Below, piece by piece: positions 1 to 58,410 of a stretch of DNA of 58,410 bases. The translations under genes and the position numbers were made by a program. The notes under the pieces are model-generated. The model searched no databases. It was given only the letters and a program-made list of their open reading frames with translations, and had not been told where the DNA came from. Source of the stretch: a virus; IMG/VR virus record IMGVR_UViG_3300035698_005597, positions 1 through 58,410 of that record, one strand, 5' to 3'. Position 1 is the stretch's first letter. Each line of letters starts with the position of its first letter.

Positions 1-27
1 AATAATTTTGAATATTAATAGAAGCAT

Positions 28-158
28 TTAAGTTCTTTTTATCAGACCTAACGCTTCTTCTATTGACCATCCCATATTGTTTATCCTATTGTGGACATTA
101 TACAATTTAACTCCTGTTATTTCACACTTTTAATCACTTCTTTCTTTACTTCTTCCAT
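28..158 (-). pseudogene. Small helix-turn-helix protein, frameshifted
   Basis: From the ATG at 158 (preceded by AAAGGA) the frame runs 13 codons to a stop. A second frame then reads KCEITGVKLYNVHNRIN followed by NMGWSIEEALGLIKRT and a stop at 28-30. The second part looks like the short helix-turn-helix with a GWSIEEAL end often attached to phage homing endonucleases. Adding one base to the A-run at about 127-130 joins both parts into one protein of about 43 residues. A promoter at 193-221 points straight at it. It may be a real remnant or an intact gene with a sequencing error; the HTH assignment is by eye. Confidence 0.45.
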
Positions 159-192
159 CCATATGTCCTTTAATTAAATAAGACGCACCAAT

Positions 193-221
193 AATATATA
201 CTGATGCGACGTAAAAGTCAA
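193..221 (-). promoter_or_regulatory. Sigma70-like promoter TTGACT-N17-TATATT
   Basis: On the minus strand TTGACT (221-216) is followed after 17 bases by TATATT (198-193). It is one of about ten near-identical copies in the window (CTCTTGACTTTT core), nearly all placed before operons. It would drive the small HTH gene and whatever lies beyond the left edge. Confidence 0.75.
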
Positions 222-230
222 GAGAAAACA

Positions 231-437
231 TTAATATCTTTTCGGAGGTGGTGGAGATGGTGGTTGTACAGGTGGTATATGACACACTTTATCAGAGCAA
301 CTGTGGGTGTCGTTATAAGGGTCAATGACACACAAACCATCTCTCTCGCTCAATAAACCGAATAGAGGCTTTACTCTGTGGTCTTTGTGAGAGCATTTAG
401 GATTCTTCCAATAAATACAATTAAGATTTCTACCCAT
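231..437 (-). CDS. Small Cys-containing protein with proline-rich tail
   Basis: A 68-residue protein of unknown function. It has six scattered cysteines (for example C7, C15, C36, C47, C52) that could bind metal, and a basic C-terminus reading PPVQPPSPPPPKRY. Its ATG overlaps the stop of the GMP reductase C-half as TAATG, so translation is probably coupled and it is the last gene of the split GMP reductase operon. No family recognised. Confidence 0.6.
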   Translation of the reverse strand: MGRNLNCIYWKNPKCSHKDHRVKPLFGLLSERDGLCVIDPYNDTHSCSDKVCHIPPVQPPSPPPPKRY

Positions 438-1099
438 TATACATTCCTATCGTGAACTCTATTAACCCTAATAAATGTGGCACACTTACCAAAATCCTTA
501 ATATGTGATGCCCCAATATATGTACCTGTGGAACGAATACCACCAAGAAGTTCCTTAATGATATTTACTACTGGACCTTTATATTCTATCTCAGATACTA
601 CACCCTCACTAGCACTATAGTCTTTCATACCATCACCGTGTTTTTCTTGGGCGTGTTCAGAAGACATACCATAGAATGTTTTAAATTTCTTAGTTGTCAT
701 ACCTTTTAGATAATCACCATCGTCCCAAACTAATTCGTCGGTCGCAAATATCTTCTCAATGATTTCACCATCACATTCATCAGTACCAGCAAACATACCA
801 CCGATCATAGACATATCAGAATTTGCACAAAACGATTTGGATGCGTCGCCGGACGTTCTAATACCACCATCAGCTATGATACCTCCCCCAAGACCATGAG
901 CAGCGTCTGAGCACTCTATAATAGCCGATAATTGAGGAACACCTACGCCGGATACCCTGCGAGTACTACAGACAGAATTATGGACAACGATGCTATTTAT
1001 GTTGTATGAATGGTCATCTTTAATAGTCAAATCATACACAATACCATCATATAATTTAGTACTACTATCAATCTTTTTTAATTTAAATTTCATTTTCAA
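437..1099 (-). CDS. guaC: GMP reductase C-terminal half fused to split-intein C-fragment
   Basis: Residues 1-41 are an intein C-fragment: YDGIVYDLTIKDDHSYNIN (block F) and IVVHN (block G), ending His40-Asn41 with Ser42 as the +1 nucleophile. Residues 42-220 are the C-half of GMP reductase, starting SVCSTRRVSGVGVPQLSA with the catalytic Cys, then the DGG phosphate site, GGM, the FYGMSSE segment and the GASHIKDF/FIRV end. GuaC reduces GMP to IMP with NADPH, which fits purine salvage for phage replication. The upstream half is at 2182-3030, and trans-splicing would give about 361 residues against 347 in E. coli GuaC. The start lies inside the end of the endonuclease gene (17-base overlap). The GuaC call over IMP dehydrogenase rests on the NGY and YGMSSE segments. 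Confidence 0.93.
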   Translation of the reverse strand: MKMKFKLKKIDSSTKLYDGIVYDLTIKDDHSYNINSIVVHNSVCSTRRVSGVGVPQLSAIIECSDAAHGLGGGIIADGGIRTSGDASKSFCANSDMSMIGGMFAGTDECDGEIIEKIFATDELVWDDGDYLKGMTTKKFKTFYGMSSEHAQEKHGDGMKDYSASEGVVSEIEYKGPVVNIIKELLGGIRSTGTYIGASHIKDFGKCATFIRVNRVHDRNV

Positions 1100-2105
1100 T
1101 GATCTCCATAATTTTATTTAATGTTTCTATATTATGAGCATCTTTTTCTTTTACTCTAAATATAATATAATTATTTTTCACGGCTAATTCATCTTTTATC
1201 TTATCATTCTCTTTTGTCCTATCAAAAGAGTGCCAATACTCGCCATCATATTCAATAAGTAATCTCTTGTGTACTAGAAAATCATAAAATTTATATGATT
1301 TTCCGGTTTTTATTCTAAATTGGCGTTGTACATCTTTATCACCAAAATAATATTTCAAAATAAAATAAAAATCCATCTCATCTGCTGAACTATTACCTTT
1401 CTTAATTAATGATGTAATTAGCTCATCCCCATATTTTTCGGATAATCTTTTTCGTATAGTGCCATAAGAACATTTTAAATTATATTTATATTTCAATTGT
1501 TTTAATGTGAATGTGTTATTATTATCTGATAGTAAATTATACATAGAATGTAGTACATCATCATCTATGCCTACATATGAACCATTTTTTCCACCTTGAT
1601 TGGAATAAACCGCTTTATGTAGACGTGTTTGTCTGTTCATTTGATTTTTATCAGCAATATCTAATAATCCCCAAAATTTCTTTATGGTTCTAAAATCTAT
1701 ACCAATACTTTTAGAAACAATATCCGCAGTATTTTTTGGTAACTGATATTTGTCCCATAATTTAACAAAATCATCTCTTGTTAAATTATGTTTTTTCATA
1801 AAACGTTGACCATCATACGTTTTCGATTTAAAATTATTATGGAATGTTTGAACCCTTTTATCTAATAACTCTTTATCTTTATCAGAATGATTTTTATAAT
1901 ATGTTCTAAATAATCTACGCTTCTGTATAAATGTTGTTTTCTCGCCACACCCACACTTACACTTAGGATGTTCGTCATTATAATAATATTTCACTATATA
2001 ATCTAACACAGTCGTATCGTGCTTATTTTTTAAATGGTACGTCAAGTTAATATTTTTTTTAAATTCTTCACCACATATCTCACATATTATAGCATCATTA
2101 TCCAT
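1083..2105 (-). CDS. Free-standing homing endonuclease, zinc finger plus Vsr/EDxHD-type nuclease
   Basis: 340 residues. The N-terminus has a classical C2H2 finger (C8, C11, H24, H29) and a CKCGCG cluster near residue 49. The middle looks like DNA-binding helix-turn-helix modules. The C-terminus (about 240-340) has ADEMDFYF, FYDFLVHKRLLIEYDGEYWH and FRVKEKDAHN, the pattern of Vsr-like nucleases in the EDxHD homing family. It lies between the two GMP reductase halves on the same strand, the 'fractured gene' layout described for metagenomic phage genes by Dassa and colleagues. It presumably cleaves intein-less guaC alleles so the split locus spreads. Expression appears controlled by the hairpin at 2108-2156. 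Confidence 0.88.
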   Translation of the reverse strand: MDNDAIICEICGEEFKKNINLTYHLKNKHDTTVLDYIVKYYYNDEHPKCKCGCGEKTTFIQKRRLFRTYYKNHSDKDKELLDKRVQTFHNNFKSKTYDGQRFMKKHNLTRDDFVKLWDKYQLPKNTADIVSKSIGIDFRTIKKFWGLLDIADKNQMNRQTRLHKAVYSNQGGKNGSYVGIDDDVLHSMYNLLSDNNNTFTLKQLKYKYNLKCSYGTIRKRLSEKYGDELITSLIKKGNSSADEMDFYFILKYYFGDKDVQRQFRIKTGKSYKFYDFLVHKRLLIEYDGEYWHSFDRTKENDKIKDELAVKNNYIIFRVKEKDAHNIETLNKIMEIIENEI

Positions 2106-2107
2106 AT

Positions 2108-2156
2108 ATACTCCTTGTTATGCAATTATTTATATATTTTGTATAACAAGGAGTAT
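2108..2156 (-). promoter_or_regulatory. RBS-sequestering hairpin with a late promoter in its loop
   Basis: Perfect 14-bp inverted repeat: ATACTCCTTGTTAT at 2108-2121 and its complement at 2143-2156. On the minus strand the proximal arm holds AAGGAGT, the ribosome binding site five bases before the endonuclease ATG (2105). The loop contains TATAAATA on the minus strand (2134-2127). Read-through RNA would form the hairpin and hide the RBS. RNA started from the internal late promoter (expected start near 2121) would lack the distal arm. T4 controls I-TevI this way; the extension to this gene is inference. Confidence 0.85.
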
Positions 2157-2181
2157 TTCTACCTAGACAGACATAAACACC

Positions 2182-3030
2182 CTATACCAACTCTATCAAC
2201 ATATAGCTATCATCAAGCTCATCAGCCCTAACCCACATTGCATACTTGGAAATATTATCCTCATTAATTTTGTCGATATTATCGACGTGAACAACATAAA
2301 ATTCGTGGGATGGTGTGCATTCAATATCATTAATAACAAATATTTCCCCTGAATGGTAATATTTTATGGTATTTATAACTTCTTTTTCACTACCAGTATG
2401 GGATAGAACGATATCACCATTAACAATATCTTTTATTTTTTTATTACCATTAGTAGTTTTAACTTCCATATTACCCGAAAAACATCCACCCCCGATCCCG
2501 CATTTAACATAGTCTGCTCCTGCGATAATCAATTGCTGAGTCATTTCTGCTGTAGCAACATTACCCGCTACAATAACATTGTTCGGAAAAGTTTTTCGTA
2601 CATTAGCAACAAAGTCTGCAAAATTTTGTGTGTACCCATTAGCAATATCAACACAAATTTTAACATCTTCATAACGATCACCAACTGATAACGCAAACTT
2701 ATGTAATTCCGCTAATTCATCATCACTCATACCTATCGTATAAAATCCATAATCGACAACACTTCGATCTTTACCATATTCTTCTGTCCAAAGATGAGAG
2801 TTATGTTTAGCTATAGCCACAAACATTTTGTGTTCCGTAAACACTTTTAGCATCGAGAATGACCCAGTAGCCATGTTTGACGAAATTATTGGAACCCCGC
2901 TAAAAGGTTTACCATACTTCGGCTTAAACTCTTTAATCAATTCAACTTCACTTCGGCTTTTAAGGTTTGAACGCTTTGGGCGTATTAACACATCACTAAA
3001 ATCCAACTTAATATCATTTTCAATATTCAT
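2182..3030 (-). CDS. guaC: GMP reductase N-terminal half fused to split-intein N-fragment
   Basis: Residues 1-182 match GMP reductase: DFSDVLIRPKRS, VPIISSNMATGSF, CVDIANGYTQNF, VAGNVATAEM and the phosphate-site strand ADYVKCGIGGG (GIGPG in most members). Residue 183 starts an intein N-fragment of 100 residues: CFSGNMEVKTTNGNKKIKD (block A), GDIVLSH, then ECTPSHEFYV (block B, TxxH), ending ELDDSYMLIELV before the stop. Fragment sizes of 100 and 41 residues match natural split inteins such as IMPDH-1 and NrdJ-1. Insertion is just before the conserved S-V-C-T-T-R active-site segment, so neither half is active unspliced. First gene of a three-gene locus. Confidence 0.93.
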   Translation of the reverse strand: MNIENDIKLDFSDVLIRPKRSNLKSRSEVELIKEFKPKYGKPFSGVPIISSNMATGSFSMLKVFTEHKMFVAIAKHNSHLWTEEYGKDRSVVDYGFYTIGMSDDELAELHKFALSVGDRYEDVKICVDIANGYTQNFADFVANVRKTFPNNVIVAGNVATAEMTQQLIIAGADYVKCGIGGGCFSGNMEVKTTNGNKKIKDIVNGDIVLSHTGSEKEVINTIKYYHSGEIFVINDIECTPSHEFYVVHVDNIDKINEDNISKYAMWVRADELDDSYMLIELV

Positions 3031-3032
3031 AA

Positions 3033-3281
3033 TTATTTCCTATCAGGTGTTATTGGTATAACTTTATTAACCGTAGTATACATTAAGTTCATTTTAGCTA
3101 CTTTTGAGTCGCACACACCACACCGACTATAATCGTAACGACAATAGCTAGGAAATCCCTCCTGCGGTTTAAAATACACACACTCGTGCTCAGTTTCCTC
3201 AAATGTTGCGTGCATATCCCCACACCTAAATTTAACAAAACATTTATTTGGTTTAGGGATAAAATCAGGATCTAAATCCAT
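3033..3281 (-). CDS. Small cysteine-rich protein
   Basis: 82 residues with eight cysteines, including a CGVC pair near residues 54-57 and well spaced C14, C20, C34 and C47, suggesting one or two zinc sites. The stop is two bases before the GMP reductase start, so it sits directly upstream in the same operon. A good AAGGAGG lies before its ATG. Family and function unknown. Confidence 0.6.
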   Translation of the reverse strand: MDLDPDFIPKPNKCFVKFRCGDMHATFEETEHECVYFKPQEGFPSYCRYDYSRCGVCDSKVAKMNLMYTTVNKVIPITPDRK

Positions 3282-3348
3282 AACAACCTCCTTACGTCAA
3301 TAATTCTTCGTAAATTACTTTTTATCTAAACTTTTCATCTAAGATATT

Positions 3349-3564
3349 CTACCCATGCAATTCCTTTGTGCCTTTCTTGTAGTATGCTATGTATTGAAAT
3401 GATGACGGTCCAGCATCAAGACATACTTCCTCTCCTGTAGCATTTTCCAAATATTCTATCATATCAAATGGTTTGCATCCAACAAACGGGGCATAAAAAT
3501 AAACATCCTTCTCCCCACCTATTAGGGACTCAGCAACGGTTATTAATACTTCTATTTTACTCAT
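3349..3564 (-). CDS. Hypothetical protein, 71 residues
   Basis: Acidic 71-residue protein with no recognised domain. Its ATG lies inside the last codons of the upstream 29-residue ORF (8-base overlap), so it is probably translationally coupled. It belongs to the run of very small, overlapping genes at 3349-4130. Confidence 0.5.
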   Translation of the reverse strand: MSKIEVLITVAESLIGGEKDVYFYAPFVGCKPFDMIEYLENATGEEVCLDAGPSSFQYIAYYKKGTKELHG

Positions 3565-3646
3565 ACATACAACCGTTGTCCATTTGTTTACATGCCCACT
3601 TCCAACTACCCTTCAATCCAAACGTTCTAATTATCCATTTTTTCAT
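3557..3646 (-). CDS. Mini-protein, 29 residues
   Basis: Reads MKKWIIRTFGLKGSWKWACK and so on to residue 29, tryptophan-rich and basic. The ATG shares bases with the stop of the preceding ORF (TAATG) and its end overlaps the next ATG. Coupling on both sides is the main evidence that it is translated; function unknown. Confidence 0.4.
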   Translation of the reverse strand: MKKWIIRTFGLKGSWKWACKQMDNGCMYE

Positions 3647-3813
3647 TATTCATCCTTATGTTTATTAATATCATAATAATGCTCTTCACCAAAAGCAATA
3701 ACAATTTTCTCTTTACGAGACCATAACCACCAACACTTATCACGAGAACAACTTGTATATGAATCGGTCAACACCAACCATATAATGGTCATTTTTAATT
3801 TAAAATCTCTCAT
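3646..3813 (-). CDS. Small protein, 55 residues
   Basis: Starts MRDFKLKMTIIWLVLTDSYT. A short hydrophobic segment at residues 9-16 is followed by a CSRDKCWWLW motif and a charged tail. Its start overlaps the upstream stop as TGATG and its stop overlaps the next start as TAATG. Unknown function; accepted because of this tight coupling. Confidence 0.45.
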   Translation of the reverse strand: MRDFKLKMTIIWLVLTDSYTSCSRDKCWWLWSRKEKIVIAFGEEHYYDINKHKDE

Positions 3814-4130
3814 CACACCTCCAATATCTCGTATTCAGAAAACACAAAAGTATGGACATAAGTTTGAGTTATCCCATCATTTATTGGGTATCGTTTATCA
3901 ACAGAAATATCGGTATTGATACAATTCTTAAACACTATAGTTTTCAAATAAGTATCATCATCAGAATAGTGAGTTAATACTAGTCGTAAATCCGAAAATT
4001 CATCAGGTATAATACCCTGTTTATATTCCGTGACTAGATTAAAACTATTAGCACATTTTGTGGGCATTGTGGCACATCTTAATTTAATTTTATCCGTCCC
4101 AATAGCCCACCAAGTAAAATCTATCATCAC
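3813..4130 (-). CDS. Hypothetical protein, 105 residues
   Basis: No recognised domain. Predicted mostly beta, with two cysteines near the N-terminus (C19, C26) and one in the middle. The start overlaps the stop of the metallophosphoesterase gene by four bases, so it is in that operon. Function unknown. Confidence 0.55.
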   Translation of the reverse strand: MMIDFTWWAIGTDKIKLRCATMPTKCANSFNLVTEYKQGIIPDEFSDLRLVLTHYSDDDTYLKTIVFKNCINTDISVDKRYPINDGITQTYVHTFVFSEYEILEV

Positions 4131-4852
4131 ACCTCCACAATAATAGGGGGATTAACAGGATCATAAGACGCATTGAGACTACTAGCATTAATGAACGTCA
4201 TATCATCGATTAATTTAGTACCATATGCCTCGTGTATATGACCGAATACATGAATCTTAGGTTTAACTCTATAACAAGATACTAATAACTCGTGACACCC
4301 AACAGATTCAATGTGATAACCATTTTGCGCCTCATCAAGAATACCTTTTGGATTTCCGTGTGTTATAAGAACATCTGTGTCATTTGGTATCATATCCCAA
4401 TGTTCTATAATATCATCTTTTCTATTAAATGCCCAATCATGAAACCATGATGAAATCGGACTTCCCCAATATTTGATACCATCAATCTCAACACCACTAT
4501 CATTCAAATATGTTATAGTAGGGAAATATGATATTAGACTAGAAATATCCTCGTCAGTATTATGAGTTTCTTTATCTGCGTGTCTCAAATCACCCAATGA
4601 TGTGTATGTCTTAAAGTTCGTGTCAAAGCAAAAATCATGATTACCTGCAACCATGATTTTGTGTGGAGCTTTCTGTCGGTTCAACCAATTTAAGAATGGT
4701 ATAGCCTCAGTTTCTAGTCTTCCGATTCGTGTACAGTCTCCTGCAAACACTATAACATCACAAGAGTCAAACTCATCTCTTATTGATGGGTCTAATCGCT
4801 TCTTCCATTCTTTTTGTTTGCAATGCAAATCGCTAATAAATGCTATCTTCAT
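4127..4852 (-). CDS. Calcineurin-like metallophosphoesterase
   Basis: 241 residues with the full metallophosphoesterase signature: FISDLHC (D-x-H, residue 7 onward), FAGDCT (GD), VAGNHDF (GNHD), LITHGNP and HVFGHIHEAYG (GHxH). The spacing and the GHIHEAYG end resemble the MPPED/YfcE-like class of small phosphodiesterases. It likely hydrolyses a phosphate mono- or diester with two metal ions in the cytoplasm; the substrate cannot be read from sequence. It is one of three metallophosphoesterases in the window (also 28202-29449 and 39419-40219). Confidence 0.88.
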   Translation of the reverse strand: MKIAFISDLHCKQKEWKKRLDPSIRDEFDSCDVIVFAGDCTRIGRLETEAIPFLNWLNRQKAPHKIMVAGNHDFCFDTNFKTYTSLGDLRHADKETHNTDEDISSLISYFPTITYLNDSGVEIDGIKYWGSPISSWFHDWAFNRKDDIIEHWDMIPNDTDVLITHGNPKGILDEAQNGYHIESVGCHELLVSCYRVKPKIHVFGHIHEAYGTKLIDDMTFINASSLNASYDPVNPPIIVEV

Positions 4853-5061
4853 TATATACTCCTATTCATTAACGCACCAAATATACCCATTGGTGGTATG
4901 CACAATACACCTATCGTGAATAATGTAACCATCATTTTCCCAACAAAATCCTCAGAAATATCTTTATATGCTGATACCAAGAGGGTGATCATTGCTGTTG
5001 CCATTGAAAGATATGCTATTGTGGCAAATAAACCAAACAATATAGTCCATAGTAATTCCAT
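4852..5061 (-). CDS. Small two-helix membrane protein
   Basis: 69 residues with two predicted transmembrane helices (about 4-31 and 43-64) separated by a short charged loop, SAYKDISEDFVGK. The stop touches the start of the metallophosphoesterase gene. Such proteins in phages can be holins, inhibitors or membrane anchors; nothing here picks one. Confidence 0.6.
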   Translation of the reverse strand: MELLWTILFGLFATIAYLSMATAMITLLVSAYKDISEDFVGKMMVTLFTIGVLCIPPMGIFGALMNRSI

Positions 5062-5442
5062 CTATTTCTCCTCGTCGCATAATATGTGAGTGATAATATT
5101 AAACTCGTCTTCTAAAATATAATCAACGATACACGAATCCTCAGCATACGCACCAACCATTTGGATGAAATCATCAAATGTGTGAATACATTCAGGATTG
5201 TATGACTGAGTGTTATCAATATCACACTCATTATATGATGCGATATTATCTGAAGCTATTGCTATAATAATATTATAGTCATTATTAGGATTTGTTATTT
5301 TACATAAATATGTTTTAACATTATCTGTACCATGAATCCCAGAACTGAATGTATAATCACCTACATATACACCCATAGATAAAACACTAGTTCTCTCATA
5401 AAACGAAATAAGCCCATCAAAAGTCTGTCCACTATTTTCCAT
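5062..5442 (-). CDS. Hypothetical protein, 126 residues
   Basis: Acidic protein without a recognised motif. It lies directly between the DNA ligase gene (stop at 5443) and the small membrane protein gene with no spacing, so it is cotranscribed. Function unknown. Confidence 0.55.
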   Translation of the reverse strand: MENSGQTFDGLISFYERTSVLSMGVYVGDYTFSSGIHGTDNVKTYLCKITNPNNDYNIIIAIASDNIASYNECDIDNTQSYNPECIHTFDDFIQMVGAYAEDSCIVDYILEDEFNIITHILCDEEK

Positions 5443-7416
5443 TTAGCCCACCATTCCAAAAAATTCGTCTTCACCCAATATAGTAACACCCAACTTCCGA
5501 GCCTTCACCATTTTAGATGATGTGCTATCAGGATCACTAGTCACAAGATAATCAAGATCTTTGTTCACTGATGATGCTGGTGTATGACCTTTAGAGGCTA
5601 TAAGAGCTTCAAGAGCCTTGCGTTTGTACCCTTTACCACTGTTAGGGTCAATTGTATTGAAACTGCCCGTGAAGAGGAACGTTTTACCATCAGAAGAGGC
5701 TATATCCTCTGTAATAATATTAACATACATATTCAATGTTACCATATCATCTCTAACAGCTTTTAATCCATCCACTATCAATTCAGCAGTAATATTTCCA
5801 ATACCATCTATGGTTGAAATATCATTCATTAAACAATAATCGTATATATAAGCAACAGGGGCATACGATGCGATATTATTGGTGAAATCTATAATCTTTT
5901 TAAATGTTCTGCTACCACACCCATGTATGTTCAACCCACCAAAGAAATCCATTAATTTCATATCTTTAGATGATTGTATTGCATTGTAGATCTTAGTTGC
6001 AGATTTTGTTTTATATCTTGACGATATCTTCATAATATCTTCAATAGTTAAAACGTATAATCCACACACATTAAACCCATCTTCATCATCTTTAATATAC
6101 TCAACATACGCTTCAAAAAACGCATCACCAACACCTTTAGAAGTCATACCTGATTTAGTTGCCCATTTCTTAACAGCACCAACAAACTTAGCAGGACACA
6201 CAGGATTAGTACACACAATATTTGTTGTCTTAGCAACTTTGAGTTGACCAAACATATCACTATCACAAACAGGACAATGTTGTGCCGGAGCATAAAATCT
6301 CTCATTACCAGATCTCTCTACAACTTCTTTTACCTGTGGGATGATGTCGTTGTTCTTCTGAACACGAATCGTATCACCTTTAGCGAATCCCCATTGAGTG
6401 AATATATCATAGTTGTGTATAGAAGCTCTACGCACGATTGATCCGTCAATTAGTGTTGGTTCAAATTCTACAACTGGGCAAAATGTGCCCGTAGAACCTG
6501 CTTGCCACACAACATCAGTTACAGTTGTTGTTTCAGCAATAGCATTGAATTTCAACGCAACCGAACCCCTAGGTTTGTTCCCATTAGCAACACCAAGACT
6601 TTCAACTTTCTTAATACTGTTAAATTCGATCACAAGCCCATCAATCATATACGGAAGATTCTTTCGTTCCCTATCAAGTTGTTCAGCAAGTGTTCTAAAT
6701 TCGAGATTTGTCATATCGACAAAAAACTCTACTACAGCATCTTCACCAAATATATATATAAGTTCACAAAGGATATTATCTTTCCACTCTGTAGTGATTG
6801 CCTCTCCTACCATATCATAATAATATACAGTGATGTATTTACGAAACGGTGAATCTGCTTTACGAGCGATACCAGCAACAGCATTTCTAGGGTTCGAGAA
6901 TTTATCATCATCTGATAATTGCGAATTTATAATCTCAAAATCAGCATAATGGATAACAAGTTCCCCACGAGCTGTAAATGGTGTAGTACAATCAACAGTT
7001 GTCGGGATATTACGGAATTCTGTTGGGTTTGGTATGTCCTCACCTATAAATCCGTCACCCCTCGTGGTAGCATATTTAAAGTTCCCGTTGTCATAGTCAA
7101 CTGCTACAGATATTCCATCCATTTTATATGAAGTTATAGTTTGACCTTGCTCTAGAAAACGTGTACATACATCATCTAAACCATTAACAACAGTATCATT
7201 AATCTTAATCTTTGATTGTGACCCCATAGCTATTTTATGTTTACGTTTATTGTCGCCCAATGCGGGAGCACCGACTGAGGCGAAATATTTGTTAGTAGGA
7301 TCGGTTGCTCGAAGCTCATCTTCAAGAGCATCAAACTCCGCATCACTAACTAACTCTTGTCTATTATAATACGCATCTTTATATTCTTTTAATCTAACAG
7401 CTAAATCGTTATCCAT
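5443..7416 (-). CDS. ligA: NAD-dependent DNA ligase
   Basis: 657 residues, near the usual 670 for bacterial LigA. The order is: Ia-like N-terminus (residues 1-55), adenylation domain with the nucleotide-binding lysine in YKMDG (Lys98), TTRGDGFIGED, ARGELV and NPRNAVAG, an OB fold (DVVWQAGSTGTFCPV, GDTIRVQKNNDIIP), a four-cysteine zinc finger (CPVC, then CTNPVC), a helix-hairpin-helix region, and a C-terminal BRCT domain (KTFLFTGSFNTID). It seals nicks in DNA using NAD. T4 itself has an ATP ligase, so this is a bacterial-type replacement. The start overlaps the previous stop as TAATG and has GAGGAA upstream. Confidence 0.97.
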   Translation of the reverse strand: MDNDLAVRLKEYKDAYYNRQELVSDAEFDALEDELRATDPTNKYFASVGAPALGDNKRKHKIAMGSQSKIKINDTVVNGLDDVCTRFLEQGQTITSYKMDGISVAVDYDNGNFKYATTRGDGFIGEDIPNPTEFRNIPTTVDCTTPFTARGELVIHYADFEIINSQLSDDDKFSNPRNAVAGIARKADSPFRKYITVYYYDMVGEAITTEWKDNILCELIYIFGEDAVVEFFVDMTNLEFRTLAEQLDRERKNLPYMIDGLVIEFNSIKKVESLGVANGNKPRGSVALKFNAIAETTTVTDVVWQAGSTGTFCPVVEFEPTLIDGSIVRRASIHNYDIFTQWGFAKGDTIRVQKNNDIIPQVKEVVERSGNERFYAPAQHCPVCDSDMFGQLKVAKTTNIVCTNPVCPAKFVGAVKKWATKSGMTSKGVGDAFFEAYVEYIKDDEDGFNVCGLYVLTIEDIMKISSRYKTKSATKIYNAIQSSKDMKLMDFFGGLNIHGCGSRTFKKIIDFTNNIASYAPVAYIYDYCLMNDISTIDGIGNITAELIVDGLKAVRDDMVTLNMYVNIITEDIASSDGKTFLFTGSFNTIDPNSGKGYKRKALEALIASKGHTPASSVNKDLDYLVTSDPDSTSSKMVKARKLGVTILGEDEFFGMVG

Positions 7417-7871
7417 TATAGTTCCTCATCAATATTTCTTATAATATTTTTTGGTGATATTTTTTCAGGATCTACAGTCATATCAAATCGTAAAATGCGT
7501 AAATCATCTGTTAATTCTTTATCATTTGTTAATGACCCAATCATAACAGGGTTTATACTCACATGTGTATCTGTAAATGAATTTAATGCTAAATCGATAA
7601 GAACCATTCCATCTAACCCAACAGATTCGCCTGATACACACACACAATCATCTAATAACTCGACCTCTGTAATTCTATGAGTAATCTTACGCACATTCAA
7701 CGTAGTATGATCATCATCATCATCATCATCAAGAACAAGAACAGCCCCATAACTATGAACAATATCTTTAGAATTAAAATCGTTAACAGCCTTTTCTACG
7801 ACCTCACGAGGATAATACACCCCATTAATATTTTTTGTGTCTGTATACAAACAATCAGCGTCAAATTTCAT
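7416..7871 (-). CDS. Hypothetical protein with poly-Asp run
   Basis: 151 residues. The N-terminus NGVYYPREVVEKAVNDF resembles the first strand-helix of phage prohead-protease-like proteins, but no catalytic serine or histidine motif is evident, so this is only a weak hint. Residues 47-55 hold a run of seven aspartates encoded by a GAT microsatellite, which may vary in length. The stop overlaps the ligase start. Confidence 0.5.
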   Translation of the reverse strand: MKFDADCLYTDTKNINGVYYPREVVEKAVNDFNSKDIVHSYGAVLVLDDDDDDDHTTLNVRKITHRITEVELLDDCVCVSGESVGLDGMVLIDLALNSFTDTHVSINPVMIGSLTNDKELTDDLRILRFDMTVDPEKISPKNIIRNIDEEL

Positions 7872-7872
7872 A

Positions 7873-9321
7873 TTATACTATCTCTTTTTTATATTTTTTA
7901 AAAGTATTTTTTGAGTGAAGTAATTCCCTCATAGCTCGAATGATAGTTTTATTATTTATAGTATTACCATCAAGATAAATTTTATGTGCTAACTCCCGAT
8001 AATCTGATTGAGTCAGCTCGTGTCTTTTTAATCTAAAATATGTTAACCAACTCAAACAATCTATTTCCAATGATATATATTTATTTCCATCGCTAACAGC
8101 ATTCCAACTAATTTTCAATATATTAAAAATTTCATCATCATCCGTTGGTTCTTTGATTTCTATGATTTCGTCAAATCTGCCTGTACGGACAATAGAATCT
8201 GTTATTAAACTAGCATCATTTATTGTTGCGATAAATACTACAGAAGACCCTTCTCTACTATTATCCAAAAAAGTTAATAACGGAGCTATTCTTCTTGTCT
8301 TCTCGCTAAGTTCTAGCGCATCCATATCTTCTATGAATACAACACAACGCCCCAAATTATTAACAAAATTTGATAATCGTTCAATACAACTTTCATCATT
8401 AATATTTGATGCTGTAGTATATAAAATAGGATAGTTTTTTAATTCATGTTCTAGTTTTAATAATATTGTAGTCTTACCCGTTCCAGGATTACCCAGAAAC
8501 AAATAACCACGCCTCTGATTGTTATCTAATATCTTACCGACATTAGTAACTAATTTATCAAAATCCATAGTATGTATATCGAAATTTATAGGTTCTGATC
8601 GAGGTCTTGTTCTTAATTGATAACTTTCGAATATAATAATGTTTTTGTCAAATCCCATACTATCCATATATTTGGCATTAGTCATATCAACAAAATCTAT
8701 TGTCTTTATAACACTTGAAGACGATATATATGCTTTATAAAATGTATATTGGTTTCCCCACCCATGAATCGTGTTATTATTTATTTCTAATAAAATTTTT
8801 TCCCCTTTCCAATCAAATACAGCACAAAATTTCTCACCCTCAATGGTATCCATCTTTTTGCCGGTTTTTAAATTATAAAACCCGCCAAGAGTTGCGCCAT
8901 CATATTCATTACTATCAACCGTAAACATCCATTCCAATAACTCGTGCGAGAAATTAATCTCTTCATCGCGAGGTCGTCGTTGTACCCAAATATCCCCATC
9001 CCCATTATAATCAATACCTAATAACGAATGAATGTATCTTTCTCGCTTATCTTCCATAGAATCTTTATTTTTATAATATAACGATACCTTATTATAACAA
9101 TCATACCCAACCATCCCAAATGAAACTACATGCCCCATTTGGGATAGATATTTATTCTTCTTGAATATAGGAATATTATTTAATCCTTGAGACATAATCA
9201 TAATAACTGATGTTATCCCGCCATATTCGCTGATAAGATTCTTTAATAAGTTATCTTTACCACTATCAGAATTTTGATCAGATATATCTGTCGCTCTCAC
9301 TTCCCCTGGACTACTACTCAT
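7873..9321 (-). CDS. BCS1-like AAA ATPase
   Basis: 482 residues. The C-terminal half is a classic AAA domain: Walker A GNPGTGKTT at 277-285, Walker B VVFIEDMDAL, sensor 1 ATIN and the arginine motif RTGRFD. RGYLFLGNPGTGKT and the C-terminal layout are closest to BCS1-type ATPases. The N-terminal half has a possible membrane-associated segment (about 35-75) and a mixed domain (about 110-250). It may remodel or translocate a protein; no partner is evident. First gene of its operon after a small gene at 9334. Confidence 0.85.
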   Translation of the reverse strand: MSSSPGEVRATDISDQNSDSGKDNLLKNLISEYGGITSVIMIMSQGLNNIPIFKKNKYLSQMGHVVSFGMVGYDCYNKVSLYYKNKDSMEDKRERYIHSLLGIDYNGDGDIWVQRRPRDEEINFSHELLEWMFTVDSNEYDGATLGGFYNLKTGKKMDTIEGEKFCAVFDWKGEKILLEINNNTIHGWGNQYTFYKAYISSSSVIKTIDFVDMTNAKYMDSMGFDKNIIIFESYQLRTRPRSEPINFDIHTMDFDKLVTNVGKILDNNQRRGYLFLGNPGTGKTTILLKLEHELKNYPILYTTASNINDESCIERLSNFVNNLGRCVVFIEDMDALELSEKTRRIAPLLTFLDNSREGSSVVFIATINDASLITDSIVRTGRFDEIIEIKEPTDDDEIFNILKISWNAVSDGNKYISLEIDCLSWLTYFRLKRHELTQSDYRELAHKIYLDGNTINNKTIIRAMRELLHSKNTFKKYKKEIV

Positions 9322-9333
9322 AAAACCACTCCA

Positions 9334-9609
9334 TTACATTAAATCCCAAAAGCATTCATTAACTATGTCGGTAAATTCTGAATCAATATTTTGTGTTGGT
9401 GTTGGCATACTCCTACCGCCCACTATTCTGTACACTTCGTCTGTTTGCTCACATATGGCTCGATACAGCTTCCCGCCATACCCAGCATCTAATACCATCA
9501 ATGCACCATCAGTCTTACCTCTAGGCATACCATACCACGTATTAGATAGATTCCAAGTCTTCTGATCTTCCCAATAATATTCAATTCTATAAGTTTTCTT
9601 CTGAGCCAT
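9334..9609 (-). CDS. Hypothetical protein, 91 residues
   Basis: Starts MAQKKTYRIEYYWEDQKTW; an in-frame GTG two codons earlier is possible. No recognised domain; aromatic-rich N-terminal beta segment. The promoter at 9638-9666 lies about 30 bases upstream, making this the first gene of the operon running through the AAA ATPase and DNA ligase. Confidence 0.55.
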   Translation of the reverse strand: MAQKKTYRIEYYWEDQKTWNLSNTWYGMPRGKTDGALMVLDAGYGGKLYRAICEQTDEVYRIVGGRSMPTPTQNIDSEFTDIVNECFWDLM

Positions 9610-9637
9610 ACCCACTCTTATCGGTTAAGTTTATAAT

Positions 9638-9666
9638 AATATATATTATTTCTTACTATAAGTCAA
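9638..9666 (-). promoter_or_regulatory. Sigma70-like promoter TTGACT-N17-TATATT
   Basis: TTGACT (9666-9661), 17 bases, TATATT (9643-9638) on the minus strand, about 30 bases before the gene at 9609. Same spacing and -10 box as the other copies; it probably drives the ATPase-ligase-phosphoesterase operon. Confidence 0.75.
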
Positions 9667-9718
9667 GAGTTATTTATTATCATCATCAAACATACCCCCA
9701 TTTTGATACCCTAATATA

Positions 9719-9754
9719 CAAAAAAAGGACTTGAAAAGTCAAGTCCTTTTTTTT
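9719..9754 (-). terminator. Rho-independent terminator
   Basis: GGACTTG (9727-9733) and CAAGTCC (9740-9746) with loop AAAAGT, flanked by A8 and T8, so it could work in both directions. It ends the secreted-protein operon (11815-9776). Confidence 0.85.
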
Positions 9755-9775
9755 AATTATTAAAATTAATCTATA

Positions 9776-10447
9776 TTATTTCTTGTGAACACCTATCACT
9801 CGTACATATCTACCATTAAGTTCATTAACAGCATCTTCCATAATAGTTTCAGCTCTAACGCTTAGTTCAATATAAGCTACATATGAACCTGAGCCTACAA
9901 CTCTACCATTTCTATTCCTACCATCCCAAACACAAACACCAACTGATTGCCCATCTTGGTCTTTATTAAAATAAACTTGTAGTGCTTTGACTACATTGTT
10001 ACCAACCGCATCAAATATATCTACTCTACCCCTTGACCCCATTTCATCCAATACTCTATCCGAAAAAATAATAATAGCGGTACCTTGATTTGGCATCCCA
10101 TAGAATGATATTTGAAATCTATCATCCATTTCTGGGTTAATTGTTTTTACATTATTACCAATTATTTCAAATGGATTTGGAACTACAAAAACATCCAATT
10201 CCATATGTGGGATAATTAAAACATATAAAGGTGTCACTTCACTAGTATTACCTGCATTATCTTCGGCTACAACTGTAAATGAATCTAATGTTGCTTGTTT
10301 GGTATCATTAGTATCTGTATGTTTATAAGTGATAGTATCGTCACTCAAAACAACAGCACCAAAGATAGGATTTTCTCTGATGGTTAATTTATAATCATCA
10401 GAGAAAACAAACACAGCTACGAGTATTACCCATAATAGTGATTTCAT
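9776..10447 (-). CDS. Secreted protein with cadherin-like and FlgD-Ig-like segments
   Basis: 223 residues. An N-terminal signal peptide (MKSLLWVILVAVFVFS) is followed by a VCBS/cadherin-like module (YKLTIREN, TITYKHTD, LDSFTVVAEDNAGNTSEVTPLYVLII). The second half has VPNPFEI and ends with WDGRNRNGRVVGSGSYVAYI, the hallmark of the FlgD Ig-like fold found at C-termini of secreted proteins of several didermic phyla. It is presumably exported from the infected cell or displayed on the virion. The 10459-10845 product carries the same cadherin-like module. No strong RBS; short gap to the upstream gene. Confidence 0.7.
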   Translation of the reverse strand: MKSLLWVILVAVFVFSDDYKLTIRENPIFGAVVLSDDTITYKHTDTNDTKQATLDSFTVVAEDNAGNTSEVTPLYVLIIPHMELDVFVVPNPFEIIGNNVKTINPEMDDRFQISFYGMPNQGTAIIIFSDRVLDEMGSRGRVDIFDAVGNNVVKALQVYFNKDQDGQSVGVCVWDGRNRNGRVVGSGSYVAYIELSVRAETIMEDAVNELNGRYVRVIGVHKK

Positions 10448-10458
10448 AATAGTTAACT

Positions 10459-10845
10459 TTAGTTATCGTCGTCGGTAACTGTTGGACCCCAAGTCTTAGA
10501 ACCACCCTCAATAACTGTAATCGTATCGCTTACAACATACGGCGCATTATCGTTCACAGGGGTGATTAAAATATATAGCCAAGCTTTAGGTCCGATATTA
10601 TCAGCTTCATCTACTGCGTGTAGCTGAATTGAATCAAGAACACCTATGGTTGACACACCACCCACACTAAACACAGGTGAGTCTGTTGGAACTACTGAAC
10701 CATCATGCACATATGTTAGGGTTGTAGAATCCGGAGTATTAATTGTCGTAGCACCTTGTCCGCCATCTTGATCAAGGTGAAGTTTGTACGTGTCAGCCAT
10801 CACTAAGCTTGCTAACACAATTAGCATAAGAAAAATTTTATTCAT
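10459..10845 (-). CDS. Secreted single cadherin/VCBS-like module protein
   Basis: 128 residues: signal peptide MNKIFLMLIVLASLVMA, then a VCBS/cadherin-like module (TYKLHLDQDGGQG, LTYVHDGS, LDSIQLHAVDEADNIG, LYILITPVND), ending with the first part of another module (SDTITVIEGGSKTWGPTVTD). The module is paralogous to the N-terminus of the 9776 product, and the tail resembles the tail of the 10886 product. RBS GAGGT and a late promoter (10874-10881) lie upstream. Likely extracellular; exact role unknown. Confidence 0.65.
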   Translation of the reverse strand: MNKIFLMLIVLASLVMADTYKLHLDQDGGQGATTINTPDSTTLTYVHDGSVVPTDSPVFSVGGVSTIGVLDSIQLHAVDEADNIGPKAWLYILITPVNDNAPYVVSDTITVIEGGSKTWGPTVTDDDN

Positions 10846-10873
10846 ACTATACCTCTTTTGTTAAATATGTAAC

Positions 10874-10881
10874 TATTTATA
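10874..10881 (-). promoter_or_regulatory. T4-type late promoter TATAAATA
   Basis: TATAAATA on the minus strand, 28 bases before the ATG at 10845, overlapping nothing but the end of the gap to the upstream gene. This box recurs before virion-type genes in the window. Confidence 0.6.
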
Positions 10882-10885
10882 TTAT

Positions 10886-11815
10886 TTACTCATCTTCGTT
10901 ATCTTCGTTATCTTCGTCCGTGACTATTGGTTCCCAATTAACAATATGAGCCTCCAAACATAATACTGTATCAGAAATCACAACAGGGCTACAAATATTT
11001 AATTTTTTAAATATGATACCACACCCTCCATTAAAATCTATCAAATTAATTTTATCCGCAAACACCTGTCCGACTAATTTAGATTTACTATTAAACTTAA
11101 CCTCCGCGTGTTCCGCTACAATCGAGGCATTTATCTCGGCTAACGATCTAAATAAAATTGTATTATTAGATATTTGACATAACTTCACACGCCCATACCC
11201 CGTAGAATCTTGAACAACAAACTTAGCACCACTTCGTAAGCTTATACTATTTTTAACAAATATCTCTGTGAAATATGATCCACTATTATTAGGGATAATT
11301 GTTACCTTTTCGCCCCAACCAATATTTATGTTTTCGAAATGATATATTCCCGCCATTAACACAACATTTTGACCAAAGCTAGGATTCAAATCTTTATATT
11401 GACCACCAATATAAACACCATTAGTCGCATCTACCACCCCATAAAATGTTACACCACTCAAATCAGGAAATATTGGCTCCACATCATAAACAGGTTTTAA
11501 TGAATCAACATACCCACCATTAATAACATTAAATGATGTAGCACCACCAAAAGATTCAAAGGTTAGTGTATCCCCTTGTACATCCCAATTATTACCATCA
11601 ATTTCACCTATGTATGCTTTAGTTCTAACATAAACCAAATTACCTTTATTATCCCACACACCAGGAGTACCAACAATTCCATTATAGGGGGTTTTGCATT
11701 TCCAATTATTGGTTATTGTTGATTGAGCATAAATGGAATGTTCAAGCATAAATGGATCTATTGTTATACTATACACTATAGATGATGCTAATAAAAGCAT
11801 TGTAATACATTTCAT
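10886..11815 (-). CDS. Secreted protein with beta-helix-like body
   Basis: 309 residues from the ATG at 11815, chosen because AGGAGG stands just before it and the product begins with a signal peptide (MKCITMLLLASSIVYS). The middle has repeated short strands (AGIYHFENINIGWGEKVTII, SISLRSGAKFVVQD, ILFRSLAEINASIV, KSKLVGQVFADKI) like the choice-of-anchor or polymer-type beta-helix seen in secreted bacterial proteins. The C-terminus holds SDTVLCLEAHIVNWEPIVTD and an acidic NED repeat, matching the tail of the next protein. Possibly an adhesin or surface protein; function not proven. Confidence 0.6.
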   Translation of the reverse strand: MKCITMLLLASSIVYSITIDPFMLEHSIYAQSTITNNWKCKTPYNGIVGTPGVWDNKGNLVYVRTKAYIGEIDGNNWDVQGDTLTFESFGGATSFNVINGGYVDSLKPVYDVEPIFPDLSGVTFYGVVDATNGVYIGGQYKDLNPSFGQNVVLMAGIYHFENINIGWGEKVTIIPNNSGSYFTEIFVKNSISLRSGAKFVVQDSTGYGRVKLCQISNNTILFRSLAEINASIVAEHAEVKFNSKSKLVGQVFADKINLIDFNGGCGIIFKKLNICSPVVISDTVLCLEAHIVNWEPIVTDEDNEDNEDE

Positions 11816-11832
11816 GTGACCTCCTTTATTTT

Positions 11833-11846
11833 TATTTATATAAATA
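11833..11846. promoter_or_regulatory. Palindromic divergent late promoter
   Basis: TATTTATATAAATA gives TATAAATA on both strands: minus 11840-11833 toward the secreted-protein gene, and plus 11839-11846 toward the metallo-beta-lactamase gene. It lies in the only gap between these divergent genes. On the minus side the expected start leaves a very short leader. Confidence 0.55.
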
Positions 11847-11884
11847 AAAATAAGAAATAATTTCACTTTTTGATGGTGGTAAAT

Positions 11885-13288
11885 ATGAGCTATATATCGT
11901 TTCTTGGGGCTGTTAATGAAGTAACCGGAAGTAAGATAAAAATTGAATCTAGTAAATCGAATGTGTTATTAGATTGTGGTATGTATCAGGGACACAAAGA
12001 CGAGGCTTTTCTAAAAAATAAAGAATTCTCGGAAAATACACCCGAAGTTGATGCGTGTATCCTTTCACACGCGCACATAGACCACTCAGGAAGCCTCCCA
12101 ATGCTAGTTAAGAATGGTTATAGAGGTAAAATCTATTCAACACCCCCTACAGCCGATCTATGTAAGCATATGCTCAAAGATTCTGTTACTGTTTTCACCA
12201 AAGAACTACCTATAATCAATAAAATTCTAAGAAAAAAGAATATACCGTGTGTTGTGTCGCCGCTATACTCACTAGATGATGTTGAATCTTGTATTGATAA
12301 ATTTGTGCCTATACATTATGGTAAAGATGTTAAGATCAATAATACATTATCATTTTCATTTCACGATTCGTGTCATATCTTAGGTTCAGCATCAGTTAAA
12401 GTTAATGTTAAAGAATCTAGTGTAACACACAGAGTATGGTACACATCAGATTTAGGTCACGACTCATCATTATTGTGTGGTGAACCAAAACCGCCTGTTG
12501 ATATTGATTATCTAGTAATAGAATCAACATACGGGAATAAAAAACGAATAGAAGAAGATGTTAATCAAAAAGTGCTAGACTGTATCAATGATGCGTGTAA
12601 GCGTGGTGGTAAAGTGATTATTCCTGCTTTTTCTGTTGGTAGAATGCAAACTATGATTTTAATTATACATAAACTTCATATCATGGGGCTTATACCTGAT
12701 ATACCCATTTATGTTGATAGCCCTCTCGGTATTAAAGTTACTAGACTATATGAACAATATGACTACCAAATAAGAAATGATACTATAAAATTCTTCACTG
12801 ATAATGGGTTTGACCCATTCGAAGGACCGATGATAAAATATGTTGAAGATATGGAAGAGTCTAATAGAGTTTCATTGAGTTCTGAGAGAAGTATCATAAT
12901 TTCTGCATCGGGCATGATGAATGGCGGTAGAATTGTTGAACATGCTAAAAATACTGTGGGGGATAAAAACTCAACAATATTGTTTGTGGGGTATAATGCT
13001 ATTGATACTTTAGGAAGACGATTACAAGAAAATAATGGGAGTGTAACCATTAATGGTGAATCGTATAGAGTCCGTTGTAAGATAGAATCTATTAGCGGTT
13101 TAAGTGCCCACGCCGATTTGAACCAATTAATTACATATGTTAAACGATGTGCATCGTCCAACGCTATAAAAAAGATATTTCTAATTCACGGCGATGAAGA
13201 CGCTATACTAAATATGAAAAGAGTGTTAAACAATAAAGGTATAACCAATGTGGTTATACCTGAACTTAATAAAAAATATAAACTGTAA
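11885..13288 (+). CDS. Beta-CASP metallo-beta-lactamase nuclease
   Basis: 467 residues from the ATG at 11885; the family start MSYISFLGAVNEVTGS and a GGTGG upstream favour it over ATG 11873. Motif 2 is SHAHIDHSG (H62, H64, D66, H67), with SCHILGSASV and SDLGHD later. The beta-CASP part has PAFSVGRMQ and SASGMMNGGRIVEH, and the RMMBL end has SGLSAHADLNQL and LIHGD. This is the CPSF/YSH1-like class of RNA endo- or exonucleases. It is unusual in a phage and one of few plus-strand genes. It may process host or phage mRNA; that role is inference. Confidence 0.92.
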   Translation: MSYISFLGAVNEVTGSKIKIESSKSNVLLDCGMYQGHKDEAFLKNKEFSENTPEVDACILSHAHIDHSGSLPMLVKNGYRGKIYSTPPTADLCKHMLKDSVTVFTKELPIINKILRKKNIPCVVSPLYSLDDVESCIDKFVPIHYGKDVKINNTLSFSFHDSCHILGSASVKVNVKESSVTHRVWYTSDLGHDSSLLCGEPKPPVDIDYLVIESTYGNKKRIEEDVNQKVLDCINDACKRGGKVIIPAFSVGRMQTMILIIHKLHIMGLIPDIPIYVDSPLGIKVTRLYEQYDYQIRNDTIKFFTDNGFDPFEGPMIKYVEDMEESNRVSLSSERSIIISASGMMNGGRIVEHAKNTVGDKNSTILFVGYNAIDTLGRRLQENNGSVTINGESYRVRCKIESISGLSAHADLNQLITYVKRCASSNAIKKIFLIHGDEDAILNMKRVLNNKGITNVVIPELNKKYKL

Positions 13289-13292
13289 AATA

Positions 13293-13396
13293 TATAACTA
13301 TTGAAAATGAGAAGGACAGTGGATTGCAAGCCATTTTCTTACTGTTCTAAGAATTACTTCTCATTCTTTTCAACTAACTCGAACAGGAGTGACAAT
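13293..13396 (+). promoter_or_regulatory. Structured 5' leader of homing gene, copy 1
   Basis: TATAACTA (13293-13300), one base off the late box, is followed nine bases later by a three-way junction: P1 GAGAAG/CTTCTC (13309-13314/13357-13362, extendable by AT pairs), P2 TGG/CCA (13320-13322/13331-13333), P3 TTCTTA/TAAGAA (13336-13341/13348-13353) with loop CTGTTC. A 4-bp hairpin ACTC/GAGT (13377-13390) then covers the AGGAG of the ribosome site; its loop GAACAG is the exact complement of the P3 loop. The copy at 26105-26194 has the same layout with compensating changes. No known riboswitch or ribozyme class recognised. Confidence 0.75.
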
Positions 13397-14076
13397 ATGG
13401 GTAAAAACTTACCACAGAAGAATTTATAGAACGTGCCGTGTCGATACACGGGAATAAATATAATTATGCTAAATCAGAATATTATGGCACTGATGTTAAG
13501 ATATATATTTACTGTAACTCGTGTAAAAAATATTTCCCACAAGCACCATCCGACCACTTATGCGGTAAAGGATGCAAATCATGCGCCGTTATACAATGTC
13601 ATAATCGTCAACGATATGACACACAAACATTTGTAGAGAAGTCAAAACACACACACGGAGACAAATTTGATTATTCTAAATCAATATATGTCAATTCTAA
13701 AACCAAATTAACCATAATATGTGATGATTGTCATCACGAATTCACACAATTACCATCCGCACACTTGCGTGGATACAGTTGCCCTAAATGTGCATCTAAA
13801 TTAAGAATATCAAATAATAGAAATGATACATCATTTTTCACAACAAAGGCAATAAAAACACACGGTACGCGATACAAATACGATAAAGTATCATACATAA
13901 ACAACAAAACAAAAGTAGAAATATATTGCAATCATTGTAAGTCATATTTTTGGCAAAACCCTAAAACTCATATAAATGGTTCGGGGTGTCCTAAATGTGT
14001 ATCATCTAAAGGCGAACTACAAATCAAAAAATATTTGATTAAACATAATATTAACCATACACACCTCATAATTTAA
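13397..14076 (+). pseudogene. Decayed zinc-ribbon homing endonuclease gene
   Basis: The ATG at 13397 behind AGGAGT opens a frame that stops after ten codons. A one-base shift in the A-run (13402-13406 region) gives TTEEFIERAVSIHGNKYNY and continues open to 14076. The body has three repeats of the HGxKYxY...TKxxIxCxxCxxxFxQxPxxHLxGxGCxxC type (zinc-ribbon, DUF723-like). Compared with the intact paralogue at 26195, everything after SSKGELQIKKYLI is missing, so the nuclease domain is lost. It follows the metallo-beta-lactamase gene by a few bases. Best read as a dead homing gene with a preserved leader. Confidence 0.75.
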
Positions 14077-14104
14077 AAGAACAATCAATAATTTCAACAC
14101 TAAT

Positions 14105-14133
14105 AATATATAATATGTTTTTCAAAAAGTCAA
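14105..14133 (-). promoter_or_regulatory. Sigma70-like promoter facing the dead homing gene
   Basis: TTGACT (14133-14128), 17 bases, TATATT (14110-14105) on the minus strand. It points into the antisense of the plus-strand homing remnant and metallo-beta-lactamase gene, with no minus-strand gene until 11815. It may be an orphaned promoter separated from its genes by the plus-strand block, or a source of antisense RNA. Confidence 0.65.
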
Positions 14134-14140
14134 GAGTAAA

Positions 14141-14173
14141 ATGAAAAAGTTTCCAATAAGGAAACTTTTTCAT
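14141..14173 (-). terminator. Rho-independent terminator
   Basis: 14-bp stem, ATGAAAAAGTTTCC at 14141-14154 and its complement at 14160-14173, with T-rich flank on the minus strand. It ends the transcript of the gene at 14198-15589. Confidence 0.8.
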
Positions 14174-14197
14174 ATTTTAATTAAAATTGTGTATATA

Positions 14198-15589
14198 TTA
14201 AAAACACGATTCTAAGTAATTTTCATACTCTGTAGATTCTATTTTAACACCTCTGATTGCTTTTGATGCTAAATTAGGTTTAAAATCTCTGGGGGTCTCA
14301 CCGTCAGCACCAAAGAATGGTGGTTCTTGTGATTGTGTTCTATCACTAGCCTTACCTATAAACTCATTACTTTGAGCTTTAGTCATAGACCTACCTTTTA
14401 ATTTTTTAGCTAAGTCAGTAAACACCACAGGAGTTTCTGCTGTCATCATAGTATTGAGTAGCCCACCAAATTCTTCATCAGATAGCGGACCTTCTGTTCC
14501 TGTACCACCACCGATATTTTTTCGAGCCTCACCCGACCCATCTTGTGGTTGCTGTGCCACTTCTGCTTTCTCTAAATCATACTTATCATACATTGCATCA
14601 AAAAATGGTCTTCCGAACTTACTGATAACAGCCTCAGAAAAATCTGGTCTACTAACAGGTCCAGGATCACCCACGCCATATAATTTTATTGCGTGGAAGA
14701 TAGCATCTACCATATCGTTATCAATAGCCTTAGATGATGATATTTGTGATGCTATGCTATCAACAACAGCATCTTGTTCCGGTATGGCTTCTCTAAACCC
14801 AACTTTATTACTATCACCCCTAGTAGCCTTAGTTGCTTTTATAAGCCTATGAGAAAAAGACACAACTGCTGGATATTTTGATATTTCCTTCGGCATCTGA
14901 CTAGCATTCAAATAAACTTCTTCGAACTCTTCGTCAGGGACATTCAATATTGATGATAAACCTTTGGTTCCTGCACCTTTTGTGTGAAATGCTTTAAATG
15001 TATCCTGTATCTGATCATTAGTAAATAAATTAGGAAATTGCACAGTCTCAAGCTCTTTACCCATTTTATATAACCCTAAAACATTTTTGGTATCATTTGT
15101 ATCAGCTATATCGCGTAATCCTGCAATAAATTTAGACATTTTTTTCTCGTCGGGTTTCCCGCCAGCAAGAATATCTTTTCCTAACATAAAAAGGGAACCA
15201 AATAATGGGTTAATATTTTGTAATTTACTTTTAGACTCACCCATGTCAGAAGTACGAGATAAATCATATCTATTACCATTACTATCAAATAGTATATGAT
15301 TCAACATGCGAGCAAAAATATATGCTAGACCTTTAGACCCTTTGATATGACTATCTAATTCTAATCTAGCTATATCATCACCCATAGCACTATCTTTCAT
15401 ACTTTTAAAGTACTTACCGAAATCTCCCGCCATTTTATTTATATATGGGGTGTTAGCTAACATATTAACTTTGTCCGAAAATACTGATTCGCCATCACGA
15501 TCATCACGCTCTCGCGAACCCTTAACTTCCTTAACTTTAACACCCTTAAATTCTTCTTCTTTAATACTTACAAACTCTTTAAATTCCAT
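14198..15589 (-). CDS. Probable virion protein, 463 residues
   Basis: Start taken at 15589 because GGAGAG lies four bases before it and the N-terminus MEFKEFVSIKEEEF then resembles the short MxFxEF start of other virion-type proteins here (MRFSEHFND, MKYSLLEN). Mostly helical and charged, with a Gly/Pro-rich linker about residue 355-385 (EARKNIGGGTGTEGP). A late promoter at 15640-15647 and its own terminator mark it as a single late unit. No family recognised; structural role is inference. Confidence 0.55.
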   Translation of the reverse strand: MEFKEFVSIKEEEFKGVKVKEVKGSRERDDRDGESVFSDKVNMLANTPYINKMAGDFGKYFKSMKDSAMGDDIARLELDSHIKGSKGLAYIFARMLNHILFDSNGNRYDLSRTSDMGESKSKLQNINPLFGSLFMLGKDILAGGKPDEKKMSKFIAGLRDIADTNDTKNVLGLYKMGKELETVQFPNLFTNDQIQDTFKAFHTKGAGTKGLSSILNVPDEEFEEVYLNASQMPKEISKYPAVVSFSHRLIKATKATRGDSNKVGFREAIPEQDAVVDSIASQISSSKAIDNDMVDAIFHAIKLYGVGDPGPVSRPDFSEAVISKFGRPFFDAMYDKYDLEKAEVAQQPQDGSGEARKNIGGGTGTEGPLSDEEFGGLLNTMMTAETPVVFTDLAKKLKGRSMTKAQSNEFIGKASDRTQSQEPPFFGADGETPRDFKPNLASKAIRGVKIESTEYENYLESCF

Positions 15590-15639
15590 TACACTCTCCA
15601 TATAAACATTTGAGCTTAATATAATACATGTCACCCCAA

Positions 15640-15647
15640 TATTTATA
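15640..15647 (-). promoter_or_regulatory. T4-type late promoter TATAAATA
   Basis: TATAAATA on the minus strand about 50 bases before the ATG at 15589, in a gene-free AT-rich gap. Confidence 0.6.
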
Positions 15648-15673
15648 TAAAATATACAAAAAGTTGAATTTAA

Positions 15674-16003
15674 TTACAGAGGTCGATGTACTAGTAATAA
15701 TCCACAGTCATCACACACCGTAGTCTCGACACCCTTTTTTATTGATAGGGTCGTGCTATCGTGTGTGCAATGTTTAGGACTTATTTGTACTATTGGTTCT
15801 TTAATATCTTTCTCAGAAGAAATAGCTACATTCATATAATATATTAAAGAGCATTTAAGACATTTCCCAACTGCATCCATATTCATATCAGTATGATTAT
15901 TATGATCGATACAATCGCAATGTTTTACACTTTTATCGTGTGCCATATGTGATATATGCATCTTAATTTTATCTACACATAACCCCAATTTTTTATTTTC
16001 CAT
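15674..16003 (-). CDS. Zinc-ribbon protein with AVGKCxKCSLxYYxNV motif
   Basis: 109 residues. DAVGKCLKCSLIYYMNV in the middle closely matches TAVGKCMKCSLLYYVNV of the 18941 product, and the region before it (HISHMAHDKSVKHCDC) matches ASHMPHDDRVTHS there. The C-terminus adds a second CxxC, TTVCDDCGLLLVHRPL, which resembles SVCDNCGMIVGIPH of the 17885 product. So it combines two zinc modules present separately in the same operon. Last gene of the kinase/phosphatase operon. Role unknown. Confidence 0.6.
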   Translation of the reverse strand: MENKKLGLCVDKIKMHISHMAHDKSVKHCDCIDHNNHTDMNMDAVGKCLKCSLIYYMNVAISSEKDIKEPIVQISPKHCTHDSTTLSIKKGVETTVCDDCGLLLVHRPL

Positions 16004-16219
16004 TTAATCCTCCAATTTGTTATATTTATCAGCAAACATTTTATGCCAACGATAAAATGGTATGAATGCTTTCCGAACATCGGATTTACTATTAAATGTC
16101 TTCATATCGTCATACATATCTTGTATTAAAAATACATAATACACAACAAAAGCCATTATTCCAACTACGAACGCTAAACCAAAAACGAAAGTAAAACATA
16201 CGTCCCAAACACCCATCAT
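16004..16219 (-). CDS. Small single-pass membrane protein
   Basis: 71 residues. One long hydrophobic stretch (about 8-31, FTFVFGLAFVVGIMAFVVYY) is followed by a charged C-terminal domain probably facing the cytoplasm. It overlaps the kinase stop by four bases and abuts the zinc-ribbon gene at 16003. It could anchor an operon partner to the membrane, which is inference. Confidence 0.6.
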   Translation of the reverse strand: MMGVWDVCFTFVFGLAFVVGIMAFVVYYVFLIQDMYDDMKTFNSKSDVRKAFIPFYRWHKMFADKYNKLED

Positions 16220-17910
16220 TTCATCCTCACAGAGTAAATTTTATTATCATCAACAAAACATGTATTCTTACCATCAACCAATTTCAAATGATTCTGTACT
16301 GTAGAGTTCTCGATAACTTTAGATCCTTTTTTAAAATCATAAAAGAGTTCAAGTTTTTCATCTTCAGTATTCAACACAACCATACCATTAGATTTAACCA
16401 TAACATTAATGTTTCTATAATTCACATTATTTTCAATTTTATGTTCATACTTATTAAAAGTATCATTGAACATAAACTTATGCAAGTCAACACCATTACT
16501 ATCGCCCGCCAACACAAAGAGCCATTTATCAACCCTCTTGGCATCATATATATGTTTATTCCCTATTTCATTTATAGCTACTGTTGAGCACCCATTATAC
16601 TCATAAGGAATAATAGCTTTATACTTACCATACAATTCTTGTATAACAACCCCATCATACATACTAGATGAGTTGATATTAAGAGTTGATATTGGATTAG
16701 GTATCATTTTAAGTTTACCTATCTTTTCAAATGAGTACTGAATAAGCCCTGACTCTTGCATGATGTATAGGCAATTATTAAACACACCATATGATTTATA
16801 ATCAACATTGTCAAACTTTTTAATTAAATTCTTATCTTCATCAAAAGCATAAAGAACATTATCCTTTTCGACTATCAATACAAATTCACCACTTGATGTT
16901 GATATGATCTTACCTCGATCTATACCTAAAGCAAAATCTTGTTTTTGTTTATCACCATAATAAAATCCATCAGTAGTTAATATATGATGAGCACCACTTC
17001 TCCAAAATGTATCAAGAATAGTTTCAGCAACCTCATAAAGTAGTTCAGCAAATACATTAGCATTCGGATCGTACACAACATTCTGAATAACTGCATAGTT
17101 GATAACACCATCAGAAAATGGAGGAATAGATCTTTCACCATCAACAAATATTTTCTTATACCACTCAAGATGAGCTTTTGGCATTCCTGTGAAGTTTACA
17201 AACTTTGGAACACTAACATCCTTATGGAATACAGATATGTTGTCCTTCATTCTAGAATCAAAATCATTCATTTTGTATCCTGCAATTTTTCCCTTGAAAG
17301 GGTGGATTCCAGTGTACATTTGAAAGGTCACTATAGCCCAACTAAACCAATCAGAATACTCGTTAAAGTCTCCTAGTGGTAGTGTTCTATCCCTAATCGA
17401 ATCCATGATAGCGTTGCACTTGTATGAAGGTGTCTGATAAGAATCTACATCGATATAATAAGGAATTTTAAATCCTTTATCAACTAGAAAATTCATTTCA
17501 TTATAATCACCCACAACAACACCAGCCTCGTGTACTTTTATGAGTGTATCCTGCATAGCCTTAACTAAGCTAACAATATTCTGAGGAGATATAGAATTTT
17601 GTTTTTTAAAGTTCGCTACAAATAATTTACACAAAAATTCGGTATCTTTAATATGTTTCATAACAAAACCAATACGCTTGTTATTTTTTGTGTCATATAT
17701 GGCGTGTGATGGTATGATAACATTAGATATGTTATTTAGTGATTGTAGTTCATCAATCTTATCTTCAGGAATAAGTTGAGCAGGGTCATGATATATCTTG
17801 AACACAGCATTATTCTTGGCATAGATGACACCCTGTCCACCTTGTGCGATATAATCCTTATCGGATAGTGTCACCTTTTTATTATTAACTAATACTGTTA
17901 TCGGTTGCAT
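16216..17910 (-). CDS. Ser/Thr protein kinase-like protein with C-terminal repeat domain
   Basis: 564 residues. N-terminal kinase fold: glycine loop GGQGVIY (24-30), ATP lysine in VFKIY (Lys38), catalytic loop VVGDYNEMNFLVD with Asp135 and Asn140, and metal motif DVD (154-156) instead of DFG. YIDVDSYQT and WFSWAIVTFQMYTGIHPFKG match the YegI-like kinases found with PP2C and vWA proteins. Residues about 300-564 form repeated beta strands, perhaps a propeller. The HRD histidine-arginine is replaced by VGD but the core Asp remains. Adjacent PP2C gene (18108-18938) is the likely opposing phosphatase. Confidence 0.82.
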   Translation of the reverse strand: MQPITVLVNNKKVTLSDKDYIAQGGQGVIYAKNNAVFKIYHDPAQLIPEDKIDELQSLNNISNVIIPSHAIYDTKNNKRIGFVMKHIKDTEFLCKLFVANFKKQNSISPQNIVSLVKAMQDTLIKVHEAGVVVGDYNEMNFLVDKGFKIPYYIDVDSYQTPSYKCNAIMDSIRDRTLPLGDFNEYSDWFSWAIVTFQMYTGIHPFKGKIAGYKMNDFDSRMKDNISVFHKDVSVPKFVNFTGMPKAHLEWYKKIFVDGERSIPPFSDGVINYAVIQNVVYDPNANVFAELLYEVAETILDTFWRSGAHHILTTDGFYYGDKQKQDFALGIDRGKIISTSSGEFVLIVEKDNVLYAFDEDKNLIKKFDNVDYKSYGVFNNCLYIMQESGLIQYSFEKIGKLKMIPNPISTLNINSSSMYDGVVIQELYGKYKAIIPYEYNGCSTVAINEIGNKHIYDAKRVDKWLFVLAGDSNGVDLHKFMFNDTFNKYEHKIENNVNYRNINVMVKSNGMVVLNTEDEKLELFYDFKKGSKVIENSTVQNHLKLVDGKNTCFVDDNKIYSVRMK

Positions 17911-18121
17911 CTTGTTCCTTTATCATTGAAATACTTTGATGTGGAATACCTACAATCATACCACAATTATCACACACACTCACTAACTCAAGAGATTCCC
18001 ATACACAGTTGATAACATCACACGCCGCCATAAATGTGATATCTACTATACCTTCACATTGAGCGCAAATCCCCTTTGATTTATCACCTTCTCTATATGG
18101 AATACTATTACTCGTACTCAT
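17885..18121 (-). CDS. YgiT-like zinc-ribbon protein
   Basis: 78 residues with CAQC near the N-terminus and VCDNCGMIVGIPH in the second half, the two halves of a zinc ribbon resembling YgiT/MqsA-type fingers. It overlaps the phosphatase stop by 14 bases and the kinase start by 26 bases, so it is locked between them. It may be an adaptor or substrate in the kinase/phosphatase pair. Confidence 0.6.
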   Translation of the reverse strand: MSTSNSIPYREGDKSKGICAQCEGIVDITFMAACDVINCVWESLELVSVCDNCGMIVGIPHQSISMIKEQDATDNSIS

Positions 18122-18938
18122 CTTCTTTTACCTCAACAATAATAGATGCTAATGATAGATCATCATAATGCTGAATATTATTCTTTGTATTACGATGAAG
18201 ATACATATTCATTTTACGTTGGACAAATTCGCCCTTAGTATTTTTATAATTAAGCACATCATCTATAATAGAGTCGAATTCTATTCTATCGTCACCCTTA
18301 TAAAATGATTCCATACCATCAGACATAATACTGATAGCGTGTCTGCCTACACCAAAATCTGTAAGACCCCACGAATTATAATGCGCTTCATCATTTGTGA
18401 CGTGTTCCTCAACAGAAATATTCGAACCACAATCAATAACACACTCATCTTTGAATTGATCCAAATATATCTTTCGTAACGTATAATTTTTACTATAATT
18501 AAAATAATATGGTGCATTATATGGGTATTCATAATAATGATCCATTGTCATACCGCCAGGACTTTTATAAACAATATGTCCATCGCCATATTGGATTGTG
18601 TGAATTGTGTTATCAACTATCACAGCCACCAATAGTGTAGCATCCAATGCTGAATCATTAAGCTCTAATGCTCGTGCCATACTTTTATAGTAAGAAACAA
18701 AGTCTGTCATAATAGATTCATAATGAAATGGTCCAACTAATAAATCATTTAACGTCAGCATCATCGATCTAACGATGATTCTAGCTCCTATATCGGTGTC
18801 CTTACTACCTGAGCACCCATCAGACAAAATAATGCATGGATACCTATCTAAAATCAATCCTGACCAAGCATAATCCTCGCACACTTTATGCCCTGACCCC
18901 ATTTTAAACATATGATCGATACTAATAATATTTTCCAT
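18108..18938 (-). CDS. PP2C-family serine/threonine phosphatase
   Basis: 276 residues with PP2C motifs in order: VCEDYAW (metal Asp22), ILSDGCSGSKDTDIGAR (Asp40-Gly41), LLVAVIVDN, YGDGHIV, SIMSDGMESF and DDLSLASIIV. It dephosphorylates Ser/Thr residues using two metal ions. The gene shares an operon with the kinase at 16216 and small zinc ribbons. This grouping, with vWA proteins elsewhere in the window, recalls TerY-P triads. Confidence 0.85.
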   Translation of the reverse strand: MENIISIDHMFKMGSGHKVCEDYAWSGLILDRYPCIILSDGCSGSKDTDIGARIIVRSMMLTLNDLLVGPFHYESIMTDFVSYYKSMARALELNDSALDATLLVAVIVDNTIHTIQYGDGHIVYKSPGGMTMDHYYEYPYNAPYYFNYSKNYTLRKIYLDQFKDECVIDCGSNISVEEHVTNDEAHYNSWGLTDFGVGRHAISIMSDGMESFYKGDDRIEFDSIIDDVLNYKNTKGEFVQRKMNMYLHRNTKNNIQHYDDLSLASIIVEVKEDEYE

Positions 18939-18940
18939 TA

Positions 18941-19438
18941 TTATTCTCTCTCCAAGATCGCGCCTAGTATACCCGAAGCATAATCCACAACATCTCCGTC
19001 TGATTCAACACATTCATCCCTAGTCTTTAATTCTGATTTCTTAACAACATGCTCATCAAACGGTTCTGTTAACATCTCATTAGCATAATCCCTAGTATAC
19101 ATAACATTAACATAATACAGTAAAGAACACTTCATACACTTACCAACAGCGGTCATATCTATAACATGTGGTGAAATCTCTACTGATGGTCTTGAGTGCG
19201 TAACTCTATCGTCGTGAGGCATATGGGATGCAGTTTCTACAAGATGTTCACACACTTGTGTCTGAACATCTCTTCTAAGGTATCGCTCGTTATTAATAGC
19301 CTTAGCCTCGTCACCAGTAGGGATATAAGATACTATACTAGCATCAACCGCTTCTGTTGCCGCACTGACAATAGATTTTATAATAGATTCCCCGTGAGTC
19401 TTGATAGCATCTATTTGTGATTTTGTGAATTCGCTCAT
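18941..19438 (-). CDS. Protein with AVGKCxKCSLxYYxNV zinc motif
   Basis: 165 residues. N-terminal helical part (1-75), then HMPHDDRVTHS and TAVGKCMKCSLLYYVNV, paralogous to the 15674 product, and an acidic C-terminus. First gene of the operon, preceded by AAAAGGA and the promoter at 19481-19509. Probably binds zinc; no known family. Confidence 0.6.
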   Translation of the reverse strand: MSEFTKSQIDAIKTHGESIIKSIVSAATEAVDASIVSYIPTGDEAKAINNERYLRRDVQTQVCEHLVETASHMPHDDRVTHSRPSVEISPHVIDMTAVGKCMKCSLLYYVNVMYTRDYANEMLTEPFDEHVVKKSELKTRDECVESDGDVVDYASGILGAILERE

Positions 19439-19480
19439 AATTAATTCCTTTTCGTTGGTTTAATATTTATTTTACATTAT

Positions 19481-19509
19481 AATATATGCTATTACAATTT
19501 AAAAGTCAA
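19481..19509 (-). promoter_or_regulatory. Sigma70-like promoter TTGACT-N17-TATATT
   Basis: TTGACT (19509-19504) and TATATT (19486-19481), 17-base spacer, about 45 bases before the ATG at 19438. Drives the zinc-ribbon/PP2C/kinase operon. The -35 overlaps the end of the upstream small gene. Confidence 0.78.
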
Positions 19510-19705
19510 GAGGTTTTTTCATTTAATTTTTCTACAAATTCAATAAAGTCTTGTTGTTGTGCTTCTGATCCGTGTGAATACACCCACCAATAAACAATAT
19601 AATCGCTATAATTTCTTCGGCAAACATACCAAAAATAGCCAACGCCATACCACTAAGCATAATTAACGATGCCAAGACAAGAATTATACCTCCTATTATT
19701 TCCAT
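19506..19705 (-). pseudogene. Small two-helix membrane protein, apparently frameshifted
   Basis: The ATG at 19705 (GGGGGA upstream) gives a 57-residue product with two hydrophobic helices and an unconvincing tail ending at 19532. A one-base addition at the GGTGGG near 19590 instead joins the second helix to WVYSHGSEAQQQDFIEFVEKLNEKTS, a normal-looking amphipathic tail ending at 19506. It has its own promoter (19734-19762). Either a recent frameshift or a homopolymer error. Confidence 0.5.
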
Positions 19706-19733
19706 ACATCCCCCATTAAATTTATTTGTAATG

Positions 19734-19762
19734 AATACACCATATTACATCCCAAAAGTCAA
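19734..19762 (-). promoter_or_regulatory. Sigma70-like promoter TTGACT-N17-TGTATT
   Basis: TTGACT (19762-19757), 17 bases, TGTATT (19739-19734), about 30 bases before the ATG at 19705. Same family as the other promoters with one changed base in the -10. Confidence 0.65.
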
Positions 19763-19841
19763 GATAAAAATACTACTTTCCTTTTTTATATAAATATCTT
19801 TATATTTAACACTTATGTGTGGTATAATAAAGGATTTGAAT

Positions 19842-20393
19842 ATGATAATGACACGAGAATGGGCTATGCCTAGTAAAAATACTTTCTCAATTAAACCTAT
19901 TGAGAGTTTAATAAATAAGTATATATACGGAAAATCTATAGATCCATTTGCTAATGAGTGCCGAATGGCTAACATAACAAATGATATAGATCCACAGTAT
20001 AACACCGATTATAACATGGACGCACACGAATTTTTAAAATTATTCGAGGATAATAGTATTGATACAGTGTTATATGATCCCCCATTTTCCCCTAAACATA
20101 TTTCAGAATGTTATAAAAGATTAAATTTACCTGTCGGCACAGATATAACCCAAAGTAGCTTTTGGGGTAATATGAAAAAGGAAATCGCAAGAGCCACTAA
20201 AACTAATGGAATAGTAATAACATTAGGATGGAATAGTGGTGGTATAGGTAAAACTCTAGGATTTGAAATAATTGAAGTACTATTAGTAGCTCATGGTGGT
20301 ATGCATAATGATACCATTGTCACTATTGAGAGAAAAATAGGTATCGAAGAAGAATTGATATCAACTAACAAATTTGATTTTATGGAATTTTAA
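19842..20393 (+). CDS. DNA methyltransferase (adenine/N4-cytosine type)
   Basis: 183 residues from the ATG at 19842, chosen for the AAAGGA upstream; an earlier ATG at 19815 lacks one. Motif IV is YDPPFSP (DPPF at 79-82) and motif I is the SIDPFANECRMAN segment, followed by NDIDP. WGNMKKEIARATKTNGIVITLGW is the later core strand-helix. This small class is common in large phages and methylates DNA, often against host restriction. No specificity domain is visible. Plus strand, with the ClpP-like gene. Confidence 0.82.
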   Translation: MIMTREWAMPSKNTFSIKPIESLINKYIYGKSIDPFANECRMANITNDIDPQYNTDYNMDAHEFLKLFEDNSIDTVLYDPPFSPKHISECYKRLNLPVGTDITQSSFWGNMKKEIARATKTNGIVITLGWNSGGIGKTLGFEIIEVLLVAHGGMHNDTIVTIERKIGIEEELISTNKFDFMEF

Positions 20394-20406
20394 CAAGGAA
20401 ATAATT

Positions 20407-21312
20407 ATGATTATTAAAAAAACAAGTTCATCTGAACCACAAAAAGAAAAAACTGAGGCTACTCCTGATTTAACACCATTTCTTGCGCCCCAACACGATG
20501 ATGATGGCACCAAAATTATTGAGGGAGAATATCATACTCTATTTATATCCCCACAAGAAGCAGTATTAAAAGATTTTACTGTTAATGATGATGGCGAAGA
20601 ATTTACTGCTATCAGAGAAATTGTGCCTAAACACAAAAAATACACATTATACATGGAGCAATTTGCCCATAGAAATACCCAATTACATAAAATCCTAAAT
20701 GAATTAAGAAAAGCCACAGAACACGATGTTCTTGAACTTAGAATCGATTCTCCTGGCGGGTATGTATCAGAAGGTATAACGTTATACAATGCAATGAGAG
20801 AATTATTTAATGGTAGAACATCAACGTATTTAGACTCTACAGGATACAGTATGGGTGCTATGCTATTCTCTTTAGGTGATGAACGTATAACATACGAAGA
20901 CTCTTCGTTGATGTACCATAACTATTCTTCTGGGTATTTTGGTAAAGGTCAAGAATTAAAATCATATATTGATTATGAAGATAGACACTTCGATGAATTC
21001 TTTACCAAAAAAATAGTAAAAAAAGGATTCTTAGATACTGAAGAATATGCCGAAATGAAGATTGGTAAAGACTTTTGGTTCGATTCATACGAAATGGCTA
21101 ACAGAAACATATGCACACATATTATTGTTAGTGGGTTTAAACTTGATAATGAAGCATTCATAGAATATCACGACCAAGATAAACCTATTGATGAATGGGT
21201 TGTGGCTAAACTTACGGAACTAGAAGCCGAAGCTAAGGCGAAAAACGATGAAAAAGTTGAACCTAAGAAGACACGGAAGAAAAAGAAAAAATCAGATAAA
21301 TCTGATTCGTAG
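20407..21312 (+). CDS. ClpP/SppA-fold serine protease
   Basis: 301 residues from ATG 20407 (AAGGAA upstream). The core has LRIDSPGGYVSEG, the nucleophile in STGYSMGAM (Ser138) and the histidine in LMYHNYSSG (His161), the ClpP-family arrangement. An N-terminal extension of about 75 residues and a very basic C-terminus (KKTRKKKKKSDKSDS) are unlike cellular ClpP. Possible jobs are prohead maturation or host protein degradation. Ends at a strong terminator; the gene is 13 bases downstream of the methyltransferase. Confidence 0.88.
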   Translation: MIIKKTSSSEPQKEKTEATPDLTPFLAPQHDDDGTKIIEGEYHTLFISPQEAVLKDFTVNDDGEEFTAIREIVPKHKKYTLYMEQFAHRNTQLHKILNELRKATEHDVLELRIDSPGGYVSEGITLYNAMRELFNGRTSTYLDSTGYSMGAMLFSLGDERITYEDSSLMYHNYSSGYFGKGQELKSYIDYEDRHFDEFFTKKIVKKGFLDTEEYAEMKIGKDFWFDSYEMANRNICTHIIVSGFKLDNEAFIEYHDQDKPIDEWVVAKLTELEAEAKAKNDEKVEPKKTRKKKKKSDKSDS

Positions 21313-21320
21313 TAAATTAA

Positions 21321-21346
21321 AAAGGGGACTCACACAAGTCCCCTTT
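21321..21346 (+). terminator. Rho-independent terminator
   Basis: AAAGGGGACT (21321-21330), loop CACACA, AGTCCCCTTT (21337-21346). Ends the plus-strand methyltransferase/protease unit. Confidence 0.85.
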
Positions 21347-21402
21347 AACATTAATATTTACGGTATAACCTCTAACCTCTCGTGCATATTGTTTATTTTG
21401 AT

Positions 21403-21489
21403 TCAAGTACTACAATTAGCCCTAGTATCACTAGCTACAGATCCTGTCACAGATATATTATTAGATAAGTTTATAACTTTATTACCCAT
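21403..21489 (-). CDS. Mini-protein after the tail fibre gene
   Basis: 28 residues beginning MGNKVINLSNNISVTGSVAS. Its ATG shares bases with the tail-fibre stop (TAATG), which suggests coupled translation. Nothing else supports it, so confidence is low. Confidence 0.3.
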   Translation of the reverse strand: MGNKVINLSNNISVTGSVASDTRANCST

Positions 21490-23204
21490 TATTTACCCCT
21501 TTTTTCTACTTTTAACATTGTTTCTATCACTTCTAATCTCTTTTCTAGTGATTGTGTATAAGCTAACATACAAGCAATAAATTCAGTATAAGCTAAAGAA
21601 TAATACTTAGAATTTTTATCAGGAGCCACCACCATAAAATAATCATTAGGATCTAATTTATATTTCCTAAATAATTCTTCCACTTCTTGAGCTGAGAAAC
21701 CTAAATGAATGCCAGTATCGTCTTTTTCTTTCCAAGTAAACTGTCTAGCCTTTAATTTAGACATAACCTTAATAATGCCATTTGGTAATTCAGAGAAATC
21801 TTTTAAATTTTCATCTGAAGTCTGTATAGTACCATTACTAGCATATACGGCAGACCATTTATTAGAGACTGAACCTAAATTCAATACACCATTACTAGCA
21901 GGAAGAAATTGAACATCAACTGTCGCTACGCTGCCCTGAACAAGTAGATTACCGTTACCACTAGCTCCAACAATAGTAGTACCAGTTGATTCTAATTTTA
22001 CGCGATTATCGTTATTATAATTAAGCTTTAATCCTAATGGACCATTGGCATTTAATATTTTATCAGAACCTACTTGTATACTTCCCCATTCTGCACTAGC
22101 GGCATTATCTGTCCATTGTAGCTTACCAGGAGTATCTGTTGAATCTGCTTTAATTCTAATAGCTTCAGTATTAGCTGCATTTGATTCAGCAACAACCTTA
22201 TAAGCTTGCATATCTCCATTGACCTTAGTGCTATTGTAAACAGTTAAAGATTTATCTAGATTAAACTGAGCTAGAACAACTCCATTAGTTGCAGCGCTGT
22301 CATCTTCTTGTACAAATCTAAGAATATCAGTATAATTATCCATATAATATTTTTTAGTATAACCACTTTGACCGCGCATAGTAAATTGACCACCTTCACT
22401 ACCACCATCATTAAGAGAGACCACTTTACCGCTTGTAACAATATCGCCACCATTTTCAATATCACCATTTTTATCAATAGTGAATCTAATAGCCGCTGCT
22501 GTTTCATCTGATATTACAAATCTATCATCTGCGGTACCTCGTTCAGAAACTTTTAATCCAAATTTTCTAGCATTGTTCTCAAGATATATTAAATGAGGAT
22601 CATCCGCGTTAGCGTATAGATCTAATAATGCTCCAGTTGATGATCTTCCAATACCAACTTGTCCAGTAAATGCAGGACTAGCTATAGTAGATTTAAGATC
22701 TAATGCTGTTTGAGTTAAAGTACTAATTGGTTTATCAACATCACTAGTATTATCCACAGCACTTAAACCTAATTGAGTCTTAGTTACTGTATGAGGATTT
22801 TCGTAATCAACAATATGAGTATCTAAATCAGCGGAAGTAGCATAATCACCTAAAACTGAAATATTAGCTTTTAAATCTATAGCTGTTTGAGTTAAAGTGC
22901 TAATTGGTTTATCAGCATCACTAGTATTATCCACAGCACTTAATCCGATATCAGATTTAGCTAATACAACTACACCAGTTCTACCAGCAACACTAATAAC
23001 TGTACCACCACCTGATACATCCGATGGATGCCATTTTCCATCAGATGTATTATATTGTAGAACTTGTAAATCTGTTGGGAGTAGTGTACTGTCAACATCC
23101 GAGGCGGTCATAATAGACCCCCTTTCGCTCATAACTTGTATCACACCATCAGAACTTACTCCACCACCACCACCCATAGATATGCCTTGACCTTGTTGCG
23201 ACAT
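21489..23204 (-). CDS. Tail fibre with S74 intramolecular chaperone
   Basis: 571 residues from ATG 23204. Gly-rich start, two copies of GLSAVDNTSD-DKPISTLTQTA repeats typical of tail fibres, TVISVAGRTGVVVL, and a C-terminal S74 chaperone beginning TSDENLKDF, where self-cleavage would occur before Ser463, releasing 109 residues (GFSAQEVEELF, LAYTEF motifs, coiled coil at the end). It forms a trimeric host-binding fibre. No good RBS precedes 23204, and the frame stays open upstream to about 23310 (IDYILSVSNKYLTDN, NPNTVDPLVKLITEV), so the true start may be in or joined to the 23303-23784 gene. Confidence 0.88.
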   Translation of the reverse strand: MSQQGQGISMGGGGGVSSDGVIQVMSERGSIMTASDVDSTLLPTDLQVLQYNTSDGKWHPSDVSGGGTVISVAGRTGVVVLAKSDIGLSAVDNTSDADKPISTLTQTAIDLKANISVLGDYATSADLDTHIVDYENPHTVTKTQLGLSAVDNTSDVDKPISTLTQTALDLKSTIASPAFTGQVGIGRSSTGALLDLYANADDPHLIYLENNARKFGLKVSERGTADDRFVISDETAAAIRFTIDKNGDIENGGDIVTSGKVVSLNDGGSEGGQFTMRGQSGYTKKYYMDNYTDILRFVQEDDSAATNGVVLAQFNLDKSLTVYNSTKVNGDMQAYKVVAESNAANTEAIRIKADSTDTPGKLQWTDNAASAEWGSIQVGSDKILNANGPLGLKLNYNNDNRVKLESTGTTIVGASGNGNLLVQGSVATVDVQFLPASNGVLNLGSVSNKWSAVYASNGTIQTSDENLKDFSELPNGIIKVMSKLKARQFTWKEKDDTGIHLGFSAQEVEELFRKYKLDPNDYFMVVAPDKNSKYYSLAYTEFIACMLAYTQSLEKRLEVIETMLKVEKRGK

Positions 23205-23302
23205 AACTTCTGTGATAAGTTTTACTAGTGGGTCTACAGTATTAGGATTATCTATATAATAATTATCGGTAAGATATTTATTACTAACGGATAAAATATA
23301 AT

Positions 23303-23784
23303 CTATGCCCCAACAGTTTGCGTATCAATATCGTTAATATTCTCCTCAATAGGTTTCTTAGGAGTTTGATTTATTTTAACTTGTTTTTTCTTAGGAGTTT
23401 GATTTATTTTAACTTGTTTTTTCTTAGGAGTTTTTGTGATAGATTCGGAATTTTCAACAATATGAATTTTATGCGAATCCATTCGTTTATCAATAGAATC
23501 ACCAAAATCACTATGGGCTTGGTAATCATCAATTTTATCTAGAATAATAAATTTGACATCTTCATTTATTTTAATCGTTGATGTTGATGCTATTTCATCT
23601 ATAGAAATGTTAACTGATTCGGCAAATCATCTATTTTATCTAGAATAACACATTCAACATCTTCATTTATTTTAATCTTTGGTGTTGGTGCTATTTTTGT
23701 TTCTATATTTTCGTCAATAGAAATGTTAACTGATTCTTCAAAATCATCTATATGTTTAAGAATACCCATATAATTTTCCTCCAT
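23303..23784 (-). pseudogene. Repeat-containing gene with frameshift, perhaps N-terminus of the tail fibre
   Basis: ATG 23784 behind GGAGG starts MEENYMGILKHIDDFEESV, with a stop near 23599. One extra T at the TTT near 23626-23628 restores AESVNISIDE and keeps the frame open to 23303. The joined product has two repeats of a DDFxESVNISIDE...IKINEDVxxxILDKID unit and three TPKKKQVKINQ-type repeats. A second one-base change at the GGGG just before the final stop would fuse it to the tail fibre. It has its own late promoter. Real decay or base-calling error cannot be told apart here. Confidence 0.6.
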
Positions 23785-23809
23785 ATATAATAGATATGTA
23801 TTTCTCTAT

Positions 23810-23817
23810 TATTTATA
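23810..23817 (-). promoter_or_regulatory. T4-type late promoter TATAAATA
   Basis: TATAAATA on the minus strand 25 bases before ATG 23784, just after the terminator of the vWA gene. Fits late expression of the tail-fibre locus. Confidence 0.65.
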
Positions 23818-23836
23818 TTTTTTTCTAAATTAAAAA

Positions 23837-23858
23837 AGACCTAGAATTAACTAGGTCT
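23837..23858 (-). terminator. Rho-independent terminator
   Basis: AGACCTAG/CTAGGTCT stem with loop AATTAA, followed on the minus strand by six T. Ends the vWA gene transcript. Confidence 0.85.
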
Positions 23859-23887
23859 CTTAATATAAAAAATATATCATCAAGGTA

Positions 23888-26071
23888 TTATATTTTAACG
23901 TTTTCGCTTCCAAGCTCGAATGTGAATAACCACTCATCATAAGTGATTGTTTTATCATCGCGAGTTTCGAACTCGTCAAACCACTTTGACGTTAACACGA
24001 TGGCAAACTTAGTTTTTTGTATACCCGAACGGATACCTTTTTGTTCCGATTTAAGTTTTGCAATCTCTTTGTTAAGCCAAAGTTTACGTATATCTTCATC
24101 ATCAGTAGTTGTTTTAAAATCATCATATTTGACGATCCCAACTTCAACAACAGATTCAGATAGAGTTCTCTTCTTACCCGCTGAAATTTTATCCTTAACC
24201 TTTTTAACAGCAGGAATTGATGAAAGACCTTTTATCTTAATATCGAATTTTTTTGCGACATACACATCAGTCGATTCCACAGGATCAACTTTAGGACTGT
24301 ACGAACCACCCTTATCGACATTAACGCCATTAGCTTCAAGGAACTCTTTCTGTTGATCTGTAATCAACTTAGCCTCGAATACACTAGAATCTTCAAATTC
24401 GTTTTTGAGATAATCTTTAAGTGCTTTTACTTCGCCATTAATTTCATTCTCACGCTTAATCAATTTGCATAACTCTGTGGCAGAAGTGTTACCCTCAGCT
24501 ATAGCTCTATTGATAGCAGGAAGTTGGGAAATATCTAAACCATAAATACCATCACAGTCAAAATCATCCCCATCATCAATGACAATACCTTTAGCTTCAA
24601 AATATTTCTTAGTTTCCATACTTGTAGAAACATAGAATTTTTTAACATTGATAATACCATCTTTAATAAATGTATAATTTCTAAATACAAATACAGGATA
24701 ATTATCAGTAAGACCGACATCTGAAGCTGTAGTATCTTCAACATCTTTAAGATCTATAGATCCATTAATAACAGCTCTAACACTCAAATTCAAGCGATTC
24801 TTATGCCACACAAGATCATCCATAGCGCATTCAGCATTATCCTCAGCAACAAACTTAGCATAATCGCCATTAACTACTGTAGGTTTACTTACTTTGTTAT
24901 AGACAAACCCTTGATGATAAGGATAAAATGATGCATCATCATCCTCCATAAGTCTGTTAAGAACATCAAAAACACAGAAAGCATCAACAGGGGGGAGATA
25001 GTTAGAATCGCGACCATCCATAAAACGCACAGAGTTGTGCTTAATAGCCTGTTCTATCTTAGCTTCTACCGTCCCATACTCTTCTATAGTAAACGCGTTT
25101 GTTATACCATCTACGAGCCTCTTATCACCTAATTTACCGATAATCTCAAGAGCTACATCAGTTTTCATTTTCTGAGTTAAAACCAAAGCAGATGCATATA
25201 ATGCTGTCATCAACTGACTATCATCATTGAGATTCTCCATCGGAATACAATTATCTCCAACAGGAGCTGTATTAGAAACATAATATATTGATGTTCGTTC
25301 ACCTTGTGGCGACACATTAACAAAACCTGTTTCTTCATCGACACTAGATATAACAATACCCTGATCAGTAATTGTGAATACCGCAGATGGGTTATCTATA
25401 GGGGGTAAAATGTCCTGTTTAGGTGAAGCTGTGCCACTAAGTTCTAACAAACGAGTAATACTATCAGTGTATTCAGAAATCATGCTACTATGAATGAGCA
25501 TCGCTCCTGTGCGTTCAGCCATATCGGTTAATAACTGTTTATTGTAATAATTCCCATATGCTACGTACATAGCTGATGATAATTTCCCCTTTATATTATT
25601 AATAGCATTAAAAATATTGGCAATTTCTTTTTGATAATTAGACACCACAGGATATCCGTCGGTAAAAAAGTGAAATGAAAATGTATCCGAATATACTGAT
25701 AGATCTTCAATAACCCCGTCAACATCCGATAGTATTTCAGAAAAACATGTAAAACCGATAGTATCTGAGTTTTTTTGAATAGCCCTCGCTAACATATCAT
25801 AATCCGATTCATCAGAAATCTTAAATCCTTTAAGTATAAACCTCCGCGTGCCCTCAGAACTAAACCACCCTATAGTTAGGGTATCCCCTTTTGGAATTTG
25901 CTTTGTTAGCATTATCATTTGTGTGGTCAAATTTTTAAGATGATTCCACATGGAACCCGATCTATCGTATATCCATATATGATTAACAGGATTACGAGTT
26001 TCAACTACCTTTTCATTTTTAATAGTTTGCTCTACAACGAAAAGTTCATCACCAACTTTAACATAAGACAT
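23888..26071 (-). CDS. Large von Willebrand factor A domain protein
   Basis: 727 residues. The N-terminal vWA domain (about 30-225) has the MIDAS motif WIYDRSGSMWNH, the conserved threonine region SDTIGFTCF and FHFFTDGYP. The remaining 500 residues have no clear domain; the C-terminus is lysine-rich (KKVKDKISAGKKR) then ends in a beta segment. Metal-dependent protein binding is expected. A second, smaller vWA protein is at 33621. Single-gene unit ending in a terminator; its upstream region is shared with the homing gene at 26195. Confidence 0.82.
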   Translation of the reverse strand: MSYVKVGDELFVVEQTIKNEKVVETRNPVNHIWIYDRSGSMWNHLKNLTTQMIMLTKQIPKGDTLTIGWFSSEGTRRFILKGFKISDESDYDMLARAIQKNSDTIGFTCFSEILSDVDGVIEDLSVYSDTFSFHFFTDGYPVVSNYQKEIANIFNAINNIKGKLSSAMYVAYGNYYNKQLLTDMAERTGAMLIHSSMISEYTDSITRLLELSGTASPKQDILPPIDNPSAVFTITDQGIVISSVDEETGFVNVSPQGERTSIYYVSNTAPVGDNCIPMENLNDDSQLMTALYASALVLTQKMKTDVALEIIGKLGDKRLVDGITNAFTIEEYGTVEAKIEQAIKHNSVRFMDGRDSNYLPPVDAFCVFDVLNRLMEDDDASFYPYHQGFVYNKVSKPTVVNGDYAKFVAEDNAECAMDDLVWHKNRLNLSVRAVINGSIDLKDVEDTTASDVGLTDNYPVFVFRNYTFIKDGIINVKKFYVSTSMETKKYFEAKGIVIDDGDDFDCDGIYGLDISQLPAINRAIAEGNTSATELCKLIKRENEINGEVKALKDYLKNEFEDSSVFEAKLITDQQKEFLEANGVNVDKGGSYSPKVDPVESTDVYVAKKFDIKIKGLSSIPAVKKVKDKISAGKKRTLSESVVEVGIVKYDDFKTTTDDEDIRKLWLNKEIAKLKSEQKGIRSGIQKTKFAIVLTSKWFDEFETRDDKTITYDEWLFTFELGSENVKI

Positions 26072-26090
26072 AAATACATCCTTTAAGTTA

Positions 26091-26194
26091 TATAAATAAT
26101 AATAATAAGAAGGACATCGGTGTTCGAACCCGTTTCTATGCTATTCCATAGATTACTTCTTATATATTCAAATTAACTCGAATAGGAGTTCATA
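26091..26194 (+). promoter_or_regulatory. Late promoter and structured 5' leader of homing gene, copy 2
   Basis: TATAAATA (26091-26098), then nine bases later the same three-way junction as at 13293: P1 AAGAAG/CTTCTT (26107-26112/26156-26161), P2 CGG/CCG (26118-26120/26130-26132), P3 TCTATG/CATAGA (26135-26140/26147-26152) with loop CTATTC, joints GACAT, TT and TTA. Hairpin ACTC/GAGT (26176-26189) holds AGGAG; its loop GAATAG is the exact complement of the P3 loop. Relative to copy 1 all three stems and the loop-loop pairing change in a compensated way. Confidence 0.78.
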
Positions 26195-27133
26195 ATGAGT
26201 AGGATAAATTCTACTACAAAATTCTGCATTCGCGCATCAAAAATACACCATAATACATATGATTATTCTAATGTAAATTACATCAAAACAACATTAAAAG
26301 TTGATATAATTTGCCCCGAACACGGGAAATTCTATCAAACCCCGGCATCACATTTAAGGGGGGCTGGGTGTCCATCCTGTCACAGATCCAAATTAAAATG
26401 TGTGTTAAGTGATACTATACACCAATTTATTAATAAAGCTAATATAGTACATAACAATGCATACAATTACACAAAATCCGTATATGTTAACTCCAACACC
26501 AAAATAATAATCGTATGCCCGATTCATGGGGAATTCAAACAAAAACCCACAACCCACCTCCAAGGTGGTGGGTGTATATTATGTGGTAATGATCGCGCTA
26601 CTAATGCCACCACATCAAATACCCAAGAATTTATACACAAATCTAATATCATACACAATTATACCTATGATTATTCAAACTCGACTTATATTAAATCGTA
26701 CATAAAATTAATTATTATTTGTAATAAGCATGGGAAATTTGAACAATCCCCTAATAAGCATCTATCTGGTCGTGGGTGTCCTCATTGCTCAGAATCTAAA
26801 GGCGAAAAATGTATTAGATATTGGTTGGTTTCTAATAACATCCCCTTTATCAAAGAACATATATTCGACACCTGTACCGATGTTCGAGGTCTACCTTTCG
26901 ATTTTTACATCCCAAACGATAACACATGTATTGAATTTGATGGGAAACAACACTATGAACCATTGGATTTTCGTGGTAACACAGATCCATCAGAATTGCG
27001 CGAAGCATTCAACACCATACAATACCACGATAGAATTAAAACTGAATATTGTATAGATAATAATATTTTGTTATTAAGAATACCCTATTGGGAATATAAT
27101 AATATCGGTAACATTCTTACAGAAAAAATATAA
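26195..27133 (+). CDS. Zinc-ribbon homing endonuclease with Vsr-like nuclease domain
   Basis: 312 residues. Three repeats of about 60-70 residues (HHNTYDYSNVNYIKTTLKV, CPEHGKFYQTPASHLRGAG, CPSC and so on) form zinc-ribbon DNA-binding modules. From about residue 200 comes SESKGEKCIRYWL and the nuclease core LPFDFYIPNDNTCIEFDGKQ, then YHDRIKTEYC and LLLRIPYWEYNN, the pattern of the Vsr/EDxHD-type domain. It is an independent plus-strand insertion between the vWA and endolysin genes. The paralogue at 13397 is broken. Regulated by the leader at 26091-26194. Confidence 0.88.
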   Translation: MSRINSTTKFCIRASKIHHNTYDYSNVNYIKTTLKVDIICPEHGKFYQTPASHLRGAGCPSCHRSKLKCVLSDTIHQFINKANIVHNNAYNYTKSVYVNSNTKIIIVCPIHGEFKQKPTTHLQGGGCILCGNDRATNATTSNTQEFIHKSNIIHNYTYDYSNSTYIKSYIKLIIICNKHGKFEQSPNKHLSGRGCPHCSESKGEKCIRYWLVSNNIPFIKEHIFDTCTDVRGLPFDFYIPNDNTCIEFDGKQHYEPLDFRGNTDPSELREAFNTIQYHDRIKTEYCIDNNILLLRIPYWEYNNIGNILTEKI

Positions 27134-27154
27134 TATACCCATAAAATATTATTA

Positions 27155-27856
27155 CTAATTTTCATTTACAAATTTATGTATATCATCCAACCGGTTATTC
27201 CAACCATTATGATATCTAGCATAAACTGAATTTCTTTTTACTAACCTAGCATAAAACTCTCTACGCTCAGAAATAAGTGCTTCACACAAATCTTCATCAC
27301 TAATGGGTATTTTACTCAAACGATCGAACGTTTTCACATCCATTCTACCGTTTCTTTTCCTATGATGCATCCCAATTTGTTTTTGAAAAAATTTATTAGC
27401 CCTGTTAGGTCCAATATTGATTTCGCTATCCATCAATACAATAGCAGTTTTAGGAAATCCTAAATTCACAACGGAATCAAGGTTATTAGCATCCCAAAAT
27501 AATGCCTTGTATATTAATGTAGCATCACCAATTGATAATTTTTTAATGGATTCATTATTCCCATAACCATAAAAAGCTCTATATGTATGTAAGGTTATAC
27601 CTCTACGAGAAACTTCTTTGATGTGTGGGTCGTTAACGAATCTATCACCCTCGTGTTTCAAAACAAACGGAATAGCATTATAAAAAATAGTTGTAGTATC
27701 ACTCTTTATGATCATCTCATCATACTTATACACAAATGAACATCCATCTGCATCAAAGCAATATAAATATATTTCATCATCCATATTATAAAATGAATAG
27801 TTGGCACATATTGTAGTAATTACCAACATAATGATAAAACTTATTTTTTGTCCCAA
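27155..27856 (-). CDS. GH108-type endolysin with N-terminal signal/anchor
   Basis: 233 residues. An N-terminal hydrophobic segment (about 5-20) may act as a signal-arrest-release or Sec signal. The catalytic part starts FVLKHEGDRFVNDPH with the presumed catalytic Glu69, then RRGITLHTYRAF, LIYKALFWDANN and LMDSEINIGPNRANKFFQK, matching GH108 muramidases. It cuts peptidoglycan glycan strands for lysis. Between Glu69 and the second domain there is an insert compared with the usual GGxTNYGIT. Convergent with the homing gene. Confidence 0.87.
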   Translation of the reverse strand: MGQKISFIIMLVITTICANYSFYNMDDEIYLYCFDADGCSFVYKYDEMIIKSDTTTIFYNAIPFVLKHEGDRFVNDPHIKEVSRRGITLHTYRAFYGYGNNESIKKLSIGDATLIYKALFWDANNLDSVVNLGFPKTAIVLMDSEINIGPNRANKFFQKQIGMHHRKRNGRMDVKTFDRLSKIPISDEDLCEALISERREFYARLVKRNSVYARYHNGWNNRLDDIHKFVNEN

Positions 27857-27868
27857 GTTTCCCCCAAA

Positions 27869-27896
27869 AATAATGGGAGATTAGTCTCCCATTATT
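27869..27896 (-). terminator. Rho-independent terminator
   Basis: AATAATGGGAGA/TCTCCCATTATT stem (27869-27880/27885-27896), loop TTAG, T-rich on the minus side. Ends the phosphoesterase-GroES transcript. Confidence 0.85.
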
Positions 27897-27897
27897 A

Positions 27898-28191
27898 TTA
27901 ACTTTCTTTAACCGCTAGGATTGTGCCCTCGGAAATAAGATACCGTTCTTCAATAGCATCAGAAATATCAACTTCAACCATTTTTCTATAAATGACAATA
28001 TCACCAAGTTTAACCTTAAGCGGTCTAACTGTACCATCTTTTTGAATATAACCATCACCGATAGCGACAACTTCGCCCTCAGCATATTGTTTTGCATGGT
28101 CTGGGTTAGATATATATAACCCTCCCGAAGTCAGCTCCTCAGCTTTATGAGGAATGATAATAACATTATCATACATAGGTCTTAATGACAT
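27898..28191 (-). CDS. groES: GroES-type co-chaperonin
   Basis: 97 residues from ATG 28191, chosen for GGAGGC just upstream and because this gives the normal GroES start SLRPMYDNVIIIPH. Other motifs are SGGLYISNP (mobile-loop region), GEVVAIGDGY, VKLGDIVIYRK and YLISEGTILAV. It caps host GroEL and helps fold phage proteins such as capsid, like T4 gp31 in role but with the bacterial GroES sequence pattern. Confidence 0.93.
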   Translation of the reverse strand: MSLRPMYDNVIIIPHKAEELTSGGLYISNPDHAKQYAEGEVVAIGDGYIQKDGTVRPLKVKLGDIVIYRKMVEVDISDAIEERYLISEGTILAVKES

Positions 28192-28201
28192 AACGCCTCC
28201 A

Positions 28202-29449
28202 TTAAACGACAATTTTTAATATATTTGTAGTATCTTTCAATTTATTTATCGATTTAGCATTATACGCATCTAAATCTTCCCCAATATCATACGAAGGACA
28301 ATCCTCACAAATACGCTGTAAATCCACTTTGGTAGCATCTATAGCTCCGTATTTATCAACAACATAATAGTTCTGTGAAGCCCAACTATGAAGGTTGAGT
28401 CCTACATCAGCATAAGCATTATTACCCACAAGTGAACCTGAACGTAAAAGTGTATCCGTTATATTAGCTTCGTGTAAATGACCACACATAACCGTATGAA
28501 TAATAACACCTTTTTTAGCCCACTTAGCAATCGCCTTACTTATATCAGTATGACCCATTTTACCTAATCTATGACCATGAACAACTAATATGTTTGTAGC
28601 ATTAATAGATAAAATATATTCAAATGTATTACCCGAAATAAAGTTAATTGCAGGTAAACCATCACCTAGATATAATTTTAGCATTTCATAAATCATGAAA
28701 TCGAAATTATCCGTCGCCATAGAATCTAATTGGGTATAATCTTCCCGTATTCTACTTTCATTACCAGTAACAGATAAAACATTAACATCAAATTTCATAG
28801 AAAAATCTATAATAAATTGAGATAAAATTTTAACCGCTATGAATGTCGCATTAGCCCTATTGGTAGCCATAGATAATAATTCATCTACCCGTCTATCAGA
28901 ATTAAGCATATCACCAGTGAATATAATATACACTTGTTTTATAGATCTATGCTTAAATGCCGACATAACTTTATTAGCAAACATCTTTAAACGAGTAGAT
29001 GCTACTTTAAAATCATACTTATTACCAACGATATCAACTAACTCATTAAAATGTAAATCTGATAGATGAACAATACCGACACCTTTCATATCAACACCAC
29101 CATGTTCAAAACATTTGGTATCTATTGTCAGCGGATTTTCGGTAATAACATTTCGGAGTTCTTTAACATATTCTATTACAGCATTCTCAACTCTAGTATT
29201 TTCTCTAAAAGATTTTCGTTCTATCCGATTTTTATCTTGAGATTTTTGAATTTTTTTAGCTAAAGATGTATTTTCTTGTATAATATCTACTAATTCAGAT
29301 TCTTCCTCATCTGATATAAATATCGGTTGTACTCTACTACCACACACAGACCCATCATCAACTATTGAAATACATCTATATTTCTGTACACCGTTTTCAA
29401 ATCCTTTCTTATGGAAGCGTTTTCCGCCACATCGAGAACATATCATCAT
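28202..29449 (-). CDS. Metallophosphoesterase with N-terminal zinc ribbon
   Basis: 415 residues from the ATG at 29449. N-terminal zinc ribbon CSRCGGKRFHKKG with a later C-x-C pair (about residues 4-40), a helical linker, then a phosphoesterase domain: VHLSDLHFN, IFTGDMLN, VTGNESR (GNHE-like, histidine replaced by Glu), LVVHGHR and MCGHLHE. Such proteins in large phages resemble the Mre11/SbcD-like or DNA polymerase small-subunit phosphatases. Substrate unknown; the ribbon suggests nucleic acid binding. Confidence 0.8.
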   Translation of the reverse strand: MMICSRCGGKRFHKKGFENGVQKYRCISIVDDGSVCGSRVQPIFISDEEESELVDIIQENTSLAKKIQKSQDKNRIERKSFRENTRVENAVIEYVKELRNVITENPLTIDTKCFEHGGVDMKGVGIVHLSDLHFNELVDIVGNKYDFKVASTRLKMFANKVMSAFKHRSIKQVYIIFTGDMLNSDRRVDELLSMATNRANATFIAVKILSQFIIDFSMKFDVNVLSVTGNESRIREDYTQLDSMATDNFDFMIYEMLKLYLGDGLPAINFISGNTFEYILSINATNILVVHGHRLGKMGHTDISKAIAKWAKKGVIIHTVMCGHLHEANITDTLLRSGSLVGNNAYADVGLNLHSWASQNYYVVDKYGAIDATKVDLQRICEDCPSYDIGEDLDAYNAKSINKLKDTTNILKIVV

Positions 29450-29461
29450 ATTGACCACCAA

Positions 29462-29929
29462 TTAGTGTATAATTTTGCTATATCTAGTTTTTCTATGGAG
29501 TTTTGGTTTTGCATCAGAACTAAAACAATCTTGTAGTTCAGCAAATTCTTCGATAATAGGAAACACAAAAATAGTTTCTTCGTGTATACCTAGAGAGATT
29601 TTAGCTTTATTTAAATGAATATTCAAATCATTTTTCACAACATAAGGAACCGTTTTTGTAGTAGCTTTAAAATGTTCTGAATCAACAACAGTACTACCAA
29701 TATCGGTTTCGTTGTTAGCTTTAGAAACCCAATTTATAGCTTTATCTGATCGAGTTCGAGCCACTGTTTTACCAAATGCTTTATCGAACTTTTCGTGATT
29801 GCGGTTAGCTTTAGACCACCCAACACAAACAACAGGTTTTGTGCCAATAGTTTCATCTATTTGTTGGAAAACAAACACCCCAACAGGATTATTCTTCTTA
29901 TCCCGCACGTACATAATCATATCTCGCAT
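29462..29929 (-). CDS. Hypothetical protein, 155 residues
   Basis: Start at 29929 (MRDMIMYVRD) with GGAG upstream. No recognised domain; mixed alpha/beta, basic. First gene of the operon with the metallophosphoesterase and GroES, after the promoter at 29969-29997. Confidence 0.55.
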   Translation of the reverse strand: MRDMIMYVRDKKNNPVGVFVFQQIDETIGTKPVVCVGWSKANRNHEKFDKAFGKTVARTRSDKAINWVSKANNETDIGSTVVDSEHFKATTKTVPYVVKNDLNIHLNKAKISLGIHEETIFVFPIIEEFAELQDCFSSDAKPKLHRKTRYSKIIH

Positions 29930-29968
29930 AAACACTCCAATAATAAGGAAATTATAACATTACACTAT

Positions 29969-29997
29969 AATATACATATTATAATATTATAAGTCAA
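29969..29997 (-). promoter_or_regulatory. Sigma70-like promoter TTGACT-N17-TATATT
   Basis: TTGACT (29997-29992) and TATATT (29974-29969), 17-base spacer, about 40 bases before ATG 29929. Confidence 0.75.
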
Positions 29998-30014
29998 TAG
30001 TTTTTACGTTTTTT

Positions 30015-30221
30015 TTATTTTTTTATAGAATTTAAATAATTATAATAGTCGTCAATACCCTCTAATACTTTTTCCATATCAAAGGATATATTTTCGCAAA
30101 TAGGGTATTCACCATCACCATCTACGTCTAAACTTCGCTTCAAACAATCAGGTGTAATACTATAATAATATTTACAATACCAACAAGGTAATTTTCTTAA
30201 TTCTCCGAACACATTTGACAT
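30015..30221 (-). CDS. Small CWYCKYYY-type cysteine protein
   Basis: 68 residues: KLPCWYCKYYY then C26 and C42 could form a four-cysteine metal site; the C-terminus is an acidic/aromatic helix. It ends just before the promoter at 29969-29997 and follows the 60-residue gene by a few bases. Unknown function. Confidence 0.55.
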   Translation of the reverse strand: MSNVFGELRKLPCWYCKYYYSITPDCLKRSLDVDGDGEYPICENISFDMEKVLEGIDDYYNYLNSIKK

Positions 30222-30226
30222 AAAAC

Positions 30227-30409
30227 CTACAGTAAACTAATTTGTATATCGTCCTTTTTATCCAGTCCTAAATCTTTACAAATTTCCACAAAAGATCTAC
30301 CACACTCATACTGATACATTTCGCAGTATTCATGGAAAACTACAACATCGCCAATATCTGTATCAGAACATTGATATTCACCCAAATCACTAAAAAGTGG
30401 TAATTCCAT
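30227..30409 (-). CDS. Hypothetical protein, 60 residues
   Basis: Acidic protein with four cysteines (C14, C29, C36, C44). RBS GGAGAATAG precedes its ATG. It lies between the RNA ligase gene and the 68-residue protein, in the same direction. No family recognised. Confidence 0.5.
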   Translation of the reverse strand: MELPLFSDLGEYQCSDTDIGDVVVFHEYCEMYQYECGRSFVEICKDLGLDKKDDIQISLL

Positions 30410-30480
30410 TAACTATTCTCCATTAAATATTGAGGGGTCTAATATTATAATTATATCAGCAATATTTAGATATTTTGTAT

Positions 30481-31590
30481 TTAGTTTAAATTTGATGCTT
30501 TAGGTTCAATCTTCTGCCATAATTGTCTAAAAGGGTCTCGATTATTATGTAACGCCATAATCAAACCGAAATCCCACTGAGTTGATTTTTCTTTAAGCTC
30601 CACAGCAAAATCCTTCTGTGTATAATCCCTACCATAAATAGTAGTCACAAACAAGTCATGCATAGTGTTATCATGAACACCCTTGCTAAGTAATACATTA
30701 TATTCAACCCAAAGCTCATCAACATAATCTTTTACCATATCATAGTATTCATCATCAATATCCGATAGAATTTTTTCCATATCCTTACCATCTCTGATCA
30801 TCTTCCAAATAGAACGCTTAGTAAAGTACTGCATAATATAAGCAAGATTTTTATACCATTCATATTTCATTTTAACACGAAAATTAGACTCAAGAAAATG
30901 TACAACAAATCCTTCTCTATTATCCCCGTCATACATGGACATAATCTGTTTCCAATCTTTAACACCATCAAATCTCTGAACACGTTCTAATCCCTGTGTT
31001 TCTATGTAATCAAACTCAGAATCATAAATGTCTAGTTCTTTTAGTGTGCTATTATCCATGATCGCAAGAAGTACTAATTTTCGTTCAGTACCATAATCGA
31101 TAACGATTTTGTTCTCAGGATAAATAATCTCAAACATATATGTATACTCATAATCAAAACAAATATGACCATACATATCACGAAGCCACTTGTTAGCTTC
31201 TATAGCCATTTCGGATTCAAATGAACCACGAGTAGCCATATAGTGTGTGCCTTCCCAAAAATACATAACACCTAAAGATCCGTCCGCTTTGTCCTGAATT
31301 TCAAATGGTTCGGTCGTAGGGATAGTATCACCAAGACCTTTATCCTTTAACTGATCATCAGTAAAAAACTTATCAAAGCCTTTAGCTACTAAACATCCAT
31401 CCTCGTCAAGAATCAAACCCCGACACATAGTAGTATACTTACTCCAATACCAATCGTACTGTGCAGACTTACTATAGTTGTATATGTATAACGGAAATAA
31501 TGGGTGCTTATTAACATTAATATACCCATCATCAATTTCAGTCTGTAGTTCCGCAAATTCTTCTTTTGTAAAAAATGTATTTTTATCCAT
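30481..31590 (-). CDS. rnlA: RNA ligase, T4 Rnl1 family
   Basis: 369 residues from ATG 31590 (GGAGATAATT upstream), close to T4 Rnl1 at 374. Motif I EIQDKADGSLG with nucleotidyl lysine 101 (T4 Lys99), TTMCRGLIL before it, motif III MFEIIYPENKIV, motif IV REGFVV and motif V RVKMKYEWY. The C-terminus is helical as in T4. It joins 5'-phosphate and 3'-hydroxyl RNA ends with ATP; in T4 it repairs tRNA cut by host anticodon nuclease. No polynucleotide kinase is evident in this window. Confidence 0.94.
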   Translation of the reverse strand: MDKNTFFTKEEFAELQTEIDDGYINVNKHPLFPLYIYNYSKSAQYDWYWSKYTTMCRGLILDEDGCLVAKGFDKFFTDDQLKDKGLGDTIPTTEPFEIQDKADGSLGVMYFWEGTHYMATRGSFESEMAIEANKWLRDMYGHICFDYEYTYMFEIIYPENKIVIDYGTERKLVLLAIMDNSTLKELDIYDSEFDYIETQGLERVQRFDGVKDWKQIMSMYDGDNREGFVVHFLESNFRVKMKYEWYKNLAYIMQYFTKRSIWKMIRDGKDMEKILSDIDDEYYDMVKDYVDELWVEYNVLLSKGVHDNTMHDLFVTTIYGRDYTQKDFAVELKEKSTQWDFGLIMALHNNRDPFRQLWQKIEPKASNLN

Positions 31591-31618
31591 AATTATCTCC
31601 ATTCTAAATGATAAGTAT

Positions 31619-31648
31619 AATATAACCTAATGTTATATGATAAGTCAA
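31619..31648 (-). promoter_or_regulatory. Sigma70-like promoter TTGACT-N18-TATATT
   Basis: TTGACT (31648-31643) and TATATT (31624-31619), spacer 18, about 29 bases before ATG 31590. Drives the RNA ligase transcript. Confidence 0.7.
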
Positions 31649-31651
31649 GAG

Positions 31652-33544
31652 TTATTTAGAATTTATATTTGTGAATCGACCAACATCTAAAGATAATTTG
31701 AATCCGTATGCAGGTGTATATATTTTAATATTTTTCTTCGCACGAGTCATAGCAGTGTATGCTAGTCGTTTTGTCTCATATATATGGTTACTATGCACAT
31801 ACATAATATACTGAGCCTCAGACCCCTGTGATTTGTACACAGTCAAAGCATACGCTAGTTTAATCGTATCATAATCACCATCAATATAAAATGTGCTACC
31901 ATCATCATAATTTTTAATAATAGCAAGAGTACCCATAAATCCTGTGATCTCCCCTACTGTGCCATTTGTAACACGCACAATCCCATCATTTTCCTCAACA
32001 TCGATACCATCATTCTTGGTGAATACTATTTTAGCACCAACCCAAAAACAAGGTAGTGGCGACCATTCTGGTTCAATATCATCAGGATGATCATCAAAGG
32101 TATATTCATAAAACTCTATAAATTTACCTGTTATATGTTTATAACACAAATAATTTATATAATCAATATATTTATTTGTGTGTGCCAAAATAACACATTT
32201 ATTATTTTTAAACCAAAATGCATCCTTAGCGAACAAATTGTTAACTATTCGGGTAAGGAAGTCCCCCACAACATCAGGGTTATATCCCGTAAAAAACTTC
32301 TTGTGTTTTGCTGTATTAAAATTGACTTTACACTTTAACACATCATTATATAGATCCAACATCGCTGGATCCGTTGTACGGAAAATCTTTGTGAGTGTAT
32401 ATACAGGGTAAATATTGAGATTCAAAATGTCCTCGAAGATTTGACCACCACCAATAGGAGGAAGCTGATTCTTATCACCCACAAAAATAAATTTAAGTTT
32501 GTCTAATGTTGCATTTTTACTCAGTACAGTAATAAATTCTTGGAACAGTTCATCATTCACGGTTGATGCTTCATCAATGATTACTAAGTCTACCGATGTA
32601 CTAAGTAGCCCTTTGAGTGTCCCCATTGTACTATGAATGGTTTTTGGTGGGAACAATAGCTTATTGATGTCTACCTCAGATTGCTCCATACGAGACGCGG
32701 CTTTCCCTGTGAAGCTACACGCTATAATACTCTTTCCTGCGGCAAACGCATTATCAACAATACTAGATATCACCAAAGATTTACCACTACCAGCAGGACC
32801 AGTAAGACAATTTATTTTTTCGGTTGATGTTAATACCCCCCGAATAGACTTTTGCTGTTCATCAGAAAATTTTGGATCAATAACACAAGGGAAGTTATTC
32901 TTAACAAGAGGCTGAATTTGAGTATCAACCTGATCTAAAATATATCTCTCGGCTTCGAATGCTCTTCTAGACATAAAATAATGATCCCCAATAGGGACGA
33001 TATCTCCTTTAGAATCAAGATATTGAATCAAGTCGTTAAATTTAGTTTTAAACTTCTGAATACTATGGTACATTTTCATGTCATCAACATCAACAACAGA
33101 CGAACCCGAAAATGATGGTGCTCTAAGAAAATACCCATTAGCCTGATAGTGAGTTTTAAAAAATGGTTTTTCGTCGTTATAAAGAGATCGCTGTCCATCA
33201 CTAACAAACTTCTTCATTAAGTGCATTTCTAACACAATAGGTGGTATATCTTCGCCTGTCACAGCCTTATATATCAATGGTAACGCTGTTTTGTTAACAT
33301 AGTTGACATTATCTAGATAAGTGATTATATCGTCAAAATTAAGCATGTAATCGTTTTTAGATATTTTGATGAACGAATGGATGCGCTTAAATATTTTGCT
33401 CGTGACAGTCTTACGAGACTGATCATCAACAGTTATACCTTTAACCTCAGTTATATCGAGTAAGGTTTTTTTCAATCCATATACTATGTTAGGAAAGTTT
33501 ACATCAATTTCAAGATCTAGACAATTTTTTGGGGTGATTACCAT
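31652..33544 (-). CDS. RecD/Dda-type SF1 DNA helicase
   Basis: 630 residues. Helicase motifs: Walker A LTGPAGSGKS (249-256), motif Ia ACSFTGKAA, motif II VIIDEAS, motif III FVGDKNQLPPIGGG, a RecD-like SH3 region about 510-570 and motif VI AYTAMTRAKKN preceded by ALTVYKSQGSEA. The N-terminal 240 residues are a phage-specific extension. Fits a 5'-3' helicase in recombination or replication initiation like T4 Dda. Confidence 0.92.
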   Translation of the reverse strand: MVITPKNCLDLEIDVNFPNIVYGLKKTLLDITEVKGITVDDQSRKTVTSKIFKRIHSFIKISKNDYMLNFDDIITYLDNVNYVNKTALPLIYKAVTGEDIPPIVLEMHLMKKFVSDGQRSLYNDEKPFFKTHYQANGYFLRAPSFSGSSVVDVDDMKMYHSIQKFKTKFNDLIQYLDSKGDIVPIGDHYFMSRRAFEAERYILDQVDTQIQPLVKNNFPCVIDPKFSDEQQKSIRGVLTSTEKINCLTGPAGSGKSLVISSIVDNAFAAGKSIIACSFTGKAASRMEQSEVDINKLLFPPKTIHSTMGTLKGLLSTSVDLVIIDEASTVNDELFQEFITVLSKNATLDKLKFIFVGDKNQLPPIGGGQIFEDILNLNIYPVYTLTKIFRTTDPAMLDLYNDVLKCKVNFNTAKHKKFFTGYNPDVVGDFLTRIVNNLFAKDAFWFKNNKCVILAHTNKYIDYINYLCYKHITGKFIEFYEYTFDDHPDDIEPEWSPLPCFWVGAKIVFTKNDGIDVEENDGIVRVTNGTVGEITGFMGTLAIIKNYDDGSTFYIDGDYDTIKLAYALTVYKSQGSEAQYIMYVHSNHIYETKRLAYTAMTRAKKNIKIYTPAYGFKLSLDVGRFTNINSK

Positions 33545-33564
33545 TATATATCCTTAATTAAAAA

Positions 33565-33588
33565 AGGGGTAGAATTAATTCTACCCCT
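33565..33588 (-). terminator. Terminator overlapping the next transcript start
   Basis: Perfect palindrome AGGGGTAGAATT/AATTCTACCCCT followed on the minus strand by six T. It stops the vWA/J-domain operon. The promoter's -10 box (33594-33589) touches it, so helicase mRNA should begin inside the hairpin and escape it. Confidence 0.8.
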
Positions 33589-33617
33589 AATATACAATAT
33601 ATCAAACTAAAAGTCAA
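33589..33617 (-). promoter_or_regulatory. Sigma70-like promoter TTGACT-N17-TATATT
   Basis: TTGACT (33617-33612), TATATT (33594-33589). Lies between the vWA gene stop and the terminator and drives the helicase gene. Confidence 0.78.
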
Positions 33618-33620
33618 GAG

Positions 33621-34268
33621 TTATTTAATATCATCTTCGGTAAGAGCTGTATAACTCTTCATAGTATTACTATCTACTGAACTAGCACATCTAACCGTTG
33701 ATGAATATAAATTCATATTAGCAAATGCTGTTTTAGTTCCAATAGAAGTTGCGCCAAAATTAATACTATTGTGCTGAGACATACCTAGTGTTTGTCCTGT
33801 AGCCACAGCGTCCTGATTTGCCGCCAAATACATAAACTGCCAATTATATTTATCTTCTTGGTGTTTCACCATTTCTTTAACTTGATTAGCATTATACTCC
33901 ATACTAGCATTTTCATACCCATCAGTAAGAATTGCGATAATAACCTTTTCAGGTCTGTCGCTTTCAGGGGTATTTTGAAGCCTTTTACCAAGATTACTAA
34001 CAGACATACCTATAGCATCATTCAGTGCCGTTGTACCCCTAGGAAAATAAATGCTAGGAGTTATTTTCTCAACATTTTTGATGTCAACACTCTCATGTAT
34101 AACTTCATAATCAGAATCAAATAATGCCACAGTAATATTAGCATCCCCATCCAACTCTTTTTGTCCTTTGATGAATGAATTTATACCACCAATAGCATCA
34201 TCCATAATCATACCCATAGATCCCGAACGATCAAGCACACACACAATTTCGGTCAATCCTTTTTTCAT
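33621..34268 (-). CDS. TerY-like von Willebrand A protein
   Basis: 215 residues from ATG 34268 (AAGGAG upstream). A single vWA domain: VCVLDRSGSMG (MIDAS), FPRGTTALNDAIG with the metal threonine, and IIAILTDGYENAS. Length and motifs fit stand-alone TerY-like vWA proteins common in large phages. It probably binds a partner through a bound metal ion. In TerY-P systems such a protein acts with a kinase and a PP2C phosphatase, both of which exist at 16-19 kb, though not adjacent. Confidence 0.85.
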   Translation of the reverse strand: MKKGLTEIVCVLDRSGSMGMIMDDAIGGINSFIKGQKELDGDANITVALFDSDYEVIHESVDIKNVEKITPSIYFPRGTTALNDAIGMSVSNLGKRLQNTPESDRPEKVIIAILTDGYENASMEYNANQVKEMVKHQEDKYNWQFMYLAANQDAVATGQTLGMSQHNSINFGATSIGTKTAFANMNLYSSTVRCASSVDSNTMKSYTALTEDDIK

Positions 34269-34278
34269 AAACAACTCC

Positions 34279-34836
34279 TTAAAAGTTTTTATTTAGTGCC
34301 TCAAAGCACTGTTTCAAATATATAAATTTAGTGGTATCCCCACTCGACTTATCTGGGTGAAATGCAATAGCGAGTTTTCTAAACCGCTTTTTTAATTGGT
34401 TTTTTGTGTATGGGAAACCTAAACCCATAAATAATAGCAATTTCTTATCACTAGGATCTAATTTTTGGGCTACAACCTCATTAGCCATAATTTTGCGTCT
34501 CTCAATATTTTCTTCTGCATAAAAATACATAAGATCTAAAAATCGTTTGTGATGACAACTCGATGAAAAATATTTTATGCCTATTGATGAAATAGTAATC
34601 CCAAACATATTTTGCCATAATAAATTAGAATTGAATTTACCATTTGTCATTTCAGCTAATTTATCTATGAGTATCATAACACTATACACACACTGTTCGA
34701 AATGTTTAAATGTCATCCTATTAGGCACACCCAAACACACCTTAAAATCTAACACGATATTTTCCCGTATATCAAAATAATCATCAACATCAAAATTAGG
34801 AAAATTATATTTATTAATATAATAATTCGCATTCAT
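34279..34836 (-). CDS. Protein with C-terminal J-domain
   Basis: 185 residues. The last 65 residues form a DnaJ J-domain with YTKNQLKKRFRKLAIAFHPDK (HPD intact) and KQCFEALNK. The N-terminal 115 residues have no known domain. J-domains recruit and stimulate host DnaK, so this protein may direct DnaK to a phage substrate. Unusual in having the J-domain at the C-terminus. Ten bases upstream of the vWA gene. Confidence 0.85.
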   Translation of the reverse strand: MNANYYINKYNFPNFDVDDYFDIRENIVLDFKVCLGVPNRMTFKHFEQCVYSVMILIDKLAEMTNGKFNSNLLWQNMFGITISSIGIKYFSSSCHHKRFLDLMYFYAEENIERRKIMANEVVAQKLDPSDKKLLLFMGLGFPYTKNQLKKRFRKLAIAFHPDKSSGDTTKFIYLKQCFEALNKNF

Positions 34837-34845
34837 AATAAACCC

Positions 34846-35379
34846 CTAAATACTAGCAATATCCCAATCATCTTCTGTCGGGTATTGTAAATGGTACATT
34901 TCAATATATTTTTTGAGATATTTCCTAACCAATTTATAAATTTTTTTGGATTCTATTTCAGTATCACCACAATTACCCGCTACATTTAATATCGTGACAT
35001 TGTTCTCATGAAGAAATTCTACCACATCTAAAGTATATAAATTATTCCCGGTGATAACCTCATTTAAATTGACATCAAAATGAGGTTTATCATATTTATT
35101 TATAGCTTTTAGTGTGCATAACTCACCAGCACTATTGAAATTGAACGCAAATCTGATTGTAGCATCAGAATTCTTAGCATTCCAATTAGTTCTTGGTGCG
35201 TATTTGTCGCTAGTAGGGTGTTCTATTAGCCCTAATTTAGCTAGTTGTGGTTTAGCCCCAAATTTAGTTTTCCAACCATTTGGGACCATACCACCTGTTT
35301 GTAATCCTAAATCCATAGCAACTTTAAGACCAGCTAAATCCGCACCAAACTGTCCGCCTGATATAATCTTATGGATCAT
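34846..35379 (-). CDS. YpsA-type SLOG protein (molybdenum carrier-like)
   Basis: 177 residues. IISGGQFGADLAGLKVAMDLG and GGMVPNGWKTKFG match the start of the YpsA/putative molybdenum carrier family, and ILNVAGNCGDTE fits a later conserved strand. SLOG proteins bind nucleotide-derived ligands. Overlaps the next gene's stop by four bases. Confidence 0.8.
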   Translation of the reverse strand: MIHKIISGGQFGADLAGLKVAMDLGLQTGGMVPNGWKTKFGAKPQLAKLGLIEHPTSDKYAPRTNWNAKNSDATIRFAFNFNSAGELCTLKAINKYDKPHFDVNLNEVITGNNLYTLDVVEFLHENNVTILNVAGNCGDTEIESKKIYKLVRKYLKKYIEMYHLQYPTEDDWDIASI

Positions 35380-35729
35380 TCGTCCTCAGCCTCAACAAAT
35401 CTTTCCCGTTTATACGGATTTCTATGATTTTCACAATAATTAGAATATTCGAATAATCTTGGTATTAATGTTATTGTATACTCTTCGTCGCACCCATCAA
35501 GCCCACAAGTTCTAGTTATATCTTTAGCATAAAGTTCATTATGATCTATATTGATAATACCTTCACCTTTATTATCATTCTGCTTATATAGTTCTTTTCG
35601 ATATTTAGCCTTTCGGTGTTCATCACAATATTTAGCTTTACCTCTGCCAATGAACTCTACACCACATTTTGGAAATACACAAAATTTCTTTTTCAATTTT
35701 TGTGGTTTTCCTACTGACCGTTCTATCAT
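35376..35729 (-). CDS. Double zinc-finger protein
   Basis: 117 residues with two C-x4-C...C-x2-H modules: FCVFPKCGVEFIGRGKAKYC then DEH, and TCGLDGCDEEYT...NYCENH. These treble-clef-like fingers, basic N-terminus (KPQKLKKK) and size suggest nucleic acid or protein binding. Overlaps the SLOG gene. Confidence 0.65.
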   Translation of the reverse strand: MIERSVGKPQKLKKKFCVFPKCGVEFIGRGKAKYCDEHRKAKYRKELYKQNDNKGEGIINIDHNELYAKDITRTCGLDGCDEEYTITLIPRLFEYSNYCENHRNPYKRERFVEAEDE

Positions 35730-35738
35730 AAAATCTCC

Positions 35739-36632
35739 TCAATTATAAGATATAATTGGCTGTATCGCCATTTGTTTTCCGAGCTGTTTGTAATAATCTA
35801 TATATTTAACACCATCAAGTTTTAATTGTTTACTATCAGATGGGGCATCCCAATATTTAAATTTTATATTAGGTACACGATTACATATATATTCCATCAT
35901 TCGTAATTGATCCAATCTGCTCTGTGCTCTAGCTAAACCCCCACTAGAAGGCTTCATGTAATCGATCACCTGTGTAAGCCATCTACCTTTAGATACTTTA
36001 CTAAATGACGGTGTATACCCATCATAAAGCGTTCCTACTGCATGAATTTCTAATTCTTCACCATCAGAATACCACCCAAACATTTCCGCTTGTAATTTGG
36101 CTTCATTTAATGGGAAATTAGCATTACCTATACCCCCATCACTATACACCAACTGATTAACATGATCATTTATTTGACCAAAATATAATGGGGCAGCAAA
36201 AGAACGTTCTATTAAATCAACTAACCCAATATTTTTATTATCATCACGCCAACTCTTATAAAATATATTAGTGTCACTAACTAAGTCAACAGTAGTCATC
36301 ATTAATTTGGTTTTTACTTCCCCAAAAGTTATGTCTTCAGAAATATTAGACCATTCTTTTCTAAAATTATTTCTATCATATTTCGGTTTTTTGAAAAGCC
36401 CTCGTTTTTTAAATATTTTTTCGATCATTAGCGGGTATTTTTCTAATAAATCTGTCATAGATATATTACCTGAAGCTATCGCTGAAGCATTTATTGCCCC
36501 AACGGACGACCCTATAACTAAATCATAAACTTCATGAAGAGGTTTGCCATAACTTATTTCCAACATTTTAAGTACTTCTACTTGTGCCACGCCACGAACA
36601 CCCCCACCACTAAGACATAGTATTTTTTTCAT
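35739..36632 (-). CDS. Patatin-like phospholipase
   Basis: 297 residues from ATG 36632, giving the standard start MKKILCLSGGGVRGVAQVEVL (oxyanion hole GGGVRG). The nucleophile is in GSSVGAI and the catalytic aspartate in DGGIGNANFPL, so the Ser-Asp dyad is complete. It cleaves acyl esters of lipids. In phages such enzymes may remodel or damage host membrane, for lysis or virion release; the role here is inference. Start overlaps the preceding gene by 23 bases. Confidence 0.9.
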   Translation of the reverse strand: MKKILCLSGGGVRGVAQVEVLKMLEISYGKPLHEVYDLVIGSSVGAINASAIASGNISMTDLLEKYPLMIEKIFKKRGLFKKPKYDRNNFRKEWSNISEDITFGEVKTKLMMTTVDLVSDTNIFYKSWRDDNKNIGLVDLIERSFAAPLYFGQINDHVNQLVYSDGGIGNANFPLNEAKLQAEMFGWYSDGEELEIHAVGTLYDGYTPSFSKVSKGRWLTQVIDYMKPSSGGLARAQSRLDQLRMMEYICNRVPNIKFKYWDAPSDSKQLKLDGVKYIDYYKQLGKQMAIQPIISYN

Positions 36633-36891
36633 GTATCGTCCGTTCAATATAATATTCACACACATATAATGCTCGAAACCCACATTCTCGATGTTTTTCA
36701 CAAGTCTTGCAACAAGACACATTCCATTCATCTCTAAATTTTATAGCATTATTATAAACCCAATCCATAACGTAAGATTCGCCAGGGTCGTAACTTTGTC
36801 GTTCACCCTGACACCACTTATCAACATCAATTCTGCGTAGTTGTATTTCCATAAAATTCTTTTGATTAGAATCATTTTCTTTATTACACAT
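36610..36891 (-). CDS. Cysteine-rich small protein
   Basis: 93 residues. CCKTCEKHRECGFRALYVCEYY near the C-terminus holds five cysteines likely to bind metal, preceded by WCQGERQSYDPGESYVMDW. Overlaps the patatin gene start. No named family. Confidence 0.55.
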   Translation of the reverse strand: MCNKENDSNQKNFMEIQLRRIDVDKWCQGERQSYDPGESYVMDWVYNNAIKFRDEWNVSCCKTCEKHRECGFRALYVCEYYIERTIHEKNTMS

Positions 36892-36923
36892 AATTGTTCC
36901 CCCGTTAAGGGTTTAAAATTTAT

Positions 36924-37100
36924 TCACTCATTATTATATAACTCACAATCAGCATCTAAAGTATATTGATAGTCTAAATTATTTATCTCGCAATTGTCAC
37001 CTAAATTATCACCAATATTTTTTTTATTTTTAGATCTTGGTGTAATTTTCTTGATTCTTTTCATACCATCATTACTATAATTTCTGATTGTCTTACCCAA
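36924..37100 (-). CDS. Small protein with TTG start
   Basis: 58 residues starting at a TTG at 37100 (GKTIRNYSNDGMKRIKKI), with AGGAGC seven bases upstream, just after the nucleotidyltransferase stop. The basic N-terminal half and acidic C-terminal half look protein-like across the whole frame; starting at the internal ATG would waste the RBS. Function unknown. Confidence 0.45.
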   Translation of the reverse strand: MGKTIRNYSNDGMKRIKKITPRSKNKKNIGDNLGDNCEINNLDYQYTLDADCELYNNE

Positions 37101-37114
37101 AAGATAGCTCCTAT

Positions 37115-39115
37115 CTAAGATACTTTAATTAATTTTTCTAAATATGATAATTTCTCGTACACATCATCAGCACTAACAAATTCTCTTTGTTTAACAACTT
37201 GACCTGTATCGGTTCCGTACCATTCCTCAATAGTATTATTTAGAATATTTCTCAATTCGTCAATTCGAGGTCTAGTAGGCAATTTACAATCACCCGCCCT
37301 GTTATCTAAATAATTAAATTTTTCTGTTGTGTACTTACAAAAATCTTCCCAAGTACCCCACTCGCCATTACGCATAGCCTTACACGCGTCTTTATTACGC
37401 ATAAGATCTAATTCAGTCTGACCATCAAGCATCTGCATAAGGATGTCGATAAGACGGAGGATGTGATACGACATTTTACAATTACCTTGTATCGCAACTT
37501 TTCCATTTAATCTCGTAACAAGTGTATTATTAGGAACCTCGAAACACACGACATTCCCATTATATGGTTCGATAACAACACTACTATTTTTATTTTTATC
37601 ACTAATACACACAGCCATAGGAGTATATTCTTCAATATTTGTTAACACCTGATACATTATTGTTGGTTTACTAGCATAATTAGTGTTCTGTGTGTAAGGT
37701 TCCAATATATTAGATTCACACCCACACTGTATAGATAGCAATTGATACAAATCAGCTAATGATTTTAATGTACTATAATATATTTCCCTCCCATATTTAT
37801 TAATCGACCCATCCCCCAAAAACATACCCTTTCTGATAAGTCTGCTATCATGACTAGACATATTCAGCACAAATATAGGATAAGATTTGTGTACACTATA
37901 TCCCCAACAATCTTTTATATGACAACGTATGGCATCATTATGAGTTGACCATATAGTTTCTAACACGTTCCTCCCATCAATAACTCTACCATATGTATAT
38001 TTTTTAAATCCATAAGACTCTGGCATATTATCCATAATATCAAATACTTCTTGTTTACCGTTAGATGTCTGTACTATTCTAATGTCTTTAACCGCGCCAT
38101 CACGAAACCCCATCGTACCATCAGATAGATATAACCCAATTAAAATTAAAAAATCATCCTCGGTGTAAGGGACATCAACACTATTATTATTATTATTAGT
38201 AAACACATTTTTTATATGATACCAACTCCTACGTCTAGTATAACATTCTGTCATAGGGATTAATTCCCACTTAGAATCGTCATGATCATACGCATATGAT
38301 CGCTTACCACGATGACATTCTGACACAAGCATATTGTGTTTACCTGTAACTTTACATTCACTATACCGTGATTTTAAATGATATATTATATCACTACTTT
38401 TTATTATCTTATTAGTATAATATTGAAATTCTGAAACACCCTCACTATCAACTGTACATAATTTATCACTAACACCTACATCATCATATAATTTCCAACC
38501 ATTATTAGTTAAAAATTCGGTATCTTCGGAATAACAATCGTAGCCATACTCATCAAGCATAAACTGTCTCTTAGGGTTATCAGTTTTACCTCTATCAACA
38601 TTAGCTTTAATTCTATGAAACTGCGAATGCATATACCCTTTAAAAGCATGAAAACTCCTCATACTAATAAACTTAGATGCATTATCTTTAATTTCATAAA
38701 AAGCCGGATGAATATATTTAATGTTCTGTTTACGAACAAAAAGTGTCTCAACTAAATTTGGTGATCCTTTTAGTGCCGCTAGATAGAAAAAGCGAGTTAA
38801 TGCTCTCCACTCGGCTTCGACCTCTCTACCTTTATGAATAATGCGGTTTTGCGTACCTTTAAGCTCCTTGTTTTCCAATCTACCTGTCTGTGTATCAAAA
38901 CCTAAAACATAGCCGTAATTCTGTGGATATAGGTCGCTGTGCTTATCCATAAAAATCGACACGATATCGTAGTCCGAATCCTCATTATTCACACCATAAG
39001 CAAAACTACCCGCGATGATCTCATATAAGAGATTATCTTCAATAAACTTTTCTTGCTCATTAAATTTTGGTGAAAATTTATGAGTAAAAGTATCTTCAAT
39101 TTTATTCTTAGCCAT
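37115..39115 (-). CDS. Predicted nucleotidyltransferase interrupted by a LAGLIDADG intein
   Basis: 666 residues from ATG 39115 (GAGGGT upstream). The extein is a polymerase-beta-like nucleotidyltransferase of the RlaP type: IAGSFAYGVNNEDSDYDIV carries the GS and DxD active site; FHAFKGYMHSQ and the C-part KMSYHILRLIDIL follow. The intein begins at Cys194 (YGYD/CYSEDTEF) and ends GKVAIQGN/C, so 352 residues; the spliced extein is about 314 residues. Splicing occurs in the conserved YGYD-K-YHxxRL segment, needed for function. The substrate of this family is uncertain (RNA or nucleotide). Confidence 0.9.
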   Translation of the reverse strand: MAKNKIEDTFTHKFSPKFNEQEKFIEDNLLYEIIAGSFAYGVNNEDSDYDIVSIFMDKHSDLYPQNYGYVLGFDTQTGRLENKELKGTQNRIIHKGREVEAEWRALTRFFYLAALKGSPNLVETLFVRKQNIKYIHPAFYEIKDNASKFISMRSFHAFKGYMHSQFHRIKANVDRGKTDNPKRQFMLDEYGYDCYSEDTEFLTNNGWKLYDDVGVSDKLCTVDSEGVSEFQYYTNKIIKSSDIIYHLKSRYSECKVTGKHNMLVSECHRGKRSYAYDHDDSKWELIPMTECYTRRRSWYHIKNVFTNNNNNSVDVPYTEDDFLILIGLYLSDGTMGFRDGAVKDIRIVQTSNGKQEVFDIMDNMPESYGFKKYTYGRVIDGRNVLETIWSTHNDAIRCHIKDCWGYSVHKSYPIFVLNMSSHDSRLIRKGMFLGDGSINKYGREIYYSTLKSLADLYQLLSIQCGCESNILEPYTQNTNYASKPTIMYQVLTNIEEYTPMAVCISDKNKNSSVVIEPYNGNVVCFEVPNNTLVTRLNGKVAIQGNCKMSYHILRLIDILMQMLDGQTELDLMRNKDACKAMRNGEWGTWEDFCKYTTEKFNYLDNRAGDCKLPTRPRIDELRNILNNTIEEWYGTDTGQVVKQREFVSADDVYEKLSYLEKLIKVS
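37481..38536 (-). mobile_element. Intein with LAGLIDADG homing endonuclease
   Basis: 352 residues inside the nucleotidyltransferase. Block A CYSEDTEFLTNNGWKLYDD, block B VTGKHNMLVS (TxxH-like), two LAGLIDADG-like helices (LILIGLYLSDGTMG and IRKGMFLGDGSIN), block F VVCFEVPNNTLVTR and end AIQGN with Cys+1. The usual penultimate His is Gly, seen in a minority of inteins. The endonuclease motifs appear intact. Confidence 0.9.
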
Positions 39116-39125
39116 TAATATACCC

Positions 39126-39419
39126 TCACACTTCCTTATTAGTTTCATATGTATCTACAATTGTTTCTTTTATGCGCTTCCAAAAAGCTACAACTTGTTT
39201 CGATACAACATCGGAGGATGTGTTTTTAGATTCTTGGGCACGCTTAATCTTACTTTCTATCGACCATAATATCATTTCCAATGGAACAGTACCAGAAGTC
39301 AACGAATGTAAAAATTTACTATATTCAACTTTTAATGATGAGTCAGACATACGCATAAGTATCTCTCCCAAATCTTTAAACATGTTCTTAACGTTTTCTT
39401 GTTTTTCTTTTTGATCCAT
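39126..39419 (-). CDS. Hypothetical helical protein, 97 residues
   Basis: Almost entirely helical and charged (MDQKEKQENVKNMFKDLGEI and so on), no cysteine, possibly coiled coil. Start overlaps the stop of the metallophosphoesterase gene (TAATG type). Unknown function. Confidence 0.55.
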   Translation of the reverse strand: MDQKEKQENVKNMFKDLGEILMRMSDSSLKVEYSKFLHSLTSGTVPLEMILWSIESKIKRAQESKNTSSDVVSKQVVAFWKRIKETIVDTYETNKEV

Positions 39420-40219
39420 TATAATTTTAACTCCATAACTTTGCGATACAACATTATATGTTTACCATCTTTCGATGTCCAATTATCGTGCATATGTCCA
39501 AAGAAATGTCTTTTGAATATAAGCATACTATTTCCAAAAAACACTTCTTCCAAATAATCACTAACAGCATCTTTCTTAGCGTCGTAAAATTCGGTATCAA
39601 CATACTCATCAGCGATACGATCATACCAACCTTCTGGTGAACCAAATTCCTTAAAGTAATTATCTCTTATAGTATTCACATACTGAGTGATAATACGCTT
39701 TGGTGCTGTGTGAGTTAGCACATAATCAACTTTATTATCACACGCATACAAATGGGCTAATCCACTTTCAAATTCTTCATGTGATGGTATTTCTTCTTTC
39801 CACCAATTTATATGTGCTCTCCGAACATTTTTATCTATAGACTCCGCCCCACCCATAGTAAAGAACAATTTCCCATTAATCATATAAACTTTGCCGCGCT
39901 GAAGTATGAAAATCGAATCTGTGTATTTCCACACTTCCCCACCAAACATTTCAACTTTTGGTAATTCAAATATTCGCTCATAATTTTCATGATTGCCTAG
40001 AACAACAATAGTCGTATAGTTTCTAGATGATAACCATTCCACCCAATGTAGTTCATCTTTTTTAGATTCCCCATTATCCCATAGTAAACCAAAATCCCCT
40101 AACACTATAAGATAATCTTCTTTCGTCAAGTCTTTTTGTTCAGGGAATAATTTTGTGTTTAGTGTTGGGGTAATATCAATACTACCATGAAGATCCCCTG
40201 TCAAAAACATTCTACTCAT
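39419..40219 (-). CDS. Metallophosphoesterase
   Basis: 266 residues: FLTGDLHGSID (DxH), VLGDFGLLWDN (GD), VLGNHENYE (GNHE), VLTHTAP and FFGHMHDNW (GHxH). FTMGGAESIDK between them is typical of a large phage and bacterial family of unknown substrate. Start overlaps the upstream stop. Third such enzyme in the window. Confidence 0.87.
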   Translation of the reverse strand: MSRMFLTGDLHGSIDITPTLNTKLFPEQKDLTKEDYLIVLGDFGLLWDNGESKKDELHWVEWLSSRNYTTIVVLGNHENYERIFELPKVEMFGGEVWKYTDSIFILQRGKVYMINGKLFFTMGGAESIDKNVRRAHINWWKEEIPSHEEFESGLAHLYACDNKVDYVLTHTAPKRIITQYVNTIRDNYFKEFGSPEGWYDRIADEYVDTEFYDAKKDAVSDYLEEVFFGNSMLIFKRHFFGHMHDNWTSKDGKHIMLYRKVMELKL

Positions 40220-40854
40220 TATATCAGTTCCTCAAAAATAGATTCAACAAGATCGTTGATACACTTATCCACCGTACCACTGATAGATCCCTGACGATCA
40301 TATGTGTGCAACAACTCATTTTTCATAAACTGTGCCATTTCAGATTTCATAATAACACCACGCACAGTATCTTTATATAATAGATATTGCGGACACGATT
40401 TATCACAAGGATAATTTTCGCACTCACCAACAGAAGCTATAATAGACTTCACTTTATTATTAATGCTCATCGACCCGTGATCATATAATATGAATCTGGT
40501 CGATATATCTTCAAAGTGTTCACCATATCTAGGTGTATCATCAATATGTGTATCAATCTTATTAATATGACAGTATCTAGCTTTAGCCATATCCCATATA
40601 CCATCATCGAGTATTGGACCATTATCTGTCCATTCAATAGTAGCACCTATACTTTCAGCCCAATCAACTATCGAGAAGAAATGTGTGAATGCTATACCAA
40701 GCTTTGAGAGGTGATTTAAGAGTGTTTCGTCCTCAGATGCTCCTGTGATAATATGAACTTCATTACCGTCCGCTACGAGCTTCCTAGATATGTCTGAGAA
40801 GAACTTAGGGTCAAAGTCTATAACCCCATGAATATCTAAACCTATTTTTTTCAT
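40219..40854 (-). CDS. HAD-superfamily phosphatase-like protein
   Basis: 211 residues. IGLDIHGVIDFDP is HAD motif I in DxxGV form (second acidic residue replaced by His), VHIITGASED is motif II and HIDDTPRYGEHF is motif IV. A C-terminal region (about 140-211) has CENYPCDKSCPQYLL, a possible metal site. Because Asp10 in motif I is His here, activity may be altered. First gene after the terminator-promoter pair at 40872-40925. Confidence 0.72.
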   Translation of the reverse strand: MKKIGLDIHGVIDFDPKFFSDISRKLVADGNEVHIITGASEDETLLNHLSKLGIAFTHFFSIVDWAESIGATIEWTDNGPILDDGIWDMAKARYCHINKIDTHIDDTPRYGEHFEDISTRFILYDHGSMSINNKVKSIIASVGECENYPCDKSCPQYLLYKDTVRGVIMKSEMAQFMKNELLHTYDRQGSISGTVDKCINDLVESIFEELI

Positions 40855-40871
40855 TTTGATCCCACTAAAAA

Positions 40872-40893
40872 AGGAGATAATAATTTATCTCCT
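40872..40893 (-). terminator. Terminator overlapping the next transcript start
   Basis: AGGAGATAA/TTATCTCCT stem, loop TAAT, six T on the minus side. It stops the operon ending at 40929, while the promoter just behind it would start RNA at about 40890 within the stem. Confidence 0.8.
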
Positions 40894-40896
40894 CCT

Positions 40897-40925
40897 AATA
40901 TACCATATTAAAACTCATTTGTCAA
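40897..40925 (-). promoter_or_regulatory. Sigma70-like promoter TTGACA-N17-TATATT
   Basis: Consensus -35 TTGACA (40925-40920) and TATATT (40902-40897). Drives the HAD/metallophosphoesterase/nucleotidyltransferase operon. Confidence 0.8.
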
Positions 40926-40928
40926 TAG

Positions 40929-41603
40929 CTAATCCCATAAATGCATAAAAAACATTCCCCATAACCGAAAACCCTCAGATACATTCTGACACATGACATC
41001 ATATTTTTCCCTATCTATAACCCTATCACCAAACTCATCAACAATATACATACTAAATCTATCTTCCCATTGATTAGCAGAATAATCAAGACTATAATAT
41101 ATCTTTTCTAATATATTAACCCAAGCCTTAGTAGATTCATCAATATCATAAGTATCTTCTTCGAACCACTCATCTTTGAGTTCGCCATCAAAATACTGTG
41201 CCAAATCATTATCAACAATATAATCTTTATTTGTTAAACATGATGGGGCACCCATTGGTTCGTCATCAATAAATTTTCTTAATCGAGGTAGTGTGTGTGT
41301 CGCTACAGAATCACAAAGATTCCAACAATCTCTTCTGTCAAACCCATACTTAATTCGCCCAAAAACCTTAAACTTAAAGAATGAATGAATGCCATCTAAA
41401 ATATATTTCGTTTTATGGTATGGTTTTCCAACAAACTTTTTTAATTTATCCTTAAACATAATACAATCATAATGATCACACCCACCATCATCATTCAATA
41501 CTTCTCGATGTTTCTTCCATTCAGAAAATCCATCCTTATCTGATGGTATAAAGCAAGTGTTACCACCCAGATCGCGTTTGCAACTATCACATAAACTAGA
41601 CAT
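40929..41603 (-). CDS. Hypothetical protein with N-terminal CxxC
   Basis: 224 residues from ATG 41603 (AGAGGT upstream; the longer frame upstream only overlaps the previous gene). N-terminus MSSLCDSCKRDLGGNTCFIP and GGCDHYDC suggest a metal site. The middle has RRDCWNLCDSVATHTLPRL and the rest is acidic and aromatic. The pattern WNLCDSVATHTLPRLxxF recurs in large phage genomes as far as recalled, with no assigned role. Confidence 0.6.
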   Translation of the reverse strand: MSSLCDSCKRDLGGNTCFIPSDKDGFSEWKKHREVLNDDGGCDHYDCIMFKDKLKKFVGKPYHKTKYILDGIHSFFKFKVFGRIKYGFDRRDCWNLCDSVATHTLPRLRKFIDDEPMGAPSCLTNKDYIVDNDLAQYFDGELKDEWFEEDTYDIDESTKAWVNILEKIYYSLDYSANQWEDRFSMYIVDEFGDRVIDREKYDVMCQNVSEGFRLWGMFFMHLWD

Positions 41604-41610
41604 AATACCT

Positions 41611-42858
41611 CTATTCTTTATTTTCAATATCTTCAATATCTTCTTCGGGTTCTTCTTCATCTTTTTTCTTGTCTGTTGGTAATTGATAGAACACTCGTTT
41701 TTCACCCTTTTTAACATCTTCAGGTTTTTCAAAATGATCAATATCTTTACCTTGTTGCCCAACGTATAATTTACCAAAAGCCTTTTTGAATTCTGTATCA
41801 ATAGGTTCTTCATCAGCATCACCATCAAGATCACCAAAATACTCATCTACAATATCATCAATGTCTTCATCACTAAGCTCAACACTACCAGCATTACCAG
41901 CAACATAGTATGCTAAGAATCCCCAAAGATGTTTACATAGAAATAGCTTACCTTCAGGATTAGTATCTATTGTCCACTTATGATTGTGTGGAGCCTTTTT
42001 AACATTACCTGATTGTTTAGATTTAAATTTTGATGGCACATTCCATGTTGATAATCCCGCCGCAACATACGGAGCATACAATCTATAAAAGAAATCAGAA
42101 CAAGAACAAAATAACTCTTGACAAAACTTTTTGTCTTGACTAACATCAGCATATCCTATCTGCCTATCATTAGAATCGATTGACTTGAAATTATATTCTG
42201 CACGAAAGTACTTTTCACCTTGAATTTCTTTAACACCCGTAATCTTTGGTGGTTGTTTACGAACCTTTTTCATAGCTCGCTCAACACGATCAGGCGACAA
42301 TCTTCCGGTATTAGCTAACATAATGTCAACTTTCATACCTTTTGGTGGAGATTTCTTAGGTCTTTTTGTTGTTGTAGATTTTCCTAATGTTTTATGTTTT
42401 TTCTCTACAGTTTTACCTTTTTTGATCTCAGCTCGTTTTTCTTTAGAAATTTTGACACCAGCCAATCGACCTGTCCGTTTCTTTGCTTCTGTCAAATAAC
42501 CATCAACATCGTATGAACTTTCATCAAACTTGATAGTTATGCAATATGACTCTTCAGAATTTTCGACTATAATATTTTCATACCCATTTTCTACAGCATA
42601 CCCAACATAACGAGTATTACTATACAAATCAGTTGTGTCTTCATTAACACCATTAATATATAACACCTTATGAAGTGTTACAGGTAAAGAATCTTTACCC
42701 TCTGTTAATGACCAAAACTGTATAGAATTATCTACTGACTCTGACACATACTCATTAATAGAATCTGTATCACCATAAATAGTTGTTGCCATCATATCTG
42801 TGGATTTTGATTCGTTTTTAATATCCGAAATATCATTAAAATGTTCTGAAAATCTCAT
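41611..42858 (-). CDS. SWIM-like zinc-finger protein, probable virion component
   Basis: 415 residues from ATG 42858 (AAGGTG upstream). N-terminus MRFSEHFNDISDIKNES is of the short virion-protein type. A Lys-rich segment (about 130-185, TKRPKKSPPKG) precedes a CxC...CxH arrangement (FCSCSDFFYRLYAPY and LFLCKHLWGFLAYY), the SWIM finger pattern, then an acidic tail (DKKKDEEEPEEDIEDIENKE). It may bind DNA inside the head; this is inference. Confidence 0.65.
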   Translation of the reverse strand: MRFSEHFNDISDIKNESKSTDMMATTIYGDTDSINEYVSESVDNSIQFWSLTEGKDSLPVTLHKVLYINGVNEDTTDLYSNTRYVGYAVENGYENIIVENSEESYCITIKFDESSYDVDGYLTEAKKRTGRLAGVKISKEKRAEIKKGKTVEKKHKTLGKSTTTKRPKKSPPKGMKVDIMLANTGRLSPDRVERAMKKVRKQPPKITGVKEIQGEKYFRAEYNFKSIDSNDRQIGYADVSQDKKFCQELFCSCSDFFYRLYAPYVAAGLSTWNVPSKFKSKQSGNVKKAPHNHKWTIDTNPEGKLFLCKHLWGFLAYYVAGNAGSVELSDEDIDDIVDEYFGDLDGDADEEPIDTEFKKAFGKLYVGQQGKDIDHFEKPEDVKKGEKRVFYQLPTDKKKDEEEPEEDIEDIENKE

Positions 42859-42880
42859 AATACACCTTTTTAATTGTAAA

Positions 42881-42907
42881 AAAGCACCCATGTATCACAG
42901 GTGCTTT
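42881..42907 (-). terminator. Terminator overlapping the next transcript start
   Basis: AAAGCACC/GGTGCTTT stem with T-run on the minus side. Ends the 44107-42943 operon; the adjacent promoter (42910-42938) would start RNA at about 42903, in the stem. Confidence 0.8.
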
Positions 42908-42909
42908 AT

Positions 42910-42938
42910 AATATAATCATTATATTCTAAAAAGTCAA
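42910..42938 (-). promoter_or_regulatory. Sigma70-like promoter TTGACT-N17-TATATT
   Basis: TTGACT (42938-42933), TATATT (42915-42910). Drives the SWIM-finger gene at 42858. Confidence 0.78.
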
Positions 42939-42942
42939 TAGC

Positions 42943-43476
42943 TTAACTTAAATATTTTTCTGAAAATTTTAAGAACTTACTATGACTTTCGCCATAAGTT
43001 TTTTCTTCTTCTTCTTCTTGTTCTTCAGATTTATCTCCGCAACCTTCAACTTCAACTTCTTCTTCGACTTCTTCAGCACCTTCTGCCGCATCAGCTATCG
43101 GATCTACGCTTTCTTCTTCGTATTCCATTTCCCCAACTTCTTCACCTTCAAGCTCGTCACCCTCACCTTCTTCAGTTGGTTCAACCATTGCTAATGCTTC
43201 CTCAGCAGTTTCAGCTTCACCATCAAGTACAAGTTGAATAGCTCGTGTAGCATCTTCTACAGTAATCATTGGAATCTCTTCCTCTTCACCTTCAAGCTCT
43301 TCGCCATCAATACGCTCGATACCTTCAAGACCACCACCACCATCAAGCCCGATAGTTACTTCTTCTCCATCACCAATCATTTCAGTGATTTCTTCTGTTT
43401 TAGCTTCTAAATCAGTTTGTTCATACACTGATCTGCCCATAAATTTATTTGCATTCTCTAAAAGTGAATATTTCAT
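42943..43476 (-). CDS. Highly acidic protein, possible head scaffold/core
   Basis: 177 residues, strongly rich in Glu with runs such as EEEEEK and few basic residues outside the ends. N-terminus MKYSLLENANKFMGRSVYEQ and C-terminus HSKFLKFSEKYLS are conserved-looking caps. Very acidic helical proteins of this size in T4-like phages are often prohead core components; that is only suggestive. RBS GAGGAG; gene 1-2 bases after the 43478 gene. Confidence 0.5.
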   Translation of the reverse strand: MKYSLLENANKFMGRSVYEQTDLEAKTEEITEMIGDGEEVTIGLDGGGGLEGIERIDGEELEGEEEEIPMITVEDATRAIQLVLDGEAETAEEALAMVEPTEEGEGDELEGEEVGEMEYEEESVDPIADAAEGAEEVEEEVEVEGCGDKSEEQEEEEEKTYGESHSKFLKFSEKYLS

Positions 43477-43477
43477 G

Positions 43478-44107
43478 TTATTCTCCTCTATAATAAAAGT
43501 TATAAAATCCTTCTTCTATACCATTATCATCGTCATCATCAGAATCAGAATCTATTGGCTCATCAAGCACCACTTCAACATACTCAAGATATGGTGCTAT
43601 ATCAATTTGATATAATCCAACATCGTTGAATTTTATTTTTTCGTACTTTTCGTTACCCTCTAAATCACCAACATCTTCAAATTCGGCATTTCCTAAATCA
43701 CTATAATCAAAGTTATCAGGATCAGACGAAATAGCAATTTTTTTAACAGCATCCATTGGCACGGTTTTCAATTTAACAAAATTCATATTATTATTAAATA
43801 TCTCATCAACTTTTGTGCCATCAGTTATTGCTAATACCAATGTACCATCTTCAATAGCATCTAATTCGCTAATATCCGATAATTGGATATAAAAATCAAA
43901 AATATGACCAGATTCAACAGCACGCTTTTGGAGTTGATCGTAATCATCAGGACTCATCAGGGTATCAGCACCAGTACGCTTATACCTATTAGGATTATAT
44001 TTTTGTTGCTCAGGAGCAGGAAGACTAGAAATTTTAACCCTAGTCATCTTACCACCAGGCGTTCTATGTATAATCCTACGCTGTCGCCAGTTTTTTTCGA
44101 ATGCCAT
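43478..44107 (-). CDS. Hypothetical late protein, 209 residues
   Basis: Basic N-terminus (NWRQRRIIHRTPGGKMTRVK) and acidic C-terminus with a D/S run (DSDSDDDDDNGIEE). No recognised domain. GGAG RBS and a late promoter (44139-44146) place it first in a two-gene late operon with the acidic core-like protein. Confidence 0.55.
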   Translation of the reverse strand: MAFEKNWRQRRIIHRTPGGKMTRVKISSLPAPEQQKYNPNRYKRTGADTLMSPDDYDQLQKRAVESGHIFDFYIQLSDISELDAIEDGTLVLAITDGTKVDEIFNNNMNFVKLKTVPMDAVKKIAISSDPDNFDYSDLGNAEFEDVGDLEGNEKYEKIKFNDVGLYQIDIAPYLEYVEVVLDEPIDSDSDDDDDNGIEEGFYNFYYRGE

Positions 44108-44138
44108 CGTAACTCCAAAATATTGCTTTATATAGTAT

Positions 44139-44146
44139 TATTTATA
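44139..44146 (-). promoter_or_regulatory. T4-type late promoter TATAAATA
   Basis: TATAAATA on the minus strand, 31 bases before ATG 44107, overlapping the end of the glycosyltransferase gene. Confidence 0.6.
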
Positions 44147-44822
44147 TAAATTCATTAATGTTGTATATGTCTTGTTCGGACATTTCACAAAAAACTGGGT
44201 CTTTTTGTTTTAATAAAAAAACTGACGAATGTATGTTCATATTAAAATCATATTTATCTCTAACCAATTTCGACCAAACTAAATCTTCTCCTTGCGCCCA
44301 AACTAAATCTTCATTAAGCGGAAATTCTTGCATAATATTTTTTTTAGCAACCCAATAAGATCCCGAAATATACATATACTTACTAAATCGCGTTTCATCA
44401 TATGGCAAAAGAAGATTATAATGGGTGATGTTAAACTCACCACAATCCTCGACACACAATGTCCAATCTCTAAAACGATTACCATCGTTATTAATAATTT
44501 TATTCATACAAACGTGCCATTCATCACCATATTCTAAAAATCCATCATACCATCCATCTTGAAATATAATATAATCGTGCATATATACAACATTATTATA
44601 TATAGCATTTTCTGTGATTATATTTTTCTTTTTTGTTATCCACAACGGCTTAATATGCTCGTTAAACGGGATGACTGTGGTATTTCGTCGCACAATATTA
44701 CACGAACCAACTACAATAACTTCATAATTAGGTATACATTGTCGCTCAATGGTATCTATTATAATATTAATTGTTGATTCAGATCCACCACCCGTAACGA
44801 TCCCAAATGTAAAATCCATCAT
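44142..44822 (-). CDS. GT-A-fold glycosyltransferase-like protein
   Basis: 226 residues. IVTGGGSESTINIIIDTIERQ and NYEVIVVGSCN match the first strand-helix pairs of family 2-like transferases; NVVYMHDYIIFQDGW has the acidic metal region, and GSYWVAKK, then WAQGEDLVWS (ED acid motif), complete the core. Probably adds sugar to a glycan made by the cluster. Last gene of the glycan operon. Confidence 0.75.
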   Translation of the reverse strand: MMDFTFGIVTGGGSESTINIIIDTIERQCIPNYEVIVVGSCNIVRRNTTVIPFNEHIKPLWITKKKNIITENAIYNNVVYMHDYIIFQDGWYDGFLEYGDEWHVCMNKIINNDGNRFRDWTLCVEDCGEFNITHYNLLLPYDETRFSKYMYISGSYWVAKKNIMQEFPLNEDLVWAQGEDLVWSKLVRDKYDFNMNIHSSVFLLKQKDPVFCEMSEQDIYNINEFI

Positions 44823-44833
44823 ATCCCCCTATA

Positions 44834-45592
44834 TTATTTATCACTCTCGCCCCACGTAAAAATATAATTATCGTTAGCAGTTTTAGGTATTTCATCTAAT
44901 ATTGTATACGATTTGTTGCGTAAATCGGCAATTAATTTATTCTTATACGGTATAACATTTTCCATATTCATCGTTATATAACCGTTAATCGAATTATATA
45001 ATATATTATCCGTATATATACGCTTAACGTGCGCAGGACATTCCGAAAACGCATAATTAGAAATAACTAAATCATACGAATCATTTGGCGACAAATCATT
45101 AATAGTTTTTATATGGACATTAGGAACGCTTAGTATATCCAAACATTTCTTTTGAACTGATACAACATCATCAAGATCTACAAGGGTGTATGACTTGTAA
45201 TCGAAATATTTAGAAATAATACTACACTGTCCCCCATTACCCGCACCTATTTCTATAATATTTAAACCATCAAGACTTCCAATCAGTTTTTCAATATCTC
45301 CCATCACTTTAATATATCGAAATATTGTCGCCGAGATCATCCCAAAATCATCAAATTGACTCACATAAGGATTACCAATAGAATCATTTTCCTTACATCG
45401 TTCAATAAACTCTACATCCAACAAATGCGGATATTCGTTTCGTATATATTGCAAATAATCTAGCCCTTGTTCGTGTGACACATGCTCTAATATAGCAAAA
45501 TATACAGGATTCCTTTTAAAATTATCAAAAAGCTCACCACTTAATATCTTCTTATTAACATCAATAAAATCACCAAAATTAACATCACCCAT
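44834..45592 (-). CDS. SAM-dependent methyltransferase (sugar O-methyltransferase-like)
   Basis: 252 residues. Rossmann motif I is NIIEIGAGNGGQCSIIS, followed by YTLVDLDDVV and DLVISNYAFSEC, the pattern of 'putative sugar O-methyltransferase' proteins. It would cap or decorate a glycan. Start taken at the second ATG (45592). It sits between glycosyltransferase and GDPD-like genes. Confidence 0.82.
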   Translation of the reverse strand: MGDVNFGDFIDVNKKILSGELFDNFKRNPVYFAILEHVSHEQGLDYLQYIRNEYPHLLDVEFIERCKENDSIGNPYVSQFDDFGMISATIFRYIKVMGDIEKLIGSLDGLNIIEIGAGNGGQCSIISKYFDYKSYTLVDLDDVVSVQKKCLDILSVPNVHIKTINDLSPNDSYDLVISNYAFSECPAHVKRIYTDNILYNSINGYITMNMENVIPYKNKLIADLRNKSYTILDEIPKTANDNYIFTWGESDK

Positions 45593-45612
45593 AACCAACA
45601 TCCGTTTGTTTA

Positions 45613-46071
45613 TTATATATTTATATATTCGATGATATGATCACTACATATGCCGACAGCATTTAACATATCATTTGTCGTGTATTCACATATTTCTGGC
45701 ATAACAACTATCGATTTTTTTATTATCGGTTTCCCCGGATAAGTCCAAATAATGTTGCGAGAGGTGAATACATAATCTTCTACCGTATGACAAAAATAGT
45801 TTAAATATGGATATTCTTCCGATAATACTATAAACGCATCAGGATTTTTGGCATGTATCCACAAATAATCTTTATTATTTAATATAAATTCGATATCCAC
45901 GATATATTGCGGATAATCATGACCTAAATGCCATTTATTCGTAGCACTATTATACCACACATCTATCTCCACATCATACCCATAATTTATAGCATCCAAA
46001 ATATATTCTTCTGAATTTTCTAAATGCGGATTTTTAGAACTAATATTCCCTCTATGCGATATCAATTTCAT
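45613..46071 (-). CDS. GDPD-like phosphodiesterase-fold protein
   Basis: 152 residues, short for this family. KLISHRGN, HLENSEEYILDAINYGYDVEIDVW contains the HRG and ExD active-site residues of glycerophosphodiester phosphodiesterases, then HLGHD. The later barrel half seems missing, so it is truncated relative to 230-250-residue relatives. In surface-glycan clusters similar small proteins occur without known role. Confidence 0.72.
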   Translation of the reverse strand: MKLISHRGNISSKNPHLENSEEYILDAINYGYDVEIDVWYNSATNKWHLGHDYPQYIVDIEFILNNKDYLWIHAKNPDAFIVLSEEYPYLNYFCHTVEDYVFTSRNIIWTYPGKPIIKKSIVVMPEICEYTTNDMLNAVGICSDHIIEYINI

Positions 46072-46074
46072 ATA

Positions 46075-46395
46075 TTAATCTTCATATTTATCATTATTAG
46101 CACCAGGCAATTTAACAACTATACACGTAGCATCACTTAATGCCTCAAAATTTGTCGCTTCATTAGGATGTATAGTGATAATTGTATCTTTATCATATAC
46201 CACACCATTCATTTTAATCGTCCCATCTAAAACAATCGTATATTCTGTAGCTATTTTATGGTGATGACTATCTTCATAATCACCTTTAGTGTATGTTTTT
46301 ATTCCGATTTCAACATCATTTGTTTTAAATAACGATGGTTCGAAATTACCTATAAACCACCCCTTAAAAAAATTTTTAATATTTGATATATTCAT
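46075..46395 (-). CDS. Cupin-domain protein
   Basis: 106 residues with cupin motif 1 DYEDSHHHKIATEYTIVLDG (three histidines and Glu) and motif 2 HPNEATNFEAL, a small metal-binding barrel. In sugar clusters such cupins are isomerases or regulators of nucleotide-sugar synthesis. Starts MNISNIKNFFKGWF. Confidence 0.8.
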   Translation of the reverse strand: MNISNIKNFFKGWFIGNFEPSLFKTNDVEIGIKTYTKGDYEDSHHHKIATEYTIVLDGTIKMNGVVYDKDTIITIHPNEATNFEALSDATCIVVKLPGANNDKYED

Positions 46396-46474
46396 GAATT
46401 GTTATTACCTATCACTAATGGTTAAATTTTTCATATAATTCTCCTCAACCCATATACAGTTAAGACACTCTTTT

Positions 46475-47821
46475 TTATTTATTACGTTTTAAAAAATAAT
46501 CCAAATCTTCTGGTGTCCCCAAACCACACATAGTATCAATAGTATACGATTTGAATTTCTTACCATCAGCAATGGCTTCATTGTATACGGGTGCTACATA
46601 AAATTCGTCATTAACTCGAATATTATTGTCGATCATTTGTTCGGCATATTTAACATAATCCGAACCTCTTTTCCAATGATATATTCCGACGGTCGCATCA
46701 TTAGATATAACTTCCTTTTCTCTAACATCCGTCACAAATCCATCATCAGATAATTTAACATATGACCATTTAGGGTGAATATTCTTAAATGTTAATATTC
46801 CCCCATCTATATGGTCGCCTTGCATCGAATACATAAAATCCGAACTATCCCATTCAACCCATTGATCAGAATTTGCGATCAATAATTGATCATCGTTATT
46901 TATATATTCTTTGGCTAATAAAGTTGTACACGCAGCACCCTCTGTTACACCATCAACTTGTACAACCTTACAATTAGGAGTTATTATATTTAAGACGTGC
47001 CCAAGGTTATATTTTTCGTAATGACTCTTTTGTACAACATATACATATGTTGCATCTATATTGATATTTTCGACTACCGTTTGAATCATTGGTTTGCCAT
47101 GAACCTCGATGAGAGGTTTAGGCAATGTATATCCATCGTTAGTAAATCTACTACCAGCCCCCGCCATAGGAATAAGAATATTCATAGTGTTACCTTTCCA
47201 CTGTTGTTTAATATCATCGAATTTATTAATGTGATACATTATATTATCGTAAGTGACTTCATCACACGCATTAACTGCGCATAAATGTGCCCCTGAATTG
47301 AATACCCCTTTTCGTCCGACATATGAATCTTCTATAATCATAGTTTCCGATGGAGAAACATATACCCTAGACATACATTTTAAATACATTTCGGGATGAG
47401 GTTTGCCATATTTAACGTCCTCATTAGATATTGTATAATCAACATATCGCATAACCCCAAGTTTAAATAAAATCAATTGAACAGTGTGTAATATAGCATT
47501 AGACGCGACATTAATAATATACCCATCATCTTTCAATCGCTGAAATATACCAACCAAATTTTCATCAAATTTGACATGATTTTCGAGTAACTGTACAGTA
47601 TATAATTGTTTAGCGTTATTTATATCGACACAATCGACCGACGGAATACCTCTTATATCAAGTTTATTTTTTGTTGGTAATCCATCATATTTGGATATAT
47701 GCTCACTATAATCTATTGAACTGTATCCGAAATCATTCAACGCCATATTAAGTGCTTCGAAATGTGTATCTTTGGATTCCATTAGTACTCCATCCAAATC
47801 AAATATTAACAACTTAATCAT
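46475..47821 (-). CDS. Fused HAD phosphatase and sugar nucleotidyltransferase
   Basis: 448 residues from ATG 47821, which overlaps the previous stop. Residues 1-212 are a HAD phosphatase (LLIFDLDGVLMESKD, VASNAIL, GKPHPEMY, MIIEDSYVG). From about 213 a nucleotidyltransferase starts MNILIPMAGAGSRFTNDGY and has PKPLIEVHGKPMI, LIANSDQW (DxD-like), and the GLGTPEDLDYF end, as in NDP-sugar pyrophosphorylases. The fusion couples sugar-phosphate hydrolysis to activation or recycling, supplying the operon's transferases. Confidence 0.88.
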   Translation of the reverse strand: MIKLLIFDLDGVLMESKDTHFEALNMALNDFGYSSIDYSEHISKYDGLPTKNKLDIRGIPSVDCVDINNAKQLYTVQLLENHVKFDENLVGIFQRLKDDGYIINVASNAILHTVQLILFKLGVMRYVDYTISNEDVKYGKPHPEMYLKCMSRVYVSPSETMIIEDSYVGRKGVFNSGAHLCAVNACDEVTYDNIMYHINKFDDIKQQWKGNTMNILIPMAGAGSRFTNDGYTLPKPLIEVHGKPMIQTVVENINIDATYVYVVQKSHYEKYNLGHVLNIITPNCKVVQVDGVTEGAACTTLLAKEYINNDDQLLIANSDQWVEWDSSDFMYSMQGDHIDGGILTFKNIHPKWSYVKLSDDGFVTDVREKEVISNDATVGIYHWKRGSDYVKYAEQMIDNNIRVNDEFYVAPVYNEAIADGKKFKSYTIDTMCGLGTPEDLDYFLKRNK

Positions 47822-48557
47822 ATGCAATATCCAATACTCTATACGTAGGTAGAGTTCTAATATATCCCGCAATACTTTGTTGAAGCTCAACACTCACTCT
47901 ATGGTCGCATAACGGATTAACATCATTATACACATATAACGGCTCGGTAATAAATTTAATTCTATCATTCCCAGCCAACTCAACTATAGGATACATAATG
48001 GCTAAATCTCCCGCACTTTTCATATATTCACCATCAATCATAAAATCGTCTTCACGAATATTTTTCCACAATATATACTTATATGTTCTGAGATGTGATG
48101 TACACCAATGACCAGACATTCTATATGTTGTAGTCGTTGGGATTTGACTATTCCAACCACCAATACCACCATCACTAAGATGTACGTATGATCCATGCGT
48201 AACCAATATATTGCCACTGTTATACACGTTATTAATATATTCTAATACTGTATTGCTGTATAGCCAATCATCCCCATCAACAGTTAGTATTATATCGTCA
48301 TCGCTAGTGCATAAGGTATTGGTACCAAGTACCAAATTAGCTAAAGAACCAACATTCTCATCACGATTAATAACCGTGAATTTTTCATTACCTTTAACTT
48401 TGTCTAAAATGATTTCATATGTTCTATCTGTTGACGCATCATTTATAATAATTGCTTCCCAATTCCCATATGATTGATTTAATATAGAATCTATATTTTC
48501 GCCAATCCATTTTTCAGAATTATACACAGGTATAATTATATTTATTTTGTTGTCCAT
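47814..48557 (-). CDS. Family 2 glycosyltransferase
   Basis: 247 residues. INIIIPVYNSEKWIGENIDS, AIIINDASTDRT, LTVDGDDWLYS (DxD metal site) and HGSYVHLSD are classical GT2 features. Transfers a sugar from a nucleotide donor. Stop overlaps the HAD fusion gene start; its start overlaps the previous gene's stop. Confidence 0.9.
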   Translation of the reverse strand: MDNKINIIIPVYNSEKWIGENIDSILNQSYGNWEAIIINDASTDRTYEIILDKVKGNEKFTVINRDENVGSLANLVLGTNTLCTSDDDIILTVDGDDWLYSNTVLEYINNVYNSGNILVTHGSYVHLSDGGIGGWNSQIPTTTTYRMSGHWCTSHLRTYKYILWKNIREDDFMIDGEYMKSAGDLAIMYPIVELAGNDRIKFITEPLYVYNDVNPLCDHRVSVELQQSIAGYIRTLPTYRVLDIAYD

Positions 48558-49351
48558 ATATATTCTCTCTCCATAGTAACCATAGTGTTGACAATTCCAT
48601 ACATGTTTTTTGTATCTATCCGATGTCCCTCTAAAAATTTATTGTTTAAATTTTCTAATGAATATTCTTCATTATTATTATGTCTATTATTATATTCTGT
48701 CTGTGTTAAATTATTAGCGATACTTATTGTTTTAGACTCATTAAAACAGCACATAATAGGACGAAAGTTATGCCTATGAGTATTCCAAATGGCTTCAAAA
48801 TTATTAACAGAATGATACGACATATTATTAACCCAATATTTCAGAAATTCCGTTCTATATAAATGTGAATTGATACACGACGGGTACCCCCAATCAGAGC
48901 AATTATCAGCCTCAGACCAATCCCATGAATTTAAATCTGCACCACATATAAAATTATTAGGACGGGGTGAATCGACGTTGGACGTGTGGCTATATGTAAT
49001 GTTCGGATTCAGTCTTAATGATATACAATGAACATCATCTGATACATCATCAAGATAATTGATATCAAAATCATTTATTACGATCTCATCATCTACTAAT
49101 ATTAATGATGATGGGGTAGTAAATGAATTAACGACGGATTTCATATCACACACCAAATTATTTTCTAATATCCAATTATGTTTTGGATATTCGGATATCA
49201 ATATATCATACGCCCCACTATATTTATTATTAGACGCTTTATAAATTATACTAACGATACCCAATTCTTTAAAATTATCACCAATACTATGTAATAACAA
49301 TTCTAATTGACACGCTCGGTCTTTAGAAAAAATCAAACAATCAATCATCAT
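48542..49351 (-). CDS. GT-A-like glycosyltransferase
   Basis: 269 residues from ATG 49351, behind GGGGGG. IDCLIFSKDRACQLELLLHS is a common start of this GT class, SLILVDDEIVI gives the DxD-like acidic motif, and later DWGYPSCINSHLY and NFEAIWNTH. Overlaps both neighbours. Confidence 0.7.
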   Translation of the reverse strand: MMIDCLIFSKDRACQLELLLHSIGDNFKELGIVSIIYKASNNKYSGAYDILISEYPKHNWILENNLVCDMKSVVNSFTTPSSLILVDDEIVINDFDINYLDDVSDDVHCISLRLNPNITYSHTSNVDSPRPNNFICGADLNSWDWSEADNCSDWGYPSCINSHLYRTEFLKYWVNNMSYHSVNNFEAIWNTHRHNFRPIMCCFNESKTISIANNLTQTEYNNRHNNNEEYSLENLNNKFLEGHRIDTKNMYGIVNTMVTMEREYIWTTK

Positions 49352-50193
49352 ACCCCCCACAAACTTTTAACGATATTATCACATTTATCTATAGATTTTA
49401 TAATTTTTACCGACACCTCATCATTTATCGAATACATATATGACATAATTTCTTCAATATTATATATAGGTTCTCCTGCCCAACTCACAGTATCGTCTAA
49501 TATATATAATAATTTATGGTCTATATATCCTAAATCGATATCTATTGTGGCACCATCGATACCATCAATATCGGCATAACTAAAACATTCAGCCTCACCC
49601 ATAAAACAATCTAAAAAATTATCAACAAGCCACGATCGATATTTATCATTACCAAAAAATTTTCTTAATAATACTTGATCTCCATCCCAAATATTTATAT
49701 AATCGTTATAGTAATCATCATATGTTATATCACCTATGATATATCCTAATTCGGAAGGTTTGAACCCACTCAACCCTGCAAGATATAATACCCCCCCTCC
49801 CCACCAATGAGGGATTCTACTTCTAATGCTTGTTAATGATTTAGACGATGTTTCAAAGTATAATGAACTTTTAATTTCTGATGTATTAGGTAGAGAATCA
49901 ATATCTCTCGTCAATACAACATCACATGTATTATCCCAAACATCAAACATTCTCCAAACGGTCGGTTGTAATCCTATATAATTATTATCGATAATTTCTA
50001 ATTCTAATAAATCATTGGAATATGCCTCTTGTAAAAAAGGGTATATAGCTGATTTTACAACATCCTCTGATATATACAATTTTGTCTTATATGATGGATA
50101 AACAATATTATTCACATACAATATAGACGGAATACAATACCAATATCTACCATTATCACCAAACAAACAATATGTTATAACTTTATCACCCAT
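49348..50193 (-). CDS. GT-A-like glycosyltransferase
   Basis: 281 residues from ATG 50193. VITYCLFGDNGRYW, TKLYISEDV and VVLTRDIDSLP (DxD) suggest a family 8-like or LPS-type transferase; IPHWWGGGVLYLAG and WDGDQVLLRKFF fit the acceptor side. Member of the glycan operon. Confidence 0.72.
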   Translation of the reverse strand: MGDKVITYCLFGDNGRYWYCIPSILYVNNIVYPSYKTKLYISEDVVKSAIYPFLQEAYSNDLLELEIIDNNYIGLQPTVWRMFDVWDNTCDVVLTRDIDSLPNTSEIKSSLYFETSSKSLTSIRSRIPHWWGGGVLYLAGLSGFKPSELGYIIGDITYDDYYNDYINIWDGDQVLLRKFFGNDKYRSWLVDNFLDCFMGEAECFSYADIDGIDGATIDIDLGYIDHKLLYILDDTVSWAGEPIYNIEEIMSYMYSINDEVSVKIIKSIDKCDNIVKSLWGV

Positions 50194-50226
50194 AACCATC
50201 ACCCCACACAAATAATTATTAACCGA

Positions 50227-52479
50227 TCACTTACTACTTATTGCATCATAATAATATAATGTATTTTCTATTTCACCTTGAACTGACAGATGGCTGTAAA
50301 CTCGTTTTGAAAAGTCTGAATCTTCTCCATGAGATAACTTATCATTAAATCTAATACGTTTAGCTATTTCTCTTTTAATCACATTAAGATGATTAGGATT
50401 TCTATAATACACCTTATCCTTACCATCACCCTCATCAAACCATTTACTATATTTTAATGAATGCACAAATTTTTGTGATACCCCACCATCTATTGATATT
50501 TCGCCACTCAACGCACAGCAATCTACATCAGTATTACTAATAACATCAAATATGTCAGTAATATATGTGTCAGATATTCTATCATCATCATCAATAAAAC
50601 ACACATACCTACCTTTAGCACGATCTATAGCGTTATTTCGTTTTTCACCAACAGCAAGAACACAATTATCATGTTCTATAATAACTTCTGTCTCATCATT
50701 TAGCTGAGGTTTTAACATATTCATCAATTTTTTCAAACTTTTTTCTCTTCCTGGTATTGTTAATATCAAAATAGATAATAACTTCCCATCAATATCAACT
50801 TTCAATCGTTCATCTACAGGTAGCCCTTTTCGTAGTTCCCAAATATTTTTACCAGTATAAAACGTTAAATTATTATGATTATCACTAGAATCTAATTTTC
50901 TCTTACCAAAACTAAAATGTCTGTGCTCAAAACATATTTCGGGTTTAGTTTTACTAATATCTTTCGCTATACCCAACTTTATTATATTGTCATAAAGCTC
51001 ATTATCTGACCAACAATGATTATATACTGGGTGATATATAACGTGATTTAAAGTTTTTAATGCTGAATATCCAAATATAGGAATTGTAACAATACCATTA
51101 TCATTTAAAAAATTATTCATATCATTAACTAATAATGCTCCATTAAAAAAGTTATACTCATGATATAATGCTTCATCCCATTTATCCATAGGGAAAAAAT
51201 CGTCTGAGGCGAAAATAACAATATCATCATCACTAATATCAGTATCGATTAATGATGTTGCTAACACATAACTAGGATATGCTACACCTTTAAATCGCGG
51301 TTTCTCGACAATTACACATTCTTGTGGTACTACTGTTATCTTCTTTTTATCGTCCTCGGTATCAACTAAAACATGAGGAACCATATTATCGGTATTTTCG
51401 CAAGTATCCAACCAATGCTGATATGTAGTATTAAACACCTCTGGTCGTACTGTTGACCACAAAATATGTATTTTTTTATTTCTATCAACACATTCTGAGG
51501 TAGAAGAATTTAACTGCATAACATCTTTATTCGAATTTGATGTGATATTAAACAATGGAACATTATTATTTAGTAAATTCCCTGTTATTTCGCCTTCGGG
51601 ATTATTGATAATAAAACTATCAGGAGCAATATTAGAATATAACGATTCTCTATTTGGTCTGCAACCCACCATAACTTTATCTACAGGGTATTTCGATACA
51701 TATTTCTCAACAAACTTAACCCATTTCTCTTCAAATTTTTCTTCGCCAAACCAAGGACCAATAAGTAATACTTTTTCTTTATGTTTGGGTCTATGTGGGT
51801 GATCGGAAAAGACTACAACTTCCATCTTTTCTGCAAAGGTGAATAATTCATAACTATCAAACCCAACTTTCCACATACAATAGTCAAATACCAATTGGTC
51901 GCGTTTAGTATTTAACTCTGGTGCCAATTCCCCCCAAATAGCTTCACTAAATTCTATCAGTTTTTTATCTTTGTAATTTCTAATTGATAATCCTGTTTCA
52001 ACCATAACGGTATAACTGTCGGGATACCCATTTTCAAAATATTCCGAAACCTGATCCCTCATAATATCGATATCATCTTTATTAAAATGACAATTAGTTT
52101 CCAATTCTTCCCGAAGCGAACTACGTGATGGGTGTTTTTCAATGAAAAGTGATTTGCCCGAAGCATCATACCTGTCAACAAAAATACCAAGTTTATCAAT
52201 ATCAATTTGAACGAAACTCGAATCCATCCATATCATAGTATCATATTTGTTTTTGTCTAGATATTTATGGGGATTCCATTTATAATAATATGCTGATTTA
52301 GCATTATTATCAGGGATTTCTAATGCATCAACATATCGTATGTCCCACGTATCAGAAGTTAGTCTACTCATATTGGTATAGCAGATAAAATCATATTTAT
52401 CCCTATCATATGCAAACTCTAGTAATTGACTATCATATGCTCCTATTAACGCTGTAACGACTGCAATTTTTTTAGCCAT
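50227..52479 (-). CDS. Three-part glycosyltransferase, 750 residues
   Basis: Residues 1-240 are DUF616/TOD1-type (VVTALIGAYDSQL, YDFICYTN, MIWMDSSFVQI). A middle part (about 340-545) is a second GT-A-like segment (IHILWSTVRPEVFNTTY, DIVIFASDDFFPMDKWDEAL). The C-terminal part is GT2 (LSILILTIPGREKSLKKLM, YVCFIDDDDRISDTYI, LSHGEDSDFS). Such multi-domain transferases assemble repeats in one protein. Largest gene of the cluster; RBS GAGGAA. Confidence 0.8.
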   Translation of the reverse strand: MAKKIAVVTALIGAYDSQLLEFAYDRDKYDFICYTNMSRLTSDTWDIRYVDALEIPDNNAKSAYYYKWNPHKYLDKNKYDTMIWMDSSFVQIDIDKLGIFVDRYDASGKSLFIEKHPSRSSLREELETNCHFNKDDIDIMRDQVSEYFENGYPDSYTVMVETGLSIRNYKDKKLIEFSEAIWGELAPELNTKRDQLVFDYCMWKVGFDSYELFTFAEKMEVVVFSDHPHRPKHKEKVLLIGPWFGEEKFEEKWVKFVEKYVSKYPVDKVMVGCRPNRESLYSNIAPDSFIINNPEGEITGNLLNNNVPLFNITSNSNKDVMQLNSSTSECVDRNKKIHILWSTVRPEVFNTTYQHWLDTCENTDNMVPHVLVDTEDDKKKITVVPQECVIVEKPRFKGVAYPSYVLATSLIDTDISDDDIVIFASDDFFPMDKWDEALYHEYNFFNGALLVNDMNNFLNDNGIVTIPIFGYSALKTLNHVIYHPVYNHCWSDNELYDNIIKLGIAKDISKTKPEICFEHRHFSFGKRKLDSSDNHNNLTFYTGKNIWELRKGLPVDERLKVDIDGKLLSILILTIPGREKSLKKLMNMLKPQLNDETEVIIEHDNCVLAVGEKRNNAIDRAKGRYVCFIDDDDRISDTYITDIFDVISNTDVDCCALSGEISIDGGVSQKFVHSLKYSKWFDEGDGKDKVYYRNPNHLNVIKREIAKRIRFNDKLSHGEDSDFSKRVYSHLSVQGEIENTLYYYDAISSK

Positions 52480-52496
52480 ACAAATTCCTCAATTGA

Positions 52497-53204
52497 TTAT
52501 CTCATAAAAGTTAATGGCACATCTATAATGCTTGATTTGTTATATTTATACAAACTCTCTAAACAAAAATCATAATATAATGCGCTACTATTATTAGAAC
52601 CATGATGCAATTCTATTTCGTGTAAATTGTGCCATCGCATATCTTCTAAAAGTTCGCGCCTCACACACAAAGATCCCATATCGATATTCCTAACACCGAA
52701 TTCTTGTCCGTAAGTTCTTGTATATACCCATGCATCCTCTAATTTATCAAATGGAAAATATCTCTTATACATGGACTTTGATGGCACCATTTTTATCTTG
52801 TCAACATCAATATCAACAACATCAACAACATCATAACCAAACCATGTGTGCGCCAACGATAAAATATCAAAAGTATCAAAATAATCTTCAACTATTTCGA
52901 CACGTTTAATGCTGGGTAGTTTTTTACTATCATGATATAATATAATATTTCCGGTCGTCAATGTCAAGGAATAATTTAATATTTCTGATATATTCCCATC
53001 AACTTTACGAGCATAAATCTTTACATTATCATGTTTTTTACTTTGTACGTCGTGTAAAATATCCAAAGATTCTTGGTTATCAACCCCAAAAGCATTTATT
53101 ATTATTTCATCGGGCTTCAAACTTCCCTTATTATATAAAGATATTATCTCATTCAAATTTCCCGAAAAATTTTTAGTTAAAGGGATATATATTGATGTTT
53201 TCAT
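52497..53204 (-). CDS. Glycosyltransferase-like protein
   Basis: 235 residues. SIYIPLTKNFSGNLNEIISL, GNISEILNYSLTLTTGNIIL with YHDSK in place of DxD, and NIDMGSLCVRRELLE. GT2-like fold likely, but weaker acidic motif, so donor use is uncertain. Overlaps the upstream gene by four bases. Confidence 0.68.
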   Translation of the reverse strand: MKTSIYIPLTKNFSGNLNEIISLYNKGSLKPDEIIINAFGVDNQESLDILHDVQSKKHDNVKIYARKVDGNISEILNYSLTLTTGNIILYHDSKKLPSIKRVEIVEDYFDTFDILSLAHTWFGYDVVDVVDIDVDKIKMVPSKSMYKRYFPFDKLEDAWVYTRTYGQEFGVRNIDMGSLCVRRELLEDMRWHNLHEIELHHGSNNSSALYYDFCLESLYKYNKSSIIDVPLTFMR

Positions 53205-53854
53205 GTTTTCCTTAATGGTGTATTTAATTCTACCATTTTATTAAAATGGTCTTTACTAACAGTATTACGTCCATAAAAATTATATTCATACATATCGTAT
53301 GGTTCGTCTATAATAGCTATAGTATATCCATTAGTCTTTAAAGCTCGTATAAAGCTCGTATCCTCCCCTTGATTCATATCGGCATACCTAACATCACCTT
53401 TAGCGAAAAGGAGCGTTCCTTCAAGCCCTGAGAGCATCGTACAATCATTCTTAATATCCTTTAGAATGACACGTTTTGTTATAGCGGTAAAATTGCGTAA
53501 TACCGTACCCTGAACATTTGATGACAAACATACATCTATTTGTCGTTCGATACGTTCTGGGTGATGGATATCATCATCATCAAAAACCATAAAGTATTCA
53601 CCATTACCAACATTGAGTGCCATATTTCTTAACTCGCCTATAGATTTAGGAGTAGTATTATATATTCTAATAGATTTTTCAGCTAGAGATGTTATATAAT
53701 ATGCTATTTCAGATTTATAATCAAGAGTACCCGAATTAATTATAATGAGTTCTTTATTAGGGTATGTTTGATTAAGAAAACATTCAACAGATTTCTTGAA
53801 TGGTTTTAGTCGATTATAAGTCAACATTATACACGACACTAACGGGATTTCCAT
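53201..53854 (-). CDS. Family 2 glycosyltransferase
   Basis: 217 residues. VSCIMLTYNRLKPFKKSVEC, KELIIINSG, GEYFMVFDDDDIHHP (acidic metal motif) and NQGEDTSFIRAL are typical GT2 signatures. First gene of the glycan operon; RBS AAGGA. It follows a terminator and a TATAAATA box. Confidence 0.9.
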   Translation of the reverse strand: MEIPLVSCIMLTYNRLKPFKKSVECFLNQTYPNKELIIINSGTLDYKSEIAYYITSLAEKSIRIYNTTPKSIGELRNMALNVGNGEYFMVFDDDDIHHPERIERQIDVCLSSNVQGTVLRNFTAITKRVILKDIKNDCTMLSGLEGTLLFAKGDVRYADMNQGEDTSFIRALKTNGYTIAIIDEPYDMYEYNFYGRNTVSKDHFNKMVELNTPLRKT

Positions 53855-53873
53855 AATATATCCTTAGACAAAA

Positions 53874-53909
53874 AATAAAGGCGAATGAAATCATTCGCCT
53901 TTATTTATA
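53874..53909 (-). terminator. Terminator overlapped by a late promoter
   Basis: 15-bp perfect stem (53874-53888 with 53891-53905, loop AA) ending the 54608-53928 transcript. TATAAATA on the minus strand at 53909-53902 overlaps its start, so RNA for the glycan operon would begin inside the stem. Confidence 0.75.
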
Positions 53910-53927
53910 AAAATTGTAAATATGATG

Positions 53928-54608
53928 CTAATCAGAACCCATAATAGAATTCAATTTCCCGATAATATCTACTGCCGCAGTAATTTTTGGGGAAATATCT
54001 TCTGTTTGATCTACACGAGTAGCCAATTTAAGTTGCTCATCAGTTAGTTCTAAAGAATCTAATTGTGATAGCAATTTAGCTTTTTCATCGCCATCAGTAC
54101 TACCATCATCGTTAGATTCCTCATCACTAATATCAACATCTAATTCATCTAATAAATCTTCATCACCTGTTGGTGTTATTAATTCTTCATCAGAAACAAC
54201 ACCAGGTCCATCACCATAAACGACACCTATTTTTTGTGGGTCATTTTTAGATGGTCTACCGCGCTTCTTTTTAGCAACACCCTCTTCCTCATACTCAAGC
54301 TCTTTTTCCTTTTTACCTTCATGGTTATGAATGATAATCCGAATATCGCCCTCAGTAAGAGATTCTATCTTTTGTTTTAATTTATCGAGATTCTTTTTAA
54401 CGTAATCACAATCAATACTTTTTGGCGCACTACTTTCATTAACGAAGTAATTTTCCAAATTTAATATCGCTTCTTTCTTACTTGGGTAGTCACTATTAAA
54501 TGCTTCTTTAATAGTTACAGCCATTTTTTGTTTATTGGAATCTACAATACCTTTAACTTCAGAAATATCTTCATTTTCATAAGTTTTCAGAAAAGTTAAA
54601 AAATCCAT
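53928..54608 (-). CDS. AT-hook-containing acidic protein
   Basis: 226 residues. A single AT-hook-like KKKRGRPSKND near residues 112-122 lies between a helical N-terminal half and an acidic segment (DEDLLDELDVDISDEESNDD), then a helical C-terminus. The hook suggests binding to AT-rich DNA. Last gene of the regA-linked operon, before a terminator. No family named. Confidence 0.55.
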   Translation of the reverse strand: MDFLTFLKTYENEDISEVKGIVDSNKQKMAVTIKEAFNSDYPSKKEAILNLENYFVNESSAPKSIDCDYVKKNLDKLKQKIESLTEGDIRIIIHNHEGKKEKELEYEEEGVAKKKRGRPSKNDPQKIGVVYGDGPGVVSDEELITPTGDEDLLDELDVDISDEESNDDGSTDGDEKAKLLSQLDSLELTDEQLKLATRVDQTEDISPKITAAVDIIGKLNSIMGSD

Positions 54609-54628
54609 TGTTTACCTACCTATATTGA

Positions 54629-54772
54629 TTAAAAATATAATTCGTGTATCCCGCCGCTCAAATCTTCTTCGTCATCATCATCGTCATCGCTTTCATTATC
54701 TTCATCGAAACCATAATAATGCAAATATTCTTCAAAATCTTCTATGTCGTTTTCATCATATGATGTATCCAT
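54629..54772 (-). CDS. Very acidic mini-protein, 47 residues
   Basis: Starts MDTSYDENDIEDFEEYLHYY, with a run of six Asp in the middle encoded by GAT/GAC repeats. Its start is 10 bases after the regA stop and its RBS-like AGGAG overlaps that stop. Acidic peptides of this size may mimic DNA; no direct support. Confidence 0.45.
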   Translation of the reverse strand: MDTSYDENDIEDFEEYLHYYGFDEDNESDDDDDDEEDLSGGIHELYF

Positions 54773-54781
54773 ACTAAACTC

Positions 54782-55174
54782 CTATATATCGAAATTTAAC
54801 TTATTTCTAAGCGTGTACAAATTGATCTTGTGAGTTATTGTCCATTCTCGTTTTTCGTTGTGTGGTAGCACAAAAACATAACTATCATGTGGAGATATGA
54901 ATTTATCTTCAATGTCAATTAAGCCCCAATTTTTCAAACAAAATGCTATACTATTTCTTCTCAAGATATCTTGTTCACTAATATTATCATAAGCATCATC
55001 ACGAGACAATGTGAATAATTGCTTAAAATGTACTAAGAAAAATTCGTCCTGATCCTCGTATATATAACAACTAGGATACAGTATTTTTTTCTTTTTATTT
55101 GATATGCCTATTCTATTCAATGTCTCTTGTATAACTTTTTTATCCGCAAGCAATTCAACCTTCAATAATTTCAT
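54782..55174 (-). CDS. regA: RegA-type translational repressor
   Basis: 130 residues against 122 in T4. Matching segments: KKVIQETLNRIGISNKKKKIL (T4 VKETLTRMGIANNKDKVL), LYPSCYIYE, FFLVHFKQLF (YYIVHFKEML), EQDILRRNSIAFCLKNWGLI and WTITHKINLYT. RegA binds the ribosome-binding region of many phage mRNAs and blocks initiation. In T4 it sits among replication genes; here it is beside tail genes with a late box at 55203-55210. RBS AGGAG. Confidence 0.9.
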   Translation of the reverse strand: MKLLKVELLADKKVIQETLNRIGISNKKKKILYPSCYIYEDQDEFFLVHFKQLFTLSRDDAYDNISEQDILRRNSIAFCLKNWGLIDIEDKFISPHDSYVFVLPHNEKREWTITHKINLYTLRNKLNFDI

Positions 55175-55202
55175 ATTAATCTCCTATCATGTGCTTCTAA
55201 AA

Positions 55203-55210
55203 TATTTATA
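55203..55210 (-). promoter_or_regulatory. T4-type late promoter TATAAATA
   Basis: TATAAATA on the minus strand 28 bases before the regA ATG (55174). Confidence 0.6.
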
Positions 55211-55214
55211 TAAA

Positions 55215-55736
55215 TTAGAATTCTAATATCAATTTAACACCGTCTTCCGTCTCAATAATATAATCATCTTCTGTGTATATAAATTGTATATCGTATTTAG
55301 TGCCATCCCAAGAAGACACACACACACCATCACAATAGTTATAATCGACTTGAGCAACACCCGATGTAGGTATAGTACCACAAGCAGTACTACCAATAAC
55401 TGCGTCTGGTATAACACATTCTGTATCATAACTACGAATAAATTTATGTTCAAGACCGAAATATTCAGAACCGTATATAACATACGACTGTTCTGCTATT
55501 GGTAGATTTATATCGTGACCAATAACCACGTCCTTACCTTTAACTCTAAATGCGCAAGGAGTAGACCATGCACTCTTAGCACCTGTCTGAGGATCTATAC
55601 CTTTTACTCGCCAATAATAAACCCCGAATTCTTCTAAATTCTTATCAACAGTATACTGAGTTAAATCCTCAACAACTTTATTAACCAACAATTCGTCAAA
55701 AGCTAGATCTAATGATACTTGTAGTTGATAATACAT
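55215..55736 (-). CDS. Fibronectin-III-like protein near tail genes
   Basis: 173 residues from ATG 55736, which overlaps the tail tube stop. VYYWRVKGIDPQTGAKSAWS and CAFRVKGKDV read like a fibronectin type III or Ig-like domain (residues about 1-70); the C-terminus has GVCVSSWDGTKYDIQFIY. Likely a virion decoration or tail-associated protein. Confidence 0.6.
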   Translation of the reverse strand: MYYQLQVSLDLAFDELLVNKVVEDLTQYTVDKNLEEFGVYYWRVKGIDPQTGAKSAWSTPCAFRVKGKDVVIGHDINLPIAEQSYVIYGSEYFGLEHKFIRSYDTECVIPDAVIGSTACGTIPTSGVAQVDYNYCDGVCVSSWDGTKYDIQFIYTEDDYIIETEDGVKLILEF

Positions 55737-56368
55737 TATGATTGCTCCCAATTTAACGTTGGATTAATTGGAACCCCACTAGTTCCACACTCCAAGATAT
55801 TTAATGGCGCGTTTAAAACTTTACCACCAACCATAGGATTTTTAATATCATAATACACTTCTTCGTAACTAAACTCTCCCGAAAATAACAGCTCGTCAGT
55901 AGAACCAAAAGTTAAACTCAACTCACCCAAGTTCTGCAAAAACACATTAGTGAATGTTACCAACGCTACAGGTCTTTTTTCGTTATCAAGCATACTGACT
56001 ACTAATCGTTTAATATTATATTTACGGAAATAATCGGTATGACTGCTATCAATCGCCCCATATCGTAATTCTTGCATCCACTTAAACATCACAATATAAT
56101 TATACATATCTTCCGACACTTTAAATGTCATCGACACATTATTTAAATCTTGGTTCTTTTTCATACCACCTAAAGGGTGTCTAACTTGCATCCCTCCTGG
56201 TAATTGGGATATTATCTCACCCATAGTGTATGATGGTATATTACAAGATTTGACATAATTATCAAAATACCTCATATCAGACATATCGTCGAGTGTAGGA
56301 ATATTAGAAAATGTTATTTTCCACTTATCACTATGTAACACATTCGGAAAAAATCCAGGTTTAGCCAT
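55736..56368 (-). CDS. Tail tube protein, T4 gp19-like
   Basis: 210 residues. KWKITFSNIPTLDDM, the middle VSMTFKVSEDMYNYIVMFKW and LTFGSTDELLFSGEFSYEEV match the beta-sandwich of gp19/gp54-type tube proteins (two sheets with the amphipathic helix and the FSYEEV strand). It polymerises in rings to form the tube inside a contractile sheath. Late promoter at 56404-56411; a longer loop with PGGMQVRHPLGGMKK is characteristic here. Confidence 0.78.
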   Translation of the reverse strand: MAKPGFFPNVLHSDKWKITFSNIPTLDDMSDMRYFDNYVKSCNIPSYTMGEIISQLPGGMQVRHPLGGMKKNQDLNNVSMTFKVSEDMYNYIVMFKWMQELRYGAIDSSHTDYFRKYNIKRLVVSMLDNEKRPVALVTFTNVFLQNLGELSLTFGSTDELLFSGEFSYEEVYYDIKNPMVGGKVLNAPLNILECGTSGVPINPTLNWEQS

Positions 56369-56403
56369 TGTTTATACCATCTCTTATGTTTGTTACTACT
56401 TAC

Positions 56404-56411
56404 TATTTATA
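56404..56411 (-). promoter_or_regulatory. T4-type late promoter TATAAATA
   Basis: TATAAATA on the minus strand 35 bases before ATG 56368. A weak G/C-rich stem with A and T flanks around 56421-56452 precedes it and probably ends the upstream transcript. Confidence 0.65.
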
Positions 56412-56468
56412 TTTTTTCAATAAAAAAGGGAGAGACGAACCCCCCCTCTTTATTAATTAAATTAAAAA

Positions 56469-56957
56469 TTACTCTTCGACCATAACTAACAAGGCTTTCA
56501 TTTCTTGTTTTGTTAATTCTTCTGGTAATTTATCTATAGATAATGTTGAGATTTCAACATCAATATACTCATTCAAAAACTTTTCAAATTCTATTTGTTC
56601 TTTGTTGGTAGTTTCTATAGTATCGCTATAGTCCTCACTCAACGATTTGATCTTACCATTCAGCTCTTCAACATCATCCACATTAAAAGACGGTTGTCCC
56701 TGTTCATTAACAATGATCTCACCACTATCATCTCTAATTGCATATTCTTTAAGAAGTTCCTGCCTCTTACCCTCAAATTCCATATACTCTTCAGGAATAA
56801 TATTAGCCGCAAGAATAGCCTCTGCATCATTCTTAATCTTAGATTCTGTTAATGTTACCGCATATGTAAACCACTTATCATACTTAGTGCCATTATCCAT
56901 AGCTTTTAGTGTGTGATACAACTCGACAACCTCAATACGTTTTACATTCTTTTCCAT
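56469..56957 (-). CDS. DUF1617-like phage protein, paralogue A
   Basis: 162 residues. Tandem paralogue of the next gene: KWFTYAVTLTESKIKNDAEAI and RQELLKEYAIRDDSGEI here correspond to KKFSYAILLNNIVLEDRAKAI and RESIIKKYAIKDVDGDV there. This is the pattern of small phage proteins of the DUF1617 type, which occur near tail genes with no assigned function. GGAGGC RBS. Confidence 0.62.
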   Translation of the reverse strand: MEKNVKRIEVVELYHTLKAMDNGTKYDKWFTYAVTLTESKIKNDAEAILAANIIPEEYMEFEGKRQELLKEYAIRDDSGEIIVNEQGQPSFNVDDVEELNGKIKSLSEDYSDTIETTNKEQIEFEKFLNEYIDVEISTLSIDKLPEELTKQEMKALLVMVEE

Positions 56958-56968
56958 AACGCCTCCAT

Positions 56969-57463
56969 TTAATCGACCATTAACATGATCATTTTCATTA
57001 AACCAATATCTCTGCCAACATCATCAGGTACTTCCTCAATATTAACAGTTCTGATATCTATTTCAACCACTTCATTTATAACTTCTTCAAAATCTTCCAT
57101 ATCTTTTGCTCTTTTACCAAGAACATCAGAATACTCCATATCCAAATTCGCTAGAAAATGGTCCATTTCGTCTTTACTTTCAGGGTTTATCTTAACCCAA
57201 CGTTTGTCCCTCATAGCAACATCACCATCAACATCTTTTATCGCATATTTTTTAATAATAGATTCCCGTTCTTGTTCATATGCGCTATACGATTCTGATG
57301 GTTTGGATACTTCCAAAATAGCCTTAGCCCTATCCTCAAGAACAATATTATTTAACAAAATTGCATAGCTGAATTTTTTATTAGATTCAATATTACCATT
57401 ATTGATTCTATAAATCCCCTCCGCTAAATCTAACACATCAGAATTTTTCAATTTTTTAATCAT
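56969..57463 (-). CDS. DUF1617-like phage protein, paralogue B
   Basis: 164 residues, homologous to the 56469 product over its first 110 residues and sharing the acidic C-terminal pattern (IDIRTVNIEEVPDDV against VEISTLSIDKLPEEL). AAGGAG RBS. The tandem pair probably arose by duplication; the two may form a heterodimer. Confidence 0.62.
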   Translation of the reverse strand: MIKKLKNSDVLDLAEGIYRINNGNIESNKKFSYAILLNNIVLEDRAKAILEVSKPSESYSAYEQERESIIKKYAIKDVDGDVAMRDKRWVKINPESKDEMDHFLANLDMEYSDVLGKRAKDMEDFEEVINEVVEIDIRTVNIEEVPDDVGRDIGLMKMIMLMVD

Positions 57464-57483
57464 AATAACTCCTTATTTGTTAT

Positions 57484-58410
57484 CTATTCAATATCTCTCA
57501 ATATTATATCACTAATAGTCATACTAAACCAAACATAACCCTTAGTATCACTTTCCTTAGCCCATTCATTTCCACCAACTATCGCACCCCACTTTGAATG
57601 TATGTCCTCACGCGGGCTATTAATTTCGAATATAACGTCGTCCGTAGAGGTTGCACACACATAACGCATATCAGCAACCTTATTGATAGTGTCATTCCAA
57701 TAATCCAAATCGGCATCATACTGAGAAAGAATCTCCGCAACTTTACCAATAGTACATTTAGACGGCACCGTACCAAAATTACTACTTAATGCATCCTCAT
57801 TTTTCATGTAGTCCCATTTAGCATTATCAACATTATACCCATCAACAATATATGTATATTTTAATATCCTAATTATCTCTGTTGCAACACCAATTCTTTC
57901 CATTTTAAATCCACCAATAACTTTATCACCCTGAGTTTCGATTATTGTATTGCATAATCGCTTGTTATTTTCAGGATATTTTGAATCTTCTTTGGTTGGC
58001 AACCTAAAAATCACATTAACTTCGTTCATACTATTACTATATGTAAATCCCCTAAGTATCATATAAATAGAACCTCCTGGATTTCCAAGTTTAGGTGGGC
58101 GACCGGATACGAGGGTATGCTTATCAAACACTGTATATCTAGTAAAAGGTAAAAATTCTGCACTTGTGAGATCCCCACTTGATATTTCCCCATCAGAAAC
58201 TGTGTAATAGTGGGTATTATAAGTTCTAACAATATTTGATGCTACGTCAAAACTAGTCACACACACATAAACCGAATCAGCATCAACTAACACAGCACCA
58301 GGAACATCATAAGAAAATGTTCCATCACTACCAACTGTAGTATCATATACCTCATCATTCACTGTAATTGCCACATCATCACCTACAGATATATCGCCGT
58401 CACTAGCAAG
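57484..58410 (-). CDS. Ig-like structural protein, 5' end outside window
   Basis: At least 308 codons; the frame is open through the right edge (ASDGDISVGDDVAITVND upstream of the first in-frame GTG at 58374), so the gene is partial. It starts with bacterial Ig-like repeats (VYDTTVGSDGTFSYDVPG, then YVCVTSFDVASN) typical of virion proteins, then a domain with YMILRGFTYSNSMNEVNVIF and a C-terminal IHSKWGAIVGGNEWA. Probably a large baseplate or tail protein. Confidence 0.65.
   Translation of the reverse strand, partial: LASDGDISVGDDVAITVNDEVYDTTVGSDGTFSYDVPGAVLVDADSVYVCVTSFDVASNIVRTYNTHYYTVSDGEISSGDLTSAEFLPFTRYTVFDKHTLVSGRPPKLGNPGGSIYMILRGFTYSNSMNEVNVIFRLPTKEDSKYPENNKRLCNTIIETQGDKVIGGFKMERIGVATEIIRILKYTYIVDGYNVDNAKWDYMKNEDALSSNFGTVPSKCTIGKVAEILSQYDADLDYWNDTINKVADMRYVCATSTDDVIFEINSPREDIHSKWGAIVGGNEWAKESDTKGYVWFSMTISDIILRDIE

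Follow-up and report, generated by a model that had tools for sequence, protein, structure and literature searches.

Homing genes of T4 and Aeh1 are preceded by RNA structures that sequester the ribosome binding site (RBS), and this sequestration limits I-TevI and mobE (PMC2988022, PMC3014915). A review of T4 mobile elements counted the way in which translation of homing endonucleases is controlled among the areas of ignorance, and described only individual hairpins, in T4-like phages (PMC2988022). These hairpins, which precede I-TevI, I-TevII, I-TevIII, segB and Aeh1 mobE (PMC2988022, PMC3014915), are the nearest known counterpart of the leader RNA that is analyzed in this paper, but they are simpler. 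Our element resembles them in being a leader of phage homing endonuclease genes that would hide the Shine-Dalgarno sequence, in the presence of a late promoter nearby and in its association with both intron-encoded and freestanding genes. Unlike the T4-type leaders, which are individual stem-loops, it has one architecture (a junction, an L3-L4 contact and a palindromic L2 loop) that is common to unrelated nuclease families, and its late transcript is predicted to retain the fold.

Other described RNAs share single features with the leader. The SAM-II and preQ1 riboswitch classes are translational and hold the Shine-Dalgarno sequence in a pseudoknot. As in these classes, the conserved core of our leader is compact and one of its loops is predicted to pair with the Shine-Dalgarno region, but there is no Rfam match and the genes are mobile nucleases. 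The purine riboswitch is built on a three-way junction in which L2 and L3 kiss each other. The leader also combines a three-way junction with a loop-loop contact, yet here L3 would kiss a downstream hairpin, L2 is self-complementary, the junction sequences differ and cmscan gave no match; purine riboswitch identity was rejected, since L3 is complementary to the leader, L2 to itself, and no Rfam family matches. The phi29 packaging RNA is a structural RNA in its own right, and its two complementary loops differ from each other. It has in common with our element a phage origin, a junction and intermolecular kissing loops (PMC7357161), the last of which are only proposed for the leader, and the leader is part of an mRNA. 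The HIV-1 dimerisation initiation site (DIS) is also a 5' leader element, with a 6-nt palindrome in a hairpin loop of 8-9 nt that often has a purine on each side (PMC7357161), and the L2 loop is similar to it in these respects. It differs in that it is found in a phage mRNA, that its palindrome changes from copy to copy, that it is joined to a module predicted to sequester the Shine-Dalgarno sequence and that its dimer is only predicted.

The window that we analyzed, a virus record of 58,410 bases, contains two copies of the leader, at 13307-13390 (copy 1) and 26105-26190 (copy 2), and all of their features are on the plus strand. The fold of both is a three-way junction (P1-P3) and a P4 hairpin. 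P1 closes the junction, the joints are GACA, TT and TTA, P2 bears L2 and P3 bears L3, while P4 is located about 12 nt downstream of the junction, holds AGGAG and has a loop (L4) that is the exact complement of L3. In copy 1 the P1 5' strand (13307-13314, ATGAGAAG) pairs with 13357-13364 and is followed by the GACA joint (13315-13318). The P2 hairpin TGG/CCA (13320-13333, arms 13320-13322 and 13331-13333) has the palindromic L2 ATTGCAAG, with TTGCAA at 13324-13329, and the P3 hairpin TTCTTA/TAAGAA (13336-13353, arms 13336-13341 and 13348-13353) has the L3 loop CTGTTC at 13342-13347. After the TTA joint (13354-13356) and the P1 3' strand comes P4, ACTC/GAGT (13377-13390, arms 13377-13380 and 13387-13390), with L4 GAACAG at 13381-13386 and AGGAG at 13385-13389. 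In copy 2 the P1 5' strand (26105-26112, ATAAGAAG) pairs with 26156-26163, and the GACA joint of the pattern match is at 26113-26116; the P2 hairpin CGG/CCG (26118-26132) has the palindromic L2 TGTTCGAAC, with GTTCGAAC at 26122-26129, the P3 hairpin TCTATG/CATAGA (26135-26152) has L3 CTATTC at 26141-26146, and P4, AACTC/GAGTT (26175-26190), has the complementary L4 GAATAG at 26180-26185 and AGGAG at 26184-26188. The 3' strands of P1 are supported by pairing and covariation in both copies.

Most of this architecture had already been described in a sequence-only reading: the junction followed by a hairpin over the RBS, the kept joints, the perfect L3-L4 complements in which a G-C pair of copy 1 becomes A-U in copy 2, and the compensated stem changes (GAGAAG/CTTCTC to AAGAAG/CTTCTT, TGG/CCA to CGG/CCG, TTCTTA/TAAGAA to TCTATG/CATAGA). 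All of these are present in both copies, and the sequences and coordinates given for them were verified as well. The same reading took the covariation as strong evidence for RNA function. Homologues bear this out, but the two copies alone are weaker evidence than was claimed, with single-copy folding only modestly better than that of shuffled sequences (z -1.6 and -1.9 for the two leaders). As these folding energies are unremarkable, the case rests on homologues. The joint pattern gave two matches in the window and none in 100 shuffles.

The covariance-model search that had been proposed for further leaders was run, and homologues with a common fold exist. A model made from both window copies (R1) found no leader at any of 67 viral homologues of the window nuclease, so that a protein-guided search would have missed the family. 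Among loci retrieved with a loose DNA pattern R1 gave three strong matches, and tighter patterns led to many more. A core-only model (R2; P1-P2-P3, without the Shine-Dalgarno region) recovered 88 distinct cores from viral contigs, of which a few are doubtful. A held-out scan added 17 good ones. R1 and R2 matches in viral contigs have E-values of 1e-8 to 1e-19 (30 of 30 records re-searched), and a single 224-kb record carries up to eight copies. Based on these matches, dozens of further phages from the environment have the same predicted fold before unrelated mobile nucleases. The GACA and TTA joints are kept in the family, but the search patterns fixed GACA, UU and UUA and therefore this invariance is partly imposed.

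No convincing copy was found in any named phage (INPHARED) or cellular genome (GTDB). Eleven core sequences used as queries had no match in INPHARED, and full leaders gave 38 weak matches (E 0.1-4), of which the one examined, in Maribacter phage Panino, falls within a coding sequence of opposite orientation; INPHARED also contains no near relative of the window. In GTDB genomes 11 pattern matches were obtained; with R2 they were weak, their E-values being no better than 0.003, and they were taken as chance, and re-search of four of these genomes found nothing. The element is thus mainly viral in appearance, within the limits of one pattern. With Rfam 15, no covariance model matched in the window at the curated threshold, no family covered the element at nine loci with E up to 10, and at 40 further loci only adjoining group I introns and tRNAs were seen. 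This agrees with the earlier reading, in which no known riboswitch or ribozyme class was recognised. The leader was nowhere described in the literature that we searched, and one 2017 motif paper was outside its scope.

Every helix is backed by controls. An alignment of 63 sequences is 90.5% paired, and its covariation score of 0.70, compared with 0.21 after shuffling and 0.10-0.18 after sliding, was obtained on members that had been filtered for pairing; the covariation is strong across homologues, and the element thus passes those refuting checks named in the sequence-only reading that sequence can address. Because of this filter, three independent tests weigh more. The first is a pattern that leaves P1 unconstrained: among its 41 distinct matches, all five P1 pairs form in 27 and four of five in 12, while the pair counts peak at 2-3 in a control with exchanged arms. 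The second regards the closing pair at the P1 base, which the search patterns had forced to be G-C. A few R2 matches had an A-U closing pair instead, which led to the prediction that A..U occurs and A..C is absent, and a held-out scan gave 23 matches with A..U and none with A..C. P1 pairs in 17 of the 18 distinct A-U matches that were parsed, the variable P2 base pair forms in all 18, and L3 is complementary to the leader in 15 of them (null 6.8, maximum 12). The third is the complement of L3 across the family, which is given below. The null tests, by swaps and shuffles, ignore phylogeny and kinship among members. In one P3 subtype (L138, L201, L208, L264, L274, L301 and others) GAAA faces AGTA, an arrangement that resembles the internal loop of the bulged-G (loop E) type; L3 is beyond this site.

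One can ask if the leader has any RNA function, as chance similarity, or flanking DNA that hitchhikes with a homing gene, could also produce two similar copies, and both copies in the window do precede related genes. We consider this extremely improbable, since the helices are kept by compensation, the held-out prediction included, unrelated genes are preceded by the same fold and the closest relatives of the window nuclease have no leader.

The pairing of L3 with the Shine-Dalgarno region can be judged separately, as the R2 core model does not contain that region and the L3 complement is outside what was modelled. In 68 of 77 members the leader contains a stretch of 6 nt or more that is perfectly complementary to L3, with 5.7 expected when partners are swapped (maximum 13 in 500 rounds), and L245 is a further case. 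The complement mostly ends about 8 nt before the start codon, and it therefore overlaps the Shine-Dalgarno sequence. P4, with at least 3 bp around the complementary segment, is found in 56 of 71 members (20 expected, maximum 31), which justifies the original description as a loop-loop contact that takes in Shine-Dalgarno bases. In L231, and possibly in L300, it is L2 and not L3 that matches the Shine-Dalgarno sequence or a downstream segment. The leader of these phage homing endonuclease genes is thus predicted to pair the Shine-Dalgarno sequence internally, and we infer that it gates, and lowers, the translation of its gene.

The L2 loop varies in sequence yet stays self-complementary (TTGCAA, TTCGAA, GTCGAC, TCATGA, TAGCTA, GAATTC, TAATTA and others). 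A perfect palindrome of at least 6 nt is present in 21 of 40 distinct L2 loops, against 2.8 in shuffled loops (maximum 9 in 2000 shuffles), and in only 1 of 82 loops of the control, L3. Eight of the 40 have no palindrome of even 4 nt, and many others have 4 nt only; in a second A-U subgroup L2 is GTAGCTC, in which the palindromic part is AGCT. An intramolecular extension of P2 was rejected as the source of the palindromes: it would leave the two middle bases in a loop too short to exist, and these bases would have no need to complement each other. As a hairpin is unable to pair its own central bases, the natural reading is that two molecules pair, and the compensated palindromes, in which a DIS-like apical loop appears to be kept self-complementary, suggest kissing homodimers. 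ViennaRNA gives an extended homoduplex of -16.9 kcal/mol against -2.8 for the monomer in copy 1, and of -21.1 against -2.7 in copy 2, values that are not kissing-loop energies. Copies in the same genome share a palindrome center in 2 of 41 pairs, where 7.3 are expected (P 0.027); the different palindromes per genome, as if cross-pairing was avoided, are suggestive only. Dimerisation of the leader in cells, and the sign of its effect, are put forward here as a hypothesis.

Another option is that the palindromes, as RNA or as DNA, are the binding site of a phage or host protein, for example in self-regulation by the nuclease. It is known that I-TevI represses its own promoter (PMC2988022), and it is common for a leader RNA to bind the product of its own gene. 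Yet an identical L2 loop, GTTGCAAA, is found upstream of unrelated proteins, while copies in one genome have different palindromes, so neither one common factor nor protein-specific sites explain the data easily, and P1, P3, L3 and P4 covary as RNA. We regard such a site as improbable.

A promoter seems to be linked to part of the family. Copy 2 is preceded by a T4-type late promoter box, TATAAATA, at 26091-26098 (plus strand), and copy 1 by a late-promoter-like box, TATAACTA, at 13293-13300 (plus strand), with one mismatch to it. In 19 of 87 members, where 0.45 are expected, a [TC]ATAAATA motif has its end 9-16 nt upstream of the closing G of P1, most commonly 12-14 nt upstream of this closing base; across the whole window TATAAATA occurs 26 times against 20.5 expected, with no significant enrichment. 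The usual spacing of T4 late promoters, from box to transcript start, puts the start near the P1 edge. From the position of the boxes the predicted start is therefore at the outer edge of P1, and in copy 2 it is at about 26104, at the first base of P1.

This position bears on a timing switch of the T4 type, in which the nuclease is silenced only on read-through transcripts while its own late transcript escapes. The arrangement is established for I-TevI, I-TevII, I-TevIII, segB and Aeh1 mobE (PMC2988022), and late-type boxes adjoin our element as well. However, the I-TevI late transcript is made without the 5' arm of the hairpin, whereas here the predicted late transcript keeps most of P1 together with the complete P2, P3 and P4. 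A late-type box is missing from many members, and some members are found just behind group I introns. A switch of this kind is rather doubtful.

The sequence-only reading placed the leader before a zinc-ribbon homing gene. This holds for copy 2, which precedes an intact zinc-ribbon (DUF4379/DUF723) homing endonuclease gene (26195-27133, plus strand, 312 aa; phrog_559, E 6e-70), but the gene of copy 1 (13397-14076, plus strand) is a broken remnant. Its frame is broken near an A-run at 13402-13406: from ATG 13397 it stops after 10 codons, and the open frame at 13438-14076 has no nuclease domain. A programmed frameshift was set aside for copy 1, as that open frame also lacks the domain. An intact leader thus stands before a decayed gene, and likewise in L138, before a 34-codon remnant. 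The earlier observation is confirmed as right and its extent is larger than first described; the palindromic L2, the late-type promoter at the P1 5' edge, the unrelated nuclease families, the group I introns and the dead gene of copy 1 had been overlooked.

The genes behind the leaders belong to PHROG homing-endonuclease families, with the Pfam domains GIY-YIG, HNH, LAGLIDADG_3, NUMOD and DUF4379/DUF723, and there are two TnpB-like proteins (L305, and L195 below the curated cut-off). Four leaders precede replication-initiation or primosomal proteins (L227, L317, L322 and L239) and three precede DUF5055 proteins (L277, L291 and L231); with these seven members before non-nuclease genes, nuclease control is not the sole use of the leader. 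On a nuclease tree, the forks of which are weak, the leader is scattered, with seven changes, and the nearest relative of the window nuclease does not have it. Based on this distribution the leader appears modular. In at least five loci (L341, 1212-1474, and L356, 1197-1480; L344, 1636-1901, L337, 1588-1865, and L232, 713-1079, minus strand) the leader follows the end of a group I intron at a distance of about 20-80 nt, and the leader-nuclease unit seems to exist both freestanding and within the 3' portion of introns. In the viral contig L072 (1-7864) three zinc-ribbon homing genes are interspersed with other genes, which resemble glycosyl- and methyltransferases; the leader precedes two of the homing genes but not the third. 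In L314 two copies with late-type boxes (1256-1323 and 5983-6050) have no recognised gene or Shine-Dalgarno sequence behind them and their L2 ends in ACCTCA; this is possibly an orphan noncoding form.

The range of genes also bears on a riboswitch, in which the conserved junction would bind a small molecule or ion, the L3-Shine-Dalgarno pairing would be the expression platform and L2 pairing would be secondary. Translational riboswitches typically combine conserved joints between variable helices with a Shine-Dalgarno platform that resembles a pseudoknot, and replication-initiation and DUF5055 genes besides nucleases would suit a signal of infection state. The genes have no common metabolic theme, though, and none of the Rfam riboswitch classes matches. 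Conservation is limited to a small core of about ten bases in joints and closing pairs, in part imposed by the search patterns, and the palindromes are left unexplained, so that we find a riboswitch unlikely.

A more probable mechanism, in which we have reasonable confidence, is that the element acts in cis as a portable 5' leader RNA and damps the translation of phage mobile nuclease genes, with L2 pairing of transcripts proposed as its adjuster. The fold, the L3-Shine-Dalgarno pairing, P4, the L2 palindromes and the gene association are all supported by sequence comparison. The three-way junction of P1, P2 and P3, with its joints GACA, UU and UUA, would hold L3 against the loop of P4, and the Shine-Dalgarno sequence would be buried twice, in its 5' part by L3-L4 pairing and in its 3' part within P4. 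Through the L2 palindrome, usually of 6 nt, two copies of one transcript would be able to kiss, and this kissing may stabilise the closed state as the transcript builds up, leading to a low nuclease output that limits itself and needs no protein repressor. The late-type promoter of T4-like members would start the transcript near the beginning of P1, so that the fold is kept in the gene's own transcript. Since the I-TevI late transcript escapes its structure and the one here should not, the level has to be set in another way, by a trigger or by damping that is constitutive. As trigger we prefer L2-L2 pairing, with a junction ligand, possibly a small molecule or a protein, as the main alternative. 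In its fullest form, which we offer tentatively as one possibility, the mRNA would sense itself: nuclease transcripts would count their own concentration via L2-L2 homodimers, the dimer would set Shine-Dalgarno access, and a palindromic address for each copy would make this feedback protein-free and copy-specific; the feedback would have spread among nuclease families that are unrelated.

The leader is a widespread RNA class absent from Rfam, and its presence before unrelated mobile nucleases suggests a common need for low nuclease output. If the L2 pairing is true, the leader would represent a natural case of mRNA regulation through homodimerisation with a changeable address, and a compact part for RNA engineering.

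Other genes in the window may be mentioned. At 16004-19438 and 23888-26071 (minus strand) a PP2C-like phosphatase (PF13672) is found beside a kinase-like protein and small cysteine-motif proteins, with a von Willebrand A-like protein farther off; this recalls TerY-type phosphorylation triads, in resemblance only, and the kinase-like and von Willebrand A-like proteins have no Pfam match. Upstream of copy 1, at 11870-13288 (plus strand), the virus encodes a beta-CASP/RMMBL metallo-beta-lactamase protein of the CPSF/RNase J kind (Pfam PF10996, PF07521).
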